Below are positions 1 to 64,000 of a DNA stretch of 64,000 bases, piece by piece. Origin of the DNA: Nodosilinea nodulosa PCC 7104 (GTDB lineage Bacteria; Cyanobacteriota; Cyanobacteriia; Phormidesmidales; Phormidesmidaceae); NCBI RefSeq assembly GCF_000309385.1, contig NZ_JH976537.1, positions 3,401,256 to 3,465,255 of the forward strand, in the 5' to 3' direction. Position 1 is the first letter of the stretch. Each line of letters opens with the position of its first letter. The notes under the pieces were generated by a model. That model was not told the origin of the DNA, made no database searches, and saw only the letters and a program-made list of their open reading frames with translations. The translations under genes and the position numbers were made by a program.

Positions 1-640
1 TGGTAACATCTGAGTCACACAACAAGCGCACTATCCTTGCGGAATCCGGGGTGTCCATTGAGGGGTTGCCCAGCATACTGTCCAGGCTGCTTGAGGTGAC
101 GGTTGAGGGGGGGAGGGCGTCTAATGAATCTACGAAGCAAGCTTGGTGGCTTGAGGTTGGGTTCGGAGTCCTCCCCGCAACGATATCCCTTTAGGATAAA
201 TCCAAGGGGCGTACCGCTTATATACAAGGTTGGGTTGACGAAGGAAACCCAACAAGCTCGAAAGGGCCTTACTCTCAAACCATTGTGTCTTGAGGGATGA
301 CATCTTAAGCAGTTCCTGAATTATTCTGGCTGAATGGTTGCGCCGTTTCTCTAGATGTTGGGTTTCGCAAACTCAACCCAACCTACCAACTACAATCGGG
401 CTGATCCTGGCGCTTTACCTAGATCAGCTGAGTTGATGGGCCTAGCACTACCAACCCGAGCGCGGTTCCACAGCGCAGCCGAATAGTACGAGGGCTAACC
501 CCACCTGACTCTTTCGGCTGCGGGTGGGGTTTGTTCCAGAGCGCAGCAACGTTGGGCGAATGGTGATGCTTGCCACTTGCGATCGCACCCTAAGCCCTGA
601 AGCGTTTTCAGGAAGCCCAGGGAGAGTCATTGCTAAATAT
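1..640. other. gap without a recognisable gene
   Basis: I see no convincing coding sequence here: the open frames are short, overlap on both strands and lack recognisable protein motifs. The stretch holds two inverted copies of a GTTGGGTT-containing intergenic repeat arm (listed separately) and one GCGATCGC-like HIP1 octamer near 580. Confidence 0.6.
226..388. repeat. inverted intergenic repeat arms (GTTGGGTT family)
   Basis: An arm at 226-254 (AAGGTTGGGTT..AAACCCAACA) is inverted relative to an arm at 356-388 (TGTTGGGTTTCGC..CCAACCTACC). About 100 bases separate them, so this looks like a hairpin element that has been opened by an insertion. The same family forms a compact hairpin at 10248-10330, and a single arm lies near 22386-22412. 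Such elements are common between genes in filamentous cyanobacteria; no function is known to me. Confidence 0.6.
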
Positions 641-673
641 CACTATCAAGCGGCAAACCGTCGCTTGATAGTG
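641..673 (-). terminator. perfect 12-bp hairpin after the small gene at 681-953
   Basis: CACTATCAAGCG (641-652) pairs perfectly with CGCTTGATAGTG (662-673) around a 9-base loop. On the minus strand it starts 7 bases after the stop codon of the gene ending at 681, where a Rho-independent terminator would lie. The T-run after the stem is weak (ATATTTA), so it could instead be an mRNA 3' stabiliser. Confidence 0.55.
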
Positions 674-680
674 AACAGGC

Positions 681-953
681 TCACTCAATCAGCAAGATCT
701 TGGTCATGATCACCATCCACTGATTGGGTTGGTCGGTTGCCCCCTCTGCGCTGGGCGGCACGGGCATGGGGTCGCTCCAATCGTTGGGGTCGGCGTAGCC
801 GAGGGCATGGAGGATTTTGATGATGCGATCGATGCCCGCCAGGCTGCCGTAGAGCATGTGGCGCACCCGTTCCTGCCGGGGCTGGGGTTTGCTGGGTGCA
901 GACGGCGGAAAATTGGATGCGCCGCTGGCATCGGGTTCGAGATATTCAAACAT
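681..953 (-). CDS. small conserved protein, paralogue of the one at 46040-46288
   Basis: A 90-residue protein of unknown function. The N-terminal third is Pro/Ser-rich and probably disordered. The conserved core runs from about residue 30: RHMLYGS..GIDRIIKILHALGY, then DWS.PMPVP and a C-terminal MTKILLIE. This core aligns with IRILVIGS..GVERIVHELYRLGF, EWSKPQPTG and LTRYVMVE in the 82-residue protein at 46040-46288, so the two are paralogues. The start ATG at 953 has AAAGGAAC about 10 bases upstream. It stands alone and is followed by the hairpin at 641-673. It has no transmembrane segment or known catalytic motif. It is probably real because the pattern recurs; the function is unknown. Confidence 0.7.
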   Translation of the reverse strand: MFEYLEPDASGASNFPPSAPSKPQPRQERVRHMLYGSLAGIDRIIKILHALGYADPNDWSDPMPVPPSAEGATDQPNQWMVIMTKILLIE

Positions 954-1327
954 CGGTTCTGTGTTCCTTTTTTGGTTTGAGGAAGACAGAACGCGAAAAC
1001 CCTAGCCACCCACGCTTGAAGTGCAAACTGAGGGGGCTAAGGTACGATGAACCTAGCCTCGCAATCTGCTTCGGAGATTTGCGGGGTTAGCTGTCTGTTG
1101 GTGGTGCAAACACCTTCAGGCAGCGCCAAAGTTTTCGAGTTCTGCGTAACCACCGCTCTGCTGAACGGCTTAACGATAGAGAATACTGATACAAGCGCTC
1201 CCCGTCAACCGTGGAGGATGGCACATGTAAGTATTGTGAGGCAAGACAAGAGGAGGGTTACTTCGCTGTACATCTAGAAAAATTTCAATTTGGTAGACTG
1301 AAGGTGTTGATCAGGCTAAGTTGACCT
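954..1327. other. intergenic region upstream of the Uma2 gene
   Basis: A 374-base stretch between divergent genes. It must contain the promoters of both the small gene (minus) and the Uma2 gene (plus), but I could not pick out a convincing -35/-10 pair. Short open frames here have no recognisable motifs. Confidence 0.5.
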
Positions 1328-1978
1328 ATGGCTCTTGCGATTCCCTCTGGGACGGCACAGCCGAACGCCCAGCTAACACAACAAAAGCCGCTTAGCTTTG
1401 ACGAGTTCCTTGCCCAGTATGGTGGCGATAACCGCTATGAGTTGATTGATGGAGAGGTGTTCGACTTGGAACCCACAGGTCAGCATGAGGAAGTCTCCGC
1501 CTTTGTAACCACAAAAATTTGTGTCCAGATTGAGAGAATAGGTTTACCTTGGTTTGTGCTTCAACGAGGACTATTGCGTCCTTCCAATGCAGGTATGACA
1601 GCGTTTCGACCTGATGTTGCAGTTGTGGATCGAGATGAATTGGTTAAAGAACCGTTTTGGTCTGAGCAGTCAATTCTGACTCTAGGTAGTTCGATTAAAT
1701 TTGTGACAGAAGTTGTGAGTAGTAACTGGCAAAATGATTATGCTCGCAAGGTTGAAGACTATGCAGCTTTAGGCATCTCAGAGTATTGGATTGCTGACTA
1801 CGCGGGGTTAGGGGGGACTCGACACATTGGGAAGCCCAAACAGCCGACCCTTTCCATTTGTACGCTAGTAGATGGAGAATATGAAATTCATCAGCTTCGA
1901 GGCAGTGAGATGATCGTCTCTCCAACTTTTCCAGAGCTGAGACTAACTGCTGAAGAAGTTTTGAGGGCTAATAGGTAA
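1328..1978 (+). CDS. Uma2 family endonuclease-like protein (DUF820)
   Basis: A 216-residue member of the Uma2/DUF820 family, a PD-(D/E)XK-fold nuclease-like family greatly expanded in cyanobacteria; biological role and substrate are unknown. Family landmarks are visible in order: SFDEFLAQY..NRYELIDGEV near the N-terminus, FRPDVAVVD (the catalytic Asp region), then TEVVSSNWQNDYARKVEDYAALGISEYWIAD, the usual E-x(n)-K-x-x-x-Y core, with a C-terminal LTAEEVL tail. Length is typical, so it appears intact. The start ATG follows CTAAGTTGACCT without a strong ribosome binding site. The gene is a little AT-richer than the GC-rich neighbours and is followed at once by the attC-like element at 1984-2070, so it could be a mobile passenger. 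Confidence 0.9.
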   Translation: MALAIPSGTAQPNAQLTQQKPLSFDEFLAQYGGDNRYELIDGEVFDLEPTGQHEEVSAFVTTKICVQIERIGLPWFVLQRGLLRPSNAGMTAFRPDVAVVDRDELVKEPFWSEQSILTLGSSIKFVTEVVSSNWQNDYARKVEDYAALGISEYWIADYAGLGGTRHIGKPKQPTLSICTLVDGEYEIHQLRGSEMIVSPTFPELRLTAEEVLRANR

Positions 1979-1983
1979 CGGAG

Positions 1984-2070
1984 GCATAACAACCCCAACG
2001 CAGCGGACAGCCGAAAGCCGCTGGGGATTAGTTAGAGATGATCTGCTGCTGCTGGTTGGGAACGTTAGGC
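1984..2070. other. attC-like imperfect palindrome
   Basis: GCATAAC at 1984-1990 and GTTAGGC at 2064-2070 bound an 87-base imperfect palindrome. Inside, CCCAACGCAGC on the left pairs with the complement of GCTGGTTGGG on the right, leaving one extra unpaired base on the left. Terminal RYYYAAC/GTTRRRY boxes, inner paired boxes and an extrahelical base are features of integron attC sites; the left box deviates at one position. It lies just after the Uma2 stop, and the next ATG is 14 bases beyond it, as expected for a cassette boundary. No integrase or second site was found in the window, so the identification is tentative. Confidence 0.35.
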
Positions 2071-2083
2071 TACTCCGAACACC

Positions 2084-2557
2084 ATGTTCAGATTCGTCAG
2101 ATTTACCATTTTTGGTTGCCTGCTGGCGCTGACGGCGTGCAACCCAGGTACCACACCCAAGACTTCGGTGTATGAGGTTACGGGCAGCAGCGCCAAGCGA
2201 GTTGCTGAGGTCTCGGCCATTATCACCAAGCACCAGGCACCGCCAACCGCCATTCTCGATGCCTACTTTTTAGAAGAGCAAATTGGGGACGGCATTTTAG
2301 GTCCATCGGATTTTCGGACGTTTTACGTTGTCGAGGTTGCGCCCCAGGATGTTGCCCGGTGGACAATGCTGCTCACCCCCCTCGAAGCAACGGCTGAGTA
2401 CAGCGCCCCGGCCCAGCCCCCCGCCTGGTGGATCGCCCAGGACGCCTTGGGCTCGCTCCAGTTTTACAAACCCGACCTTTTGACCGGCAGCGCCAACGGC
2501 TGGGTGGGGGTTGAACCGCAGACCGGGCGCATTTACGTTTTCACGTTTACGATGTGA
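2084..2557 (+). CDS. predicted lipoprotein of unknown function
   Basis: A 157-residue protein with a classic lipoprotein signal: basic residues (FRFVRF), a hydrophobic core and the lipobox LTAC with the acylated Cys at residue 19. The mature part is soluble and has no motif I recognise; it contains SSDFRTFYVVEV-like strands and a C-terminal TGRIYVFTFTM. It is probably anchored in the plasma or outer membrane. It begins 14 bases after the attC-like element and converges with the GH15 gene (stop codons 37 bases apart). The start is chosen because the signal peptide begins right at this ATG. Confidence 0.75.
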   Translation: MFRFVRFTIFGCLLALTACNPGTTPKTSVYEVTGSSAKRVAEVSAIITKHQAPPTAILDAYFLEEQIGDGILGPSDFRTFYVVEVAPQDVARWTMLLTPLEATAEYSAPAQPPAWWIAQDALGSLQFYKPDLLTGSANGWVGVEPQTGRIYVFTFTM

Positions 2558-2594
2558 CGATCGCGGGCACCGCCCCAGCCATCTGTTCTGCAAC

Positions 2595-4517
2595 CTATTG
2601 CTGCTCGCCCTGACGTTTTTTAGCGCCACCGCCGCCGCGACCGGCGGCATCGGCAGCGGCCCGGTGGTGGGAGTCAACGCTGCCGGTGTGCCCCACGTGG
2701 GCCAGCGACACCGCCACATTGATCACGCCCAGGTGGGAAAAGGCCTGGGGAAAGTTGCCCAGGTGCTGGCCGCTGTGGGGGTCGATCTCTTCGGCAAACA
2801 GGCCCAGGGGGGTACTGCGATCGAGCATTTGCTCGAACCAGGCGCAGGCCTCGTCGGTGCGGCCCGCCAGAATCAGCGCGTTAATTAGCCAGAAGGTGCA
2901 GAGCACAAAGGCTCCTTCCTGGCCGTGCAGCCCCTCCGGCGCTGTGTGGTAGCGGTAGCACAGGCCATTGGTCACCAGCCCGGCGATGGTGGCGTCTACC
3001 GTGGAGACCATGCGCGGATCGGTGCCGTCGATAAAGCCCATGGCGGGCAGCAGCAGGTTGGCGGCATCCAGCACCTCGTCTTCGTAGGACTGTTTGAAGG
3101 CGCCGAGTTTTTCGCTCCAGCCTTTCTCTAATACCTCGGCACGGATGGCGTCGCGCGCCTCTTGCCACCGGGCCACATCCCCGGCCAGGCTTAGGTTTGA
3201 GGCCATATCAACGCCCGCATCCAGGGCCACCCAGGCCATCACCTTGCTGTAGACGAAGTTGCGCTGGCCCCCGCGCACTTCCCAAATGCCGTGGTCGCTG
3301 TGGTGCCAGTGGCTGGCCAGCCAGTCCAGCATGGGGCGAATGTCATCCCAGATTTCGGTTGGGTCATACTTGTCGGTTTTCCACGCAAAGTGGAGGGCGC
3401 TGAGCACCTCGCCGTAGACATCGAGCTGCACCTGACTCACCGCTTTGTTGCCAATGCGCACCGGGTGAGAGTCGCGGTAGCCCTGGAATTGATCCAGCGT
3501 TTTCTCTACCACCTGGCCTTCGGCGGTGATGGGGTAGAGAATGCGGGTGTCGGTGCCCTCTAGCTGGGCGGTGTTGGCCAGCCAGGTAAAGAAGGGGTGG
3601 TGGTCGTTAAAGTAGCCCGCCATCAGCAGGGCGTAGAGGGTAAACGAGGCGTCGCGAATCCAAGTGAAGCGGTAGTCCCAGTTGCGATCGCCGCCGATCA
3701 CCTCGGGTAAGGAGGTAGTGGGTGCCGCCACGATCGCCCCCGTAGGCGAGTAGCTCATTAGCTTGAGCACCATGGCGCTGCGCAGCACCGCCTCGCGGTA
3801 GGGGCCGTGGTAGGTGCACTGGTTGGCCCAGTTCTGCCAGAAGGCGATCGCCCCATCCAGCGCTGCCGCTGGGCTGTCGTGGGGCAGGGGGCTGTCTTCC
3901 ATCTCCAGGGCAAAGCAGAGGCGATCGCCAGGGCGCAGGGTGAACTGGGTGATCAGGGTATGGTCGGCGGTGTTGACCCGCCAGTCGGTGGGGGCCACCA
4001 CCCTAAAGCCATCAAATTCGGCCACCGGGCCGACAATATCGAAGGCGGGCAACCCCCCATAGCCCGGTCTGGGGGCGCAGGTGCAGACCATCTCCACCGC
4101 TCCTTCCACCCCTTCTACCATGCGGATGAGCCGCCCTGGTGCCTGGGGGTAGGAGATCTCCTCGCTGTTCACAATTTCCATGAAGTCCAGCAGAGTGACC
4201 GAGCCGGTGGCGCACCGCAGCGTGGTCTCCAGAACATTGGTGTGGTCAATGTAGCGGTGCTCGCTGGTGCAGGGCAGGCTGGGCTGAATGGCCCAAAAGC
4301 CGCCCTGGTCTAGATCGAGAATGCGGGCAAACAGCGAGGGCGAGTCGAAGCGGGGCAGGCACAGCCAGTCGATCGAGCCAGCCCGGCTGACCAGGGCCGC
4401 CGTGTGGCAGTTGCCAATGATGCCGTAGTCGGCCAGGGGCAAAAAGTCTGGGCGTGATTTTGGCGGTGCCGCTGGGGCGATCGCGGCGGGTTGCCCAGGG
4501 GCTTGGGGCGTAGTCAT
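2595..4517 (-). CDS. glycoside hydrolase family 15 protein (glucoamylase/trehalase-like)
   Basis: A 640-residue cytoplasmic GH15-family enzyme. The N-terminal part (about residues 25-250) is the trehalase-like domain that opens with LADYGIIGNCHTAALVSRAGSIDWLCLPRFDSPS. The (alpha/alpha)6 catalytic domain follows, with PEVIGGDRNWDYRFTWIRDASFTLYAL near residue 275, GIWEVRGG (candidate general acid Glu) and a C-terminal GQEGAFVLCTFWLINAL (candidate general base Glu). In bacteria such proteins hydrolyse terminal alpha-glucosidic bonds of glucans or trehalose; the exact substrate cannot be read from sequence. Length is normal for the family. The C-terminal 20 residues are low-complexity (Gly/Ala/Arg). 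The N-terminus has a Pro/Ala-rich leader but no signal peptide. Confidence 0.92.
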   Translation of the reverse strand: MTTPQAPGQPAAIAPAAPPKSRPDFLPLADYGIIGNCHTAALVSRAGSIDWLCLPRFDSPSLFARILDLDQGGFWAIQPSLPCTSEHRYIDHTNVLETTLRCATGSVTLLDFMEIVNSEEISYPQAPGRLIRMVEGVEGAVEMVCTCAPRPGYGGLPAFDIVGPVAEFDGFRVVAPTDWRVNTADHTLITQFTLRPGDRLCFALEMEDSPLPHDSPAAALDGAIAFWQNWANQCTYHGPYREAVLRSAMVLKLMSYSPTGAIVAAPTTSLPEVIGGDRNWDYRFTWIRDASFTLYALLMAGYFNDHHPFFTWLANTAQLEGTDTRILYPITAEGQVVEKTLDQFQGYRDSHPVRIGNKAVSQVQLDVYGEVLSALHFAWKTDKYDPTEIWDDIRPMLDWLASHWHHSDHGIWEVRGGQRNFVYSKVMAWVALDAGVDMASNLSLAGDVARWQEARDAIRAEVLEKGWSEKLGAFKQSYEDEVLDAANLLLPAMGFIDGTDPRMVSTVDATIAGLVTNGLCYRYHTAPEGLHGQEGAFVLCTFWLINALILAGRTDEACAWFEQMLDRSTPLGLFAEEIDPHSGQHLGNFPQAFSHLGVINVAVSLAHVGHTGSVDSHHRAAADAAGRGGGGAKKRQGEQQ

Positions 4518-4558
4518 GGGTGCGCGTCAAGAAAGGTACAGTGGAACCGGCCCGCAGC

Positions 4559-5467
4559 CTAGGCCGCCGGGACCCCCAGCCATTTGGGGTTCATGGCCGT
4601 GGCATCGAAAACGTTGCCGGTTTTAAAGGGTTCGTAGCGGCCCGCAGCGGCAGCCGCCGCCGTGCGGGACAGCAGCTGCGCTACGGCCTCCGGGTCCATG
4701 GGCTTAAAGGTATCTGCCGCCGCGATCGCCTGGTCCAGAATCTCCAGGCTGTCGATGCCGGTGATCACCACGGAGGTCGGCAGGTTGAGAGCGTAGTGCA
4801 GGCACTCAATGGGCGACACCACGCCGCTTTTGAGGATGTGCCCATCGGCCATCGACTTCATGCCCAGCACGCCAATGCCCCGCTCCAGCAGCACCGGCAA
4901 AACGTAGTGCTGAAAGCTGCGAAAGTGGGCATCCATCACGTTTAGCGGCATTTGCACCGTATCAAACTCAAAGGCGTGCTGTTTGGCAATTTCCAGCATG
5001 CGCAGATGCACCAGCGGGTCTTTGTGGCCGGTGAAGCCCACATAGCGCAGTTTCCCGGCCTGCTGGGCCTCGCGAACGGCCTCGGCGGCCCCCCCCTCGG
5101 CAAAAATGCGGTCAGGATCTTCCAGCCGGATGACTTCGTGAAACTGCAACAGGTCCACGTGGTCGGTTTTCAGCCGCCGCAGCGATTCATCGATTTGCTG
5201 GGCCGCCAGTTCCTTGGTGCGGCCATCGATTTTGGTCATTAAAAAGACGCGATCGCGGTAGCCCCCTTGCAGCGCCTTGCCCATGCGCATCTCGCTGGCA
5301 CCCTCGTTGTAGTCCCAGCAGTTGTCCATGAAGGTAATGCCGCGATCGATCGCACTGCGAATAATCTGGATGCTCTCCTGCTCGTCTAATTGTTGACCGA
5401 TGTGAAAGCCACCGAGACCAATGGCCGAGACGGTTTCTTGGGTATGGCCGAGGGTTCTGTACAGCAT
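4559..5467 (-). CDS. aldo/keto reductase
   Basis: A 302-residue NAD(P)H-dependent aldo/keto reductase with a TIM-barrel fold. Visible features are the N-terminal YRTLGHTQETVSAIGLGGFHIG, the catalytic Asp/Tyr region FMDNCWDYNEG, the Lys in FLMTKIDG and the His in LLQFHEV, so the D-Y-K-H tetrad appears complete. The C-terminal part with PTSVVITGIDSLEIL matches the cofactor-binding end of the barrel. The substrate is unknown. Its stop is 41 bases beyond the GH15 start on the same strand, so the two may be co-transcribed, with this gene first. No obvious ribosome binding site precedes the ATG. Confidence 0.9.
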   Translation of the reverse strand: MLYRTLGHTQETVSAIGLGGFHIGQQLDEQESIQIIRSAIDRGITFMDNCWDYNEGASEMRMGKALQGGYRDRVFLMTKIDGRTKELAAQQIDESLRRLKTDHVDLLQFHEVIRLEDPDRIFAEGGAAEAVREAQQAGKLRYVGFTGHKDPLVHLRMLEIAKQHAFEFDTVQMPLNVMDAHFRSFQHYVLPVLLERGIGVLGMKSMADGHILKSGVVSPIECLHYALNLPTSVVITGIDSLEILDQAIAAADTFKPMDPEAVAQLLSRTAAAAAAGRYEPFKTGNVFDATAMNPKWLGVPAA

Positions 5468-5515
5468 AGTGAGCTAAAGCCTAGAAAACTAATTCTCAAG
5501 CGGACCAGCTAGAGG

Positions 5516-5851
5516 TTAGAGGCCGGTCAGATTTGTACCGCCGCTGACCTTAGACCAGTCCAGCTCCGCATCTTTGAGCTGTGCGGTACTCAAATCGACG
5601 TCTGTCAGATCAGCGCCGCGCAGGTTGGCGTGGTTCAGGTTCGTTTGATTTAGGGTGGCGTGGGTTAAGTCAGCCTGCCTAAAGCTGGCATTTCTACAGT
5701 CTGAATTAGACAGATCTGCCCCTCGCAGGTTGGCGCCCGCAAAGTCTGCACCGCTGAGATTGAGCTGGGTTAAATTTTCGCCCTTGAGGTTGACCTGGCG
5801 AAAGTCTCGCTCGCCTGCCTTATACCGATTAACTAAGTCTTGAGCCGTCAT
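5516..5851 (-). CDS. pentapeptide-repeat protein
   Basis: A 111-residue protein made of A(D/N)LXX pentapeptide repeats from about residue 20 (NLTQLNLSGADFAGANLRGADLSNSD and onward), which fold as a right-handed quadrilateral beta-helix. These proteins are abundant in cyanobacteria and mostly of unknown role. The open frame extends 37 codons further upstream, but I chose the ATG at 5851 because GGAG lies 7 bases before it and the upstream part (QIKIFQNIQSS..) is unlike the family. It may be co-transcribed with the aldo/keto reductase gene 48 bases downstream. Confidence 0.8.
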   Translation of the reverse strand: MTAQDLVNRYKAGERDFRQVNLKGENLTQLNLSGADFAGANLRGADLSNSDCRNASFRQADLTHATLNQTNLNHANLRGADLTDVDLSTAQLKDAELDWSKVSGGTNLTGL

Positions 5852-6455
5852 TGGATAACTCCATGGGGTTTGCAATAGCCGCCTCCGTTGCCCACTGGGA
5901 GCCTGGGAGGACTGAATATTCTGAAATATTTTGATCTGTTTTGCCCTGTTCTGTTCTGGCACCTTGCCCTGATAGATTTACGGTTCAGCCTGAGCCAGAC
6001 AAATGAGGTAAGTAGCAGATTCTAAGCACAGTCAGGCCGCACAATTTTCGCTGCCGCAGCAGAGAAAGCGTGTGGAATATTTAGAATATTGGCCTGACTC
6101 ATCCGACGCTATTTTGCGATTCAGGGGTGTGATTTTGAGTGGTGATTTTTTGGTCGGATGCAACCACAATATATATTGCCAGGCCCGTCGAGGCGTCTAT
6201 CCCAGGGGGCAGAGTCGATGTTCGCCCAAAGTACTATTAAACTTCACTTTTTCTTCCGTTTTTGGGTGTCAGAAAATGCGGGAGATCTGCCCTTTGATTG
6301 AAGCGATCGCAGGGTTTCTATCTTTTGACATATGTCTTTATGTCTAGGTTTCTTATATGAATGGGGTTATGGGAATGAGGGAACGGGGGCTTGGGGCCTG
6401 GGGATGGGCTGGTGAGGGCAAAATCAGGGCAAATCGTTGAGACAAGTAACTCCCT
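5852..6455. other. long intergenic region upstream of the oxidase operon
   Basis: About 600 bases between the divergent pentapeptide gene and the oxidase operon. I see no gene. A perfect 10-base palindrome GACATATGTC lies at 6327-6336 and a G-rich stretch at about 6360-6420 just before the operon. Either could take part in regulation, but nothing here is diagnostic. Confidence 0.5.
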
Positions 6456-7415
6456 ATGATCACGGTTCTGGAATATATCCTGCTGGCGGCTTTGATTGCG
6501 GTAGACCTGATGGTCAGCCGATGGATTGGCATTCAGGCCTACGGCTGGATGCCCGTTGAGGCCACCCAGGAGGCCCAGCGGGTGGATGATCTGTTCAGCT
6601 TTTTGGTGGCGGTGGGGGCCTTTATTTTTTTGGGCATTGTCGGGGTGATTGCCTACTCTGTGGTGTTTTTTCGGGCGGCGCCGACGGACTACACCGAAGG
6701 GCACCCGGGCCGGGGCAACTGGAAGGTGGAAGTGCTGTGGACGGCGGTGCCGACCCTGCTGGTGCTGTGGATCGCCTTTCAGAGCGCCAATATATACGGG
6801 CAGCTCAACATCCTGGGGCTGACGCCGATTGTGGAGCGGCTGAACCCGCTGGAGTCCCCCGCCTACGCCCGGGAGCCAAGCCCCAATCCGGCGGCAGGCC
6901 CTAAGCCCGCCCCTCCGCCCCAGCCCGAGGCTCAGCCCACCGTGGTGGTGGCCAAGCAGTGGGAGTGGTCGTTTCGCTACCCCAATGGCGTCACCAGCCG
7001 CGAACTCCACTTGCCGGTCAACGCCACTACGCCGCTGCTGCTGAAGTCGCAGGATGTGATTCACGGGTTCTACGTGCCCGCCTTCAGGGCGAAGCAGGAT
7101 ATGTTTCCCGATCGCGACATCACCTTTGCGGTCACCCCCACCCAGGTCGGGCAGTACCGGCTGCAAGATTCGCAGTTTAGCGGCGAGTATTTTGCCCTCA
7201 TGCTGGCGCCTGTGGTTGTCGAGGAAGAGGCGGCCTACGGCCAGTGGCTAGAAAAAATAGCCCAAAACCCGCCCGATTTGCCCCGGCTAGTGGCCGAGGA
7301 GCAGGCCCATCCGCCCCGGCGACTGTTTGACAGCGGCTGGAGGAGAGGGGATGCGATCGCGGCGGCGGCGGACGAGGATGCGATCGCCCTGCGCGACCAG
7401 GCTTCGCCCCCCTAG
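6456..7415 (+). CDS. ctaCII: alternative respiratory terminal oxidase subunit II lacking CuA ligands
   Basis: A 319-residue subunit II of a heme-copper oxidase, with two N-terminal membrane helices (about residues 4-25 and 48-70) and a C-terminal cupredoxin domain facing the lumen/periplasm. In CuA-containing subunits the copper ligands are His, then C-x3-C-x3-H-x2-M. Here the first His is present (H203 in DVIHGFYVPAF), but the cluster reads DSQFSGEYFALM: D238 and S242 replace both Cys, F246 replaces the second His, and only M249 remains. CuA therefore cannot form and cytochrome c is an unlikely donor. Cyanobacterial ARTO enzymes share this loss and are thought to oxidise plastoquinol. A Pro-rich linker (about residues 138-164) precedes the cupredoxin domain. 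First gene of the operon. Confidence 0.9.
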   Translation: MITVLEYILLAALIAVDLMVSRWIGIQAYGWMPVEATQEAQRVDDLFSFLVAVGAFIFLGIVGVIAYSVVFFRAAPTDYTEGHPGRGNWKVEVLWTAVPTLLVLWIAFQSANIYGQLNILGLTPIVERLNPLESPAYAREPSPNPAAGPKPAPPPQPEAQPTVVVAKQWEWSFRYPNGVTSRELHLPVNATTPLLLKSQDVIHGFYVPAFRAKQDMFPDRDITFAVTPTQVGQYRLQDSQFSGEYFALMLAPVVVEEEAAYGQWLEKIAQNPPDLPRLVAEEQAHPPRRLFDSGWRRGDAIAAAADEDAIALRDQASPP

Positions 7416-7481
7416 CGCGGCAGCTTAATTCTGGCCCCTCGCCGCTGTTCTCGACTGTTCCCCTGCGTGAGACCCCTAGCT

Positions 7482-9134
7482 ATGACCGACTCTACCCATC
7501 CATTGCCCAACGATATTCCCCAGGTGCAGATGCAGGGCTGGGGCCACTACCTGCGCTTCAGCACCGACCACAAGGTGATTGGGGTGCAGTACCTGTTCAC
7601 CACCTTCCTCTTCTTTTTGATGGCGGGGCTGCTGGCGATGATCATTCGGGCCGAGCTGCTCACCCCCGCCTCCAACGTGGTCGATCGCCCCTTCTACAAC
7701 GGGCTGTTTACCCTGCACGGCACGATGATGATCTTTCTCTGGGTGATTCCGTCGCTGGTGGGGCTGGCCAACTATCTGGTGCCGCTGATGATTGGGGCCG
7801 ACGATATGGCCTTTCCGAGGCTGAACGCGATCGCCTTCTGGATTTTGCCCCCCGCCGGGCTGCTGCTGGTCTCCAGCTTTTTTCTGCCCCACGGCAGCGC
7901 CCAGGCGGGCTGGTGGTCGTACCCGCCCATCAGCCTCCAGCTGCCCTCGGGGCAGCCGATCAACGGGGAAGTCTTCTGGATTGTCAGCCTGTTTTTGATC
8001 GGCGTTTCCTCGATTATGGGCGGGGTCAACTTCATCACCACCATTGTCTGGATGCGCGCCCCCGGCATGACCTTTTTTCGCCTGCCGATCTTTGTCTGGA
8101 CGGTGCTGAGCGCCCAGCTGTTGCAGCTGTTTTGCCTGCCCGCCCTGACCGGGGCGCTGATTTTGCTGTTCTTCGACCTGGCTTTGGGCACGCACTTCTT
8201 TGATCCGCTGGAAAACGGCGACCCGATTATCTACCAGCACCTGTTCTGGTTTTACTCCCACCCCGCCGTCTACGTGATGGCCCTGCCCGCCTTTGGCATT
8301 TTTTCAGAAATTATCCCGGCCTTTAGCCGCAGCCCGCTGTTTGGCTATCGGTCGGTGGCGCTGGCCTCCTTTGGCATTGCGGTGGTCAGCGTCACGGTGT
8401 GGGTGCACCACATGTTTGCCAGCGCCACCCCCGGCTGGATGCGGCTGCTGTTTATGGCCTCGTCAATGCTGGTGGCGGTGTTTACCGGCATCAAGGTGTT
8501 TGCCTGGACGGCCACGGTTTGGAAGAGCAAGCTGCACCTGGAAACCCCCATGCTGTTTGCCCTGGCGGGGGTGGTGATGTTTGTGTTTGCGGGCATTACC
8601 GGGGTGATGCTGGCGGCGGTGCCCTTTGATTTGCACGTCAACAACACCTACTTTGTGGTGGGCCACTTCCACTACGTGGTGTACAACACCATCACCATGG
8701 CCATTTTTGCGGCGATCTACTACTGGTTTCCCAAAATCACCGGCCACCTGTACAGCGAGGGCTGGGGCAAGCTGCACTTCTGGCTCACCCTGGTTGGGGC
8801 CAACCTGGCCTTTTTCCCCATGCACCCCCTGGGGCTCCAGGGCATGGTGCGGCGAATCTCCTCCTACCCACCGGAATACCAGAGCTGGAATGTGGTGGCC
8901 AGCCTGGGAGGCTTTTTGCTGGGGGTGTCGGTGCTGCCGTTTATCGCCAACATAATTGTCTCGTGGATGTCGGGCCTGCCCGCCCCCCGCAACCCCTGGC
9001 ACGCCACGGGCCTGGAGTGGGCCACCACCTCGCCCCCGCCGGAGAAAAACTTTGACGAAACCCCCGTCGTCAGGCGCCCCCCCTACGACTACGGCGACCC
9101 CAAAGTGACCGTAACCGAAGGTCAGAACTCGTAA
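7482..9134 (+). CDS. ctaDII: heme-copper oxidase subunit I (ARTO type)
   Basis: A 550-residue catalytic subunit with twelve predicted helices. Heme and copper ligands are all present: low-spin heme His H79 and H397, high-spin heme His H395 (GHFHYV), CuB His H260, H309 and H310, and the cross-linking Tyr Y264. Helix VI reads FWFYSHPAVY: the Glu of the GHPEVY motif is missing and the YS pair (Y258-S259) is present, which marks the A2 subtype of A-family oxidases. K338 marks the K channel. It reduces O2 to water with proton pumping. I start it at the ATG at 7482; an in-frame GTG lies at 7467. It begins 66 bases after ctaCII. Confidence 0.93.
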   Translation: MTDSTHPLPNDIPQVQMQGWGHYLRFSTDHKVIGVQYLFTTFLFFLMAGLLAMIIRAELLTPASNVVDRPFYNGLFTLHGTMMIFLWVIPSLVGLANYLVPLMIGADDMAFPRLNAIAFWILPPAGLLLVSSFFLPHGSAQAGWWSYPPISLQLPSGQPINGEVFWIVSLFLIGVSSIMGGVNFITTIVWMRAPGMTFFRLPIFVWTVLSAQLLQLFCLPALTGALILLFFDLALGTHFFDPLENGDPIIYQHLFWFYSHPAVYVMALPAFGIFSEIIPAFSRSPLFGYRSVALASFGIAVVSVTVWVHHMFASATPGWMRLLFMASSMLVAVFTGIKVFAWTATVWKSKLHLETPMLFALAGVVMFVFAGITGVMLAAVPFDLHVNNTYFVVGHFHYVVYNTITMAIFAAIYYWFPKITGHLYSEGWGKLHFWLTLVGANLAFFPMHPLGLQGMVRRISSYPPEYQSWNVVASLGGFLLGVSVLPFIANIIVSWMSGLPAPRNPWHATGLEWATTSPPPEKNFDETPVVRRPPYDYGDPKVTVTEGQNS

Positions 9135-9139
9135 CCCCC

Positions 9140-9793
9140 ATGCGACACATCCCCCTTGACGAACGCCCCATTCGCTACGATCGCTGGATCGACCGCCTGC
9201 CCCGCTGGCTACAGCGGTTTCTGCCCAAGGGCGGCGGCACCGCCAAAGACCACCACGGCAAGGGCATGTTTGGCGTGACGGTGTTTTTGCTGTCAGAGAG
9301 CGTGGTTTTTCTCAGCCTGATTTTTGCCTACAGCGCCCTCAAGGCCACCACCGCCGACTGGCTGCCCGCCGGGGTCAAGGGGCCAGAGGTTTCGACCTTT
9401 GTTGTGATCAATACGGTGGTGCTGCTCTCTAGCAGCGCGGTGATTCAGCTGGCCGAGCGGGCCATCAAAAAAGAGAGGCTAACCCGCTTTCGGCTGCTGT
9501 GGTCGCTCACGGTGCTGATGGGCAGCTACTTTTTGGTGGGCCAGGCGATCGAGTGGAGCCAGGCCGAGTTTGGCCTGAGAACCAGCATTGGCAGCAGCGC
9601 CTTTTACGTGCTGACGGGGTTTCACGGGCTGCACGTGCTGGTGGGGGTGCTGCTACAGCTGACTATGCTGGGGCGATCGCTGATTCCCCACAACTACGAC
9701 GACGGCCACTTTGGCATCAACGCGACCACGCTGTTCTGGCACTTTGTCGATGCCCTCTGGGTCGTTTTGTTCACCATTATCTACGTTTGGTAG
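9140..9793 (+). CDS. ctaEII: heme-copper oxidase subunit III (ARTO type)
   Basis: A 217-residue subunit III with about five membrane helices; subunit III stabilises the catalytic core and supports proton uptake. Landmarks are GMFGVTVFLLSESVVFLSLIFAY (first helix, with the conserved Glu), IKKERLTRF between helices, SSAFYVLTGFHGLHVLVG and the C-terminal LFWHFVDALWVVLFTIIYVW. It starts 5 bases after the ctaDII stop, so the two are tightly coupled. The N-terminal 40 residues are hydrophilic and basic. Length is normal. Confidence 0.93.
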   Translation: MRHIPLDERPIRYDRWIDRLPRWLQRFLPKGGGTAKDHHGKGMFGVTVFLLSESVVFLSLIFAYSALKATTADWLPAGVKGPEVSTFVVINTVVLLSSSAVIQLAERAIKKERLTRFRLLWSLTVLMGSYFLVGQAIEWSQAEFGLRTSIGSSAFYVLTGFHGLHVLVGVLLQLTMLGRSLIPHNYDDGHFGINATTLFWHFVDALWVVLFTIIYVW

Positions 9794-9861
9794 GGGAGCG
9801 CGCAGCTGTTTTGGTGTTGCGCAAACTACAGTCAATTCACCATTTCCTATCCTGCCGTTCC

Positions 9862-10200
9862 ATGGTCAAAACAGTCGTTCTTTTGATGATTTCCAATGTC
9901 TTTATGACCTTTGCCTGGTACGGTCACCTCAAAAATCTCCAGGCTGCTCCGCTGTGGATTGCGATCGTAGTGAGCTGGTCTATTGCCTTCTTTGAATACT
10001 GCTTTCAGGTGCCCGCCAACCGCCTGGGGTTTCACTATCTCAGCCTGCCGCAGCTAAAAGTGCTGCAAGAAATTATCACTATGGTCGTTTTTGCTGGCTT
10101 TAGTGTCGCCTATATGAAAGTGCCGATTAGCCGCAACTATGTCTTTGCCGCTGTGCTGCTGGCGGGGGCGGCCTACTTTATCTTTAGCGATCGCTCCTAG
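9862..10200 (+). CDS. DUF486 family small membrane protein
   Basis: A 112-residue protein with four predicted membrane helices and the DUF486 signature: MISNVFMTFAWYGHLK at the N-terminus, then WSIAFFEYCFQVPANRLG and LSLPQLKVLQEIITMVVF. The family is related to small DMT-type transporters but has no defined substrate. It starts 68 bases after ctaEII on the same strand, so it may be the last gene of the oxidase operon. Whether it serves the oxidase or is a chance neighbour cannot be told from sequence. The reading frame stays open far upstream through ctaEII in another frame; the ATG at 9862 is where the family similarity begins. Confidence 0.88.
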   Translation: MVKTVVLLMISNVFMTFAWYGHLKNLQAAPLWIAIVVSWSIAFFEYCFQVPANRLGFHYLSLPQLKVLQEIITMVVFAGFSVAYMKVPISRNYVFAAVLLAGAAYFIFSDRS

Positions 10201-10829
10201 ACCGCAGAAGGCAAAATTTGGGAGCGCTTGTTTTGACAAAAAGTCCACTGTAGGTTGGTGTTGAGCGAAGCGAAACCCAACATTAGTAACGGGATTGTTG
10301 GGTTACGCTTAACGCTAACCCAACCTACAGCAGCTACAGTAGATAGAATCCGGAAGGCAAAATTTAGGAGCGTTTGGTTTTATCCCAAAGAACTTATCCC
10401 AAAGAATTGAGGATTGACCAGACAGTAATTTAAAGAAAGATCTATCTCAGGGTTGAAGCGTATTTATGTCTGGGGAATGTTGTGTCCACTTGGCTGTTTG
10501 GTCAAGCTGACTTAGAAAAGGCTGGCAGGGCTAGAAATGCGGGTCTTTCAAGCGTAGCAGGGCAGCGCTTCTGAAAATTTTTGGAGCAACGCTGGACAAG
10601 CATATTCCGCATAGATCAGACCCGCGATAGTGGCGGTTGAACCCCAATATTGTCACCCTGTTTTCAGGTGATCTGCGTTTTGCGCGGTTTACTCTGATTA
10701 CTCTAAGATGTGTGAATCTGGCAATTTGTGCGCTTGGCACGCGTTTGACAATACGCGCAGATACGCGCAGGCGCAGATCGTGACTCTATCGCTGCTGGTG
10801 AAAGTGCTGCTGGTGAAAATTTTTACCCT
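10201..10829. other. repeat-rich intergenic region
   Basis: No gene seen. It holds the hairpin repeat at 10248-10330, and an imperfect direct repeat of about 28 bases (GAAGGCAAAATTTGGGAGCG at 10207 and GGAAGGCAAAATTTAGGAGC at 10352) that flanks the hairpin. Short tandem repeats follow: ATCCCAAAGAA near 10382, ATACGCGCAG near 10751 and GCTGCTGGTGAAA near 10791, just before the doxX-like gene. Confidence 0.6.
10248..10330. repeat. 83-bp palindromic intergenic repeat
   Basis: The arms 10248-10282 (CTGTAGGTTGG..AAACCCAACA) and 10296-10330 (TGTTGGGTTA..CCAACCTACAG) pair over about 35 bases with few mismatches. It belongs to the same family as the arms at 226-388. It sits between imperfect direct copies of GAAGGCAAAATTT, which suggests either target duplication by a small mobile element or slippage. 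Confidence 0.7.
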
Positions 10830-11303
10830 ATGAGAGATATTGTTTCGCTCATTTACACCGGCTTTCCCGCTGGCGTTGTTGGGATTGTGCTGCTGCTGTT
10901 TAGAGTAGGCATCGGAGTGCTGTTTATGCGCCACGGCTATCCGAAGCTGACCCATTTGAAGACCTGGGCCAACTCCCTTAACATGCCGATTTTTCTCTGT
11001 TTTTTGTCGGCTCTTTCAATGTTTGCGGGGGGCGCCTGCCTGATTCTAGGATTTCTGACGCCGCTGGCCAGCGTGGCCATTCTGGGCTCTATGGTGGTTG
11101 CCGTGGGGCAGCACATTGCCCAGGGCAAACCCTTCATGGCCCGCGATCCCTACCTGATTCCCGACGGACAGTACGAAGGCCCCAGCGGCAAGGGAGAGCC
11201 GCCGAGCTGGGAGAAGGCGTTTATGTACTGTCTGATACTGATGGTTTTAGCCGTTCTTGGCCCTGGCTTTGCCTCTTTGGATGCCGTCCTTTTTGCCCCT
11301 TAG
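10830..11303 (+). CDS. DoxX family membrane protein
   Basis: A 157-residue DoxX-type protein with four membrane helices. VLLLFRVGIGVLFMRHGYPKL is the typical first helix and loop, followed by LSALSMFAGGACLILGFLTPLASVAILGSMVVA. The hydrophilic loop DPYLIPDGQYEGPSGKGEPPSWEKA lies before the last helix. The family is linked to redox and sulfur metabolism in some organisms, but no specific role can be assigned. The VOC gene starts 11 bases after its stop, so the two are probably one operon. Confidence 0.88.
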   Translation: MRDIVSLIYTGFPAGVVGIVLLLFRVGIGVLFMRHGYPKLTHLKTWANSLNMPIFLCFLSALSMFAGGACLILGFLTPLASVAILGSMVVAVGQHIAQGKPFMARDPYLIPDGQYEGPSGKGEPPSWEKAFMYCLILMVLAVLGPGFASLDAVLFAP

Positions 11304-11314
11304 CTGCGATCGCA

Positions 11315-12283
11315 ATGACTTCTCTGACCCAATCTCCGATTCAAACCCAGCGCATCTGCTCGATTGGCCTGACGGTGACCGACTGCGATCGCGCCCGCGA
11401 CTTCTACACCCAGGCGCTGGGGTTTCAGGTGGTGGCCGACACCCGCTTTGACGACCCCAGCTACTGCGAACTTCAGGGGGTAGACACCACTCGGATTCGC
11501 GTCGTTGCCCTGCGGCTCGGGGATGAGTCGATTCGGCTGATGCAGTATATGGATCTGTCGGGGCAGGCAATTCCCACCGACTCGCAGAGCAACGATCGCT
11601 GGTTTCAGCACTTTGCCGTTGTCGTTAGCGATCTCGATCGGGCCTGTGCCCAGGTGCAGCGCTTTCCCATCCAGCCCACCTCCACGGCTCCCCAGACGAT
11701 TCCCGCCGAAAATCCCAACGCTGGGGGAGTGCGGGCGTTTAAGTTCAAAGACCCTGACGGCCACGATTTGGAACTGATCCATTTTCCGCCCGATAAGGGC
11801 CAGGACAAGTGGCATCAGCCGACGGATCGGCTGTTTTTGGGCATTGACCACACGGCGATCGCGGTGGCCGATACCGAGCAAAGCCTGCGCTTTTACCGCG
11901 ACCTGCTGGGCCTGGATGTCGAGGCCGACGGTGTCAACTGGCGCGAGACTCAGGCGCGACTCGACGGCCTGGAGAATGCCAGGGTGCGGGTGACGGCCCT
12001 GCGTCCGGCCCAGGGCGGACTGGGGCTTGAGCTGCTCAACTACCACCAGCCCGGCCCCGGTCGGCCCATCCCCCCCAATTGGGACAGTGCCGACATTGCC
12101 CATGTGCAGACGGAGCTAGTGGTGGCGGATCTGGCCCAGGCGATCGATCAGCTGCGGCGGCGGCAGGTGGCGTTTGTCTCTCCGCCGACTCAGGTTTCAG
12201 GCATGCAGGTGCCTGGCCAGCAGGGCTGTGTGATCCGCGATCCAAGCAGTCACGCCATCCTGCTGATGCAGGCCCCCCGGTAG
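11315..12283 (+). CDS. two-domain VOC (glyoxalase/dioxygenase fold) protein
   Basis: A 322-residue protein with two tandem vicinal-oxygen-chelate domains. The first (about residues 10-150) begins QRICSIGLTVTDCDRARDFYTQALGFQVV and ends FKDPDGHDLELIHFP. The second (about residues 172-315) begins LFLGIDHTAIAVADTEQSLRFYRDLLGL and ends IRDPSSHAILLMQ. Metal-binding positions are only partly obvious, so dioxygenase, isomerase and binding roles all remain possible. It sits directly behind the doxX-like gene. Confidence 0.88.
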   Translation: MTSLTQSPIQTQRICSIGLTVTDCDRARDFYTQALGFQVVADTRFDDPSYCELQGVDTTRIRVVALRLGDESIRLMQYMDLSGQAIPTDSQSNDRWFQHFAVVVSDLDRACAQVQRFPIQPTSTAPQTIPAENPNAGGVRAFKFKDPDGHDLELIHFPPDKGQDKWHQPTDRLFLGIDHTAIAVADTEQSLRFYRDLLGLDVEADGVNWRETQARLDGLENARVRVTALRPAQGGLGLELLNYHQPGPGRPIPPNWDSADIAHVQTELVVADLAQAIDQLRRRQVAFVSPPTQVSGMQVPGQQGCVIRDPSSHAILLMQAPR

Positions 12284-12410
12284 GGTGCATTCGCAGCCCT
12301 CAAGCCTCTGCCCAACGTCTGAATTTCCCGGCTAGGCTGCAATGCACCGCTCACGGTGCCGAAAATCTCCCCTAGCAAATCCCCTTTACCTGTCCACGTT
12401 CTCTATTTCC

Positions 12411-13370
12411 ATGACCTCTGATACGCCCCGCCAACTCCACCTCGCCCAGGCGATCGAAGTCTACGACGATCGCTTCCAGCTACTGCTGCGCTCCGGCGCT
12501 GGGCTGCAAAAGCTGGCCGATGGAGCCTTGCACACCGAGGGGCCAGTCTACTTCGCCGAAGATGACAGCGTCGTCTACAGCGATGCCCACGACAATCGCC
12601 TGCTGCGCTGGCGTGCCGCAGAGGGGGTAACGGTGCTGCGGGAGCGATCGGATTACCAGAACGGCAGCGGGCAGGATAGCGAGGGCAGGCTGGTGTCTTG
12701 CTCGTCGGGCCTGCGGGCGATCGTGCGGCAGGCCGAGCCGGGGCAGTGGAATGACTGGCCGGTGCTGGTGGACCGCTACCGGGGCAGGCGGCTGAACAGC
12801 CCCAACGACCTCACTCTCAAGCGAGACGGCACGATCTGGTTTACCGACCCGCCCTACGGCATTACCGAGCCCAACCAGGGCTACGGCGGCGAGCAGGAGC
12901 AGCCGGGCAGCTACGTCTACCGCCTTGACCCCGCCACTGGCGAGATCGACGCCGTGATTACCGACATGCTGCGCCCCAACGGCATCGTGTTTAGCCCCGA
13001 CGAGCGGATTCTGTACGTTTCCGATTCGTCGTCCTTTGATATTCCCGACGGGTTCCACTACGTGCGCGCCTACGACGTGCGGGGCGATCGCCAGGTGGTC
13101 AACGGTCGCGTCTTCGCAAATATTGAGCCGGGGCAGCCCGACGGCCTCTGCTGCGATCGCCAGGGCAATCTATTTGTCACCTCCAAAGACAGCATTCAGG
13201 TGTACGCCCCCGATGGCACCCGGCTGGGCAAGATCTATGTGCCCGAAACCTGCGCCAACCTCACCTTTGGCGGCCCAGAGCAAAATCGTCTGTTCATTAC
13301 CGCAGGCCATTCTCTCTATGCCATTGATTTGAACACCCAGGGGGTCAATAGCCCCGACTCACTTGGATAA
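12411..13370 (+). CDS. SMP-30/gluconolactonase-like protein
   Basis: A 319-residue six-bladed beta-propeller lactonase. The metal ligands are in place: the Glu in LHTEGPVYF, the Asn in LNSPNDLTL and the Asp in ILYVSDSS, together with FTDPPYGI and RPNGIVFSPD, which are family hallmarks. These enzymes hydrolyse sugar or other lactones; the substrate is unknown. The frame is open further upstream, but I start at the ATG at 12411 because the upstream codons (RSRCRKSPLANPLYL) are not family-like. It lies 127 bases after the VOC gene and 5 bases before the CDF gene. Confidence 0.88.
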   Translation: MTSDTPRQLHLAQAIEVYDDRFQLLLRSGAGLQKLADGALHTEGPVYFAEDDSVVYSDAHDNRLLRWRAAEGVTVLRERSDYQNGSGQDSEGRLVSCSSGLRAIVRQAEPGQWNDWPVLVDRYRGRRLNSPNDLTLKRDGTIWFTDPPYGITEPNQGYGGEQEQPGSYVYRLDPATGEIDAVITDMLRPNGIVFSPDERILYVSDSSSFDIPDGFHYVRAYDVRGDRQVVNGRVFANIEPGQPDGLCCDRQGNLFVTSKDSIQVYAPDGTRLGKIYVPETCANLTFGGPEQNRLFITAGHSLYAIDLNTQGVNSPDSLG

Positions 13371-13375
13371 CCACC

Positions 13376-14302
13376 ATGGCATCGGAGTCTGCTCCTGTAA
13401 CGGTCTACGCCGCGATCGCCTCCAACCTGGCGATCGCCATCACCAAATTCATTGCCGCTAGCTTCAGCGGCAGCTCTGCCATGATTGCCGAGGGCATTCA
13501 CTCGGTAGTGGATACGGGCAACGAGCTGCTGCTGCTGCTGGGCATTCGGCTCAGCCAGCGCCCCGCCAATGACGCACACCCCTTTGGCCACGGCCAGGAG
13601 CTGTACTTTTGGACCCTGATTGTCGCCATTTTGATCTTTGCGATCGGCGGCGGCATGTCGGTCTACGAGGGCGTCACCCACATTCTCCATCCCCATCCGC
13701 TAGAGGACCCCACCTGGAGCTACGTGGTGCTGGTCTGCGCCATGGTGTTTGAGGGGGCGTCCTGGGGAGTGGCCCTAAAGGAGTTCTGGCCCGCCATGCA
13801 GAAAAAAGGCGTCTGGCAGGCGGTGAAAGCCAGCAAAGACCCCACGGTATTCACCGTTTTGTTTGAGGATACGGCGGCGCTGCTGGGGCTAATAGTGGCG
13901 TTTCTGGGCGTATTTCTGGGCCATTTACTTAAAAATCCCTACTTCGACGGCGGCGCATCCGTGGTTATCGGCGCAATTTTGGCGATCGTGGCCGTGATTC
14001 TGGCCCGCGAAAGCAAAGGCCTGCTGGTGGGCGAAGGCACCGACCCCGAAACCGCCAAATCTATCCGCTCCTTGGTTCTGGCCGACCCGGCGGTGGATGG
14101 GGCGCTGCGGCTATTGACCCTGCACTTTGGCCCCCACGAGGTACTGCTAAATATTGAGATTCAGTTCAGGCCCGATCTATCGGTGGCGGAATTGGCCGAG
14201 GCGATCGATCGCCTGGAGGCAAAAATTCGCCACCGTCACCCCGAGATCAGCACCATTTTTGTCGAAGCTAAAGGGCTGTCGGGGCAACAGTCTAGGGTCT
14301 AG
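13376..14302 (+). CDS. cation diffusion facilitator (CDF) family transporter
   Basis: A 308-residue CDF transporter resembling the SLC30A9/ZnT9-like branch. It has six membrane helices: AIASNLAIAITKFIAASFSGSSAMIAEGIHSVVDTGNELLLLLG covers the first two with the HxxxD metal site, and FTVLFEDTAALLGLIVAFLG carries the second acidic pair (ED). A cytosolic C-terminal domain follows (LTLHFGPHEVLLNIEIQF). It probably exports zinc or a related divalent metal in exchange for protons. It starts 5 bases after the SMP-30 gene, so transcription is likely shared. Confidence 0.9.
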   Translation: MASESAPVTVYAAIASNLAIAITKFIAASFSGSSAMIAEGIHSVVDTGNELLLLLGIRLSQRPANDAHPFGHGQELYFWTLIVAILIFAIGGGMSVYEGVTHILHPHPLEDPTWSYVVLVCAMVFEGASWGVALKEFWPAMQKKGVWQAVKASKDPTVFTVLFEDTAALLGLIVAFLGVFLGHLLKNPYFDGGASVVIGAILAIVAVILARESKGLLVGEGTDPETAKSIRSLVLADPAVDGALRLLTLHFGPHEVLLNIEIQFRPDLSVAELAEAIDRLEAKIRHRHPEISTIFVEAKGLSGQQSRV

Positions 14303-14325
14303 ATTGAGCGTCAATGTAAATTAGC

Positions 14326-14706
14326 TCAAAAAATAGCGCTGCGAATTTCTTGGATAGCTTGCTTTAAAGGCTCAATCTCTTCAGCACAGATGGCATAGAC
14401 CTCTTCGGCATCAATATTGAAATAGTCATGGGCAAGCAGGTTTCTGATACCCATTACGCCTGACCAATTGATCTCGGAATGTTGATCAAAGAAATCTTGG
14501 CTAACCAGTTTACTGATTCGCTGTATATTTTCGCCAATTGAAATCAGCATCATTGCAATTGCATCTAGCCGGTCTAATCCTGCATCGTCTTGTAGAAAAT
14601 CAGCAGGGGAACGAATACCCGAAAATCGGCGTTCAATGCGTCTGATGGCTTCTTCTATTTCGAGAAAAAGCTCCAAAAGCAGAGGCCGATCATGCATACA
14701 AGGCAT
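14326..14706 (-). CDS. hepT: HepT toxin (type VII toxin-antitoxin, HEPN ribonuclease)
   Basis: A 126-residue all-helical HEPN protein. The catalytic motif R-x4-H-x-Y is RNLLAHDY (R88, H93, Y95). In studied pairs this Tyr region is adenylylated by the MntA partner, which silences the RNase. The ORF overlaps the antitoxin gene by 17 bases, the usual mntA-hepT order on this strand, so translation is coupled. A second ATG is three codons downstream (MHDRP), so the exact start is uncertain. Length is normal and no residue appears missing. Confidence 0.88.
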   Translation of the reverse strand: MPCMHDRPLLLELFLEIEEAIRRIERRFSGIRSPADFLQDDAGLDRLDAIAMMLISIGENIQRISKLVSQDFFDQHSEINWSGVMGIRNLLAHDYFNIDAEEVYAICAEEIEPLKQAIQEIRSAIF

Positions 14707-15001
14707 CCCGATCGATTCTGGTTTTAAGATATGGATTCATGCCATACCAGTACCGAACTACGTCGACTTTTCTGCCAAAAGTTTCCTCTAGCTCCGCTTT
14801 CAGGCAGGCTCGCTTTAACATATCCGGCTGCATATGAACTACGATGTCGAGATCACTATCTTCACCGGCCTGGTCCCTGGCAACGGAGCCAAAAATGCCA
14901 ATTTGACCGACGGCATATCGTTTTGCCAGATCGGCCTTGAGCGCCCTGAGCTGGGCCAGTACATCGGCTTTATTGATTGCACTCGCTGCTTGTGTTGCCA
15001 T
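14690..15001 (-). CDS. mntA: MntA antitoxin (minimal nucleotidyltransferase)
   Basis: A 103-residue nucleotidyltransferase with the full GSx10DxD motif: G38-S39 followed by D50 and D52 (GSVARDQAGEDSDLD). It neutralises HepT by transferring AMP onto it. The third acidic residue is expected on the strand KVDVVRYW. It is the first gene of the two-gene operon. A dispersed repeat copy lies just upstream at 15035-15130. Confidence 0.88.
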   Translation of the reverse strand: MATQAASAINKADVLAQLRALKADLAKRYAVGQIGIFGSVARDQAGEDSDLDIVVHMQPDMLKRACLKAELEETFGRKVDVVRYWYGMNPYLKTRIDRDALYA

Positions 15002-15034
15002 CGGGATTTTTTGCCTCAGCGATCGGGGCTATAT

Positions 15035-15130
15035 AGCCATAGTCACTTGGTCAGGTCATCCAGAAACCTTGTGAACGCTTGAACGTTCATAGCAGACATG
15101 TTTTAACCAGGCTGGCTACGGCTGTAACTA
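15035..15130. repeat. dispersed intergenic repeat, copy 1
   Basis: The sequence CCATAGTCAC..GGTCATCC.GAAACCT..GAACGTTCATAG.AGAC..CCAG..GGCTAC recurs at 30799-30900 with roughly three quarters of bases conserved. Both copies contain GAACGTTC, itself palindromic. Both lie upstream of genes on the minus strand (mntA here). It looks like a mobile or recombinogenic intergenic element rather than a gene. Confidence 0.6.
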
Positions 15131-15219
15131 CCAGTTTAGCGAGAGTAGTGATCAACGGTCTCACGGTCTTGAATGGCCGTGGTCATAGGTATAGACCGTA
15201 CTTTTAGCGGCGGCTGACT

Positions 15220-15981
15220 CTACCGCAGCAGCCAGCGAAAAGCCCGCTTTAGTTCGCCTGTGCCGTCGCGATCGTACCAGCGACCGTGGGCCAGAATCAC
15301 CTTATCGGGCTGCCAGGCCAGCATTTGCTCAACCCCTACTCGCGCCTGCTGTTTACGTCCCCAAAAGGTCAGCCGCATGTCGATGGGCGCCTTGCCGTCG
15401 GGGTCGGCGGCGCCGCTGAGTGCCATAATCCAGGCCCACGGACCGTTCAGCTTATCGCGCTCAAAGTTTTCAATCAGGTCGGTCAGAATCAGGGTGCGGG
15501 TGGCCCGGTGAAAAAAGACCACTTCCTCAAAGAAGCGGCTGCCGTGCACGATCAGCTGATCGATTTCGTCGGCCCAGGCGACATCCGGTTGTTCACCCAG
15601 GTCGCGATCGAAGCTGACGGGGATGCCCACCGCCGCCGCCCGCTGGCGCACCCCCGGCGAGGCCCACTTGATCGCCGCTGGATAGACTGCTCCCCAGGGG
15701 GCGATCGCGGCGTAGTGGAGTTTATTGGGCGAAACCAGGTGCTGAACCCGGCCTAAGCCGTCGATTTCTGCCTTGAGGCCATCGGTCAGCTCAATCGGGG
15801 AATGCACGAACAGATCCCCATTCGCCAGCCGAATCACCGTCATCCGGGTCGGGAAGGGGATGTGGGTGCCGTACATCTGCATCTGGACGATTGGTCCATC
15901 CACAATCCAGATGTTGTCACCTACGGGTTTGAGGGTGTTGATCGGCTCGTAGAGGCCGACAGCCGCAGTTTCCATAGACAA
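15220..15981 (-). CDS. DUF4336 domain protein (metallo-beta-lactamase-like fold)
   Basis: A 253-residue DUF4336 protein, a family common in cyanobacteria and plants and distantly related to the metallo-hydrolase fold. Landmarks are [69 protein letters not shown] and [13 protein letters not shown]. The C-terminus has [14 protein letters not shown]. Enzyme activity is not established. It is monocistronic as far as can be seen. Confidence 0.85.
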
Positions 15982-16342
15982 AAGGAATAGGGTTTTTATG
16001 CCTTCTGGCCAGTCCTGGGGGCCGCTATTCTCGTTAGCCTGAGGGCGATACCGATCAGTATACGTAGGTCAGGCCTCATCGCCAAAACCACCGCCACTGA
16101 ACGCCGCCGAGAGCGCTGACGAGCCTGGAGCGCCAATAACGGCATCTAACAGCAGACCTCAACTAGCTCTGCCTGGGCAGTCATGCTTCAGCGGTTCTGC
16201 CGTTAATGCTAGGCGGCAGAGCAGCTGAAGCGCATTTTAGTGCTGAGCGATGGAGCGAGGGGCAACAACACAGCACTGGTTTAGCTATATTGTGAAAGAA
16301 TTATGAAAGATGAAAGAATTATGAAAAGACCAGGGCTAATGC
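15982..16342. promoter_or_regulatory. divergent regulatory region upstream of the Nramp gene
   Basis: The 361 bases hold no gene. A two-tier stem-loop spans 16185-16231: GCTTCAGC with GCTGAAGC outside and TCTGCCG with CGGCAGA inside. An 18-base tandem repeat, TGAAAGAATTATGAAA plus two bases, lies at 16293-16310 and 16311-16328, only 15 bases from the Nramp start. A repeat placed there could bind a regulator. I found no match to the manganese (yybP-ykoY) riboswitch core. Confidence 0.5.
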
Positions 16343-17701
16343 ATGGCTAATTTTGACTCTTCGCGATCGCGGCCCAGCCTGCCCGAGGTGTATCGCAGCA
16401 TTCCTATCCCCAACGGCAAGCCCTGGCGCAAGCTGCTGGCCTTTGCCGGGCCGGGGTACATGGTGGCGGTGGGCTACATGGACCCCGGCAACTGGGCGAC
16501 GGATTTAGCTGGCGGGGCTCAGTTTGGCTATACCCTGCTGAGCGTGGTGCTGCTGTCCAACCTGATGGCTGTGCTGCTGCAAGCCCTCTGCGTGCGGCTG
16601 GGGGTCGCCACCGGGCGCGATCTGGCCCAGGCCTGCCGCGACTACCTGCCACGGCGGGTGAGTTTTGGTCTGTGGGTGCTGTGCGAAATTGCGATCGCCG
16701 CCTGCGATCTGGCCGAGGTGCTGGGCAGCGCGATCGCCCTCCAGCTTCTGTTTCACGTTCCCCTGGCCCTGGGCGTCTGTCTGACTGCGGTGGACGTGCT
16801 GCTGATTTTGCTCTTGCAGCACCGCGGTTTTCGCTACCTGGAGGCGATCGTAGTCGCGCTGATCAGCACTATTGCCCTGTGCTTTGGGCTCGAAATTTTG
16901 TTCTCGCGGCCCGACTTTGCCCAAGTGGCCCAGGGGTTTGTGCCCCAGACGCAGATCGTCACCCATCCGGGCATGCTCTATATTGCGATCGGCATTTTGG
17001 GGGCGACGGTGATGCCCCATAACCTGTACCTGCATTCCGCCATTGTGCAGACCCGTCGCTGGCAGCCCACCGAACCCAAAAAGCGGGAGGCGATTCGGCT
17101 GGCCACCTGGGACTCGTCGATCGCGCTGATGCTGGCCCTGTTTATCAATGCCGCCATTTTGATCGTGGCCGCCGCCACCTTTCACACCTCGGGCCACCAG
17201 GGCGTGGCCGAAATTCAGGATGCCTACCATCTGCTGTCGCCTCTGCTGGGCAACAGCCTGGCCAGCGTATTGTTTGCGGTGGCGCTGCTGGCCTCGGGGC
17301 AAAACTCGACGCTGACGGGCACCCTGGCCGGTCAAATTGTCATGGAGGGCTTTCTGAACCTGCGGCTTAAGCCCTGGCTGCGGCGGCTGCTGACCCGGCT
17401 GCTGGCGATTGTTCCAGCCCTGGCCTGCATTCTCTGGTTTGGCGAACAGAGCACTACCGAACTGCTGGTGCTGAGCCAGGTGGTGCTGAGCATTCAGCTC
17501 TCCTTTGCCGTGATCCCGCTGGTGATGTTTACCAGCGATCGCCGCATCATGGGCCGCCTGGTCAACCCCCGCTGGCTGACTCGGTTGGCCTGGGCAGCCG
17601 CGATCGTAATCGTGGTGTTGAATGTCTGGCTGCTGGGGCAAACCTTTTTTGAAGTGACCCGCCAGGTTGCCACAGCGGCGCTGGGGTTACAAGCAGGCTA
17701 G
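16343..17701 (+). CDS. mntH: Nramp family divalent metal (Mn2+/Fe2+) transporter
   Basis: A 452-residue Nramp transporter with eleven or twelve membrane helices. The metal-site motif DPGN is at residues 47-50 and the second motif, [10 protein letters not shown], starts at M224. Both define H+-coupled manganese/iron importers of the inner membrane. The conserved [20 protein letters not shown] stretch is present between later helices. It appears complete. The tandem repeat and stem-loop just upstream may control it. The gene symbol follows the usual name for bacterial Nramp proteins; iron versus manganese preference cannot be read from sequence. Confidence 0.9.
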
Positions 17702-17737
17702 TTACCCCAAAGGATTGACTATGAACGCAGAAGCCCG

Positions 17738-18079
17738 CTAGAGATTCGGGCGATTGACTCGAATTAACTGGCCTGCCAGGCTGCCCGCCGCCAGAATAGC
17801 CGCATCTATCCGACTGGCTAACCGCTGACGATCCAGATCCTCTGTGCAGACAATGATGCCAGCATGATCAGGGCTTTGCCTATGGAGCCGAATAAAGTCA
17901 GCTCGGTTGACGGTCAAGACAGCCCTACTTTGGCTGGTGGCAAAGGCTAACACTTGCTCATCAGGGATACGCTGGTTGGCTTGCCCAGCCGCTTGAACCG
18001 TTAAAACATCATGGTTTAGGTCTTGCAGCAGATGGCTTACTTTTCTGGGAAACCCCTCATCGGCATAGAGTCGAGCCAT
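17738..18079 (-). CDS. DUF5615 PIN-like toxin
   Basis: A 113-residue PIN-like protein of the DUF5615 family, the usual toxin partner of DUF433 proteins and probably a ribonuclease. The N-terminal ARLYADEGFPRKVSHLL carries the first acidic pair, IPDEQVLAFATSQSRAVLTVNRADFIRL the second (DxDF-like), and GIIVCTEDLD follows. It lies 6 bases after the DUF433 gene on the same strand, the standard antitoxin-first order. Confidence 0.82.
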   Translation of the reverse strand: MARLYADEGFPRKVSHLLQDLNHDVLTVQAAGQANQRIPDEQVLAFATSQSRAVLTVNRADFIRLHRQSPDHAGIIVCTEDLDRQRLASRIDAAILAAGSLAGQLIRVNRPNL

Positions 18080-18085
18080 GTTTGA

Positions 18086-18412
18086 TTAAGCCGCTGCTTG
18101 TCGCTGAATGGCCCCCTCAATCTCCTCAGGATTTGCGCTGGCGTAAAGCCAGGCGTTGGCTAAATCGGCAGCGGTCAAATCAGGATAGTCTTCTAGCAAA
18201 TACGTTTCTGTCGCTCCCTGCCGCCGCAAGCTCACGAGTAACCATACGGGGATGCGAGTTTGACGAATGCAGGCATCGCCCCCCATCACGTTAGGTGTTT
18301 TTTCGATGCCTACCCAGGTACCGCTAAGACTGGCCACTAGCATCTGAATCGCCTGGGCCTTTTCCTGGGAAGACAAGGCCATCAGCTGGGATTGGAGCTG
18401 CTCAAGAGTCAT
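18086..18412 (-). CDS. DUF433 antitoxin
   Basis: A 108-residue protein with a C-terminal DUF433 domain: TPNVMGGDACIRQTRIPVWLLVSLRRQGATETYLLEDYPDLTAADLANAWLYA, a winged-helix-like DNA-binding region common in cyanobacterial antitoxins. The N-terminal 30 residues (LEQLQSQLMALSSQEKAQAIQML) form a predicted helical coiled segment. It is expected to neutralise the PIN-like toxin encoded next to it and to repress the operon. Confidence 0.85.
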   Translation of the reverse strand: MTLEQLQSQLMALSSQEKAQAIQMLVASLSGTWVGIEKTPNVMGGDACIRQTRIPVWLLVSLRRQGATETYLLEDYPDLTAADLANAWLYASANPEEIEGAIQRQAAA

Positions 18413-18555
18413 CGCTAAATTTGCTCCCCTCTATTGAGACGAGTACTCACGCTATTAACTATAGCGATGGCCAGTGCTGGTAGGGTAATGGCCCTGGCCT
18501 TAGAGAAAACCTGCGGCGGCTCGAACCCCGGTACAGAAACCCGGTTTCTCCTCGC

Positions 18556-19575
18556 TTAGTCGCCTTGCTCAACCACATCATCGGCGAATTCAGGCTCCCT
18601 CCCCCGGGGCAGCACGTTGAACCGCTGACGTACATCCACCAGCGGGTCGGCGAAGTAATCCCACGGATTCATATCCGTCAGCAGATCGGTATTGACGTGG
18701 GTGCCGTGCTCTATGCCCGCAAAGATGTACTCAGGGTCCAGCAGGTTCTTTTCGCCCGGAATGTAGGGTGATGTGCCAATGCCCAGCTCAAACTCGGCCA
18801 TTACAAACATCAGAACGTCGAAAGGATCGAGCTTTTCAAAGCCAGCCTGAAAGCCGACCACGCCCCCTTCTTCCTTTGCGGTTGTCCCGTAGCCGCCCAG
18901 GACGTGGCAGCAGTCGTGGAGCATAGCTGGCGGGGGTGGTCCACCTACCTCGCCGGGGAAGTTAAAGCCATTGCGAAGAATAAAGTCGGCATAGGCCCGG
19001 CCAAAACTGCCTTCTGGGTACTCTGCTAGAGCCCGGTAGCGGCTGGCCATGGCCTTGTCTTCTTGGCCAAGCAAGACTTTTGCTATGGCCAATGCGCCGG
19101 GGAGACCTTCCTGGCGCAGGGTAGTTTTAACGGCTGCCCCCAGGAAGCTGCGGCGGGCAATATCGAGCCGCAGCAGCATGAGCCGTTTTCCCATGGTTCT
19201 GCGGTAGGTGGCCACGGGGGCATCGTCTACGCCAAAAGCCCGAGCCGTATCGCTGAGCAGCCTGAGGTGATCGGCGGAGGGGTCGCCATCGAACATTGCG
19301 ATCAGCGTCATGCCGCGCAAAATTCGCTCCCGCCATTGGGGATCGCTGTCAATGGCGATTAGCCGCCGGGCCAGCTCCTGGGGCGGCAGGGGCTCCAGAC
19401 TCTCCAGGTCGAGATCGATGTGGAGCAGGTGATCGCGCACGCCGGTCATGGCGGCCATCGTCTTGGCGGAGGGAGTTCCGTGCAGGCTTGCCATGGCCTT
19501 CAGGCCAGCCAGCCCGACCCGGCCAAGGGCCTCCCGCTCCGCATCGGGAAGGTTGATTTGTAGTCTGGAAACCAT
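18556..19575 (-). CDS. uncharacterised protein with Coq4-like HDxxH-x11-E motif
   Basis: A 339-residue soluble protein. The C-terminal half contains LHDCCHVLGGYGTTAKEEG: H220, D221, H224 and E236 match the HDxxH-x11-E zinc-site motif of Coq4-family proteins, which act in ubiquinone synthesis. The N-terminal half (about residues 15-140) is helical, with GMTLIAMFDGDPSADHLRLLSDTARAFGVDD, reminiscent of TerB-like domains. The combination is inferred; I do not recognise a named family and cannot give a reaction. No signal peptide or membrane segment is seen. A strong palindrome at 19613-19627 lies 38 bases upstream of the start, suggesting repressor control. It is not obviously in an operon. Confidence 0.75.
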   Translation of the reverse strand: MVSRLQINLPDAEREALGRVGLAGLKAMASLHGTPSAKTMAAMTGVRDHLLHIDLDLESLEPLPPQELARRLIAIDSDPQWRERILRGMTLIAMFDGDPSADHLRLLSDTARAFGVDDAPVATYRRTMGKRLMLLRLDIARRSFLGAAVKTTLRQEGLPGALAIAKVLLGQEDKAMASRYRALAEYPEGSFGRAYADFILRNGFNFPGEVGGPPPPAMLHDCCHVLGGYGTTAKEEGGVVGFQAGFEKLDPFDVLMFVMAEFELGIGTSPYIPGEKNLLDPEYIFAGIEHGTHVNTDLLTDMNPWDYFADPLVDVRQRFNVLPRGREPEFADDVVEQGD

Positions 19576-19612
19576 AGTAGAAACCCAAACGCTCTATCTG
19601 TCTACAGGCTAA

Positions 19613-19627
19613 ACTAAACCGTTTAGT
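19613..19627. promoter_or_regulatory. operator-like palindrome ACTAAAC-C-GTTTAGT
   Basis: Perfect 7-base arms around a single central base. CTAAAC/GTTTAG palindromes are typical operators of TetR-family repressors. On the minus strand TATACT (19625-19630), a good -10 candidate, overlaps one arm, so a bound repressor would block the promoter of the gene starting at 19575. No TetR gene is seen in the window. Confidence 0.5.
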
Positions 19628-19994
19628 ATAGCAAGTCCGGAGGCGCAAAATGGCTAATATCGGTTCTCCAAAAGCCGGATTGGCGGCGGCGATCGCCGCG
19701 AGGCAGCGCACCGGGCCAGTGCGCCTGCGGGTTGAGGATCGGCTCTGCTTATGACCTCGGGTAGATGTCCCCAGGGGCTCACTACCTAAGCTAAAGGTAC
19801 AGGTCCATTGAGCTAGGCCATCCAGGGCCATGCATAGCGCCGGTCGGCGACCTCAGACACCCATTCAACCCTGACCATATCTAGCTGCGTTGGCACGATT
19901 TTGGCCCGCCAGAGTTGCAAAGGTGCCGCCTGCGGGGCGGGTTGGCGACGCTCAGGCTCCGACCGTGGCTCAATCCTGACGGTTGGTTGAAACA
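19628..19994. other. intergenic region with a doubtful 34-codon ORF
   Basis: A plus-strand ATG at 19650 opens a 34-residue frame (MANIGSPKAG..) ending at 19754. It has no recognisable motif and may be the start of a lost gene that was divergently transcribed across the palindrome. The rest holds nothing I can identify. Confidence 0.35.
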
Positions 19995-21239
19995 GTGAGT
20001 CCCAATTTGACCGAAATTAATCTGGCTTTACTCACCCTCAGCGCCCTGGTGCTGCTGATGGGCATTTTCTCTAATCCCATGCGGGCTAGGCTCTGGCTGT
20101 CTGAGCCGCTGATTGCTCTGGCGGTGGGAGTTTTGCTCAGTCCGGCGGTCACCGACTGGATTCGGCTGTCTGACTTTGGCGATCCGTTCGTGATTCTGCA
20201 AGAGACGGCCCGACTCACCCTGGCGATTCAGATTATGGGCATTGCTCTGCGCTTGCCCAGGGGTTACCCGTTTCAGCACTGGCGACCCCTGGTGGTGCTA
20301 TTGGGGGTGGCAATGCCGCTGATGGCGTTGGTCAGCGGTCTGCTGGTCTGCTGGATTTTGGGGCTGCCCTTTTGGGTGGGAATGCTGATCGGCGCGATCG
20401 CCGCCCCTACCGACCCTGTGGTCGCCACTGCCATTGTCACCGGCCCGCTGGCCCAGCGCCTGCTGCCCAACCAGATTCGCCATACGATCTCGGTCGAATC
20501 GGGAGCCAACGACGGATTGGCCTATCCCCTGGTGCTGCTGCCGATTTTGCTGCTCAACCAACCATCCCACCAGGCCCTGTGGCACTGGCTGACCAGAACC
20601 ATTTTGTGGGAAGTAGGCGGGGCGATTGTGTTGGGGGCGCTAATTGGCTATGGTGCCGGGCGACTGGCCCACTGGGCCGAGGCGCACAACACCACCCACA
20701 ATCGATCGTTCTTTTCGTTTACGGTGGCGCTGGCGGTCCTGGTCTTGGCGGCGGTAAAGCTGCTCCATAGCGACGGCATTCTGGCGGTGTTCGTGGCGGG
20801 GCTGGTGCTCAACCTGATGGTGGGCAACGATCCAATCCACGAGGAGTATGACGTGCAGCAGGCGATCGAACTTCTGTTTGCCCTGCTGGTGTTTTTACTG
20901 CTGGGGCTGGCGATTCCCTGGCGGCAGTGGGTTGAGCTAGGCTGGCCCGGATTGCTGCTGGGGCTGGCAATTTTGGCGCTGCGGCGGTTGCCTGTCCTGC
21001 TGCTGCTGAAGCGGTGGGTCAAACCCCTGCACAGCTGGGACGATGCTTTCTTTATGGGCTGGTTTGGCCCGATTGGGGTGGCGGCGCTGTTTTACGCCAT
21101 GGTGGCCCTGGAGCGCACCCATTTGCAGTCGGTTTGGGTTGTGACCAGTCTGCTGATCTGCGCCTCCGTCGTGGCCTTTGGCTTCACCGATACCCCCCTG
21201 ACCAAGCGCTATGGCCACCATAAGCAGGGGCAGCTCTAG
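19995..21239 (+). CDS. CPA1-type Na+(K+)/H+ antiporter
   Basis: A cation:proton antiporter of about 414 residues with twelve or so membrane helices. The core motifs are APTDPVVATAIVTGPLAQ (TDP on the crossover helix) and SVESGANDGLAYP, the ND pair typical of CPA1/NhaP-like proteins. A conserved ending GWFGPIGVAALFYAMVAL follows. It probably moves Na+ or K+ out against H+. The start is uncertain: GTG at 19995 and TTG at 19983 are in frame and neither has a clear ribosome binding site. There is no cytosolic C-terminal regulatory domain. Confidence 0.87.
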   Translation: MSPNLTEINLALLTLSALVLLMGIFSNPMRARLWLSEPLIALAVGVLLSPAVTDWIRLSDFGDPFVILQETARLTLAIQIMGIALRLPRGYPFQHWRPLVVLLGVAMPLMALVSGLLVCWILGLPFWVGMLIGAIAAPTDPVVATAIVTGPLAQRLLPNQIRHTISVESGANDGLAYPLVLLPILLLNQPSHQALWHWLTRTILWEVGGAIVLGALIGYGAGRLAHWAEAHNTTHNRSFFSFTVALAVLVLAAVKLLHSDGILAVFVAGLVLNLMVGNDPIHEEYDVQQAIELLFALLVFLLLGLAIPWRQWVELGWPGLLLGLAILALRRLPVLLLLKRWVKPLHSWDDAFFMGWFGPIGVAALFYAMVALERTHLQSVWVVTSLLICASVVAFGFTDTPLTKRYGHHKQGQL

Positions 21240-21283
21240 CTGACGGCGGCTGTGACAGTCCGTGGGCAGACCGGGGCCAATCG

Positions 21284-22009
21284 CTATGGAGGGGGGGCTT
21301 TGATCAAATTGGGCTTAATCAGCAGGGAGACGCCTACGGCCCAGGCGATCGACGCGGTCCAGCCGGCCAAAATGTCGCTGGGGTAGTGCACGCCCAGGTA
21401 GAGCCGGGTCCAGCCGATCGCCAGCACGAAGATGCCGCCCAGGGTGGCCACCAGCCAGTTCCAGCGGTTGCCCCAGAGCAAAATCACCAGGGCGACGACA
21501 AAGGTCATACTCGACATGGCGTGGCCGCTGGGAAAGCCATAGTCTAGCTCCGGGGCAGGCGAGACCCACAGGGTGGGGCGGACCCGCTGCAGCATCAGTT
21601 TGGCGGCAATGTTGATGATCGCCGCCCCAATTGTAGTGGTGAGAAAGTAGGCCAGCGATCGCCAGTAGCGCTGCCGCCACAAAATCAGCGTAACGATGAT
21701 CGACGCTGGCACCACGCCCCAGAAGACGCCAAACTGCGTCAGGGTAATGGCCACGGTGTCTAGCTGCGGGGAAGCGGTCGAGTGAATGGCCAGCAGGATC
21801 GGCTCATCCCACGGAAATCCCCCCTCCTTTTCCCAGATTTCTTCCGCCAGTTCTCCAAAAACTTTCAGTGGTACAAAAACTCCCAGCAGCAGCAGCAGCA
21901 GCGATCGATAGTGGAGAACTAGAAGCTTTTTGAGATAGACGATGAACGATATTAGTTTTCTTTGAAGAGTTGCGAATTGCATTGATTTAGAACCGTTACT
22001 TTCAGCCAT
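21284..22009 (-). CDS. PAP2-family membrane phosphatase
   Basis: A 241-residue membrane protein with the three PAP2 motifs: KLMLQRVRP (Kx6RP), PSGHAMSS (PSGH) and TRLYLGVHYPSDILAG (Rx5Hx3D). Six helices are predicted, with the active site at the membrane surface. Enzymes of this type dephosphorylate undecaprenyl pyrophosphate, phosphatidic acid or similar lipids. The N-terminal 40 residues are hydrophilic and basic. It converges with the antiporter gene. Confidence 0.9.
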   Translation of the reverse strand: MAESNGSKSMQFATLQRKLISFIVYLKKLLVLHYRSLLLLLLGVFVPLKVFGELAEEIWEKEGGFPWDEPILLAIHSTASPQLDTVAITLTQFGVFWGVVPASIIVTLILWRQRYWRSLAYFLTTTIGAAIINIAAKLMLQRVRPTLWVSPAPELDYGFPSGHAMSSMTFVVALVILLWGNRWNWLVATLGGIFVLAIGWTRLYLGVHYPSDILAGWTASIAWAVGVSLLIKPNLIKAPPP

Positions 22010-23030
22010 CTCGGAGGGAATTTTGATCCTGCTGAATTATTTCAAAAGCCTAAGCAGCACAGCATTTCACGTCCAAAATATATGCTGAAAATATTTTAAG
22101 GCAAATAAATGACTCGATGGAAGCGATCGCCAAAAGATTAATTTTTGTGACAAGGCAGACGTCCCCAAACGTCCTTGGCCGTCAATTTTGTCACAGAATG
22201 CTGTATTTTTCTCCATTTGAGCCACCTTTAAATACATCTTAGCTAGGTTAGCTGCAAGCCCCCTGCATCGCCCCATTACATCAGCAGATCCTAAGAAAGA
22301 TTCCAAGAAGAGAGTCTAAAAGATAGTCCCAAAACGATTCTAGCAAACGTCCCCTGAGCGGAGTCGTTGACGCAGTAACGGTTTTGTTGGGTTTCGCTAA
22401 CGCCAGCTCAACCTGCGACGGCATGAGAGTTTCAAGGGTTTTGTCAGTCCACCAGGTTCTAGGGACAGTTCTAGGGACGCTTACGATCCCAGGGAGCATG
22501 GGCATCCAACTGTATATAACCATTCAGCTTCTAAAAACACCTGCTCACTGGCAATGATAGAGATAACCCTTCCGGAATAGTGCTTATTTCACTGTATTTT
22601 CATTTTTTCTTTGAGTACTCTAACCGCCGATTCTCTGGGGATTCTCGCTATGGATAGAGTCTATATTTTTCGATTCGATCCACAATTAATTTATCTGGAA
22701 ATATGTTTGGAATGATGGTGTAACGGGTTTCACTCGGGTGAAATTCATTGCGATGATATTCCCCGCCCCCTTATCAAGGGGATACAGCTTAAAACTTAGA
22801 CCGCTAGATCTTAGGAGGGCTATACCCCAGCTGTGGTGTATCTCACTCTACTGAGAAACGCTGTGTCTTTTGTGGCGCAAGCAGCACTTCTACTTTGGCT
22901 AAGGGATGTCATTTTCTTGAGGAAAATCGTTTAATCGGGGCGGCCTGCTTATTTTCCGGGCAACTCATTAGCCAGCTTCATTAGCCAGCTAACTAATAGC
23001 TAAATTGCGTTTGATTCAGAGACTTATCCT
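22010..23030. other. 1-kb intergenic region
   Basis: No convincing gene; the region is AT-richer than its flanks. It contains inverted TGTGACAA (22146-22153) and TTGTCACA (22188-22195) with two ACGTCC copies between them, an isolated GTTGGGTTTCGC repeat arm near 22386 and a GTTCTAGGGAC tandem near 22456. One or more promoters for the downstream DUF4396 gene must lie at its right end. Confidence 0.5.
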
Positions 23031-23729
23031 ATGCCTATCTGGCTGCACGACCTCGCTATTTTTTCCCTGATTGCCGCTGGCATTTGCGCGGTCATCATCG
23101 CTGCTGACGTGTTTTTTCGCCGCTCCCAAAACATGTGGATTATGAATTGGGTTTGGATTATCACAGCGCTTTGGTCTGGTCCCCTTGGGCTGTATGCTTA
23201 CTACTCCGTGGGGCAGTTAAGCAGCAAGCGGCGGGTTCAGCGGGCCAAAGAGCGAGGCGAAGCGCCGCCCAACCAGAAAAAGCCCTTCTGGCAGAGCGTT
23301 GCCATTGGCGCGTTTCACTGCGGCAGCGGCTGCACCCTGGCGGATATTTGCGCCGAGTGGTTTGTCTTTTTTGTGCCGATTGTTATCTTTGGTAGCCACA
23401 TTTTTGGCGCCTGGACGATCGATTACGTCGTGGCGTTTACCTTTGGCATCGTATTTCAGTATTTCACCATTAAACCGATGAAGGGGCTGTCGGCGGGGGA
23501 AGGGCTGAGGGCTGCCGTCAAGGCTGACACTCTCTCGCTGACGGCGTGGCAGGTGGGCATGTATGGCTGGATGGCGATCGCCCTTTTTCTGCTGTTCACG
23601 CCGGAGACCCTGAAGCCAACCACCCCGGTGTTCTGGTTCATGATGCAGCTGGGCATGGTGGCTGGCTTCCTCACCAGCTACCCGGTGAACTGGTGGCTGC
23701 TGCGCCAAAAAATCAAAGAGGTCATGTGA
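23031..23729 (+). CDS. DUF4396 membrane protein
   Basis: A 232-residue protein with about six membrane helices. The DUF4396 hallmark FHCGSGCTLADICAEW lies near residues 96-111, containing a His and paired Cys that could bind metal or heme, though this is not shown. WVWIITALWSGPLGLYAYY and SYPVNWWLLRQKIKEVM also match the family. The function is unknown. The next gene, ZIP-like, follows after 120 bases and may share its transcript, a pairing that would suit a metal-handling role but is only inference. Confidence 0.85.
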   Translation: MPIWLHDLAIFSLIAAGICAVIIAADVFFRRSQNMWIMNWVWIITALWSGPLGLYAYYSVGQLSSKRRVQRAKERGEAPPNQKKPFWQSVAIGAFHCGSGCTLADICAEWFVFFVPIVIFGSHIFGAWTIDYVVAFTFGIVFQYFTIKPMKGLSAGEGLRAAVKADTLSLTAWQVGMYGWMAIALFLLFTPETLKPTTPVFWFMMQLGMVAGFLTSYPVNWWLLRQKIKEVM

Positions 23730-23849
23730 CGCGGGGTCGGGAAGGTCTGCAAGCGGTGGGCCACACCCAAGTGGACCACACACCAATGGCTCACACGCAA
23801 TCCGAGTTGTTCTGAGCAAACTGTTCCGTGTTGTAGGAGAAAAACCGAG

Positions 23850-24305
23850 ATGCCGCTAGGACTACAGGCCGGATTATGGGGGCTCCTGGGTGGATCGGCC
23901 CTGCTGCTGGGGGCAGTGCTCGGCTACTACACCAAGATTTCCCGTCGCATCATTGCCGGCATTATGGCCTTTGGTGCCGGAGTGCTGATTTCCGCCCTCG
24001 CCTTCGAGCTGATGGATGACGCCTACCAGCGAGACGGTTTTGACTCAACCGCTATCGGTTTTTTGTCAGGCGCCGCGATCTATACCCTGGCCTCTGGAGC
24101 CTCGGCCCTGGTGGGCTATGGCCTCTTCAGCCAGTTTTCTGCCGAAGTGATTGCCGCCACCCTGGCGATCGCAGCCGGTGCCATTTTGGCGATGATCTCC
24201 GACACGATGATGCCGGAAGCCTTTGAGCAGGCTCATGATTTTGCCGGGCTAGTCACGGTTTGCGGCTTTCTGAAGGCCTTTGTGTTGAGCGAACTGGGAG
24301 GGTAG
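23850..24305 (+). CDS. ZIP-like metal transporter, internally shortened
   Basis: A 151-residue membrane protein. The N-terminal part (WGLLGGSALLLGAVLGYYTKISRRIIAGIMAFGAGVLISALAFELMDDAY) and the C-terminal part (FSAEVIAATLAIAAGAILAMISDTMMPEAFEQAHDFAGLVTVCGFLKAFVLSEL) resemble the two ends of ZIP-family transporters of about 240 residues. The middle, which in full-length members carries the metal-site helices with PE(G/S) motifs, is missing. The joint falls near residues 77-85 (AAIYTLASGAS), in frame and without a stop. It is probably a non-functional or re-purposed product of an in-frame deletion. The start is preceded by TAGGAG. Confidence 0.7.
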   Translation: MPLGLQAGLWGLLGGSALLLGAVLGYYTKISRRIIAGIMAFGAGVLISALAFELMDDAYQRDGFDSTAIGFLSGAAIYTLASGASALVGYGLFSQFSAEVIAATLAIAAGAILAMISDTMMPEAFEQAHDFAGLVTVCGFLKAFVLSELGG

Positions 24306-24477
24306 GGGGAAGCAGGGGGGTGGGGAGGATGGAGAAGACGCGTGGACGCGAAAAGGAAGCAAGAGCGCAGATAAAACTGTTATCCCCTCACCTTACCCTC
24401 CAGAAAGCCGCTCCCCTACTCCCCTGCCCCCCTACTCCCCTACCCCCCTAAATGTTGAACGTAAAAAGGAACCAACC
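24306..24477. repeat. low-complexity C-rich intergenic tract
   Basis: G-rich then C-rich sequence with repeated CCCCTACTCCCCTG(C) units. Similar tracts occur at about 6360-6420, 29475-29500, 32125-32170 and 63665-63700. They are typical spacer sequence in filamentous cyanobacteria, and no function is apparent. Confidence 0.6.
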
Positions 24478-25671
24478 ATGACATCCTCTAAACCTGAAGT
24501 CGTTGTGATTACCGGCTCCTCCGCCGGGATTGGCCGAGCCACGGCCCAGGCCTTTGCCAAGCAGGGAGCCCACATTGGCCTGCTGGCCCGCAGCCGAGCC
24601 GGGCTGGAGGCCGCCCAGCGCGAGGTAGAAGCCCTCGGTGGTAAGGCTCTGGTGTTGCCCACCGATATGTCGGACCCCGACCAGGTAGAGTCGGCGGCGG
24701 CAGCGGTGGAGGCAACCCTTGGCCCCATTGATATCTGGGTCAACAACGCCATGGCCTCGATTTTGTCGCCCTTTACCGACATTGCGCCGGCCGACTTTCG
24801 CCGGGTGACGGAGGTGACATACCTGGGGTACGTGTACGGCACCATGTCCGCTCTAAGGCGGATGAAACCGAGGGATCGGGGCACAATCGTGCAGGTGGGG
24901 TCGGCCCTGGCCTACCGCTCGATTCCGCTCCAGTCGGCCTACTGCGGTGCCAAGTCCGCCATTCGAGGCTTCACCGACTCCATCCGCTGCGAGCTGCTGC
25001 ACGACCACAGCAATGTGCACATCACCATGGTGCAAATGCCCGCCGTCAACACCCCCCAGTTCAACTGGATTAAAACCACCATGACCCACCAGCCCCAGCC
25101 GGTGCCGCCGATCTTTCAGCCCGAGGTGGCGGCGGAGGCGATTGTCTGGTCGGCCCACCACGATCGCCGCGAGCTGTTTGTGGGCGGCTCTACGGTAGAG
25201 GCGATTTGGGGCACCAAGCTGGCCCCTGGCCTGCTCGATCGCTACCTGGCCAGCTCTGGCTACAGCGGCCAGCAAACCGACCAGCCGATCGCCGCCGATC
25301 GCCGCAGCAATCTGTGGGAACCCCTGCCGCCGGACAGCTACAGCGCCCACGGCCAGTTTGATGACCAGGCCCAGGCCGACAGCTTAGAGCTGACGGTGGC
25401 CCAACGCCTGAACTGGAAGACCCTGGCCCTGGGGGTCGGCATCGTGGGACTGGCCGGTGTGGCCGTAGCTGCCCAGCTTGGCGGCGATCGCCACGGGTCG
25501 CAGTCTACAGAGCAGGACAATGACGGTGCCATCTCAGAGCGGGAGGTGCAGGCCGGGGTGCTGCGCCGCATCGCTGAGGGGGGCGATCGCGAGGGTCCGC
25601 CGCTCTTCGATCTTCGCCACCAGCTGCTGCTGGGCATGGCATCGATGGCCTGGAGAGCGGTGCGGGATTAG
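24478..25671 (+). CDS. SDR family oxidoreductase with C-terminal membrane segment
   Basis: A 397-residue short-chain dehydrogenase. The Rossmann domain occupies about residues 1-250: TGSSAGIGRA (cofactor loop), NNAMAS and the active-site SAYCGAK with the Tyr-x3-Lys pair. An extension of about 150 residues follows with a hydrophobic helix, TLALGVGIVGLAGVAVAAQL, so the enzyme may be membrane-tethered. The last part (EQDNDGAISEREVQ..) is charged. Substrate unknown. AAAGGA precedes the start ATG. Convergent with the aldo/keto reductase gene. Confidence 0.88.
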   Translation: MTSSKPEVVVITGSSAGIGRATAQAFAKQGAHIGLLARSRAGLEAAQREVEALGGKALVLPTDMSDPDQVESAAAAVEATLGPIDIWVNNAMASILSPFTDIAPADFRRVTEVTYLGYVYGTMSALRRMKPRDRGTIVQVGSALAYRSIPLQSAYCGAKSAIRGFTDSIRCELLHDHSNVHITMVQMPAVNTPQFNWIKTTMTHQPQPVPPIFQPEVAAEAIVWSAHHDRRELFVGGSTVEAIWGTKLAPGLLDRYLASSGYSGQQTDQPIAADRRSNLWEPLPPDSYSAHGQFDDQAQADSLELTVAQRLNWKTLALGVGIVGLAGVAVAAQLGGDRHGSQSTEQDNDGAISEREVQAGVLRRIAEGGDREGPPLFDLRHQLLLGMASMAWRAVRD

Positions 25672-25738
25672 GTGAACGACTAGACCGGGCGACTTTGCCA
25701 CTGCCGCCCGGCCTCCATGGGTAAAACAAGCTGGGGGG

Positions 25739-26695
25739 CTAACTAACCACCTGGGGGCGCGCCGGGGCCAGCACCATATCGATTTCGCGCAGCGTCGTCT
25801 CATCCAGGTCAACGCCGGAAGCCGCCGCATTGTCCGCCAGCTGCTCCGGGCGGCTGGCCCCGACGATCGCGGCGCTGACCCGCCGATCGCGCAAAATCCA
25901 GGCCAGGGCCAGCTGGGCCATCGAGATATTCAGCCGTTCGGCCAGGGGCTGGAGGTTTTGAACGGCGCTGAGGACGCGATCGCTCCTCAGCTCGCGCATA
26001 AACCCGTTCATCTTGTCGTTGGCGGCGCGGGAGTTGGCCGGGGGCGCTGCGCCGGGCTTGTACTTGCCGGTCAGCACGCCCTGGGCCAGGGGCGACCAGA
26101 CAATCTGCCCAATGCCGTGGTCGGCACAGAGGGGAAACACCTCGTCCTCGGGCTGCCGCCACAGCATCGAGTACTGGGGCTGGCTGGAGACAAACTTCTC
26201 TACGTTGGGCAGGTTCAGGGCGGCCCGAATCTTGGCGGGCTTCCACTCGCTAAAGCCGATGTAGCGAGCTTTGCCTTGCTGCACCACCTCGCTCAGGGCC
26301 GTCATGGTCTCTTCCAGCGGGGTGTCGCTGTCGTAGCGGTGGCACTGGTAGAGATCCACATAGTCGGTGCCCAGCCGCTGCAAGGAAGCGTCGATCTGCT
26401 TGTGAATCTGCTTTGCCGAAAGCCCCTGGTCGGTCTCGGACATGGGGAAGTAGACCTTGGTAGCCAGCACGTAGGAGCTGCGATCGATGCCGCGCAGCAC
26501 CTCGCCCAAAAACGACTCCGCCGCCCCGCGCCCGTAGACATTGGCGGTGTCGATGAAGTTGATGCCCACATCAAAGGCTTTGTGCACGCAGGCTTCGGCC
26601 TGCTGCCGCTCGACACCGCCGCTGTAGGTCAGCCATGAGCCCAGGGCAATTTCCGAAACGGTGAGGTCGCTGTCGCCAAGCTGTCGATATTTCAT
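25739..26695 (-). CDS. aldo/keto reductase
   Basis: A 318-residue aldo/keto reductase of the YghZ/Kv-beta-like group. Tetrad regions are INFIDTANVYGRG (Asp, Tyr), VLATKVYFPM (Lys) and YQCHRYD (His). The cofactor end shows VSAAIVGASRPEQLADN. The substrate is unknown. It lies upstream of nothing on the same strand within 40 bases and is not paralogous in detail to the enzyme at 4559-5467 beyond the shared fold. ACCATGAAATATCG is preceded by AAAGGAGAT, a strong ribosome binding site. Confidence 0.92.
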   Translation of the reverse strand: MKYRQLGDSDLTVSEIALGSWLTYSGGVERQQAEACVHKAFDVGINFIDTANVYGRGAAESFLGEVLRGIDRSSYVLATKVYFPMSETDQGLSAKQIHKQIDASLQRLGTDYVDLYQCHRYDSDTPLEETMTALSEVVQQGKARYIGFSEWKPAKIRAALNLPNVEKFVSSQPQYSMLWRQPEDEVFPLCADHGIGQIVWSPLAQGVLTGKYKPGAAPPANSRAANDKMNGFMRELRSDRVLSAVQNLQPLAERLNISMAQLALAWILRDRRVSAAIVGASRPEQLADNAAASGVDLDETTLREIDMVLAPARPQVVS

Positions 26696-26912
26696 GGTTG
26701 ATCTCCTTTAATGGAACGGCATGGATTCCCGTCTAATTGCCTGATCTGCTTTTAGGGCCGCAGGTTAAAGCCACGCTTTTCATCCTAAAGTTCTCGTCAG
26801 GTTCATCCCTCAGACTCAGGGCATAGTTCAGCGCGGCCAAATCTGGGGTTGCTGACCGATGCCTCCGGCTTGGCTAATCCCAATGTACGGGCAAGCCAAG
26901 GACCGTTTGCCC

Positions 26913-27983
26913 CTACTGCCACGCTCGCAGGTACTGCTTTGGATAGGGGTGATCTTTGGCCCGCAACACCTTGGCGGCCCGGTGGGGCCAGTAGGGGTCG
27001 CGCAGCAGCTCTCGGGCCAGCAGCACCATATCGGCCTGGCCGGTGCGGATCAGGTGTTCGGCCTGCTCGGGGGCGGTAATCATGCCCACGGCGGCGGTGG
27101 CAATGTCGGCACCGTGGCGAATGCTTTGACTCAGCGGCGTCTGATACCCCGGCCCGACGGCAATCTTGACGTCGGGCACAATGCCTCCCGAGGAGCAGTC
27201 CACCAGATCGATGCCCAGGGGCTTGAGCTTCTGGGCCAGGGCAATGCTCTGCTCAATATCCCAGCCGCCCTCGACCCAGTCGGTGGCCGAAATGCGAACC
27301 CACAGGGGCAGCGCGTCGGGAATTGTGGCCCGCACCGCCGCCACCGTTTCCACCACAAGGCGAATGCGGTTTGCAAAGCTGCCGCCGTAGTCGTCGGTGC
27401 GGTGGTTGCTCAGGGGCGAGAGAAACTCGTGGAGCAGATAGCCGTGGGCGGCGTGGATTTCAATCACCTGAAAGCCCGCCGCCACGGCCCGGTTGGCCGC
27501 CTGCACGAAGCCCTGCTTGACCGCCTCAATGCCGCCGCCATCTAGAGCCTGCGGGGCCGGATCGGTGGGGTTAAACGGAATAGGGCTGGGAGCGGCGATC
27601 GCGCCCCAGCCCCCCTCGGCTTCATTCAGGGTATGGCCTCCCTCCCAGGGGGGTGCGGTACTGGCCTTGCGTCCGGCGTGGGCCAGCTGCATGCCCGCTA
27701 CCGCCCCGCTGCGGCGAATCAGGGCGGTAATCTCCGCCAGCTTGGGGATGTGATCGTCGGACCAGATGCCCAGGTCCGCCGGGGAGATGCGGCCTTCGGG
27801 GGCGATCGCCGCCGCCTCGGTAAAAACTAAACCCGCACCGCCCACGGCCCTACTGCCCAGGTGCACCAGATGCCAGTCGGTGGCCAGGCCCTCCTCGCTG
27901 GAGTACTGGCACATGGGCGATACCCCAATCCGGTTGCGAAAGGTGACATCCCGCTGCTGCAGGGGTTCAAAAAGCATGGCCAT
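26913..27983 (-). CDS. old yellow enzyme family NADH:flavin oxidoreductase (YqjM-like)
   Basis: A 356-residue FMN-dependent ene-reductase. VSPMCQYSSEEG carries the Cys typical of the YqjM class, FQVIEIHAAHGYLLHEFLSP the substrate-binding His pair and catalytic surroundings, and LSPLSNHRTDDYGGSFANRIRLV the core barrel. YqjM-type enzymes reduce activated C=C bonds with NADPH. Length and motifs are complete. It lies 57 bases beyond the NDH-2 start on the same strand and may share its transcript. Confidence 0.92.
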   Translation of the reverse strand: MAMLFEPLQQRDVTFRNRIGVSPMCQYSSEEGLATDWHLVHLGSRAVGGAGLVFTEAAAIAPEGRISPADLGIWSDDHIPKLAEITALIRRSGAVAGMQLAHAGRKASTAPPWEGGHTLNEAEGGWGAIAAPSPIPFNPTDPAPQALDGGGIEAVKQGFVQAANRAVAAGFQVIEIHAAHGYLLHEFLSPLSNHRTDDYGGSFANRIRLVVETVAAVRATIPDALPLWVRISATDWVEGGWDIEQSIALAQKLKPLGIDLVDCSSGGIVPDVKIAVGPGYQTPLSQSIRHGADIATAAVGMITAPEQAEHLIRTGQADMVLLARELLRDPYWPHRAAKVLRAKDHPYPKQYLRAWQ

Positions 27984-28040
27984 CGATACACCTTCTCAAT
28001 TGCTAACGACGTAGGCTCACCCACCAGGCAAAACGCGGTC

Positions 28041-29474
28041 CTAGGAACCGGGCGTCTTAGAGGATTCCTGCTGGGGCGGCGGCACCCGGTGAAACGGCTG
28101 AGATTTAAAGGCCCACCAGCCCACCATCGCCCCACCAGCCACCACGCAGGCCACGGCAAGGCCCGCTATCCCCGCCAGGGCCCACTGCTGTTTTTCCTCG
28201 GCCTCGGTCTCGGTCTCGGCTTTGGGGGGGTAGTAGCGGTTAAAGACTTCATCGGTCAGCCATTCTGCGGTGGCCTTAATGTCGTGAATGGGGGTGGGCA
28301 GTAGCTCCAGGTAGGTGCCTTGGCGAATCAGGTGGCCGACGTTGCCGTTGACCTCAAAGCGGTTGAACAGATTGGCGGCACTGTCATGAATGCCCAGCTT
28401 GAGCAGCGACCCGCGCAGGTTGACCTCAACCGGGCGCAGGGGCTGATCGGTGGCCAGGGCGTGAAGGTTGTGGGCGATGCCTTCCCCCTGCTGGTAGGCC
28501 ACCTGGGCAGTGGGGGGCAGCGACTGACCGTCTACCCCGGCGCAGTCGCCCCCGGCAAAGACCTCGGGGTAGTCGGGCAATTGCAGCTCGGGCTGCACCA
28601 GCAGGCGGCCATGCTTGTCGCGGTGTTCGTCTGGAATATCCAGCCCTTTAATCAATGGATGAACCCCTGTGCCAGCGGTCCAAATGGCGGTGTGGGTCGG
28701 CAGCGCTACAGTTTTGCCGTCGGTTTCGTAGGTGAGCTGTTCGGCAGAAACAGCCTTCACGGCGGCGTTGAGGCAAAGATCCACGGGCACGGTGCGCTGG
28801 CGTAGGGCCAGTTCTGCCGTTTGCCGCAGCTGGCTGTTGATATCGCCCTCCAGAATGGCGCTGCCCCGGTTGATCAACACGATGGAGATCTCCTTGGCAT
28901 CGCCCCCCAGCTTGGCGTACCAGAGGGGCAGCAGGTCGCCCAGGGTGGCCGCCATCTCAATTCCAGAGGGACCTGCCCCCACCACGGCCATCGTCAGCAG
29001 GGCGCGGCGGGCCTGGGCATCGTCGCACTGGGCGGCGGATTGTAGGCAGTGGTGTAGGTGCTGGGTGAGGGCGATCGCGTCTTCCTGGGTCCGAAAGGCA
29101 AAGCTATGCTCGCGCGCCCCCTCGATGCCAAAGTAGCTGGTAACGCTGCCCAAGGCCAGCACCAGGCGGCCATAGTCGTAGTGCAGCCCCGACTCCAGGG
29201 AAACCCGCCGCCGCTTCAGGTCAATGTCCCGCACCGTGCCTGCGATCGCGTTTATAGGCCTACCCCGCAGCAGCGCCTCGTAGGTGGGACAAACCTGCTC
29301 ATCCTGCATCTCCCCGCTCATCAGTTCGTAGAGCAGCGGCTTGAAGGCAAACCGATCGTTTTGATCAATCAAATAGATCGGGTGGGGGTGGTCCTTGCGG
29401 CTCAGGTGCAGAGCGGTGAACAACCCGGTGAAGCCGCCGCCAAGAATAATTGTGGGTCGTGGGTCTTGGGCCAT
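28041..29474 (-). CDS. type II NADH dehydrogenase (NDH-2)
   Basis: A 477-residue FAD enzyme that passes electrons from NAD(P)H to quinone without pumping protons. The FAD motif GGGFTGLFTALHLS is at the N-terminus and a second dinucleotide motif (VVGAGPSGIEMAATLGDL) near residue 165. DCAGVDGQSLPPTAQVAYQQG is the C-terminal FAD loop. A hydrophobic helix, ALAGIAGLAVACVVAGGAMVGWWAF, near the end anchors it in the membrane, as in other cyanobacterial NDH-2 proteins. It probably feeds the plastoquinone pool. Confidence 0.9.
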   Translation of the reverse strand: MAQDPRPTIILGGGFTGLFTALHLSRKDHPHPIYLIDQNDRFAFKPLLYELMSGEMQDEQVCPTYEALLRGRPINAIAGTVRDIDLKRRRVSLESGLHYDYGRLVLALGSVTSYFGIEGAREHSFAFRTQEDAIALTQHLHHCLQSAAQCDDAQARRALLTMAVVGAGPSGIEMAATLGDLLPLWYAKLGGDAKEISIVLINRGSAILEGDINSQLRQTAELALRQRTVPVDLCLNAAVKAVSAEQLTYETDGKTVALPTHTAIWTAGTGVHPLIKGLDIPDEHRDKHGRLLVQPELQLPDYPEVFAGGDCAGVDGQSLPPTAQVAYQQGEGIAHNLHALATDQPLRPVEVNLRGSLLKLGIHDSAANLFNRFEVNGNVGHLIRQGTYLELLPTPIHDIKATAEWLTDEVFNRYYPPKAETETEAEEKQQWALAGIAGLAVACVVAGGAMVGWWAFKSQPFHRVPPPQQESSKTPGS

Positions 29475-29593
29475 GGGGGAGTAGGGGGCTAAGGGTGCAG
29501 GGAAGCGAAGCGATTTGAAACGGCGGGTATGTGTCAGTCTTCAGGAACCAGGTATGCTCCGGAGGGTGCCGCCTGGCGCGGAGCCCTGTACGG

Positions 29594-30202
29594 CTACGGG
29601 GCCAGGGCTGTGTTGGGGTCTTGGTTATGCCGAATGAGCTGGGCGGCGGTGTTGTGGAACCCAAACTGGTCTCCCATCTGGGCTCCCAGGGTGCCGTGCA
29701 CAAACAGCAGCCCCAGCATGGCCAGTCCGACCAGCAGGTAGCTCCACTGCACTTCTCGGGACTGCGCAGTGCGCCAGCGGTAGCGCTGTAGCCCCCGCCA
29801 AACGGCCATGGCGGCTATTATCCCCAGCAGCAAAATGCCGCCGACCCCGTGGAGCACCATGACCTGGGCGGCGGTGAGGCCCCAATCGCTTTTGGCCGCC
29901 ACGGGCGGATCGGCCAGCATTAGCTCAAAGAACCCGGCGGTCACGGTGAATACCGTGATCCCGGCCGCCGCTACCAGGTTGTACCAGCCCACATCGTAGA
30001 GGCCCTCTCGCACAGCGCTGATGCCGAAAGTCTTGAAAATGGGCTGCACCAGGGGAAAGAGGCTGGCGGCAATGTCAAACAGAATGGCGATGATAAATAG
30101 CCCCAGGGTGAAATGCACCAGAATGGGGTGCAGGGGAATTCCGTAGGGCAGGCCGTTCGCCCCCAGCTTTAGCCCCAGAGACTGGATTAACTCTGCCGTC
30201 AT
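29594..30202 (-). CDS. DUF2231 membrane protein, second of a pair
   Basis: A 202-residue membrane protein with four helices and the DUF2231 hallmark IPLHPILVHFTLGLFIIAILFDI (HPxxVHF). The start at 30202 is set by an ATGA overlap with the stop of the upstream paralogue, a sign of coupled translation; the longer upstream frame is not plausible. DUF2231 proteins may carry heme or metal but no role is proven. It lies upstream of the NDH-2 gene on the same strand, 119 bases away, so a link to membrane redox chemistry is plausible. Confidence 0.87.
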   Translation of the reverse strand: MTAELIQSLGLKLGANGLPYGIPLHPILVHFTLGLFIIAILFDIAASLFPLVQPIFKTFGISAVREGLYDVGWYNLVAAAGITVFTVTAGFFELMLADPPVAAKSDWGLTAAQVMVLHGVGGILLLGIIAAMAVWRGLQRYRWRTAQSREVQWSYLLVGLAMLGLLFVHGTLGAQMGDQFGFHNTAAQLIRHNQDPNTALAP

Positions 30203-30699
30203 GGCGCACTCCGCTGCATAGCTTCTACCACGGGCTCGACATGCAGGCCGTAGACCCACACCAGGCGAGTACCCAGGTAGGTCTGAAAGACGACCAGCAG
30301 GCCCAGGGCGGTGGCAACCCCCAGGTAGGCCACCGGCAGCTTAAGGGGATTGCGCCTGCGAATGACAAATCGCCAGGCCGTGATAGCCACCACCGCCGCC
30401 GACAGCACCCAGCCGGTCAGGGTGTGCAAATTTAGGGTGGATTGGGCCACCTCGTAGGGCTGGGCCAGCCCCGCCTCCAGCTGGCCAACCATGACGGCGA
30501 CAAACACCGCCAGGGAGGCCACCACCCAGTTCCAAAAGCTAACCTCAAACAGCTGCTGCCGATGGGTAAAATAGCCCACCACATCACAGGCAAAGGCGAA
30601 CAGCACCATTGCCACCACAAAATGCACAACAATGGGGTGCAAAGGGTCGGGATAGGGCAAGTTTTGGCTGTTTAGCGCCAGCAAAGCCGTATTTCTCAT
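30199..30699 (-). CDS. DUF2231 membrane protein, first of a pair
   Basis: A 166-residue paralogue of the protein at 29594-30202, with the same layout: YPDPLHPIVVHFVVAMVLFAFACDVVGYFTH at the N-terminus, then three more helices ending LLVVFQTYLGTRLVWVYGLHVEP. Two such proteins encoded with a 4-base overlap suggests a heteromeric membrane complex, an inference only. GVDYF-type sequence differences exclude a recent duplication. Confidence 0.87.
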   Translation of the reverse strand: MRNTALLALNSQNLPYPDPLHPIVVHFVVAMVLFAFACDVVGYFTHRQQLFEVSFWNWVVASLAVFVAVMVGQLEAGLAQPYEVAQSTLNLHTLTGWVLSAAVVAITAWRFVIRRRNPLKLPVAYLGVATALGLLVVFQTYLGTRLVWVYGLHVEPVVEAMQRSAP

Positions 30700-30798
30700 A
30701 GTTGCTATCTGTGGTATCCCATAGCGCCGTGTCAGTACTGGGACAAGCCTGTGTCAGATCGATGACAAACCTCAGTTCAGGCGCTTGAGGCAGAGGGT

Positions 30799-30900
30799 AT
30801 CGCCATAGTCACATTGGTTGGGGCATCCAAAAACCTATGGAGGTTCAAACGTTGGAACGTTCATAGGAGACCTGTCTGAGCCAGACCGGCTACAGCCATA
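30799..30900. repeat. dispersed intergenic repeat, copy 2
   Basis: Matches 15035-15130: GCCATAGTCAC, GGCATCC, AAACCT, GAACGTTCATAG, AGAC, CCAG and CCGGCTACAG. It lies about 100 bases upstream of the DUF2231 pair, so its position relative to a minus-strand operon is like that of copy 1. Confidence 0.6.
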
Positions 30901-31030
30901 GAACCTGACTCCATTTCAGGGTCTATCCTGGGGATGAGATCTGTCATCTATCCAGAGTGGCAATTTCTGAAATCGCATCTGCGTCAATGCCGACTCTGTG
31001 GGCAGCCTGGGGCAGCCTGGCTCCATCGGC

Positions 31031-31975
31031 TCAGGGATGGGGCTGCGACGGGGTGTAGGTGGCCTGCACAAAGCGATCGCGCCCGGCCAAATCCAGCCAA
31101 ATCTGAATGTCGCGGTAGCAGCCCTGGGCTTCTAGCAGCGCCCGCACCGCGTCCCCCTGGCCCGCCATCATTTCCACCAGCCAAAGGCCCCCCTCTACCA
31201 GGTAATCGGGGGCCTGGGCGGCCAAAAGGCGCAGGGCCGTGAGCCCGTCGTCGCCGCCATCCAGAGCGGTATCGGGTTCGTGGTCCACCACCTCTGGCTG
31301 GAGGGTGGGCATCAGGGCCGAGGGAATGTAGGGCGGGTTTGACACCAGGGCGCTGAGCTGGCCCCGGTAGGCCGCCAGCGGCTCAAACCAGGAGCCGTGG
31401 TAGAAGGTAATGCGATCGCCCCCCGGCCCCTGACCATCCCGCAATCCCAACCGATCGGCGTTTTCTCGGGCGATTACCAGCGCCTCGGGGCTGACATCCA
31501 CGGCCAAAATGTGGGCCACCGGGAACGCCTGGGCCAGCCCCAGGGCGATCGCCCCGCTGCCAGTACCCATATCCACCCAAACCCCGGCGGCCAGCTGATC
31601 CCCAATCGGGCTGCGGGCGATCGCCGCCGCCGCCAGATCGATAATCAGTTCTGTCTCGGGCCGGGGGATCAGCACCGCCGGAGACACCGTCAGGGTGAGG
31701 TCGCGCCAGGGGGTTTCGCCCACCAGGTACTGCACCGGCACCCGCTGGGCCAGCCGCAGCTGCCAGCGCCGCTCTAGCTCGGTGAGGGGATAGCGCAGGG
31801 TGACGCGCGATCGCTCCTGCACCGTGCCCAGCCGCAGCGCCAGGCGATCGACATCGGCCACGGCCTCCAGCAGCCAGTCGACCTCCTCAGCCGCAATGCC
31901 CGCCGCCTGAGCGGCCTGGATTGCCTGCTGCCGCCAGGCCCACAAATCTGTCCCCGACGCCCAAACCTCAGCCAT
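31031..31975 (-). CDS. prmC: PrmC/HemK peptide chain release factor glutamine methyltransferase
   Basis: A 314-residue methyltransferase that methylates the Gln of the GGQ motif in release factors RF1/RF2. The N-terminal helical domain carries YPLTELERRWQLRLAQRVPVQYLVGETPWRDLTL, the SAM-binding motif is WVDMGTGSGAIALGLAQ, and the catalytic NPPY motif is LVSNPPYIPSAL. All are intact. It is a housekeeping gene of normal length. Confidence 0.93.
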   Translation of the reverse strand: MAEVWASGTDLWAWRQQAIQAAQAAGIAAEEVDWLLEAVADVDRLALRLGTVQERSRVTLRYPLTELERRWQLRLAQRVPVQYLVGETPWRDLTLTVSPAVLIPRPETELIIDLAAAAIARSPIGDQLAAGVWVDMGTGSGAIALGLAQAFPVAHILAVDVSPEALVIARENADRLGLRDGQGPGGDRITFYHGSWFEPLAAYRGQLSALVSNPPYIPSALMPTLQPEVVDHEPDTALDGGDDGLTALRLLAAQAPDYLVEGGLWLVEMMAGQGDAVRALLEAQGCYRDIQIWLDLAGRDRFVQATYTPSQPHP

Positions 31976-32064
31976 CCCGTCTACTCATGTCATTACCCAT
32001 GTACACACACCTATCAGTGCGTTACGGCTATAGCTAAGCTATCGGTTCATCTAACCCCTCGAAC

Positions 32065-32128
32065 GGTGGGTTACGGCTATGACCAAGGTGAACCGCTCAC
32101 CCATAGCTGGGTTAAAGCCTAACCCACC
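32065..32128. repeat. small inverted repeat (GGTGGGTTA..TAACCCACC)
   Basis: GGTGGGTTACGGCTATG pairs with CATAGCTGGGTTAAAGCCTAACCCACC, leaving bulges. It has the look of the hairpin elements at 226-388 and 10248-10330 but a different arm sequence. It lies between prmC and the M15-like gene. Confidence 0.55.
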
Positions 32129-32171
32129 CTACCCCTCTTCCCCACCTTCCCCATCCCCCCATCCCCGCCCC

Positions 32172-33836
32172 TCAACGCATCCACCGCGCCTTCACCCCGC
32201 GCGCATCCAAATGCACCAGGGCAGGGAACTTACCGTAGCGGCCCAGGCCACCGGGCCACCAGGGATCGAGCGCCCAGTAAACCTGGTTCCCGGTTAGCCC
32301 CACGCAGTAAAAGTCGATGGCATCGCCGACGATATGACGGCTCTCGGCGGCTTCCTTGACCCGGCGATCGGCGTCAGCCGGGCGGTACCAGTTGGTGACC
32401 AAGAAGGGGCGACCAATGCGATCGCGGGCCTGCTGCGCCAGCGCGGCCATGCGCACGATCGCATCCACCGTGGCCTGGTCGGGAGGCATCCGCACACCGC
32501 CCCCGGTGGCTTCGGCCCAGGTAAAGCTGCCGTTCGCCACAATGCTGGCGTCCAGCTGAAGGTTGTGGGGCGTCCAGCGGGGCGGGCGCGCCGGGGCGAT
32601 CGCGGGCACTGGCGCAGGCATCGCCTCGGGGGAAGAGGGCGCTGCCCGCTCCAGCCGCCGCACATCCTCCAATAGGGACTGAAGGGTGGGGATGCGCCCC
32701 TCCAGCTGTCGCCAGATCTGCACCAGGCGAATCAGCGCCTCTCGCTGCTGCTCGGTCTGTCTGTAGGCGGTGGGAAGATGGGCAGCAAACTCCACCAGGG
32801 CCAAATCGAGGGTGCGGGCTGCCGCCGCCAGGGCCGCCTGGTCTTCGGCATTTTGCGCCAGATCTTCGGGGTTGACCCCCAGATGCTGAATGGCCGCCGC
32901 CCGCGAGTCGAGCCCAAACCAGCGGCGGTAGCCCTCGGTGAGGGCAAAGCGGCGATCGCCCTGGCCGCCGTAGGCCCCCGGAATTTTCTGCACAAAGGCG
33001 ATCAGCGCCGGATCGACGATCTCCAGGCTGGTTTCGTGGGCAAAGGGGTCGCTGGTCAGCAGCCAGGCGATCGCCCCCTCGCGGGTGTCCAGCTGTCGCC
33101 AGATCTGCACCAGGCGAATCAGCGCCTCCCGCTGGTACGGGTAGCCTGCGTAGTAGCGCACCGCCGACTGCACAAAGGCCACCAGGGCATTGTCCAGGGC
33201 CGCTTCATCGGGCACCTGGTCTACCACCGCTGGCACTTCCAGGGCGTCGTAGGCGGCTTCGGCAGTGTCCAGCTGTCGCCACAGGCGCACCGCTTCCACC
33301 AGCGCCTGTCGCTGAAAGTCGAGGCGGCTGTAGTTGGGGGGCAGCCGCTCGGTAAAGGCCAGCAGGGCTGGGGCGAGTTTGGCCAGGTTCTGGGGCAGCT
33401 TCGCCCCGCCGTAGTCAATGCTGATGTCGTCTAAATAGGCTTGCAGCAGCGCAGCGGGGTCGCTGGGCTCCAGCTGGGCGGCCTCGGGATCGCCAGCCGC
33501 TGGGGTAAACCCCTTGGCCACCGCCTGCAAAAAGCGATCGCTGTAGCGACCCACGCTGGCATCCCAAAGGTCGGCCCCGCTCCAGCCCTGCTCAATCAGC
33601 CCGTTGGTGAGGCTGCGCAGGGTATTGGCCGCGTACTGCACCTGGGCCGCGAAGGTGTCCACCGCCGCCATCTCGATCTGGTGGACTGGGGCAATCCCCA
33701 GCCCGGTTTCGCCATCGGTCAGCTGAGGCTGGCTATGTACCGCGTAGAGCGCTGCCAAAATAGGCTTGTGTATCCCCGTTCGGCTGCCTTCTATCAGGTA
33801 ATAGTCATTGCGTTGATCGGGTGCTAACGTGCTCAT
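32172..33836 (-). CDS. repeat-containing protein with C-terminal peptidase M15-type domain
   Basis: A 554-residue protein. The C-terminal ~130 residues match the M15 (D-Ala-D-Ala carboxypeptidase-like) fold: SRHIVGDAIDFYCVGL (His and Asp), PGGLGRYGKFPALVHLDAR (second His), a zinc peptidase acting on peptidoglycan or a non-catalytic binding domain. The middle (about residues 95-385) has at least four repeats of about 60-90 residues each with a core like LVAFVQ..Y..QREALIRLVQIWRQLDTRE. A 41-base DNA segment is identical at 32701-32741 and 33088-33128, encoding QREALIRLVQIWRQL-type sequence. No signal peptide is seen. Related proteins occur in cyanobacteria. Confidence 0.8.
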   Translation of the reverse strand: MSTLAPDQRNDYYLIEGSRTGIHKPILAALYAVHSQPQLTDGETGLGIAPVHQIEMAAVDTFAAQVQYAANTLRSLTNGLIEQGWSGADLWDASVGRYSDRFLQAVAKGFTPAAGDPEAAQLEPSDPAALLQAYLDDISIDYGGAKLPQNLAKLAPALLAFTERLPPNYSRLDFQRQALVEAVRLWRQLDTAEAAYDALEVPAVVDQVPDEAALDNALVAFVQSAVRYYAGYPYQREALIRLVQIWRQLDTREGAIAWLLTSDPFAHETSLEIVDPALIAFVQKIPGAYGGQGDRRFALTEGYRRWFGLDSRAAAIQHLGVNPEDLAQNAEDQAALAAAARTLDLALVEFAAHLPTAYRQTEQQREALIRLVQIWRQLEGRIPTLQSLLEDVRRLERAAPSSPEAMPAPVPAIAPARPPRWTPHNLQLDASIVANGSFTWAEATGGGVRMPPDQATVDAIVRMAALAQQARDRIGRPFLVTNWYRPADADRRVKEAAESRHIVGDAIDFYCVGLTGNQVYWALDPWWPGGLGRYGKFPALVHLDARGVKARWMR

Positions 33837-33972
33837 AGCGTAAGGTCAGTATTGGCTGGCGGTAGGTGCTGGCATTCGCCCTGCTCCAGGGCACGACGGT
33901 CTGTTCTCCTGGGAAATTCTCGGCAGTGCCCCAAACAGTCATCACAAACAGTAACCACAAAGTGTAGACCCG

Positions 33973-34740
33973 ATGGGCGAAGTTCAACCATTACCCAGCC
34001 GTGGGTTTTCCCCTGCCGCCAGGCTGCTGGCCACCGACATGGATGGCACCCTCACCCGCCAGGGCAAGTTTACCGCCGCTCTGCTCGGCGGGCTAGAGCG
34101 ACTGCAAGCGGCGGGCCTGCCGGTGATGATTGTCACCGGCAGGTCGGCAGGCTGGGTCAATGGCCTGGCCCACTACCTGCCCGTGGTGGGGGCGATGGCC
34201 GAAAACGGCGGAGTTTACTTTCCCCAAAACGCCGCGCCGGAGCTGCTGGTCGACATCCCCGAGCTCATGCTCCACCGCCAGCAGCTCAGCGAAGCCTTTG
34301 CCCAGATGCAAGAGCGCTGGCCCCACCTGCACGAGTCCGCCGACAACCGCTTTCGCCTCACCGATTGGACCTTTGATCTGCAAGGGCTATCGGAGAGCGA
34401 TCTAACCGCCATGGCCGATCTGTGCCACACCCTGGGCTGGGGCTTCACCTACAGCACTGTGCAGTGCCACCTGTTTAAGCCGGGCCAGTCCAAGGCGGCG
34501 GGGCTGCTTCAGGTGTTGCAGCGCCACTTTGCAACCGTGACCACCGCCGACGTGATCACCCTGGGCGACAGCCCCAATGACGAGAGCCTGTTTGATCCCG
34601 CCCTGTTTCCGCAGTCGGTTGGGGTAGCCAATGTCAAAGACTACTGGCAGCATCTCACCTACCACCCGGCCTATCTGGCCCAGGCCTGCGAAGTAGATGG
34701 ATTTCTAGAACTGGTAGATGTGTTGACATGCCGCCCGTAA
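33973..34740 (+). CDS. HAD-superfamily phosphatase (Cof/SPP-like)
   Basis: A 255-residue HAD phosphatase. Motif I is LLATDMDGTLTR (nucleophile and acid Asp), motif II lies in MIVTGRSAGWVN, motif III Lys in KPGQSKAAGLLQVL and motif IV in TLGDSPNDESLF. The cap is of type IIB, as in Cof proteins and sucrose-phosphate phosphatases. The substrate is a sugar phosphate or similar small molecule. Complete. Confidence 0.88.
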   Translation: MGEVQPLPSRGFSPAARLLATDMDGTLTRQGKFTAALLGGLERLQAAGLPVMIVTGRSAGWVNGLAHYLPVVGAMAENGGVYFPQNAAPELLVDIPELMLHRQQLSEAFAQMQERWPHLHESADNRFRLTDWTFDLQGLSESDLTAMADLCHTLGWGFTYSTVQCHLFKPGQSKAAGLLQVLQRHFATVTTADVITLGDSPNDESLFDPALFPQSVGVANVKDYWQHLTYHPAYLAQACEVDGFLELVDVLTCRP

Positions 34741-35380
34741 GACCAGCAGAGGAGATTTGGGAAAGTTCCTTTACAAAAAAAGACTTTGTTTTCCATTGCT
34801 GACAACCCATCTCGATAACTTCAAGACTCATAAAACATTCTTAAAGTTTTACCCCAGCCCTTTGGTGTGGCCCTTACTATGCCAGAAAGTTGTTGTGTAG
34901 TCATGTTGCTGTGTAGTCATTCTGAGGCCAAATCATCACGGTTTTATTGAAATCAAAAAACAATCTGGATATCTGGGCTAGTTAGATCTTTAGAGAAGAT
35001 GGTATTAGTCATCAGACAGCCGCAAACCCCAGGGAGTTTAAGGGGTTTATCTTAAAAACAGGCTATGCCCCAGGGGACTATCTCCGGTGGAGCTTGGCAT
35101 TAAAGCCGTTGTTTTTGAAATGATTTTAGAGTTTTTGGCTCGATCATTATATAAATGGGCATTTTCGGATAGATTTCAGATGGATTATGCCTGTCGCTGC
35201 CCGATCGCAAAACTAGGTCATGATGCTGGGGCAACGAGGCGGCGAAACGTTATATCGCACAACGCCTGAGCCTGACTTTCAGCAGTTTGCGCTGGATTTC
35301 GATCGCTCGCCCTGGGGATTTTCTGTGTCTAGCGGCTCGTGTTTACGTTTTTTTAAGGCCATTATCTTTTATCACCACCT
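34741..35380. other. intergenic region upstream of pntA
   Basis: A 640-base AT-rich stretch that must hold the pntAB promoter. TGTGTAGTCAT occurs twice near 34893 and 34908. A 54-codon frame at its end (35220-35384) is listed separately. I see no RNA gene or riboswitch. Confidence 0.5.
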
Positions 35381-35384
35381 ATGA
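35220..35384 (+). CDS. possible small ORF overlapping the pntA start
   Basis: A 54-residue frame begins ATGATGCTGGGG with an AGG about 5 bases before the first ATG. Its TGA stop overlaps the pntA ATG as ATGA. It reads MMLGQRGGETLYRTTPEPDFQQFALDFDR then a hydrophobic tail. An ATGA overlap would suit a leader peptide for coupled translation, but the frame is short and may be chance. Confidence 0.3.
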   Translation: MMLGQRGGETLYRTTPEPDFQQFALDFDRSPWGFSVSSGSCLRFFKAIIFYHHL

Positions 35385-36994
35385 CCATCGCAGCACCCCA
35401 AGAGACTCCTGTGACCGCTGTGGCCGATGCTGCCCCAGCCGCCCTAAAAGTTGGCATTCCCAAGGAAATTTTTGCGGGTGAGCGGCGGGTAGCCGCCACC
35501 CCCGAAACCGCCAAAAAACTCCAAAAGCTGGGCTTTGAGGTGCTGGTCGAAACCCAGGCCGGGGCCGGAGCCAGCTTTACCGACAGCGCCTACGAGGCCG
35601 CAGGCTGCGCCATTGTGGCCGATGCCGCCAGTCTGTGGGAGGCCGCCGATGTGGTGCTCAAGGTGCGATCGCCCCAGCACCACCCCACCCTCGATCGCCA
35701 CGAAGCTACCCTGCTGCGACCCGATCAAACCCTGGTCAGCTTCATCTGGCCCGCTCAAAATCCCGAATTGCTGGAGCAGCTGGCTGGGCAAGGCGGCACC
35801 GTGCTGGCCATGGACTCGGTACCCCGCATCTCCCGCGCCCAGAAGCTGGACGCCCTCAGCTCGATGGCCAACATTGGCGGCTACCGGGCGGTGATTGAGG
35901 CCGCCAGTCGCTTTGGCCGCTGCTTTACCGGCCAGATTACCGCTGCGGGCAAAATGCCCCCCGCCAAGGTAATGGTGATCGGGGTTGGCGTGGCCGGGCT
36001 GGCGGCGATCGGGGCGGCCAAGAGTTTGGGCGCGATCGTCAAAGCCTTTGACACCCGCCTGGTAGTCAAAGAGCAGGTGCAGAGCCTCGGTGCCGAGTTT
36101 CTAGAGCTGCACTTTGAAGAGGACGGCAGCGGCGAAGGGGGCTACGCCAAGGTGATGAGTCCGGCCTTCATTGCCGCCGAGATGGCCCTGTTTGCCCAGC
36201 AGGCCAAGGATGTCGACATCATCATCACCACGGCGCTGATCCCCGGCAAGAAAGCGCCCCTGCTGATTACCCAGGAAATGGTCGAGAGCATGAAGCCCGG
36301 CTCGGTGGTGGTGGACCTGGCCGCCGAGCAGGGCGGCAACTGCGAAGTCACCCAGCCCGGCGAGGTAATCGACTACAACGGCGTCACCATCATTGGCCTC
36401 ACCGACCTGCCCAGCCGCATGGCCTCCCAGGCCAGCCAGCTCTACGGCAATAACCTGGTGCACCTGCTCAGCGACCTGGGCGGAGCCGAGAAATTTGGCA
36501 TCGATATGGAAGATCAGGTGATCCGCGCCACCACGGTAATCCACAACGGCCAGGTGACCTGGCCACCCCCCAAAATTGAGGCTCCCGCCCCAGCCCCCAG
36601 TCCCTCATCGGCAGCCCCGATCGCCGAAGCCACCGCCCCAGCCCCCAAACCCTGGTACAGCCAGCTGCTCTGGCCCGTGCTAATTGGTCTGGCCTGCGTC
36701 GCCATTGGCCTATGGGCACCGGCCTCGTTTATGACCCACCTGACCGTCTTTGTGCTGGCCAGTTTTTTGGGCTGGAAGGTGATCTGGGACGTGTCGCCCA
36801 GCCTCCACACCCCGCTCATGAGCGTCACCAACGCCATCAGCGGCATCATCATCATCGGCGGCATGCTCCAGATTTCAGGCAATATCGCCTCACCAATGAC
36901 GATTTTGGGCGCGATCGCCCTCTTCCTCGGCACCGTCAACATCGCGGGCGGCTTTATGGTGTCCCAGCGAATGCTGAATATGTTCCACAAATAG
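35381..36994 (+). CDS. pntA: NAD(P) transhydrogenase subunit alpha
   Basis: A 537-residue fused alpha subunit: domain I (about residues 20-400), which binds NAD(H), with VGIPKEIFAGERRVAATPETAKKL, VIGVGVAGLAAIGAAKSLGAIVKAFDTR and GFTDLPSRM-like SMASQAS; then a Pro/Ala linker (EAPAPAPSPSS) and three or four membrane helices (WPVLIGLACVAIGLWAPASFMTHLTVFVLASFLGWKVIW). Many cyanobacteria split this protein into PntAA and PntAB; here it is a single chain as in E. coli. It couples hydride transfer between NAD(H) and NADP(H) to proton movement. Confidence 0.93.
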   Translation: MTIAAPQETPVTAVADAAPAALKVGIPKEIFAGERRVAATPETAKKLQKLGFEVLVETQAGAGASFTDSAYEAAGCAIVADAASLWEAADVVLKVRSPQHHPTLDRHEATLLRPDQTLVSFIWPAQNPELLEQLAGQGGTVLAMDSVPRISRAQKLDALSSMANIGGYRAVIEAASRFGRCFTGQITAAGKMPPAKVMVIGVGVAGLAAIGAAKSLGAIVKAFDTRLVVKEQVQSLGAEFLELHFEEDGSGEGGYAKVMSPAFIAAEMALFAQQAKDVDIIITTALIPGKKAPLLITQEMVESMKPGSVVVDLAAEQGGNCEVTQPGEVIDYNGVTIIGLTDLPSRMASQASQLYGNNLVHLLSDLGGAEKFGIDMEDQVIRATTVIHNGQVTWPPPKIEAPAPAPSPSSAAPIAEATAPAPKPWYSQLLWPVLIGLACVAIGLWAPASFMTHLTVFVLASFLGWKVIWDVSPSLHTPLMSVTNAISGIIIIGGMLQISGNIASPMTILGAIALFLGTVNIAGGFMVSQRMLNMFHK

Positions 36995-37008
36995 TCTTAA
37001 CGTTCTGC

Positions 37009-37052
37009 ACTTTGAATTTTGCATTTTGAATTCAAAGTGCAAAATTCAAAAT
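37009..37052. repeat. AT-rich 22-bp-arm hairpin between pntA and pntB
   Basis: The arms 37009-37030 and 37031-37052 pair with two mismatches around a central GAATTC. TTTGCATTTTGAATTC-type repeats are frequent between cyanobacterial genes. Its place within an operon suggests it forms an mRNA hairpin that could modulate the pntA:pntB ratio or RNA stability. Confidence 0.65.
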
Positions 37053-37078
37053 TTGCCCACATCTCCATCCCCTACCCT

Positions 37079-38497
37079 ATGACCAACAACCTCGTAACCA
37101 CCGCCTACATCGTCGCCAGCGCCCTCTTCATTCTCAGTCTGGCGGGGCTGTCGCAGCCGGAAACCGCCAAGCGGGGCAACCTGCTGGGCATTCTCGGTAT
37201 GGCGATCGCCTTTGCCGCCACCGCCGCCATCAGCCAGGGCTACCCGGTCCAAATTGGCTCCATTGGCCTCGGCGTGCTGATCGGTGTGCTCGCTGCCTCC
37301 CGCGTGGCAATGACCGATATGCCCGAGATGGTAGCGCTGCTTAACAGCTTTGTGGGTCTGGCCGCCGTGCTGGTGGGCTTTGCCGAATATCTCCAGCCCA
37401 GCGCGGCGCTGAGCGGCGGGGACGTGATTGTTCACCGCGTCGAAATTTATATCGGTGTCTTCATCGGCATCGTTACCTTTACCGGGTCGATGATTGCGGT
37501 GGCCAAGCTGCGGGGCTGGGTGCCGAGTCGGGCGGTGCTGCTGCCCGCCCGCCACGTGCTGACGCTGGGTATGCTGGGGGCGATCGCGGCCCTCGGTTTT
37601 CCCTTCCTGACCGCAACCGGCGATGTGCCGATGATTGCGCTGGGGGCGATGACGGCGATCGCGGGCATTTTCGGCATTGTGATCGTGATGGCGATCGGCG
37701 GGGCCGATATGGCGGTGGTAATCTCGCTGCTCAACAGCTACTCGGGTCTGGCCTCGGCGGCGGCGGGCTTTATGCTCAACAACGATCTGCTGATCATCAC
37801 CGGGGCGCTGGTGGGCAGCAGCGGAGCCATCCTCAGCTACATCATGTGCAAGGGCATGAACCGATCCTTCATCAACGTGGTGCTGGGCGGATTTGGGGAA
37901 ACCGCCAGCGGTGCCGCCAAGACGGCGATCGAGGGCAGCGCTACCAGTACAAACACCGGCGAGGTAATTGACCTGCTGGACAGTGCCCAGAGCGTGGTGA
38001 TCGTGCCTGGCTACGGCATGGCCGTGGCCCAGGCCCAGCACGCCGTAGCAGAAATCACCCGCCTGCTGCGCAGTCAGGGTAAGCAGGTGCGCTTTGGCAT
38101 TCACCCCGTGGCGGGCCGCATGCCCGGCCACATGAACGTGCTGCTGGCCGAGGCCAACGTACCCTACGACATCGTGCTGGAGATGGACGAAATCAACGAC
38201 GATCTGCCCAGTACCGACCTGGTGCTGGTGATCGGGGCCAACGACACGGTGAACCCCAGCGCCAAGTACGACCCCGGCAGCCCGATCGCTGGTATGCCCG
38301 TGATGGAAGTGTGGGAAGCCAGCACCGTGGTGGTGCTCAAGCGCGGCATGTCGTCAGGCTACGCCGGAGTCGAGAATCCGCTGTTCTTTAACGAAAACAC
38401 CCTGATGCTGTTTGGCGACGCCAAAACCAACGTCAACGGTATTCTGGCCCAGCTCTCCACCACCAACGCACCCGCCACGGCTCTCGCCGCCGCTTAA
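37079..38497 (+). CDS. pntB: NAD(P) transhydrogenase subunit beta
   Basis: A 472-residue beta subunit with about nine membrane helices (domain II) and the C-terminal NADP(H)-binding domain [59 protein letters not shown] and [26 protein letters not shown]. The conserved helices include [35 protein letters not shown]. The frame stays open upstream, but the ATG at 37079 fits the family start. Separated from pntA by the hairpin repeat. Confidence 0.95.
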
Positions 38498-38509
38498 ACC
38501 GTTATAAGG

Positions 38510-38534
38510 ATGCGCTCGGCCCGTCTGAGCGCAT
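38510..38534 (+). terminator. hairpin after pntB
   Basis: ATGCGCTC (38510-38517) pairs with GAGCGCAT (38527-38534) around a 9-base loop, beginning 12 bases after the pntB stop. There is no U-run after it, so termination would be inefficient or Rho-like. Confidence 0.5.
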
Positions 38535-38594
38535 TCGATATGATGGATACAGGTGGTCAACATAGGCTCAATAGTCTCAACGGGGACACAACCC

Positions 38595-38837
38595 ATGCTA
38601 CGGGAAACGCTGAAACAAGAGATTGACAAACTCAGTGAAAGTCAGTTAAGAAAACTTGCCGATTTGGTGGTGTCGTTCAAGACCCAGGCCCAGCCCTCAG
38701 CCCAAGGAGAGCTGTTTTGGCAACGGGCAACTCCTATGGAGCGGGCTCAAAATTTTCGAGCATGGGTATCGCAATTGCCCAAAACGCACTCAAGCCTGCC
38801 CGCCGAGGCGTTTGATCGAGGCAATATTTACGACTAG
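38595..38837 (+). CDS. VapB-type antitoxin
   Basis: An 80-residue protein beginning MLRETLKQEIDKLSESQLRKLADLVVSFK, an amphipathic helix like those of antitoxins in DUF2281/RelB-type cyanobacterial pairs. The C-terminal part (FRAWVSQLPKTHSSLPAEAFDRGNIYD) is extended, as needed to thread into a PIN toxin. GGGGACACAACCC precedes the ATG; an in-frame GTG further up (38553) is less likely. Its stop overlaps the start of the VapC gene by one base. Confidence 0.78.
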   Translation: MLRETLKQEIDKLSESQLRKLADLVVSFKTQAQPSAQGELFWQRATPMERAQNFRAWVSQLPKTHSSLPAEAFDRGNIYD

Positions 38838-39304
38838 TGGTTAGCTATCTGCTAGATACCAACATTGTTCTACGGTTTAGCAACCCTTCTGATGAACAAC
38901 ACGAGCTGGCAACAGCGGCTGTTGAGTCCTTGCTGATGCAGGGAAACGAGTGTTATTTAACTGCGCAAGTCTTAATTGAGCTTTGGGTTGTTGCTACCCG
39001 TCCAGTTGACGTCAACGGTTTGGGTTGGTCGATTGAGCAAACCCGCGAAGTGATTGACCAGTTAATTGACCGCTTCCCCCTGGTGGAAGAAGGGCCGCAG
39101 GTTTTCTCAACGTGGCTATCTTTTGTTAGTGAAAATAAGATTAAGGGCAAACGAACCCACGATGCTCGCATTGCAGCGGTTATGTCAGTTTCTGACATCA
39201 GCCATGTTTTGACGTTGAACCCAACGGATTTTTCAGGCTTTCCAGGGGTCTCCGTTGTGGGTCCTCAAGATATTGACGGATTGAGCAAAATCGCTGACAC
39301 CTAG
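38837..39304 (+). CDS. VapC-type PIN domain toxin
   Basis: A 155-residue PIN-domain ribonuclease. Acidic residues appear in order: SYLLDTNIVLRF (first Asp), VLIELWVVATRP (Glu), THDARIAAVM (Asp) and LTLNPTDFSGF (fourth Asp). The GTG start overlaps the antitoxin stop by one base. It is a complete toxin. Confidence 0.88.
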   Translation: MVSYLLDTNIVLRFSNPSDEQHELATAAVESLLMQGNECYLTAQVLIELWVVATRPVDVNGLGWSIEQTREVIDQLIDRFPLVEEGPQVFSTWLSFVSENKIKGKRTHDARIAAVMSVSDISHVLTLNPTDFSGFPGVSVVGPQDIDGLSKIADT

Positions 39305-39429
39305 TCATTCAAGGGTTTGCTGCCCACTGACGCTAAATTGGTGACGCCCGGTACAATCTGCCCTTCAGGTCGTAGGATGGATCAGCACATTACGATCGAG
39401 CTGGTTCTGAGCGTCGCGGTTTGAGGGCT

Positions 39430-40143
39430 ATGAAATTTCAGCGCAGTACATTGATTCTGGTCGGAGTCGCTTTTTTGCTGGGAGCGGGAGTGCTGGTCGC
39501 CGAGTCGCAGCGATCGCGATCCCCTGAATCCGCCACCCAGAGCGAATCCACCAAGCCCATCCTTGCCTTTGAAGAAACCGATGTGGCGACTCTCACCGTC
39601 GATCGCGGTAACGAAACCCTGGAATTTGACCAGAAGGGCGACGGCAATTGGCAGATGACAAAGCCTGATCAAACCGTAGCTGAACCGGGCGCGATCGCAT
39701 TTTTGCTCAGCCGCCTCGACACCGACTCACCGCTGCAAACCGTTACCATGCAGCCCGATCAGGCCGCCGACTTTGGCTTCAATGCCCCCATCGGTATCGT
39801 CACCGTCACCCTCAAAGACGGCACCCAGCACGAGCTGATTTTAGGTGGCCCCGACTTTAGCGGCAGCGCCAACTACGCCGTCATTGACCCAGCCCCCTGG
39901 CCCCCCGCCGAAGGGAAGGAATACTCGGTGCTGGTCGTCAGCCGCGATGTCGCCAACGGCATCAACCGCCCCCTCCAGGAGTGGAAAATGCCTGTCGAAA
40001 CACCAGCCCCTGAAGCCGGGGCAGAGGGTGCTGCCACCCCCAACGAGGGCGAGACTCCAGAGGGTGCAGCCGAACCACAAAATTCCCCCGAAACCCCCGC
40101 TGCCCCAGAGGCCACAGAAAACGGTGCCAAAACCACCAACTGA
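39430..40143 (+). CDS. DUF4340 protein
   Basis: A 237-residue protein with an N-terminal membrane anchor or signal (FQRSTLILVGVAFLLGAGVLVAES) and the DUF4340 domain: FEETDVATLTVDRGNETLEFDQKGDGNWQMTKPDQTVAEPGAIAFLLSRL and ADFGFNAPIGIVTVTLKDGTQHELILGG. The C-terminal 45 residues are Pro/Glu/Ala-rich. DUF4340 proteins often accompany gliding/ABC export genes (GldG-like), but none is near. Start at the ATG at 39430, after GAGGG. Confidence 0.85.
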   Translation: MKFQRSTLILVGVAFLLGAGVLVAESQRSRSPESATQSESTKPILAFEETDVATLTVDRGNETLEFDQKGDGNWQMTKPDQTVAEPGAIAFLLSRLDTDSPLQTVTMQPDQAADFGFNAPIGIVTVTLKDGTQHELILGGPDFSGSANYAVIDPAPWPPAEGKEYSVLVVSRDVANGINRPLQEWKMPVETPAPEAGAEGAATPNEGETPEGAAEPQNSPETPAAPEATENGAKTTN

Positions 40144-40233
40144 CGCTTGCTAGGAATGATAGCCTGGCCCAGCCATCCTTTAGGCAAGCGATCCAGGGAC
40201 ACTTGACCTTGCCTGAACAGCTAGTGAGCATTG

Positions 40234-40341
40234 CCCACCCTCCCCCTCATCCACCCTCCCCCTCATCCACCCTCCCCCTCCATCATCCACCCTCCCCCTC
40301 ATCCACCCTCCCCCTCATCCACCCTCCCCCCTCATCCACCC
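40234..40341. repeat. short tandem repeat CCACCCTCCCCCTCAT
   Basis: About seven imperfect copies of a 15-16-base unit, CCACCCTCCCCCTCAT, run up to 5 bases before the purU start. The tract is wholly pyrimidine-rich on this strand and likely to vary in length between strains. Confidence 0.8.
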
Positions 40342-40345
40342 CTCC

Positions 40346-41200
40346 ATGGCCTCTCCCACCGCCATCCTGCTACTCTCCTGCCCCGACCAGAAGGGGTTGG
40401 TGGCCAAAATCGCCAACTTTATCTACGCCAACGGCGGCAACATTCTCCATGCCGACCAGCACCGCGACCCCGAGGCAGGGTTGTTTTTGTCGCGGCTGGA
40501 GTGGGAACTAGAGGGGTTTAACCTGCCTAGGGAAATCATTGGGCAGGCATTTAATGCGATCGCGCAACCCCTGGGAGCCACCTGGCAGCTCCACTTTTCT
40601 GACGATGTGCCCCGCCTGTCGATCTGGGTCAGCCATCAAGATCACTGCCTGCTCGACCTGCTCTGGCGGCACAAAGCCGGGGAATTTAAGGCCGAAATCG
40701 CCCTCATTGTCAGCAATCATCCCCACCTCAAGCCCATTGCCGACCAGTTTGGCATCCCCTTCGAGCACCTGCCCATTACCAAAGACACCAAGGCCGAGCA
40801 AGAGCAGCGCCAGCTAGAGCTGCTTAAGGAATATGCGATCGACCTGGTGGTGCTGGCCAAATACATGCAGGTGCTCAGCCCCAATTTTCTCGATCGCTAC
40901 GATCGCGTCATCAACATCCACCACTCGTTCTTGCCCGCCTTCATGGGCGCCAACCCCTACCAGCGCGCCTTTCAGCGGGGGGTCAAGATCATCGGGGCCA
41001 CCGCTCACTACGTCACCTCCGACCTCGACGAAGGCCCCATCATTGAGCAGGACGTAGTGCGCATCAGCCACCGCGACGACGTGAAGGAACTGATTCGCAA
41101 AGGCAAAGACGTCGAGCGCATCGTCCTGGCCCGCGCCGTGCGGCTGCACCTGCAAAATCGCACCCTGGTCTACGGTAACCGCACTGTGGTCTTTGCTTAA
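40346..41200 (+). CDS. purU: formyltetrahydrofolate deformylase
   Basis: A 284-residue PurU enzyme releasing formate from 10-formyl-THF to balance one-carbon pools. An ACT domain (residues 3-80: PTAILLLSCPDQKGLVAKIANFIYANGGNILHADQH) precedes the formyltransferase-like domain. The catalytic core has VINIHHSFLPAFMGANPYQRAF (Asn, His) and GATAHYVTSDLDEGPIIEQD (His, Asp). The tandem repeat sits where a promoter or leader would be. Complete. Confidence 0.92.
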   Translation: MASPTAILLLSCPDQKGLVAKIANFIYANGGNILHADQHRDPEAGLFLSRLEWELEGFNLPREIIGQAFNAIAQPLGATWQLHFSDDVPRLSIWVSHQDHCLLDLLWRHKAGEFKAEIALIVSNHPHLKPIADQFGIPFEHLPITKDTKAEQEQRQLELLKEYAIDLVVLAKYMQVLSPNFLDRYDRVINIHHSFLPAFMGANPYQRAFQRGVKIIGATAHYVTSDLDEGPIIEQDVVRISHRDDVKELIRKGKDVERIVLARAVRLHLQNRTLVYGNRTVVFA

Positions 41201-41237
41201 TGGATGCGTGGTTTGCAGCGACGTAGATCGATGGCTA

Positions 41238-41570
41238 TCAGCCGTTGCCGGAGGCTACTCCTGTAACTAACGCGCTGATCGCGGGCGTAATGGCCTGCAA
41301 AACCGGCGACAAAATCACCACCGATGCCGCCGCAATCACAATGGTAGTGGCCAGCCGCATCACCTGGTCAGAGGCGTTTTGGTAGGTGTCAAACTTGAAG
41401 TTGAGCTTTTCGACATCGATTTCTACCCTGCCAAGATCAGTCTTGACATTGCCAATATCGGTCTTGACATTGCCAATGTCGGTCTCTACCCGGTCAAGGC
41501 GCTGATTAATTTGCCGCAGCTCTGACAAGATCTGCTGCTGAAATCCCTCGGGCGAGTCGCTAGCCTGCAT
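41238..41570 (-). CDS. small coiled-coil membrane protein
   Basis: A 110-residue protein with an N-terminal coiled coil (ILSELRQINQRLDRVETDIGNVKTDIGNVKTDLGRVEIDVEKL) and one C-terminal membrane helix (VMRLATTIVIAAASVVILSPVLQAI). The DIGNVKT heptads are encoded by a 21-base tandem repeat near 41440-41485. Such proteins are common in cyanobacteria and unassigned. I start it at the ATG at 41570; a TTG 12 bases upstream is an alternative. Confidence 0.7.
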   Translation of the reverse strand: MQASDSPEGFQQQILSELRQINQRLDRVETDIGNVKTDIGNVKTDLGRVEIDVEKLNFKFDTYQNASDQVMRLATTIVIAAASVVILSPVLQAITPAISALVTGVASGNG

Positions 41571-41626
41571 CACCTGATCCAAAGCGTGGGTGTTTCTATC
41601 ATACCCAAGGTTTAAGGGCAGCAGGC

Positions 41627-42568
41627 CTACTGCACCAGCACGGTGCGCGGAACTAAGCTATCGGCCTCCAGGGCAGATCGCAGCTTGCGGGCCTGGGCTA
41701 GCAGCCGCCAGGCCTGGGGCGAAAGCAGTCCTGGCGCGAGGAGGGACAGCCCGGTACCAACCTGGCGCTGCCGCAGGGCCACCAGCCCCCAGTGCAGGTG
41801 CAGGTATCGATCGATAGCGGCGAGGGTGGGAATGCGATCGCGGTATCCCTCACTCACCCGCCCATAAATGCGCTCTTTGATGGCCAAATTCAGTGCCATA
41901 CGGCGGCTGAGCGACATCTTTTGCTCGTAGCCCCCGGCCCAAATGGTGCGGTAGGCCAGGCACTCGTTAATAAACAGCGCATCGCCAAAGTCGGCCAGCT
42001 TTACCCAGGCGTCGATGTCGTCGTAGTTGGTGGTCATGGTGGTATCCCAGCCGCCCGCCTGCAAAAAGGCGTCGCGGCGAGCCGCTACCTGGGCCGGGGT
42101 GCCAAAGGGTACCTGATCCATCAGCATGCCGTAGTGGATGGCGCTCTGGGGAATGTAGAAGACCTGGCCGGGGCCGGTGGCGGGGGTGCGGCGCAGCTCA
42201 CTGCCGCGCTCGTCGACCTGAATGGCGCGGCAGGAGCAGAGCACGGCCTGGGGATGCTGAGCGATCGCCGCCGTCATCTTCTCGATGCAGTCGGGGGCGA
42301 GATAGTCGTCGTCGTCGAGAAACTTGACCCAGTCACCACTGGCGGCGGCCACGCCGTGATTGACGGTGGCGGCGTGGTTGAGGTTTTGGGCATTGCGGTG
42401 GTAAACGACGCGATCGCCCAAGCTGCGCACATAGGCCTCGGTGCCGTCGGTGGAGGCATCGTCGGCGACGACGACTTCGCAGGGCACGGTTTGGTTGAGA
42501 CCGCAGGCGATCGCCCGCTTCAGCAGCTCCAGCCGGTTGTAGGTGGTAATGACGAGACTAAACTTCAT
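41627..42568 (-). CDS. family 2 glycosyltransferase
   Basis: A 313-residue GT-A-fold enzyme. FSLVITTYNRLELLKRAI is the nucleotide-sugar start, VVADDASTDGT the first Asp motif, and WVKFLDDDDYLAPDCIEKM the DxD motif. The C-terminal part is helical. Donor and acceptor are unknown. It is not in a polysaccharide cluster here. Complete. Confidence 0.9.
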   Translation of the reverse strand: MKFSLVITTYNRLELLKRAIACGLNQTVPCEVVVADDASTDGTEAYVRSLGDRVVYHRNAQNLNHAATVNHGVAAASGDWVKFLDDDDYLAPDCIEKMTAAIAQHPQAVLCSCRAIQVDERGSELRRTPATGPGQVFYIPQSAIHYGMLMDQVPFGTPAQVAARRDAFLQAGGWDTTMTTNYDDIDAWVKLADFGDALFINECLAYRTIWAGGYEQKMSLSRRMALNLAIKERIYGRVSEGYRDRIPTLAAIDRYLHLHWGLVALRQRQVGTGLSLLAPGLLSPQAWRLLAQARKLRSALEADSLVPRTVLVQ

Positions 42569-42632
42569 GGCCCCGTGCTCCTTAGTTAGCTCAGCCTATG
42601 GCTATGTCTAAGGTTTCCCCAATGCCTTCGGA

Positions 42633-42848
42633 TCACTCAGCATCAATGCCGTCCCATAGCTCAGCGAGGGGGATGGTTTGGCCAGTCATAGCTTCGTGCC
42701 AGCCCTGGCGAAAGCTTTCTTCGGCGCTTTTGAGGGTGACGCTTTCGCGAAGGAGGCGGACAAGCTGCAACAGGTTGGGCAGGTATTCAGGGGGAGTTTG
42801 CTGAATCTCTTGCATCACGGCGTTGAGCACGGCGTTATCGGAAGCCAT
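42633..42848 (-). CDS. orphan antitoxin-like protein
   Basis: A 71-residue protein, MASDNAVLNAVMQEIQQTPPEYLPNLLQLVRLLRESV, then KSAEESFRQGWHEAMTGQTIPLAELWDGIDAE. The pattern of an N-terminal helix and an acidic C-terminal tail resembles small antitoxins. No toxin gene is adjacent on either side, so it may be an orphan. Confidence 0.65.
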   Translation of the reverse strand: MASDNAVLNAVMQEIQQTPPEYLPNLLQLVRLLRESVTLKSAEESFRQGWHEAMTGQTIPLAELWDGIDAE

Positions 42849-43001
42849 TGGGTTTCCTGCGATCGCGGGGTTTGGGCGTACTACTCTCGTTAGTGTAGCC
42901 CTAGCTAAGGATCTCTCTCAGGCGGACTGCTTTTGGCGGTCAGAGAGCACAGTTCTTTCATACGCTAAGCTGGGTATATAGGCTGATTGGGTATTAGTAA
43001 C

Positions 43002-43238
43002 GTGCTGACCAAACTGACCGATCAAAATCGAATTACTCTACCGTTGAGTGTGACTGAGGCCCTTGGCCCAGTAGAGTATTTTGAGATTACGGTTGAGGGC
43101 GGGCAAGTCATTCTCACCCCAGTTAAAGTTCAGCGGTCTGATGCTGTTAGAGAAAAGCTGGCCGAGTTGAACATTACAGAACAAGATGTAGCGAATGCTG
43201 TAAATTGGGCTCGTGAAAGTCCTATCCATCAAGCGTGA
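43002..43238 (+). CDS. AbrB/MazE-type antitoxin
   Basis: A 78-residue protein starting GTG (reads MLTKLTDQNRITLPLSVTEAL) with the swapped-hairpin SpoVT/AbrB fold (QNRITLPLSVTEALGPVEYFEITVEGGQVILTPV), then a helical tail that would bind a toxin. The gene overlaps by 4 bases (GTGA) with the truncated PIN reading frame that follows. It is AT-richer than the surroundings. Confidence 0.78.
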   Translation: MLTKLTDQNRITLPLSVTEALGPVEYFEITVEGGQVILTPVKVQRSDAVREKLAELNITEQDVANAVNWARESPIHQA

Positions 43239-43327
43239 GTGGGGAGCTTCGGGCGGTGCTGGATACTAATGTGTTGGCGTTAGATGCATTACTGCCACTG
43301 CGTTACGAACTGCCGCTGGCCAGCTAA
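43235..43327 (+). pseudogene. truncated PIN-domain (VapC-like) toxin
   Basis: The frame starts GTG overlapping the MazE-like stop, as a toxin gene should, and encodes SGELRAVLDTNVLALDALLPLRYELPLAS, 30 codons. LRAVLDTNVL is the PIN first-Asp motif. The remaining ~100 residues with the other acidic residues are absent, so the toxin must be inactive. Confidence 0.7.
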
Positions 43328-43519
43328 GGAGAAATGCTTTCTCTAGCAGGCAGCGATCGCAGCCACGGTAGGGTGGGCACTGATAATTTTTTGGGGGAAT
43401 GGGCGATCGCCCCAATGCAAGCTGCTAAACTTGCCTGGTTTCCAGGAAGATTAGGCTGTCTACGACGGCTGAAATTCGATTTTGAGTACTACTCACTTCA
43501 CTAGCCCGATCTACTTTTT

Positions 43520-44356
43520 TCAAGTCTGAATTTTGTTTATGATACTTTCGTAGTAGTTGTAATGCGGATGCTTATTATCAAATATTTGCTGAAAGGAAAG
43601 CAATAAATTACTATAAAGAGCCTCTCTCGAAAGGCTAACAGGAGACTTATGAGTTTTGATATAGTTGCTGATGAAGCAATGAGCAGCCGAAAACAGAAAA
43701 TGTCCTCGAATAAAATCACGTAGAGTTCTGCCTAAATTTCTCAACTGTTCTTCGAGAACACTTTTCCTTTCTTCATCCAAGATCAATCCTAGCTTTCTAA
43801 TAAAGTCGAGAATCTTGTTATCACATATCTCAACAGACGTCTTAGATTTTAAAAATCTGCTGCAGTTGTCGCCCACCACACACACACCAGATGCGTCCAA
43901 ATAATTCACCATGTCATATAGAACCAATGTATCTGTGGAAGTATGAAGCCCTTCAATCCACTGGTTGCAAACTTCTATAGGAATAGATTTTGATGATAAC
44001 CGTGCTATATTTTTCAATGCGATTCGAACTGAAGAACTTGAAATAATAGTGTTTTCGATCGAGTAACCATAAGTTAGGAGTATATTGCTATGCTCTGGAA
44101 GTCTACCAAGAATTGAAAAATCAGTATCCATAGCAACAATTGCATTCAATTCTCCATTAGCAATTTTGTCAGCATACTTTTTGACTTCTGGCTTTCCACC
44201 TACAGGTTGAATCTCAATTGAAATTGTTGAAAGCTTTTCAAACATCCATTCCCAAAAGGCTACATCATCGTCTCCTTCTACATAAACCATTGAGTCGACT
44301 TTGTAGAATCTATTAATGACATTTGAAGCTTCTGTCGAGTATTCAAGCTTGGGCAC
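43520..44356 (-). CDS. DUF4435 (TOPRIM-like) protein, AriB-like effector of a PARIS-type system
   Basis: A 278-residue protein with DUF4435 features. The TOPRIM Glu is E27 in YVEGDDDVAFWE and the DxD motif is D77-T-D79 in IVAMDTDF, followed by TYGYSIENTI. In the PARIS anti-phage system the DUF4435 protein AriB is the toxic nuclease held by the ATPase AriA and released when a phage anti-restriction protein is sensed. Here the gene follows the AAA ATPase with a 14-base overlap, as in ariA-ariB. The C-terminal half is helical (RRDFIRGHFLFSAAHCFISNYIK-like). The AT-rich composition suggests recent transfer. The family is inferred from motif and gene order. Confidence 0.7.
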   Translation of the reverse strand: MPKLEYSTEASNVINRFYKVDSMVYVEGDDDVAFWEWMFEKLSTISIEIQPVGGKPEVKKYADKIANGELNAIVAMDTDFSILGRLPEHSNILLTYGYSIENTIISSSSVRIALKNIARLSSKSIPIEVCNQWIEGLHTSTDTLVLYDMVNYLDASGVCVVGDNCSRFLKSKTSVEICDNKILDFIRKLGLILDEERKSVLEEQLRNLGRTLRDFIRGHFLFSAAHCFISNYIKTHKSPVSLSREALYSNLLLSFQQIFDNKHPHYNYYESIINKIQT

Positions 44357-45623
44357 TAATCATATCCTCCATATCAAATATTGAGTCTGAGTATTTAGAA
44401 GCAATTTCTGGAGAATGAGTAGCAGCAATCACTTGAGCATTAGGATTCAGTTTTGTGATTGCTGGGATAATGTTTCTTTGCCAGGCAATATGGAGAGAAA
44501 GTTCGGGTTCATCAGCCAAGAAAACATGAGGCTTCTGATTTTGCAGTAGGGATTCTGTCAAGAGTATCAATAGCTGCTTTTCACCCGAAGATAATCTACT
44601 ATGATCGACGGCTTCCTGGTTATTATAAACAATTAGATTTCCAGACTCAGCCTCAAAATCAAACTTTTTGTCTTCAATGAATGATTGAATCGTATTCAAA
44701 TAAAGCTTAATTTGGGAGAAAATCTTCTCCGTATTTTTTTCAGCTTCGAGGGACATATCAATAATTTTTCTAGTCTTTCTTAATGCTTCCAGACAGCGAA
44801 AATCTATATTAAAAGGTCTATCATCTTCTGGATCATATGATTTCAATAAGTCAAGTGTTTTACTGATAGACGAAACGTGAAAACCTATTTTTCTTTTAAT
44901 TTCAGAATCGATGGCATTCAAGTGAGTATAAGCAGATACCAGTCCCTCTTTTTCCTTACCCTTGTCGAAATCAAGCTCAAAGCCCTTATTGTCCGCATCC
45001 TCTTCACTATAAAGAATAGAAGCAAGCACATCTTTTTGAAGCTTTGATGCAATTTGCCTAGCTCTTTGAGATAAACTAAGTTGATACTGGGTTAACTTTC
45101 CAAGTAACTCTGACAGCCTAAGATCTACAGGAGACATCATTCGAATGTCACGGCGCTCCCTGACCTCGAACTCATCGCCACTGCGTAATCTATAAACAGA
45201 TATAGAGGAAAGTGCAACGAATTCAGAGAGTGCATTTTTCACCTCGATTGATTCTTCCAAAGCTCTTTTTCGATAGTAAGCTGTAGAACCTCTTTTTGAT
45301 TCTTGAGGAAGAAATTGGAGTGAGAATTTTTTCTGAGAAATTTGATAGTCAAGTCTCAGGAAAGGATATTTTTCATCTTCTATTTTAGTAGCCTTGATCG
45401 TTTTTGTTCTTTTGCCATCTACAAGTTTAATCAAAACTGAGTCAAACTCGTTACCACTCATCTCATCAAGATCAACGCTTAAAACTGCTTTTAGAATATT
45501 CATGAAAGTGGTTTTTCCACTTCCGTTTTTTCCTATGACAATACTAACTTTTTCACTAAAGTCACAAAATACGTCAAACCTCTTCCAAAAGCCTGTTATT
45601 TTAACGCTATTTATTTTATACAT
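44343..45623 (-). CDS. AAA/ABC-type ATPase, AriA-like sensor of a PARIS-type system
   Basis: A 426-residue ATPase. The Walker A is GKNGSGKTT (residues 31-39), the ABC-like signature LSSGEKQ lies at 344-350, the Walker B with catalytic Glu is HVFLADEPELSL (366-377) and the switch His is H403 (ATHSPE). Between them lie about 250 residues of helical, coiled-coil-rich sequence with Lys/Glu runs. This matches the AAA15/OLD-like group. With the downstream DUF4435 gene it gives the AriA-AriB arrangement of PARIS. Other defence ATPases (Retron-, Gabija- or Septu-like) share the fold, so the partner gene is the main argument. Neighbouring DNA is AT-rich. The start ATG is followed by MYKINSVKITGFWKRF. 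Confidence 0.78.
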   Translation of the reverse strand: MYKINSVKITGFWKRFDVFCDFSEKVSIVIGKNGSGKTTFMNILKAVLSVDLDEMSGNEFDSVLIKLVDGKRTKTIKATKIEDEKYPFLRLDYQISQKKFSLQFLPQESKRGSTAYYRKRALEESIEVKNALSEFVALSSISVYRLRSGDEFEVRERRDIRMMSPVDLRLSELLGKLTQYQLSLSQRARQIASKLQKDVLASILYSEEDADNKGFELDFDKGKEKEGLVSAYTHLNAIDSEIKRKIGFHVSSISKTLDLLKSYDPEDDRPFNIDFRCLEALRKTRKIIDMSLEAEKNTEKIFSQIKLYLNTIQSFIEDKKFDFEAESGNLIVYNNQEAVDHSRLSSGEKQLLILLTESLLQNQKPHVFLADEPELSLHIAWQRNIIPAITKLNPNAQVIAATHSPEIASKYSDSIFDMEDMISAQA

Positions 45624-45684
45624 CTTGAATCTGCTTATTTAATATTGACGCTACAACACTTCAGTTTTTGAAGAACAGCAAATC

Positions 45685-45933
45685 TTAATGATTGAAATCT
45701 GTTTCATGCCCCAATCCTGTAAGGTATAAAGCTTTGAACTCTTCTGCCGCAGTTGGGTCAATCTTATATAGCGCTCGGATGATAGCAAGCAAAGTCTCAG
45801 AACTTGGATCACGGAGTTCATTAGCCCATCTAAACACATTCGATGAGCCGATGCCCATAACAACGGCCAACCTGCCCTGGCTTATCTCGTACTTTTCTAG
45901 GACAGTCTTTAGTACTTTGCCTGCTCTTCCCAT
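45685..45933 (-). CDS. XRE-family helix-turn-helix regulator
   Basis: An 82-residue DNA-binding protein with a Cro/XRE-type HTH: LKTVLEKYEISQGRLAVVMGIGSSNVFRWANELRDPSSETLLAIIRAL. I start it at the ATG at 45933 (MGRAGKVLK), since the upstream frame is not HTH-like. It lies upstream of the AAA/DUF4435 operon on the same strand (61 bases from its stop to the AAA start), so it is a candidate regulator. The 18-base direct repeats at 45969-46017 lie in its own promoter region. Confidence 0.82.
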   Translation of the reverse strand: MGRAGKVLKTVLEKYEISQGRLAVVMGIGSSNVFRWANELRDPSSETLLAIIRALYKIDPTAAEEFKALYLTGLGHETDFNH

Positions 45934-45968
45934 ACTCCAATCGTTACAGAAGCAAGGAAAAGCGTATA

Positions 45969-46017
45969 CATGCCAAATGGACTGTGCTATTGTGATGCGC
46001 ATGCCAAATGGACTGTG
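45969..46017. promoter_or_regulatory. 18-bp direct repeats in the XRE promoter region
   Basis: CATGCCAAATGGACTGTG occurs twice, at 45969-45986 and 46000-46017, exactly 31 bases apart and identical. They lie between the divergent XRE gene and the small gene at 46040. A duplicated operator for the XRE protein is a likely reading. Confidence 0.6.
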
Positions 46018-46039
46018 ACGCTACAAGGACAATTTCCCC

Positions 46040-46288
46040 ATGCCTCAAGCTTTTCTCCCCTCAACCCTGGTTGACCCTGCATTGCAAATCACCATCGAGC
46101 CTGCCGCCGAACCGGGGCGGGAGGTGATTCGTATATTGGTCATCGGCAGCGCCCACGGCGTCGAGCGCATCGTCCACGAACTCTACCGCCTCGGCTTTGC
46201 CGAAGTCCGCGAATGGAGCAAACCCCAACCCACCGGGCGCATCAACGAAATCATGCGCGTGCTGACCCGATATGTCATGGTGGAATAG
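46040..46288 (+). CDS. small conserved protein, paralogue of 681-953
   Basis: An 82-residue protein of unknown function. Residues 29-82, IRILVIGS..GVERIVHELYRLGFAEVREWSKPQPTG..IMRVLTRYVMVE, align with residues 31-90 of the protein at 681-953. The N-terminus (FLPSTLVDPALQITIEPAAEPG) differs. A degraded copy of its LYRLGFAEVRE segment lies at 46977-47039. ACAAGGACAATTTCCCC precedes the ATG. Confidence 0.75.
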   Translation: MPQAFLPSTLVDPALQITIEPAAEPGREVIRILVIGSAHGVERIVHELYRLGFAEVREWSKPQPTGRINEIMRVLTRYVMVE

Positions 46289-46323
46289 AGGTGGTGCAAT
46301 ATCGTTGCCAAAGGAGATGCGCC

Positions 46324-46572
46324 ATGACCCCCAAAGACCTCTTAATCCAAGAGCTAGACAATGTATCTGATCCATTGATTAGCGAGGTTCTAGACTTCCT
46401 CTGCTTCCTCAAGGCCAAATACCGTCAAGGCTACGCGCCACTTACTGAGACTGATGCAGCGTCAACATCTCAGCTTGGGGCTACCTCTGCCCCAGAAAGC
46501 CAGCAGCCCTACCGCTACGACGATCCCTTTGCTCCCGCTACCCCCTTAGAAGACTGGGATGTCTTGCAGTGA
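46324..46572 (+). CDS. VapB-type antitoxin
   Basis: An 82-residue protein, MTPKDLLIQELDNVSDPLISEVLDFLCFLKAKY, then a disordered linker and an acidic C-terminus (YDDPFAPATPLEDWDVLQ). This is the DUF2281-like pattern in many cyanobacterial VapBC pairs. I chose the ATG at 46324 because GGAG lies 6 bases upstream. Its stop overlaps the toxin start by 3 bases (GTGA). Confidence 0.83.
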   Translation: MTPKDLLIQELDNVSDPLISEVLDFLCFLKAKYRQGYAPLTETDAASTSQLGATSAPESQQPYRYDDPFAPATPLEDWDVLQ

Positions 46573-46955
46573 TTGTGCTGGATACCCATATTTGGGTTTG
46601 GTGGGTACAGCGGGATGCACGCCTTACCCAGGAGCATCACCGCTGGCTTCAGACCTATCAGAGCAGTGGTTTGGGCGTTAGCCTCTACTCTTGCTGGGAA
46701 GTTGCCAAACTAGTTGAGTACAATCGCCTGGTGCTTCCACAGCCGTTGGAAGATTGGTTTACCTTGGCCTTGGCCTATCCAGGAGTTCGCTTTCTGGATT
46801 TGACATTGCCAATCTTGATTGAGTCAACACGGTTGCAGGGCTTTCACAAAGACCCGGCAGATCAGATCATTGTTGCGACAGCAAGACTTTTGGAAGTCGC
46901 TATCCTGACTGCTGATACCAAAATCCTCAAATTTGACGGCGTACAAACCCTCTAA
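46569..46955 (+). CDS. VapC-type PIN domain toxin
   Basis: A 128-residue PIN ribonuclease: MIVLDTHIWVWWV (first Asp), SCWEVAKLVEYNRL (Glu), DPADQIIVATAR (Asp) and ILTADTKILKF (fourth Asp). GTG start overlapping the antitoxin stop. Complete, convergent with lepA. Confidence 0.9.
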   Translation: MIVLDTHIWVWWVQRDARLTQEHHRWLQTYQSSGLGVSLYSCWEVAKLVEYNRLVLPQPLEDWFTLALAYPGVRFLDLTLPILIESTRLQGFHKDPADQIIVATARLLEVAILTADTKILKFDGVQTL

Positions 46956-46976
46956 AAAGCTTCAATTTGCATCTTT

Positions 46977-47039
46977 CACAAACTCTACCGCCTCGGCTTT
47001 GCTGAAGTGCGAGAGGGTCGCAAGCAAGCCACCCATTAA
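46977..47039 (+). pseudogene. fragment of the small conserved gene
   Basis: CACAAACTCTACCGCCTCGG and onward nearly repeats 46175-46213 (CACGAACTCTACCGCC..), encoding HKLYRLGFAEVRE then a different tail and a stop. It is a leftover duplication of the gene at 46040-46288, separated from it by the VapBC pair. That order suggests the pair inserted into a duplicated copy. Confidence 0.7.
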
Positions 47040-48841
47040 GATAGTTTCAAGACCGCCATAAAGGCTTCCTGGGGCACATCAACAGTACCAACAGCCTTCA
47101 TGCGCTTCTTACCCTTGGCCTGCTTTTGCAGCAGCTTTTTCTTGCGGGAAATATCGCCGCCGTAGCACTTGGCCAGCACGTCTTTGCGCAGGGCCGGAAT
47201 GCTCTCACTGGCGATAATGCGGCTGCCGATCGCCGCCTGAATCGGAATCTTGAACTGGTGGCGAGGAATCAGTTCTTTAAGCTTTTCGACCAGGGCCTTG
47301 CCCACGTAGTAGGCCTTATCGCGGTGCACAATCGAGGCCAGCGAATCGACCGGGTCGCCGTTGATCAGCACGTCGAGGCGCGACAGGTGGTTTTCGCGGT
47401 AGCCGATCAGGTGGTACTCCATGCTGGCGTAGCCCTTGGTGCGCGACTTCATCTGGTCGAAAAAGTCGGTGACCACCTCGGCCAGGGGCACTTCGTAAAT
47501 TAAGGTAGTGCGGCCCTGAGCCAGGTACTTCATATCTTTGAACTCGCCCCGGCGGTTTTGGCACAGCTCCATCAGCGCCCCCACGTACTCTTCGGGGGTA
47601 ATCATGTCGAGCTGCACGTAGGGCTCTTCGATTTTTTCGCGGGCCTGGGGGTCGGGCAGGGTGCTGGGGTTGTCGATTTCGAGCACTTCGCCCTGGATGG
47701 TGGTGACCCGGTAGATTACCGAGGGGGCGGTGGTAATCAGGTCGAGGTTGTACTCGCGCTCCAGGCGTTCCTGCACAATTTCCATGTGCAGCAGGCCCAA
47801 AAAGCCGCAGCGAAAGCCAAACCCCATGGCGCTGGAGGTCTCTGGCTCGTACTGAAGGGCGGCGTCGCTGAGGCGCAGCTTTTCCAGGGCTTCGCGCAGT
47901 TCTTCAAACTGGTCGGAGGCGGTGGGAAAGAGGCCGCAAAACACCATGGGTTTGGCTTCGGCGTAGCCGGGCAGGGCCTCTTTGGCCGGGTTTTGCACCA
48001 GGGTAATGGTGTCGCCCACGCGGGCATCTTCCACCGCTTTGATCGAGGCGGCAAAGTAGCCCACCTCTCCCGCGTGCAGCTCATCGACTTCAATCTGGGT
48101 GGGGGCCAGCACGCCCAGTTCGTCGATTTCGTACTCTTTGCCCGAGGCCATCAGCCGCACCTTGTCTTTGCGGCGCAGGGTGCCATCCATAACGCGAAAG
48201 TAGACGATCACGCCCCGGTAGCTGTCGTAGTAGCTGTCGAAGATCAGCGCCCGCAGGGGTTGGTCAACGGTGTCGGCGGGGGGCGGCACCAGGTAGACAA
48301 TAGATTCTAAAATTTCGTCGATGCCGATTCCCTGCTTGGCGGAGGCGAGAATGGCCCCGCTGCAATCCAGCCCAATGATGTCTTCGATTTCCTGCTTAAT
48401 GCGATCGGGCTCGGCACCGGGCAGGTCAATTTTGTTGAGAACGGGGATGATTTCCAGGTCGTTCTCCAGGGCCAAATACACGTTGGCCAGGGTTTGGGCC
48501 TCCACCCCCTGGGAGGCATCGACCACCAGCAGCGCCCCTTCACAGGCGATTAGCGATCGCGACACTTCGTAGGAAAAATCCACGTGCCCCGGCGTGTCAA
48601 TCAGGTTCAGCACGTAGTCTTTGCCGTCCTGGGCCTTGTAGTTCATGCGGGCGGCCTGGAGCTTGATGGTAATGCCCCGCTCCCGCTCCAGGTCCATGCT
48701 GTCGAGGAACTGGGCCTTCATCTCGCGATCGCTAACCGTCCCGGTGCGCTGCAACAATCGGTCGGCCAAAGTCGATTTGCCGTGGTCGATGTGGGCAATA
48801 ATCGAAAAATTGCGAATCTGAGAGACGGGAACCTCTGTCAT
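47036..48841 (-). CDS. lepA: elongation factor 4 (LepA)
   Basis: A 601-residue translational GTPase that back-translocates ribosomes. [20 protein letters not shown] is the P-loop, [12 protein letters not shown] switch II and [10 protein letters not shown] the NKxD motif. The C-terminal LepA-specific domain ends [34 protein letters not shown]. Complete; an ordinary housekeeping gene. Confidence 0.96.
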
Positions 48842-49089
48842 ACAAGACTTACCAGCGGCCTACAGTTTACAGACTTTAATATTGTAAGCCCTCGCCTGGG
48901 CGAATGCTCGGAGGGGGCTGGGCGGCGCAGACCTGGGCCAGAAATCCCAGGGGATGCAAACTTGTCATGTCAAGATCCCCAGACCTAATTGCAGCAAGGG
49001 ATGGGGATGACCACACTAGACCTGTTCGCCCTAGGGCTTAGACTTAAGGCAGACACACTATCACTCACCTGGCGGTCAGGTTATTCACT

Positions 49090-49323
49090 ATGCAAAACTC
49101 TGCCTCCCCTGCTGGCGAACGGTCGGCGGAAAAAGTTGATCTCTCGGTGCAAATCGACAAAGACCTGCTTGACCAGGTGACCCACCTCAGCTCTGACCCC
49201 AGCAAGGTGATCGATGTGGCTCTGCGCCAGTGGCTACGGGGCGATCGCCGCTACGAAGACGACCTGGTGCGCCACCTGCCCCGCAACCCGACGGTGCCCC
49301 CCAAGGGCGAGTGGAACGACTAG
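49090..49323 (+). CDS. CcdA-like orphan antitoxin
   Basis: A 77-residue protein with a ribbon-helix-helix-like core, KVDLSVQIDKDLLDQVTHLSSDPSKVIDVALRQWL, then a charged tail (RRYEDDLVRHLPRNPTVPPKGEWND). Fits a CcdA-type antitoxin; no toxin gene follows, since the next gene is a histidine kinase. The upstream region has a short ribosome binding site at best. Confidence 0.65.
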   Translation: MQNSASPAGERSAEKVDLSVQIDKDLLDQVTHLSSDPSKVIDVALRQWLRGDRRYEDDLVRHLPRNPTVPPKGEWND

Positions 49324-49378
49324 ATGGTGCCCTGTTGTTGGCTCCCTGCCTTCGACCAATTGATAGCCAGGTAGAGCC

Positions 49379-51226
49379 ATGGGCGGGGTTGGTTGGTTAA
49401 CATGGGAACGTTCTGGCCCTAACCCTATGCGATCGCAACGTTCCAGCCCTGCTTTGGCCACCGATAGCCAGACGGAGGATCTCTCCGTGTGGATTTTGCT
49501 GTTGAGCCCCAGCGGTATTGTGGAGTCGGTGCAGACGGTGGGACAGCGGGCGCTGCCCCCAGCGCTGACGGCCAGCTGGGTGGGGCGATCGCTGGGTGAA
49601 ATTGTCTCGTTTGCCGACGCTCAGGCCCTGGGGCGAGCCCTCAGCACCCTGGCCACCCGCCACGAAATCGTGTCGCTGCCCGGTCGCTGTCCGCTGGGTT
49701 CCCAAAGTATTGACGTGCAGTGGATGCTGCAACCCCTGCTGGGGCCAGGGGGAGATTTATTTCGCATTGCGGCCACGGGCTACCTGGCCAACTCCTTTGG
49801 TCTATCTGGCCGCCCATGGTTGCGGGGCAACGTCGCCCTGGAAACCTCCCCCGCCGACTGCACCCAGCTGCAAACCTACTCGCCCCGGCTCAACCAGATC
49901 ACCCGCAACGTGCGATGGACCCTCGATTTGGAAATCATTCGCCAGCAGACGGTGGAGGGGTTGGGAGATTTGTTTAACGTCGATCGCTGCCTGGTCTTTA
50001 GCTGTAGCACGGCCCCCAACCTGGCCCCCGAAGCGGCCACGGTAGCGGCTGAATACCTGCGATCGGAAGATTTGCCCTTTTGGCAGGGGCAGGTGTGGCC
50101 GCTGGCCGAGACTCCCTGCCTCAGCGCGGCGGCCCAGTCGTCGGTGGCGGTGGTGCCGCCCAGGCAGCCCGCTGACCCTTCATCGGTGGCCGTGGCCACC
50201 CGCTACCAAAACACCATCAACGGCTTCATCGTGCTCCAGGATCGCCCCGATCGCCCCTGGACAGACATTGAGCTTAACCTGCTGACCGATCTGGCCGATC
50301 AGGTCGGCACGGCGATCGCCCACGCCACCCTGTTCAGCGACAGCCACGCTATGGCGATCAAGCTTCAGCAGGCCAACGCCAGCCTGATGGAAAAGCAGCG
50401 CGAGTTTCAAGAGGCCCGCCGCCAGGCCGAAGAGGCCCGCCGCCAGGCTGAAGAAGCCTCCCGCCTGAAAAGCGAGTTTTTGGCCAACACCTCCCACGAG
50501 CTGCGCACGCCCCTCAACGGCATGATCGGCTTTCTCAAGCTGGTGCTTGACGGCATGGCCGACGACCCCGCCGAGCAGGAAGAGTTCATCGAAGAGGCCC
50601 ACAAGTCGGCCATTCACCTGCTGCAATTGATTAACGATGTGCTCGACATCGCCAAGATCGAAGCGGGCAAAATGCAGATCGAGATGGGGCCAGTCGGCCT
50701 GCGGGAACTGCTGGCTGATCTGGAAAATTTCATGCGTCCGCAGGCTGAACAGAAAGGCCTTTCGTTCGAAATTTTGCTCCCCGCTACCCGCGACGACATT
50801 ACCATCAACGGCAATTACCAGCGGCTACTTCAGGTATTTATGAACCTGATGAGCAATGCGATCAAGTTCACCCACGAGGGGGGTGTCACCATCAGCGCCG
50901 AGGTGAAGCCCCAGAAGGTTGAGCGCCAGGGCAAGACATGGCCGGGTCTGGTCAAAATCAGCGTTGCCGATACGGGCATTGGCGTGTCGCTAGAGAAGCA
51001 GGACCGGCTGTTTCAAAGCTTCAGTCAGGTGGATGGCGATCGCACCCGGCAGTACGGCGGCACTGGCCTGGGCCTGGCCATTTCCCAGCGACTGGTGGAG
51101 GCCATGGGCGGCGTGGTGCAGTTCATCAGCATGGGTGAAGGGCTGGGCTCCACGGTGACGTTTACCGCACCGCTGTACCAGGAGCCAGTGGTAATCGACA
51201 AAGAGCCAGTGTATCCTGCCAAGTAA
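49379..51226 (+). CDS. GAF-domain sensor histidine kinase
   Basis: A 615-residue kinase. An N-terminal PAS-like region (about 30-140) precedes a GAF domain (about 180-320; RWTLDLEIIRQQTVEGLGDLFNVDRCLVF..), a coiled coil with repeated EARRQAEEA, and the kinase core: H-box SHELRTPLNG with H373, N-box NLMSNAIKFTHEGG, G1 DTGIG and G2 GGTGLGLAIS. No membrane segment or receiver domain, so it is cytosolic and needs a separate response regulator, none of which is adjacent. A second ATG lies 16 codons in. It ends shortly before the terminator at 51255-51298. Confidence 0.9.
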   Translation: MGGVGWLTWERSGPNPMRSQRSSPALATDSQTEDLSVWILLLSPSGIVESVQTVGQRALPPALTASWVGRSLGEIVSFADAQALGRALSTLATRHEIVSLPGRCPLGSQSIDVQWMLQPLLGPGGDLFRIAATGYLANSFGLSGRPWLRGNVALETSPADCTQLQTYSPRLNQITRNVRWTLDLEIIRQQTVEGLGDLFNVDRCLVFSCSTAPNLAPEAATVAAEYLRSEDLPFWQGQVWPLAETPCLSAAAQSSVAVVPPRQPADPSSVAVATRYQNTINGFIVLQDRPDRPWTDIELNLLTDLADQVGTAIAHATLFSDSHAMAIKLQQANASLMEKQREFQEARRQAEEARRQAEEASRLKSEFLANTSHELRTPLNGMIGFLKLVLDGMADDPAEQEEFIEEAHKSAIHLLQLINDVLDIAKIEAGKMQIEMGPVGLRELLADLENFMRPQAEQKGLSFEILLPATRDDITINGNYQRLLQVFMNLMSNAIKFTHEGGVTISAEVKPQKVERQGKTWPGLVKISVADTGIGVSLEKQDRLFQSFSQVDGDRTRQYGGTGLGLAISQRLVEAMGGVVQFISMGEGLGSTVTFTAPLYQEPVVIDKEPVYPAK

Positions 51227-51254
51227 TTAACTCTTTAAACAAGATAAGCAACAG

Positions 51255-51298
51255 AAAAAAAGATTGGCTCAGGATTAAGCACTGAACCAATCTTTTTT
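51255..51298. terminator. bidirectional Rho-independent terminator
   Basis: AAAAAAAGATTGGCTCAG (51255-51272) pairs with CTGAACCAATCTTTTTT (51282-51298) with one mismatch. The A-run on one side and the T-run on the other make it usable in both directions, between the convergent histidine kinase and PadR-locus genes. Confidence 0.92.
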
Positions 51299-51312
51299 AG
51301 CGCCTAGTCTAT

Positions 51313-51624
51313 TTACTCATCCCAGTTAGTGTTGATGAAGTCTGACCAAGTCACCTTGTATGCAGCCCACACCAATTGAATGATTCGAAGCATTGAAATT
51401 ACGTTGATCTGCCAAAATGGTAACTCTGATTCAATGAGTTCACGGTTTACTTCTAGCAAATCTCCCAACCACTCTTCTGCCTCATCTGAAGGCAAAATAT
51501 AGGCTACCAACCTAGCAATGTGCTTCGTAACCCACACACCGTCAGTGAAGTCTAATTCAGGTCGACTGCCACGTGAGTAACTCACTTTGATATTGCTGGA
51601 TCGCTTGTATACAAGATAATCCAT
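51313..51624 (-). CDS. small PadR-locus protein with C-terminal hydrophobic segment
   Basis: A 103-residue protein if it starts at the ATG at 51624, containing VAYILPSDEAEEWLGDLLEVNRELIESELPFWQINVISMLRIIQLVWAAYK. I recall similar proteins (LPSDEAEEWLGDL) encoded with PadR regulators in cyanobacteria; function unknown. The hydrophobic end may be a membrane helix. This start overlaps the padR gene by 68 bases and has no clear ribosome binding site, and GTG codons at 51585 and 51537 are alternatives. Low GC. Confidence 0.6.
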   Translation of the reverse strand: MDYLVYKRSSNIKVSYSRGSRPELDFTDGVWVTKHIARLVAYILPSDEAEEWLGDLLEVNRELIESELPFWQINVISMLRIIQLVWAAYKVTWSDFINTNWDE

Positions 51625-51955
51625 CGCTTGTGAGACTGTAATAGCGACGTCTAGCTCCTCCCCGCTCTTCAACGACTTCTTCTCCAAATCTCGAAGAGAC
51701 GAGTCCTTTCTGCTCAAGGCTGTGCAGGGTTGGGTATAGAGATCCAATGCTGATTGACTCTGTTCCTCCACTACACTCTTTGACGGCTCGCTGGATTTCC
51801 AATCCATATCGCTCTTGATAACCGATGGCAAAGAGGACGATCTGCTCTCGCAAGGTGGGCTTTGAGGCCTTTCCTTTTCCATTTTTGTCAACTCCTGTTG
51901 TTTCGCTAGGAGCAGCTTGTGCTGTTCTAGCTTTGCTTTGCTGAGATGTGGTCAT
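51557..51955 (-). CDS. PadR-family transcriptional regulator
   Basis: A 132-residue winged-helix repressor: REQIVLFAIGYQERYGLEIQRAV then SIGSLYPTLHSLEQKGLVSSRFGEEVVEERGGARRRYYSLTSDGL, the PadR N-terminal HTH. The N-terminal 35 residues are low-complexity. I start it at the ATG at 51955, six bases after AAAGGAGA, rather than 18 bases upstream. A palindrome CTTGTATACAAG at 51604-51615 lies inside its neighbour and TTACAAG-TGT-CTTGTAA at 52780-52796 upstream; both contain TACAAG/CTTGTA and could be its operators. Confidence 0.82.
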   Translation of the reverse strand: MTTSQQSKARTAQAAPSETTGVDKNGKGKASKPTLREQIVLFAIGYQERYGLEIQRAVKECSGGTESISIGSLYPTLHSLEQKGLVSSRFGEEVVEERGGARRRYYSLTSDGLSCIQAIQQYQSELLTWQST

Positions 51956-51983
51956 AGGATTCTCCTTTTTCATATTTAGTCAG

Positions 51984-52511
51984 TCAAAGTAAATCCTTAG
52001 ACCCTTTGCACAAAGCAGGAACCAACGGAGTGGTCAGCAATGAATAGCGAATCGACCAGCCAGAATTATTTATTACAAAAATCACCGGCTTTGTAAGCTT
52101 TTCGATAGCCCAATATGGCTTGCCTGACAACTTATTTTCAGTAGAAAAACCGAGCAAACTATCAAATTCTTCACGTAGATATTCAGCCTCTTGGAGAAAT
52201 GATATTAGGATCGCCTTCAAAAATTCCAAGAATGCATTCAATTCATTTTCCAAAGCTTGCACCACATGTTCAAAATTTAGCTTCTTTCCCCAGCGAAAAA
52301 CCCATCTTTTTTGCCACTGAAGAAGAAAAAAGATGTATGCATCTTGTACACTTCCACCTGAAAAATAAACCGGATGAGGATGAGTGAAATTAGCTAGTTC
52401 TTCTGCCTCCTTATCTTGATCTTGGAGATGAACAATTAAGTTAGGCTTATAGATGCTAGGTTTTCGCTCCGACTTGACGCACTCCACAGCTTTCTCAAAT
52501 TGATAAAACAT
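51984..52511 (-). CDS. uncharacterised protein of the PadR locus
   Basis: A 175-residue protein that I do not recognise: MFYQFEKAVECVKSERKPS, then a region rich in aromatic and charged residues with HPHPVYFSGGSVQDAYIFFLLQWQKRWVFRW, then a helical part, LENELNAFLEFLKAILISFLQEAEYLREEFDSLL. The start at 52511 is well supported by CGGAGG six bases upstream, which makes the longer frame (to 52679) unlikely. It is the first gene of an operon with padR (28 bases downstream). The DNA is AT-rich, a sign of transfer. One hydrophobic stretch, ILISFLQ, is too short for a clear membrane helix. Confidence 0.65.
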   Translation of the reverse strand: MFYQFEKAVECVKSERKPSIYKPNLIVHLQDQDKEAEELANFTHPHPVYFSGGSVQDAYIFFLLQWQKRWVFRWGKKLNFEHVVQALENELNAFLEFLKAILISFLQEAEYLREEFDSLLGFSTENKLSGKPYWAIEKLTKPVIFVINNSGWSIRYSLLTTPLVPALCKGSKDLL

Positions 52512-52857
52512 ATGCTGCCTCCGATAATTCAAAAGTTTTTTCAACCAAGCGCTGAATACCCCAATATTCCGTTGGCATATTTGCTGCTGAGAATGGCTGA
52601 CACTTTCACCCCGCCGTTGCTTATCAAAAACTGTCTCAAGTCTTGACTCCTGAACATTGCAAGAATAGCTTGGCATCATCCACCCTCAAAGACCCGGAAG
52701 GAGCAAAATAGAGACCTATATGCCATCAACGCTGTTGTTTGACTGAGTGTCAACATCCCTCAGCCATCAGTGAATAGCATTACAAGTGTCTTGTAAGTGC
52801 GATAATACTTCAAATTGCGATAGTACGCAATACCTAGCCAACGTGCGGATGCCAAAA
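52512..52857. promoter_or_regulatory. upstream region of the PadR operon with two palindromes
   Basis: A 346-base AT-rich region. TTACAAG-TGT-CTTGTAA (52780-52796, 7-base arms) and ATTGCG-ATAGTA-CGCAAT (52814-52831, 6-base arms) lie near the right end. These could be operators for the PadR protein or another regulator. No gene seen otherwise. Confidence 0.5.
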
Positions 52858-53718
52858 TCAGCGTTGAGTAGATGCAGCCGGTAAGTAACTGGGGCGAGCG
52901 GTTTTGGCTTGGGTTAGGGTTTCGCGCAAAGCGTCCCAATCTTCAGTGGCGATCAGGGCTTTGAGCTGCTCTAGTTGTTGCTGATACTGGGTTAAGGCAT
53001 CCAGCAGCGCCGCCCGGTTGTGGCGTGCCATCAGCGTCCCCAGCTCCGGCACGCCGCCGCCGACCCGACTGGTGTCTTGAAATCCTGAGCTGGCCAAGGT
53101 CTGAGCCAATTCGCGAATGGCAGGATCTACCTCGCCCTGGCAGGCCAAAATCAGGCTGCTGCTGACCATCACCGGCAGGTGCGAGATCCATGCCACCGCG
53201 CGATCGTGCTGGTCAGGGTGGCACTGGCAGAGGTTTGCGCCGAGGGAAGCGGCGATCGCCCGCACCCGCTCTAGCGCTTCAGGCTTCGTCGTATCAGTCG
53301 GAGTGAGCACGTAGGGGCGGCCCTGAAACAGTCCCGCCACCGCCACCGCCAGCCCCGCCTCCGCCTTGCCCGCCATCGGGTGCCCGCCGACAAAGTTGGG
53401 CCATAGAGCCGCGATCGCTGGCACAATTTCTCCCTTCACCGAGGCCACATCGGTCACCACCGCCCCCTCCGATAGATAGGGCGCGATCGCCTCAGCGGTG
53501 GCAACGGTTACGTCGATGGGGGTGCAGATAAACACCACATCCGCCCCTGCCACCAGGGCTAGATCCGTCCCTGCTTTGGTCACGGCCCCCATGGCCAGAG
53601 CGGCCTCAGCGGTCTCTGCCCGGCGGGCAATGCCCACGACCGAGTGGCCCTGGCGAACCAGGTCCAGGCCCAGGGATCCTCCGATCAAGCCCAGGCCCAC
53701 AATGGCGATCTGCTCCAT
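52858..53718 (-). CDS. tyrA: prephenate/arogenate dehydrogenase
   Basis: A 286-residue NAD(P)-dependent enzyme of tyrosine synthesis. The Rossmann motif IVGLGLIGGSLGLDL begins at the start, and VFICTPIDVT, VTDVASVKGEI and FVGGHPMAGKAEAGLAVA are TyrA hallmarks. The His pair needed for catalysis lies in WISHLPVMVSSSL. Cyanobacterial members usually prefer arogenate. The frame extends 13 codons upstream, but the ATG at 53718 fits the family. Complete. Confidence 0.92.
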   Translation of the reverse strand: MEQIAIVGLGLIGGSLGLDLVRQGHSVVGIARRAETAEAALAMGAVTKAGTDLALVAGADVVFICTPIDVTVATAEAIAPYLSEGAVVTDVASVKGEIVPAIAALWPNFVGGHPMAGKAEAGLAVAVAGLFQGRPYVLTPTDTTKPEALERVRAIAASLGANLCQCHPDQHDRAVAWISHLPVMVSSSLILACQGEVDPAIRELAQTLASSGFQDTSRVGGGVPELGTLMARHNRAALLDALTQYQQQLEQLKALIATEDWDALRETLTQAKTARPSYLPAASTQR

Positions 53719-53943
53719 AGTCTCTAACCCTTTGCCCGCAGTGGTTATTCCCAGCATATCGGTGGAGAGTTACCCGGAAGCCTCGACGAATCTTCTATGC
53801 GACAATAAACACTTATAGAACTCATAGACTCTGCCTGTCGGTCACGATTCACCGGGTCGACAGGCAACCCCTAGGCCACCGCCGTCGTCAACCATCTAGC
53901 TGCTGCCCTAACCCACCCCTATCGTCAACGGAACGCCAACATC

Positions 53944-55554
53944 TTGATCGAGGCCCAAGTACACCAACAACTGCGCGCCCTGCTGCGGGAATGGGGAGAG
54001 CCAAGCTGGCCCCATCAGCTGACGCTGGCGCGGCTGGTGGCGCGGGCGCTGCGGCTGGGGCGGAGCGCCCTGTTGCAGGTGGGTGGTCTGTCGGCCTACC
54101 AGGGCGAATACCGCCTAAGCTATCTGATCGCCCTGATGATGTGGCCCGGCCCGGCCATTGTGGTGGCCCCGGAACCCACCGCCCAGCGGTTGCTGATGGT
54201 CGATCTGCCGCGCCTTCAGGAGAAACTGCGGCTGCACAAGCCCGTGCACCGGGGCGATTGCTGGCCCGGCCCCGACTTCAGCGGCCTGCTGATTACCACC
54301 CCCCAGATCTGGCTGAGCGATCGCCTGGGCGACGGGGGCCAGTTTCCCGACGGCGTTCCCACCCTGATAGACGATGCCGACAATCTAGAGCTGTGGGCGC
54401 AATCACAGCTCACCGCCGATCTCGCCGCCCTCGACTGGAATCACCTGGCCCTGGCCTACCCCAACCACCAGGGGTTGATTGAAGACACCCACGTGGCCTT
54501 GACCCACGCCGCCTTTCAGCGCCCGATCAACCCCTACCACCGCTATCTGCTAGACGAAAACGACTGTCAGCGGCTCCAGCGACTGCACCAGGTGCTCACG
54601 GCCAGCCGCGCCCCCCAGTCCGAGGGGCCAATGCCGATCCAGTGGGCGCGATTTTGGCGGCAGTTCAACCCGCCCGACCACCTGCTGTGGTTTTCGGTCG
54701 ATCGCGATCGCGGCCAGATGGGGCTGCACTGCGCCCCGGTTGATCTGGCCACCGCCCTGACTCCGGTGTGGCCCCGGCAGTCGGTGGTGCTGATTGGGGC
54801 AGCCCTCGATCCCGATCCAGGGGCCGACAACTTTCGCCAGCGGCTGGGGCTGAGCGACCTCACCTGCCTCCAGTTCACCCCCAATCGCCACCATGAGGCG
54901 ATTCAGCTCTACCTGCCCACCCACCTGCCGTTGCCCAATACGCCGCAGTTTCAGGCGGCGCTGCACCAGGAAATTCGCCACTTGCTGAGCCAGGGGGCCA
55001 GGCCCAGCCAATTCGAAGATCGGCGCGAGGATCGTTCCCATCCTGGGCCAGATACCTACGCGGAGTCGGACCCCGATGGCTTTGTTCCCCCCGCTGGGCC
55101 GACGGTGATTTTGCTCGACGATCTGCCCCTCAAGGGGCAGCTGGGGGCGGCGCTGGCCGGGGAGTTTGGCTCGCGGGTGCAGGTCGAGCAGGCCAACCTC
55201 GGCAGCAACGGCATTCTGGTCAGCGGCTGGGAATTTTGGCAGCGGCAGCGAGCCTTCCTGCCGCCTCCAAATCTACTCATTGTCGCTACTCTGCCGCTGC
55301 CTTCCCTCGAAAATCCGCTGGTGGCGGGGCGGGTGGCCTTCCACAAGCGGCGGCGGCAGGACTGGTTTCGGCTCTATCTGTTTCCCACGGCGGTGACCGA
55401 GCTGCAGCGCGCCGTGGCCCCCTCCCGGCTGCACGCGGGCACCGTAGCCCTGCTCGATACCCGCGTGCACTATCGCAGCTACGGGGCGCAAATTTTGGAG
55501 GCCCTCAGCCCGGCGGCCTGCACGCGATCGCTGCCCAGCGACTGGCGACCCTAG
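53944..55554 (+). CDS. DinG-like helicase-family protein with degenerate Walker A
   Basis: A 536-residue protein resembling the cyanobacterial DinG/XPD-related helicase group: an N-terminal motor-like half (LLQVGGLSAYQGEYRLSYLIALMMWPGPAIVVAPEPTAQRLL; the expected GxGK(T/S) is replaced by GGLSAYQG), a DExH-like position reading LIDDADNLELW, and a C-terminal motor half with VVLIGAALD, FLPPPNLLIVATLPLPSLENPL and LHAGTVALLDTRVHYRSYGAQIL (motif VI region lacking clear Arg fingers). ATP use is doubtful; it may bind DNA or be a regulatory helicase relative. Starts with TTG at 53944, with no other start nearby. Confidence 0.7.
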   Translation: MIEAQVHQQLRALLREWGEPSWPHQLTLARLVARALRLGRSALLQVGGLSAYQGEYRLSYLIALMMWPGPAIVVAPEPTAQRLLMVDLPRLQEKLRLHKPVHRGDCWPGPDFSGLLITTPQIWLSDRLGDGGQFPDGVPTLIDDADNLELWAQSQLTADLAALDWNHLALAYPNHQGLIEDTHVALTHAAFQRPINPYHRYLLDENDCQRLQRLHQVLTASRAPQSEGPMPIQWARFWRQFNPPDHLLWFSVDRDRGQMGLHCAPVDLATALTPVWPRQSVVLIGAALDPDPGADNFRQRLGLSDLTCLQFTPNRHHEAIQLYLPTHLPLPNTPQFQAALHQEIRHLLSQGARPSQFEDRREDRSHPGPDTYAESDPDGFVPPAGPTVILLDDLPLKGQLGAALAGEFGSRVQVEQANLGSNGILVSGWEFWQRQRAFLPPPNLLIVATLPLPSLENPLVAGRVAFHKRRRQDWFRLYLFPTAVTELQRAVAPSRLHAGTVALLDTRVHYRSYGAQILEALSPAACTRSLPSDWRP

Positions 55555-55637
55555 CCAGGGCTTCAGCTGAGCCCCCTAATTCGCTATGGTTAAGGGTATA
55601 CAGTAGTCACCCACTAGAACGTGGCGGCGTAGAAACT

Positions 55638-55853
55638 ATGGGCGAATCAAAACGACGCAAAGAGCAACTGGGCGAAAAGTATGGTCAGGCGGAGCCCATT
55701 TTGCCTGGCCTGCCGATTACCAAAGAGCAGTCGCGGCAGTTTGTAAAGTGGACAACCCGAGGTACCTGGGGCGCCATCATCGTAGTGATTGCCTTCTGGA
55801 TCACCCTGCGATTTGTGGGTCCTGGCCTCGGCTGGTGGAGCCTGGCCGACTAG
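55638..55853 (+). CDS. DUF2839 family small membrane protein
   Basis: A 71-residue protein: MGESKRRKEQLGEKYGQAEPILPGLPITKEQSRQF, then a membrane helix (GTWGAIIVVIAFWITLRFVGPGLGWW). This is the DUF2839 pattern, found in nearly all cyanobacteria, of unknown role. It is small and lies in the same frame as a shadow of the helicase gene. The start is set by the conserved MGESKRRK. Confidence 0.9.
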   Translation: MGESKRRKEQLGEKYGQAEPILPGLPITKEQSRQFVKWTTRGTWGAIIVVIAFWITLRFVGPGLGWWSLAD

Positions 55854-55992
55854 GGCGGCAAATCTCAGGATTTGCAGACATAAACCTGGCTAAATTTCCT
55901 GCTCTCGCTAAGAAATCATAATTACTGCTTTCCGTCCACCGTAGATTCTAGGTAGAGTGGGGGAAGGTGGTTGCGCGGGAGTTTGCGGGAAT

Positions 55993-58248
55993 ATGCTGAG
56001 CCAACAACGGCACTCTGGTCCCCAGCGGGGAGAACCCCTAGCGGAAGGGGTCGCCAAGGACTTTAGTCTGATTGTCGACGGGTCGGAGCCTGCCCTGGCC
56101 CTGCCTGAGGTGCTGCCCCCCGTGGCCCAGGCCGGAGGGCAGTCGTGGCGGCTGCTGCTGATTTCCCTGCTGACCTGCGGGGCGGCGAGCGGGGCGGCCT
56201 TTGGGGCCTTTCTGTGGCTGATAAATCTACCGCCTACCGTCAATTGTGAGAATGCGGCCACGGCTACTACTGATCGCGCCCGGCTGTTTTGCGCTCAGAC
56301 CGCCGCTGAATCGGGGGAATTGACCGATGTGCTAGCCGCCCTCGACTTGGTTAGCGGCTGGACGGCGGAGCACCCGCTCCACTACGAGGTGCAGCCGCTG
56401 GTGGAGCAGTGGTCCTGGGTGGTGCTAAAGGCGGCTGAGCGAGAGCTGCGCGGCAATGGCAGCATGGCCGAGGCCGAGGCCATGGTCAGCCATATTCCAG
56501 CCGACAGCCCTGTGTTTGCCAAGGCCCAGGAGACCATGCAAACCTGGCAGGCCGAGTGGGATCAGGGCGAGGCGATTATGGCTACGGCCCAGACGGCTCT
56601 CCAGAAGCAGGACTGGCCCACGGCCTCGAAGCAAATTCTGGCCCTGGCCGAGCTGAAAAATTCCCACTGGCGGGTGGAGCAGGTGCAGGCGCTGTCCCAG
56701 CAGATTCGCCAGGAACGCCGCGCCCAGGAGCTGCTGGCCCAAGCTGTTGCCACCGCCGCCCCCGGCGGCAGCGATCGCCTGGAGTCGGCCCTGCGCACCG
56801 CCAGCCACATTGACGAGAGCACCTACGCCCGCCAGCAGGCCCAGCCCTACCTCAACCGCTGGAGCGACCTGCTGCTCAAGCTGGGCCGCGACAAGTGGTA
56901 TGCCTCCGATTTAAATACCGCGATCGCCCTGGGCCGCAGCGCCGCCCTCAACCCCAGCCGCGCCAAGGTCGCCCAGGAGCTGATTTGGATCAGTCAGGCC
57001 CGCCAGATGGCCCAGCAGAGCCTCACCACCTGGCGCACCTCCCCCGACCAGCTGGTGACGCTTTACAAGGCCATGCTGCTGGCCAATCGGCTGTCCGCCG
57101 ACAGCCCCTACTATCCCCAGGCCCAGTCGAGCGTGGCCACCTGGCGCACCCACCTGGGCGATCTGGCCCAGCTCCAAACCGCCCAGGCGGTTGGCCAAGT
57201 GCGCGACATTGATGCCCTCAAGGTCGCCATCGACCAGGCCGCCAAGGTGCCCATGGGCCACCCCCGCCGGGTGCAGGCCCAAACCCTGGTGGCCCACTGG
57301 CGGCAAGAGATTGAGCGCCTAGAAGATCGCCCCCAGCTGGTTAAGGCCCACGAACTGGCCAGCGCTAAGACCTTTGAGGGCCTGCGGGAGGCCATTCAAA
57401 CCGCCAATGCCATTCCCCTGCACCGCGCTCTTCGCAGCGAAGCCCAGGGCTGGGTCTATATTTGGACCAACGAATTGCAGGTGATGGAGGATCGGCCCGC
57501 CCTCGAACGGGCGCGATCGCTGGCCACCCAGGGCAATCTCTCCCAGGCCATTGCCGAAGCCAGCAGCATCAGGCCGGGCCGCGCCCTCTACGACGAGGCT
57601 AAGACTGCGATCGCGGGCTGGCGGTGGGAGATTGCCGCAGCCGAGCGCGATCGCCTGCGCGATCTCCAGCGGGCCGCCGTCCGTCAGGCTGAGCTGGCAG
57701 CACCCGCCGAGGCCGATCCGGCGATCGACTCCCCTGCCGAGGCTCCGCCGATCGATCCCCTGGCCCCGGCGGCAGAGGCACTGCCCGTGGCCCCAGCCCC
57801 GGTGCCCGCCGGTCTGCGCCTGCCGCGATCGCCCCTGCCTACCCACATCGATACTGTCCCCGGCGACAGTGCGGTACCCGCAGAGGCGGTGAACCCGGTG
57901 GCGCCACAAGGCGGACCGGCCCCAGGCTCCCCGCCTCCCGCCCTGGTGGCGCCCGCCCCCCTGCCCACGGCGCCCAACCCGGCCCCGGCGGCACCGGCCC
58001 CCCTGGCCCCCCAGCCTATGCACCTGGCGCCGCCGCCCATCACCGCTCCCCCGCCACCGGCTCCCCAGGGGGCCGTTCCTCGGGTGACAGACCCACAGCC
58101 CACAGACCCCCAGGCCTCGCAGTCTGCTGCCCCCAGGGTGTCTGCCCTACCCCAGCTTGACAGCCCTGTATCTCTGCCGCTGCGGTGGTCTGGGGCCAGC
58201 CGCCGGGAGCAGATTGCGCAGCTGCCAGAACCAGCCCAGAGCAGGTGA
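55993..58248 (+). CDS. large membrane protein with helical repeats and proline-rich tail
   Basis: A 751-residue protein: a hydrophilic N-terminus, one membrane helix (LLLISLLTCGAASGAAFGAFLWLINLP, residues about 49-75), a long Ala/Gln/Arg-rich helical region with repeats of about 60 residues (A..W..EI..LEDRP.L..AHELA), and a Pro/Ala-rich C-terminus from about residue 590. Similar cyanobacterial proteins are often labelled chromosome-segregation ATPase, but no ATPase motif is present. It is probably anchored with its repeats outside. It starts at the ATG at 55993. Confidence 0.75.
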   Translation: MLSQQRHSGPQRGEPLAEGVAKDFSLIVDGSEPALALPEVLPPVAQAGGQSWRLLLISLLTCGAASGAAFGAFLWLINLPPTVNCENAATATTDRARLFCAQTAAESGELTDVLAALDLVSGWTAEHPLHYEVQPLVEQWSWVVLKAAERELRGNGSMAEAEAMVSHIPADSPVFAKAQETMQTWQAEWDQGEAIMATAQTALQKQDWPTASKQILALAELKNSHWRVEQVQALSQQIRQERRAQELLAQAVATAAPGGSDRLESALRTASHIDESTYARQQAQPYLNRWSDLLLKLGRDKWYASDLNTAIALGRSAALNPSRAKVAQELIWISQARQMAQQSLTTWRTSPDQLVTLYKAMLLANRLSADSPYYPQAQSSVATWRTHLGDLAQLQTAQAVGQVRDIDALKVAIDQAAKVPMGHPRRVQAQTLVAHWRQEIERLEDRPQLVKAHELASAKTFEGLREAIQTANAIPLHRALRSEAQGWVYIWTNELQVMEDRPALERARSLATQGNLSQAIAEASSIRPGRALYDEAKTAIAGWRWEIAAAERDRLRDLQRAAVRQAELAAPAEADPAIDSPAEAPPIDPLAPAAEALPVAPAPVPAGLRLPRSPLPTHIDTVPGDSAVPAEAVNPVAPQGGPAPGSPPPALVAPAPLPTAPNPAPAAPAPLAPQPMHLAPPPITAPPPPAPQGAVPRVTDPQPTDPQASQSAAPRVSALPQLDSPVSLPLRWSGASRREQIAQLPEPAQSR

Positions 58249-58348
58249 CCGCGCCAATATCGCCCCAGACGGTGAACCGCTCTGAGATTCGGCTCACCAG
58301 CGCTCTGTAGGCCCGCCTCCCTTTTCTGCGGTGGCCCTACGGCCCCTG

Positions 58349-59650
58349 TCAGCGGTCCTTCCGGTCTGCATCGGCCCCTGGGCGGCCCCGCAGCAGCATT
58401 TCTCGGCGGTAAATGGCGTTGCTGGCAATCTCCCAGGGAAAGGTGAACGACTCGAAGGACTCGCTGGTAATGCGATCGACATCGAGATCGGTAACCACTC
58501 GCTTTAGAATGTCGAACAGCCTGGCCCTTAGCGCCTCTAGCTCCTCCAGCGATCGCGCCCGGTCAATTTCGTCCATCAGCGCCAAAATCGTCAGGTTGTA
58601 GCTGTCGGCCCGATTTTTTTGCTTGCCCAGCAGCCAGGCCCGCAGCTGCCACAAGCTGGATAGGCCCAGCACCGACACCGACAGCAGCAGGCCAATGGGT
58701 TCGGCATACTGGACAAAAAATTCGGGTTCACCCTGGCGATAGAACTTTTCGGCCCCCGGATGGAGGGGCAAGCCCAAATCCTGGGAGGTGTCGAGGCGAA
58801 TCATGGCCGCCCGGGGGTAAAGCGCCACCAGCTCATTGCGGTTTTGGTGCAGGGTGCTGGTGAGGGCGTAGACCACCTTGGGGGGCAGCTTTTCCTGGGC
58901 CACCAGCAGGGCGTTGACCGCCACCACCGGCAGATCGGTGGGCGGAATGGGGGGGCTGCCACTGTAGGTGCCCTTGGGAATGACCTGAGCCTCCAGGTAG
59001 GGCAACGACAGCCGCAGGGCATCTACCTGGTCGATGGGAATCAGGCGGGCTTTGCCGGTTTGCAGCAGCTCCGCTACGGCGGGGTTGCCCAGGGTAATCA
59101 CCCGAAACAGGGCGTCGACATCCCCTCGGGCCAGGGCCGCCTGGGCCTGCTCGGTGGGCATGGGCAGCGGGGTCATAGACTCTGGGGTCAGGCCGTAGTG
59201 GTGCACCAGCGGCCAAAACAGTGCGTAGGAGCCGCTGTCTTTGGGCATGAGAGCGACCCGCTTGCCCCGCAGATCGACCACGCTGTCGATGTCGGCGTCG
59301 GTGCGGGCCAGCAGGTGAAACATTTCGGGAAACAGCAGCGCCACCGCCCGCACGGGGGGCTGCACGGGGGTATCGCTCTGCACCAGCGCCAGCTGGGCCT
59401 GGTTGGTTCTGAGTAACTCCATATTTTCTACCGAGCCATCGGTTGCGCGCACCTCGATCGCAATGCTGGGGTGGTTGCGGGCCACCACCGCCGCGAAGGC
59501 CTGGCTAAAGGCGTAGTATTCGCCCGTTTTGCCGCCCGAAGCCAGCACCAGGCGGTAGGTGCGGGTGTGCTCGCGCACTAGAAAAAAAGCCGAGGCCAGT
59601 ACCCCCACCAGACTCACCACCACCACCGGCAAGACAAGCTTTCCCTGCAT
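58349..59650 (-). CDS. TAXI-family TRAP transporter solute-binding protein
   Basis: A 433-residue protein with an N-terminal membrane anchor (LVLPVVVVSLVGVLASAFFLVRE) and the TAXI domain: YRLVLASGGKTGEYYAFSQAFAAVV, DGSVENMELLRTNQAQLALVQSDTP and LMPKDSGSYALFWPLVHHYGLTPESMT. A second helix (YAEPIGLLLSVSVLGLSSLWQLRAW) near the end is unusual for a free binding protein, so it may be membrane-bound on both sides. No TRAP permease gene is near. The ligand is unknown. Confidence 0.85.
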   Translation of the reverse strand: MQGKLVLPVVVVSLVGVLASAFFLVREHTRTYRLVLASGGKTGEYYAFSQAFAAVVARNHPSIAIEVRATDGSVENMELLRTNQAQLALVQSDTPVQPPVRAVALLFPEMFHLLARTDADIDSVVDLRGKRVALMPKDSGSYALFWPLVHHYGLTPESMTPLPMPTEQAQAALARGDVDALFRVITLGNPAVAELLQTGKARLIPIDQVDALRLSLPYLEAQVIPKGTYSGSPPIPPTDLPVVAVNALLVAQEKLPPKVVYALTSTLHQNRNELVALYPRAAMIRLDTSQDLGLPLHPGAEKFYRQGEPEFFVQYAEPIGLLLSVSVLGLSSLWQLRAWLLGKQKNRADSYNLTILALMDEIDRARSLEELEALRARLFDILKRVVTDLDVDRITSESFESFTFPWEIASNAIYRREMLLRGRPGADADRKDR

Positions 59651-59777
59651 AGATCTCCTGGGTCGATATAAAATGGTGACTGGCCAAATTCACTGCGGGG
59701 CTATACCCAGTCCAACTCGGGATTTGCAGCTTTCCCATCGACATCACTCTACCTCTGGACTTGGATCGGGTTGATCT

Positions 59778-61574
59778 ATGGCGCTACTCCAAAAATTACC
59801 CCAGGTACCCGATACCCTACGCGGGCGGACTGTAGGGCGCAGTTTTCAGGCCGTGTTTTTGCTGGCGCTGATCTCGGTGCTGCTGCTGGGAGCCTTTGGG
59901 CTGCGACTGTTTCAGCTTCAGGTGGTGAATGGCGATCGCAACCGCCAGCTGGCCGACACCAACCGCATCCGCCTGGTGCCCAAGCGCCCGGCCCGAGGCA
60001 CCATTTTCGATCGCAACGGCAAGATTTTAGCGGGCAGCCGCCTCTCCCACACCGTATCGATCTGGCCCATTGCCCTGCCCCGCGATCAGTGGCCGATGGT
60101 CATTAATCGCCTGTCTAAGGTGCTCAATGTGCCCCCCGCCGAGATTCAAAAGCGCCTGGAGCAGGTGGGCTATGAGTCGCTGGAGTCCATTACGATCGCG
60201 CGCGGGATTAGCCCCGCCCAGGCCACGGCCCTGGCCGAGTACAGCAATGAGCTGCCGGGGGTGCGGCTAGAGGCCGAGGCGGTGCGCAACTATCCCAGCG
60301 GCGATCTGGCCGCCCACGTGATTGGCTACACGGGCGAGCTGACCGACGAGCAGCTGGAGGCGCGCCGCGACAAAGGGTACCGTCTGGGCGATGTGGTTGG
60401 TCAGATGGGGGCCGAGTCGGCTTTCGAGAGCACCCTCCACGGCACCTGGGGCGGACAGCAGGTTGAGGTAGACAGCGCCGGGCGCATCATCAGCATCCTG
60501 GGCGATAAGCCCGCGATCGCCGGTCAGGATGTGCAGCTGACCCTAGATATAGATCTACAGCGAGCGGCCGAGGCGGCTCTTGGCACCCGAGAGGGCGCGA
60601 TTATCGCGATGGACCCGCGCAATGGCGCGATTTTGGCCATGGCCAGCTGGCCCAGCTACGACCCCAACATTTTTACCACCCGCATTACCGAGGCCCAGTG
60701 GCAGCAGCTTCAGGGGGCCGACCACCCCTTCCTAAACCGGGCGCTCCAGGCGTTTCCCCCCGCCAGCACCTTCAAGATTGTCACCACGACGGCGGCCCTG
60801 GAGTCGGGCAAGTTTAATCCGGGTTCCGTGCTGTCTACCTATCCCTACATTCAGGTGGGAGGAATCAAGTTTGGCGACTGGAACCACGCCGGATTTGGCC
60901 CCCTGAACTTTCCCGGCGCCATGGCCTGGAGCAGCGACACCTTCTTTTACCAGGTGGCGATGCGGGTGGGCGGCCCCACCCTGATCGAAATGACTAGGCG
61001 CTTTGGCTTTGGCCGCAAGACGGGCTTTGAGCTGGGGGCTGAGGAAAGCGCTGGCCTGGTACCCGACGATGCCTGGAAGCGGGAAAACCTCGATACCCCC
61101 TGGGTGATTGGCGATTCCATCAACATGTCCATCGGCCAGGGGTTTATGCAGGCCACGCCGCTCCAGGTGGCGGGCATGTTTGCGATCGCCGCCAACAATG
61201 GCTACAGGGTCACCCCCCACCTGCTCAAGGACAACGAAGAACACCGCAACTGGAAAGAGTCGCTGGGGCTAAAGGACTCGACCGTCGATATCCTGCACCA
61301 GGGGCTGCGGCGGGTGATCACGAGCGGTACCGCCCACGGGCTTAACGTGCCTACTCTGCCTCCCTTTGCGGGCAAAACCGGCACCGCCGAAGCGCCGCCT
61401 GGGCTTTCTCACGCCTGGTTTGGGGCCTATGCCCCCTTCGACAATCCAGAGATAGTGGTGGTTGCCTTTGCCGAGCACTCGGGCGGCGGCGGTGGCTCGG
61501 TGGCCGGCCCCATGGCGCTACAGGTGCTTCAGGCCTACTTTGACCACAAGGCAAAGCAGCCCGCTACCCCCTAG
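59778..61574 (+). CDS. mrdA: class B penicillin-binding protein 2 (transpeptidase)
   Basis: A 598-residue protein with an N-terminal membrane anchor, a PBP dimerisation domain (RLVPKRPARGTIFDRNGKILA.. and NYPSGDLAAHVIGYTGE) and the transpeptidase domain: S330 in the SxxK motif STFK, SxN-like SSD at 385-387 and KTG at 533-535. It cross-links peptidoglycan during cell elongation. Motifs are complete. It is not near rodA or mreB here, so the elongation-type assignment rests on the length and sequence. Confidence 0.92.
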   Translation: MALLQKLPQVPDTLRGRTVGRSFQAVFLLALISVLLLGAFGLRLFQLQVVNGDRNRQLADTNRIRLVPKRPARGTIFDRNGKILAGSRLSHTVSIWPIALPRDQWPMVINRLSKVLNVPPAEIQKRLEQVGYESLESITIARGISPAQATALAEYSNELPGVRLEAEAVRNYPSGDLAAHVIGYTGELTDEQLEARRDKGYRLGDVVGQMGAESAFESTLHGTWGGQQVEVDSAGRIISILGDKPAIAGQDVQLTLDIDLQRAAEAALGTREGAIIAMDPRNGAILAMASWPSYDPNIFTTRITEAQWQQLQGADHPFLNRALQAFPPASTFKIVTTTAALESGKFNPGSVLSTYPYIQVGGIKFGDWNHAGFGPLNFPGAMAWSSDTFFYQVAMRVGGPTLIEMTRRFGFGRKTGFELGAEESAGLVPDDAWKRENLDTPWVIGDSINMSIGQGFMQATPLQVAGMFAIAANNGYRVTPHLLKDNEEHRNWKESLGLKDSTVDILHQGLRRVITSGTAHGLNVPTLPPFAGKTGTAEAPPGLSHAWFGAYAPFDNPEIVVVAFAEHSGGGGGSVAGPMALQVLQAYFDHKAKQPATP

Positions 61575-61585
61575 GTGCGGGCACA

Positions 61586-61939
61586 TTAGCCGCGACTGGA
61601 TAGGCTAAAGTTGCGGAAATGCTGGGCCTGGGCCTCAATGCGGCAGGCGAGGCGATCGCAGACCATACCGCACAGGTCAAATATTAGCTCGTCGGTCACG
61701 CTGTAATAGGCTGAGGTGCCCTCGGTGCGGCGACTCAAAATGCCCGCCTGAAGCATCACCTTCAAATGCTTAGACACATTGGCCTGGCTGGTTTGGGTCG
61801 CTTCGACCAGCTCTTGCACGCATTTTTCACCCTCCCGCAGCAGGTTGAGAATTCGCAGCCGCATGGGCTCACTCAAAACGCTAAAATACTCGGCCACTTG
61901 CTGCACGACTTCAACTGAAACCGGTTCTACAGGATCCAT
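61586..61939 (-). CDS. ArsR-family metalloregulator-like repressor
   Basis: A 117-residue winged-helix protein: VQQVAEYFSVLSEPMRLRILNLLREGEKCVQELVEATQTSQANVSKHLKVMLQAGILSRRTEGTSAYYSV. The ELCVC motif is altered (EKCVQEL), but a Cys pair follows near the C-terminus (LCGMVCDRLAC). It may sense a metal or redox state. The frame extends 35 codons upstream with non-family sequence, so I start at the ATG at 61939. It converges with mrdA. Confidence 0.85.
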   Translation of the reverse strand: MDPVEPVSVEVVQQVAEYFSVLSEPMRLRILNLLREGEKCVQELVEATQTSQANVSKHLKVMLQAGILSRRTEGTSAYYSVTDELIFDLCGMVCDRLACRIEAQAQHFRNFSLSSRG

Positions 61940-62183
61940 CTGGGTTAGTAGGTAGGCTCGTGTGCGCGAACGATTCTCAGTAATCTTAACAACATTTTTA
62001 TTTTTACAGCTATCAATAGCAATACAGTCATCAAATCTTGTCAATTGCTTGGGGCTGATCCCCAGGGGGTTTAAGGCGGGGCTAGTTCAGACAAATAGGA
62101 GAAACGGTTGGCGCTAAACTTTGGGGCAGGGGCCACACCGTGAGATTCTTAAAGATATCGACCACCCATCCTTGAGGACTGCC

Positions 62184-63377
62184 GTGAAAGCCATCACCCT
62201 GCTTGGTTCAACCGGGTCTATTGGCACCCAAACCCTGGATATTTTGGAGCACCATCCCGACCAGTTTCGCCTGGTGGGCATCGCCGCCGGCAACAATGTC
62301 GAGCTGCTGGCCCAGCAGGTGCGCCAGTTTAAGCCCGAGGTAGTGGCGATCTGCAACCCCGAGAAGCTGGATGAACTGCGCGACGCCCTGGCCGGGCTAG
62401 ACCCCATGCCCCAACTCCTGGCCGGGGACGACGGGGTGGTCGAAGTCGCTCGCTACGGCGATGCCGAGGCGGTGGTGACGGGCATTGTGGGCTGTGCCGG
62501 GCTGCTGCCCACCCTGGCGGCGATCGAGGCGGGCAAAGACATTGCCCTGGCTAATAAAGAAACCCTGATCGCAGGCGGCCCCGCCGTGCTGCCCCTGGTC
62601 GAAAAGCACGGTGTGAAGCTGCTGCCCGCCGACTCCGAGCACTCCGCCATATTTCAGTGCTTGCAGGGGGTGCCCGAGGGCGGGCTGCGGCGCATTTTGC
62701 TGACTGCTTCCGGTGGGGCCTTCCGCGACTGGCCGACCGAAAAGCTGGCCCAGGTGACGGTAGCCGACGCCCTCAAGCACCCCAACTGGTCGATGGGACG
62801 CAAAATTACCGTCGACTCGGCCACCCTGATGAATAAGGGCCTGGAGGTGATCGAAGCCCACTACCTGTTTGGTATGGACTACGACCATATCGACATCGTC
62901 ATCCATCCCCAGAGCATTATTCACTCTTTAATTGAGCTGCAAGATACCTCGGTGCTGGCCCAGCTGGGCTGGCCCGACATGCGCCTGCCGCTGCTCTACG
63001 CTCTCTCCTGGCCCGATCGCATCTACACCGACTGGGAGCCGCTGGATTTGGTCAAGGCAGGCGATCTCACCTTCCGCGAGCCCGACCACGCCAAGTATCC
63101 CTGCATGGATTTGGCCTACGCCGCCGGGCGGGCGGGCGGCACCATGACGGCGGTGCTCAACGCCGCCAACGAGCAGGCGGTGGCGCTGTTTTTAGACGAA
63201 AAGATTCACTTTTTAGAAATTCCCAAAGTAATTGAGGGGGTGTGCGATCGCCACCGTTCCCACAACATGGGCCAGCCCGTCCTGGCCGACATTCTCGCCG
63301 CCGATCAGTGGGCCAGAGCCGAGGCCACCAGCGTCAGCGAGTCCTTGGGCAAAACGACCGTTGTTTCCCTGGGCTAG
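62184..63377 (+). CDS. dxr: 1-deoxy-D-xylulose 5-phosphate reductoisomerase
   Basis: A 397-residue enzyme of the MEP isoprenoid pathway. [16 protein letters not shown] is the NADPH motif, [15 protein letters not shown] and [15 protein letters not shown] carry the catalytic Glu and metal ligands, and [15 protein letters not shown] the second Glu. The GTG start at 62184 has GAGG seven bases upstream. It is essential and complete. The following small gene starts 9 bases after its stop. Confidence 0.95.
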
Positions 63378-63386
63378 GAGGTCGCC

Positions 63387-63590
63387 GTGGAACTGCTGAT
63401 TGTCCTGGGGGCCATTGTTATTGCCATCGTGGTGTTTGGCTGGGTGTTTAAGCTGATCAAAAACACCATCCAAACGGTGCTGCTGGTGGCCTTTTTGCTG
63501 CTGGCCCTCTACTTTTTGTTTGGCATCGGCCCCGGCGCGATCTGGGATCAGCTGCAAATCTGGCTGAGCGGTTTGTTTGGGGGGCGGTGA
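63387..63590 (+). CDS. small membrane protein
   Basis: A 67-residue protein almost wholly hydrophobic: LLIVLGAIVIAIVVFGWVFKLI and TVLLVAFLLLALYFLFGI are two membrane helices. GTG start with GGAGG seven bases upstream, so it is well translated, coupled to dxr. No family recognised. Confidence 0.72.
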   Translation: MELLIVLGAIVIAIVVFGWVFKLIKNTIQTVLLVAFLLLALYFLFGIGPGAIWDQLQIWLSGLFGGR

Positions 63591-63721
63591 GGCCAATTTT
63601 GGATTTTGGCTTGGCGATTTTGGCTTGGGGCCAGCACTGTTGGGCAGAGATCAAGCCACCGTTTTAGCCCCCCAACTCCCTAGCCCCCCTGCCCCCTTTC
63701 GCTCGGTGATAGTCAATAAAC
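63591..63721. other. short intergenic region with repeats
   Basis: Contains tandem ATTTTGGCTTGG units (about 63597-63630) and a C-rich CCCCCC tract near 63670. No terminator or gene seen. Confidence 0.5.
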
Positions 63722-64000
63722 TTATGCCGTAGTCCACTCAGGACAGGGCGCTAGGCCAAGGCTGATCACCTGCCAGGGGGTGACGGTTTCTGGGGGCTGG
63801 GTCGCCTGAGGCTGTTCGAGCAGGTTGACCAGACCGCTGATTTGCACAGGCAGGGTTCCACCCGGGGTAAACGGGCTGCTGGCTCCGGTGCTTTCGTAGG
63901 CGCGCAGGATATAGCGATGCTCCTCGCCCTCTGCCCGTTTGAGAGCCGCCAGCACCAGGCTGGTGTCGCCCAGGTCTAGAAAGCTCGCTGCCGTTGCTCC
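63722..64000 (-). CDS. probable GH38 alpha-mannosidase, C-terminal end (partial)
   Basis: The frame runs off the right edge; the start is outside the window. The visible 92 residues, beginning ATAASFLDLGDTSLVLAALKRAEGEEHRYILRAYESTG and containing VNLLEQPQA..VTPWQVISLGLAP, resemble the C-terminal beta-sandwich of cyanobacterial GH38 alpha-mannosidases (LVLSALKRAE..RLYE..PWQI.SL). It probably cleaves alpha-mannose from glycans or oligosaccharides. Assignment is tentative because the catalytic part is not visible. Confidence 0.55.
   Translation of the reverse strand, partial: GATAASFLDLGDTSLVLAALKRAEGEEHRYILRAYESTGASSPFTPGGTLPVQISGLVNLLEQPQATQPPETVTPWQVISLGLAPCPEWTTA

Follow-up and report, generated by a model that had tools for sequence, protein, structure and literature searches.

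The window, our term for the whole 64,000-nucleotide stretch of Nodosilinea nodulosa PCC 7104 DNA that was analyzed, contains an ORF that starts with ATG and encodes a protein with a TerB-like N-terminal part and a Coq4-like C-terminal part (Table 1). On the same strand, 143 nt downstream of this coq4-like gene, lie a DUF433 gene and then a DUF5615 gene; the two are adjacent (window positions 17738 to 18412, minus strand), an arrangement that we take to be a toxin-antitoxin-like pair. A divergent Na+/H+ exchanger ORF (19983 to 21239, plus strand) starts 407 nt upstream of the coq4-like gene. Two small ORFs elsewhere in the window (14326 to 15001, minus strand) resembled a HEPN (HepT) and nucleotidyltransferase (MntA) pair when their translations were inspected by eye.

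Table 1. Features of the coq4-like locus (window coordinates)
Feature	Position	Strand	Basis
TerB-like/Coq4-like two-domain protein, 339 aa	18556..19575	minus	ORF, model, alignment
TerB-like helical domain, N-terminal, residues ~10-128, borders approximate	19192..19548	minus	2ou3 profile match; VIA
Coq4-fold domain, C-terminal, residues ~145-323	18607..19143	minus	3msq and 6e12 profile matches; VIA
HDxxH-x11-E motif, residues 220-236	18868..18918	minus	Invariant in 58/58 aligned sequences
TetR-type operator ACTAAACCGTTTAGT	19613..19627	.	37 nt upstream of start codon; exact-copy and control scans
Extended -10-like element TGCTATACT, tentative	19625..19633	minus	Read from sequence; final three bases common to operator

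To compare the protein with known structures, we used a profile built from 58 sequences. The C-terminal half matched two solved Nostoc proteins, 3MSQ (E = 7.5e-7) and 6E12 (E = 5e-6), and its HDxxH-x11-E motif aligned with theirs without a gap; the N-terminal part matched the TerB-like protein 2OU3 (E = 1.7e-4). The AlphaFold2 model of the whole protein (pLDDT 90.5, pTM 0.89) was compared with solved structures using VIA-align, which gave Z scores of 12.7 for 6e12_B (rmsd 4.7, 148 residues aligned), 10.2 for 3msq_A (rmsd 6.1, 165 aligned), and 10.2 for 2ou3_A (rmsd 4.5, 141 aligned), the last a value that would be weak on its own for the TerB-like domain, helical folds being prone to inflated Z scores. 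When the C-terminal part was modeled separately (pLDDT 87.5), it matched 6e12_B (Z 12.5, rmsd 4.3, 143 aligned) and 3msq_A (Z 10.2, rmsd 4.2, 149 aligned), and the first unrelated row followed at a Z of 3.0. Foldseek E values against the PDB were weak (best, 3.6e-3), and hence the fold assignment rested on the profile and VIA results; viral structures gave no match at E values of 0.001 or less. The original prediction was that H220, D221, H224, and E236 have the spacing of a Coq4-type metal site and are joined to a TerB-like helical region. These residues were found at that spacing in both the translated ORF and the alignment, and the TerB-like region was recovered by both methods. In the model, the helices that carry the motif (residues 215 to 227 and 233 to 246) lie within the Coq4-fold part; a predicted fold lacking the site was not what we obtained. 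We concluded that the VIA scores, the sequence profile, and the motif agree on a Coq4-like fold for the modeled C-terminal part.

Family membership was a separate matter. The Pfam Coq4 model (PF05019) gave the protein 15 bits, below the cutoff of 22.9 bits, with only residues 181 to 204 aligned, and 12.4 bits when scored from DNA; NCBIfam gave no match. Among the 58 aligned sequences, 54 matched PF05019 at E values up to 0.1 (best, 2.8e-5). Similarly, 33 of the 58 matched the TerB model PF05099 at E values up to 0.1, and the 339-aa protein itself had no match to it up to an E value of 10. We concluded that the protein is Coq4-like but not a member of PF05019, so that the predicted Coq4-type identity stood for fold and motif but not for the family score.

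Positions invariant in the 58 sequences include D138, R141, H220, D221, H224, E236, A244, G245, and R316. Conservation of the motif was also determined in two sets of relatives. The first comprised the best 80 of 210 relatives from genome_contigs, for which the H/D/H residues, though not E236, were part of the search pattern; the equivalent of E236 was present in all 80. The second comprised 28 relatives from other genomes, found by protein or profile search, of which four were identical to rows of the first set. Here H/D/H was present in 28 of 28 and the glutamate in 27 of 28, the exception (L017, 39% identical) having K in its place.

Three other Coq4-family genes in the same genome score above the PF05019 cutoff and retain the motif. 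One Coq4-family ORF, scoring 62.6 bits (L206:1501-2124, minus strand; C1 near 3305573; longest ORF, with a TTG start), shares 47 nt with the end of a P450 (cytochrome) gene on the same strand (2078 to 3427, minus strand), which suggests a P450-Coq4 operon. The TerB-like domain of this genome that most resembles the N-terminal part of the protein is in L041:1459-2142 (plus strand), fused to a Mo-nitro_C domain, and ORFs similar in length to L041 match the N-terminal part in many genomes of the class.

The operator ACTAAACCGTTTAGT is a 7-1-7 palindrome with both arms exact and one central base, in line with the palindromic operator of the original prediction. As to its proposed overlap with a promoter, the -10-like element TGCTATACT shares three bases with it; a strict sigma-70 scan of the region around the operator found no promoter. 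Exact copies of the palindrome numbered 3 in the 6.9-Mb genome, compared with 0.003 expected from the dinucleotide composition of the window. Over 57 genomes, there were 39 exact sites and 2 for a reversed-pattern control, which had none in the N. nodulosa genome. With two mismatches allowed, enrichment was not observed (15 sites versus 27 for the reversed control); hence, only exact or one-mismatch sites were counted.

The three exact copies lie before the coq4-like gene, before tolC (C1:4095775), and between a TetR gene (TetR_A) and devBCA on C2, with a DUF1400 hydrolase gene beside devBCA and TetR_A. A copy with one mismatch precedes a second TetR gene, TetR_B (C1:2964025-2964615). DevB, DevC, and DevA scored 361.1, 473.8, and 362.6 bits against NCBIfam cutoffs of 129, 290.35, and 295.8 bits, respectively. 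Pfam cutoffs were exceeded by OEP in TolC and by TetR_N and TetR_C_7 (PF14246, AefR type) in both TetR_A and TetR_B, which are paralogs with 39% identity. A third TetR protein, TetR_C (C1:686497), may also be a regulator but is not favored; its own site has two mismatches, a class not enriched over the reversed control. Thus, the check proposed at the outset, a look through the genome for TetR genes that carry the same kind of site, returned TetR_A with an exact site and TetR_B with one mismatch. The TetR-type operator of the original prediction was supported, but the predicted regulon is one of TolC/DevBCA export and not of quinone genes.

Outside this genome, 36 exact sites were found in 27 genomes, and all were inspected. 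Their targets were tolC (22 sites, all in the genus), TetR/devB-type pairs (8 sites), DUF1400-type hydrolase genes (2 sites), an FAD monooxygenase gene (1 site), and a response-regulator gene (1 site); 2 sites were inside ORFs. Three sites therefore fell outside the export regulon: L204, which is 98 nt before the response-regulator gene, and the two inside ORFs (L062 and L087), which look like chance occurrences.

An exact site precedes tolC in 21 of 25 congeners, and the same 21 keep a near-exact TetR_B site. Of the 26 genus genomes, the 22 with exact sites are also the 22 with a TetR_B ortholog of at least 75% identity, with the qualification that the 75% threshold was picked after the data had been seen and that counts from related congeners ignore kinship. 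Of the other four genomes, two have a TetR_B ortholog with 69% identity and two have none (best match, 37% or less). At 22 of 24 loci, a site with one or two mismatches lies upstream of the TetR_B gene itself; none was found for the two orthologs with 69% identity, although the upstream sequence available for one of these was just 252 nt long. Clear orthologs of TetR_A are limited to two congeners (81% and 68% identity), where paired sites are also found. A role for TetR_A as the sole regulator is unlikely, given clear orthologs in two congeners versus a tolC site in 21 of 25. Because TetR_B orthologs co-occur with the sites and keep a site of their own, and because TetR_A is rare, we consider TetR_B most likely to be the resident regulator, with TetR_A as a second regulator tied to devBCA.

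The FAD monooxygenase gene is in congener G017 (L200:2060-3304, plus strand), where a second exact copy of the operator in that genome lies 44 nt upstream of it. Its best NCBIfam match scored 476 bits against a cutoff of 500 bits, and its similarity to the UbiH/COQ6 family was far below the cutoff. At E values up to 1e-50, G017 was the only one of the 26 genus genomes with this gene. From its sequence context, it parallels the coq4-like gene as an apparently strain-specific enzyme behind the operator of the export regulon.

No full-length relative of the coq4-like protein was found in the 25 congeners; matches in 15 of them cover the TerB-like part only. The eight closest relatives from genome_contigs, among the best 80 of 210, are from Vulcanococcus and Synechococcus and are 54 to 63% identical. 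In a maximum-likelihood tree of 106 rows, the protein fell into a 12-row clade (support, 100/99) together with eight Synechococcaceae and three genomes of one family (f2); its placement inside the clade was weak (97/41). Horizontal acquisition is the simplest reading, with the Synechococcus group as the most likely donor; old inheritance with many losses may be an alternative. Likewise, no close counterpart of the divergent Na+/H+ exchanger was found in the genus (best in congeners, ~30% identity), so that a larger acquired stretch is possible. A scan of up to 300 nt upstream of 108 relatives, from start codons guessed by script and with only 135 nt available at one locus, found the operator at three or fewer mismatches in none of them and a single match with four mismatches. 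Inheritance of the operator from the donor is therefore not supported, and the site was probably gained in the N. nodulosa lineage.

We surveyed the neighbors of relatives at 75 loci with called neighbors; one representative of each neighbor family was identified with Pfam and the others by BLAST to that representative. The resulting figures are raw counts without a control set, from loci that are related within a genus. Of 22 Nitrospirota loci, 16 have a gene for an HlyD-type adaptor among the next four genes downstream, on the same strand, accompanied by an AcrB-type pump in 10, and a GAF/sigma-54 activator gene lies upstream at 21. At seven Reyranella-type loci, a MATE gene follows on the same strand, and a divergent TetR gene is present at three. 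Some relatives are thus neighbors of efflux genes, of the RND type in Nitrospira and the MATE type in Reyranella. At seven loci of the Cyanobium/Aphanothece type (L101 to L105, L107, and L108), the TerB-Coq4 gene starts 5 nt after the end of katG, which likely reflects an operon with catalase-peroxidase. The loci closest to the window protein (L088 to L095) showed no consistent efflux or other partner; their neighbors, judged by eye, were housekeeping-like (for example, trmE and nadC). Two of them, L094 and L095 (Synechococcus), have a second TerB-Coq4-like gene, fourth downstream and ~3.7 kb away on the other strand. A quinone operon was also considered and rejected, no quinone gene having been noticed near relatives; nine cluster representatives were scanned with Pfam, and the rest were judged by eye or left unread.

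Three papers bear on the chemistry. COQ4 is described as a zinc-dependent C1 decarboxylase in vitro, acting on a coenzyme Q precursor (PMC7615680); removal of the C1 carboxyl by COQ4 is also described in PMC12938788, where work in cells is said to point to oxidative decarboxylation (citing Pelosi 2024). The structure of Alr8543 (6E12) has magnesium at the HDxxH-x11-E motif, whereas the original prediction pointed to zinc, and contains oleic acid (PMC9774615). On the analogy of COQ4 and Alr8543, the window protein is expected to bind a metal as well as a lipophilic substrate.

The fold, the motif, the operator, its shared copies, and the restricted distribution of the gene were all established by computation. 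Overall, the fold, motif, TerB-like domain, operator, and TetR genes of the original reading were supported, and the findings differ from it in an export regulon in place of quinone genes and in a score below the family cutoff; the operator common to the TolC/DevBCA export genes is the new part. The account toward which we lean is that the protein is a horizontally acquired Coq4-fold metalloenzyme under the repressor of an export regulon, coinduced with a pump and modifying a lipophilic compound. The coq4-like gene would have come under the operator recognized by an AefR-like TetR protein already present in the genome (TetR_B and/or TetR_A). The same repressor would control the outer-membrane channel TolC and, by way of TetR_A, the DevBCA exporter. 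We infer that the repressor binds the site and that a hydrophobic inducer would release it, upon which TolC, DevBCA, and the Coq4-like enzyme would rise together. Since the operator is shared with the TolC/DevBCA genes, induction of the coq4-like gene probably coincides with that of the pump. The enzyme would act on its compound before or beside export, and most likely on the compound that also induces the pump. Catalysis would be a metal-dependent decarboxylation by analogy with COQ4, and a lipophilic aromatic or quinone-like substrate is our guess. The regulatory half of this account is highly probable and an enzymatic role for the Coq4-like protein fairly probable; quinone or aromatic chemistry is possible but doubtful.

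Coincidence, or service to the divergent exchanger, would leave the coq4-like gene outside the regulon. The exchanger gene is on the other side of the intergenic region that holds the operator and likewise lacks a close match among the congeners, and the two exact sites inside ORFs of other genomes indicate that chance sites exist. However, an exact site is expected at 0.003 per genome, and the operator is 37 nt from the Coq4-like start versus 355 nt from the exchanger ORF and adjoins a -10-like element on the Coq4-like strand; we regard this explanation as very improbable. Nearly as improbable, in our judgment, is an enzyme of a pathway to plastoquinone or a related compound, whose promoter would share the efflux operator so that the supply of quinone can respond to membrane stress. 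This would fit the removal of the C1 carboxyl from a coenzyme Q precursor by COQ4 (PMC7615680 and PMC12938788). It is opposed by the three other Coq4-family genes above the cutoff in the genome and by the neighborhoods of relatives, where, mostly by eye, no quinone gene was noticed. The congeners, moreover, must make plastoquinone, and none of the 25 has a full-length relative.

A nonenzymatic protein that binds lipids or prenyl chains is unlikely, though less so; during pump activity, such a protein would carry a hydrophobic compound or keep it sequestered, or would help in membrane assembly or protection. Such a role is consistent with the oleic acid and magnesium held by Alr8543 (PMC9774615), with the initial view of COQ4 as a purely structural chaperone of its complex (PMC12938788), and with a TerB-like partner domain that could be a scaffold. 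Retention of the entire motif across distant relatives argues against it, as does the report that double mutants in the HD-xx-H-(x)11-E motif of COQ4 gave no decarboxylation product (PMC7615680).

If the preferred account of an acquired, pump-coinduced metalloenzyme is correct, the predicted repressor, operator, pump, and metal site together offer a handle, in that inducers of the pump would be candidate substrates of the enzyme. It also suggests how a strain may extend a conserved export regulon, with single acquired enzymes put behind the operator, as for the Coq4-like enzyme here and the FAD monooxygenase in G017. A broader proposal, which we consider speculative and on balance unlikely, is that the Coq4 fold has an efflux-coupled branch, in which TerB-Coq4 proteins serve export and oxidant defense regulons as mobile accessory enzymes and use the Coq4-type metal site to disarm lipophilic aromatic or quinone-type toxins chemically. 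If true, the quinone decarboxylase of eukaryotes would have a sister in bacteria that acts in detoxification.

To our knowledge, no role has been assigned to Coq4 relatives in bacteria that do not make ubiquinone. In a literature search that covered few subscription papers, none of the matches listed concerned, by title, a TetR regulator of cyanobacterial TolC or DevBCA; nor did this search, with most subscription papers outside it, find work linking AefR, TetR, and efflux in cyanobacteria, work joining TerB and Coq4, or titles on bacterial Coq4.

The window protein is like Coq4/COQ4 (PF05019; 6E12 Alr8543 and 3MSQ) in its C-terminal fold and gap-free HDxxH-x11-E motif. In contrast to those proteins, it scores below the family cutoff, has an extra N-terminal TerB-like domain of ~120 aa, and is absent from congeners, with no link to ubiquinone genes seen. 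Its N-terminal helical domain is like TerB/COG3793 (2OU3, a Nostoc tellurite resistance protein) in profile and fold, but it has no PF05099 match, and a link to tellurite is not implied. TetR_A and TetR_B are like AefR-type TetR repressors, with domains above the cutoffs and a site in their own upstream regions; here, however, the sites link an acquired Coq4-like gene with TolC and DevBCA, and two paralogs share one operator. The export genes are like the DevBCA-TolC exporter of cyanobacteria, with devB, devC, and devA above NCBIfam cutoffs and an outer-membrane efflux gene elsewhere. The heterocyst DevBCA system pairs with HgdD, whereas devBCA in this genome adjoins a TetR gene and a DUF1400 hydrolase gene.
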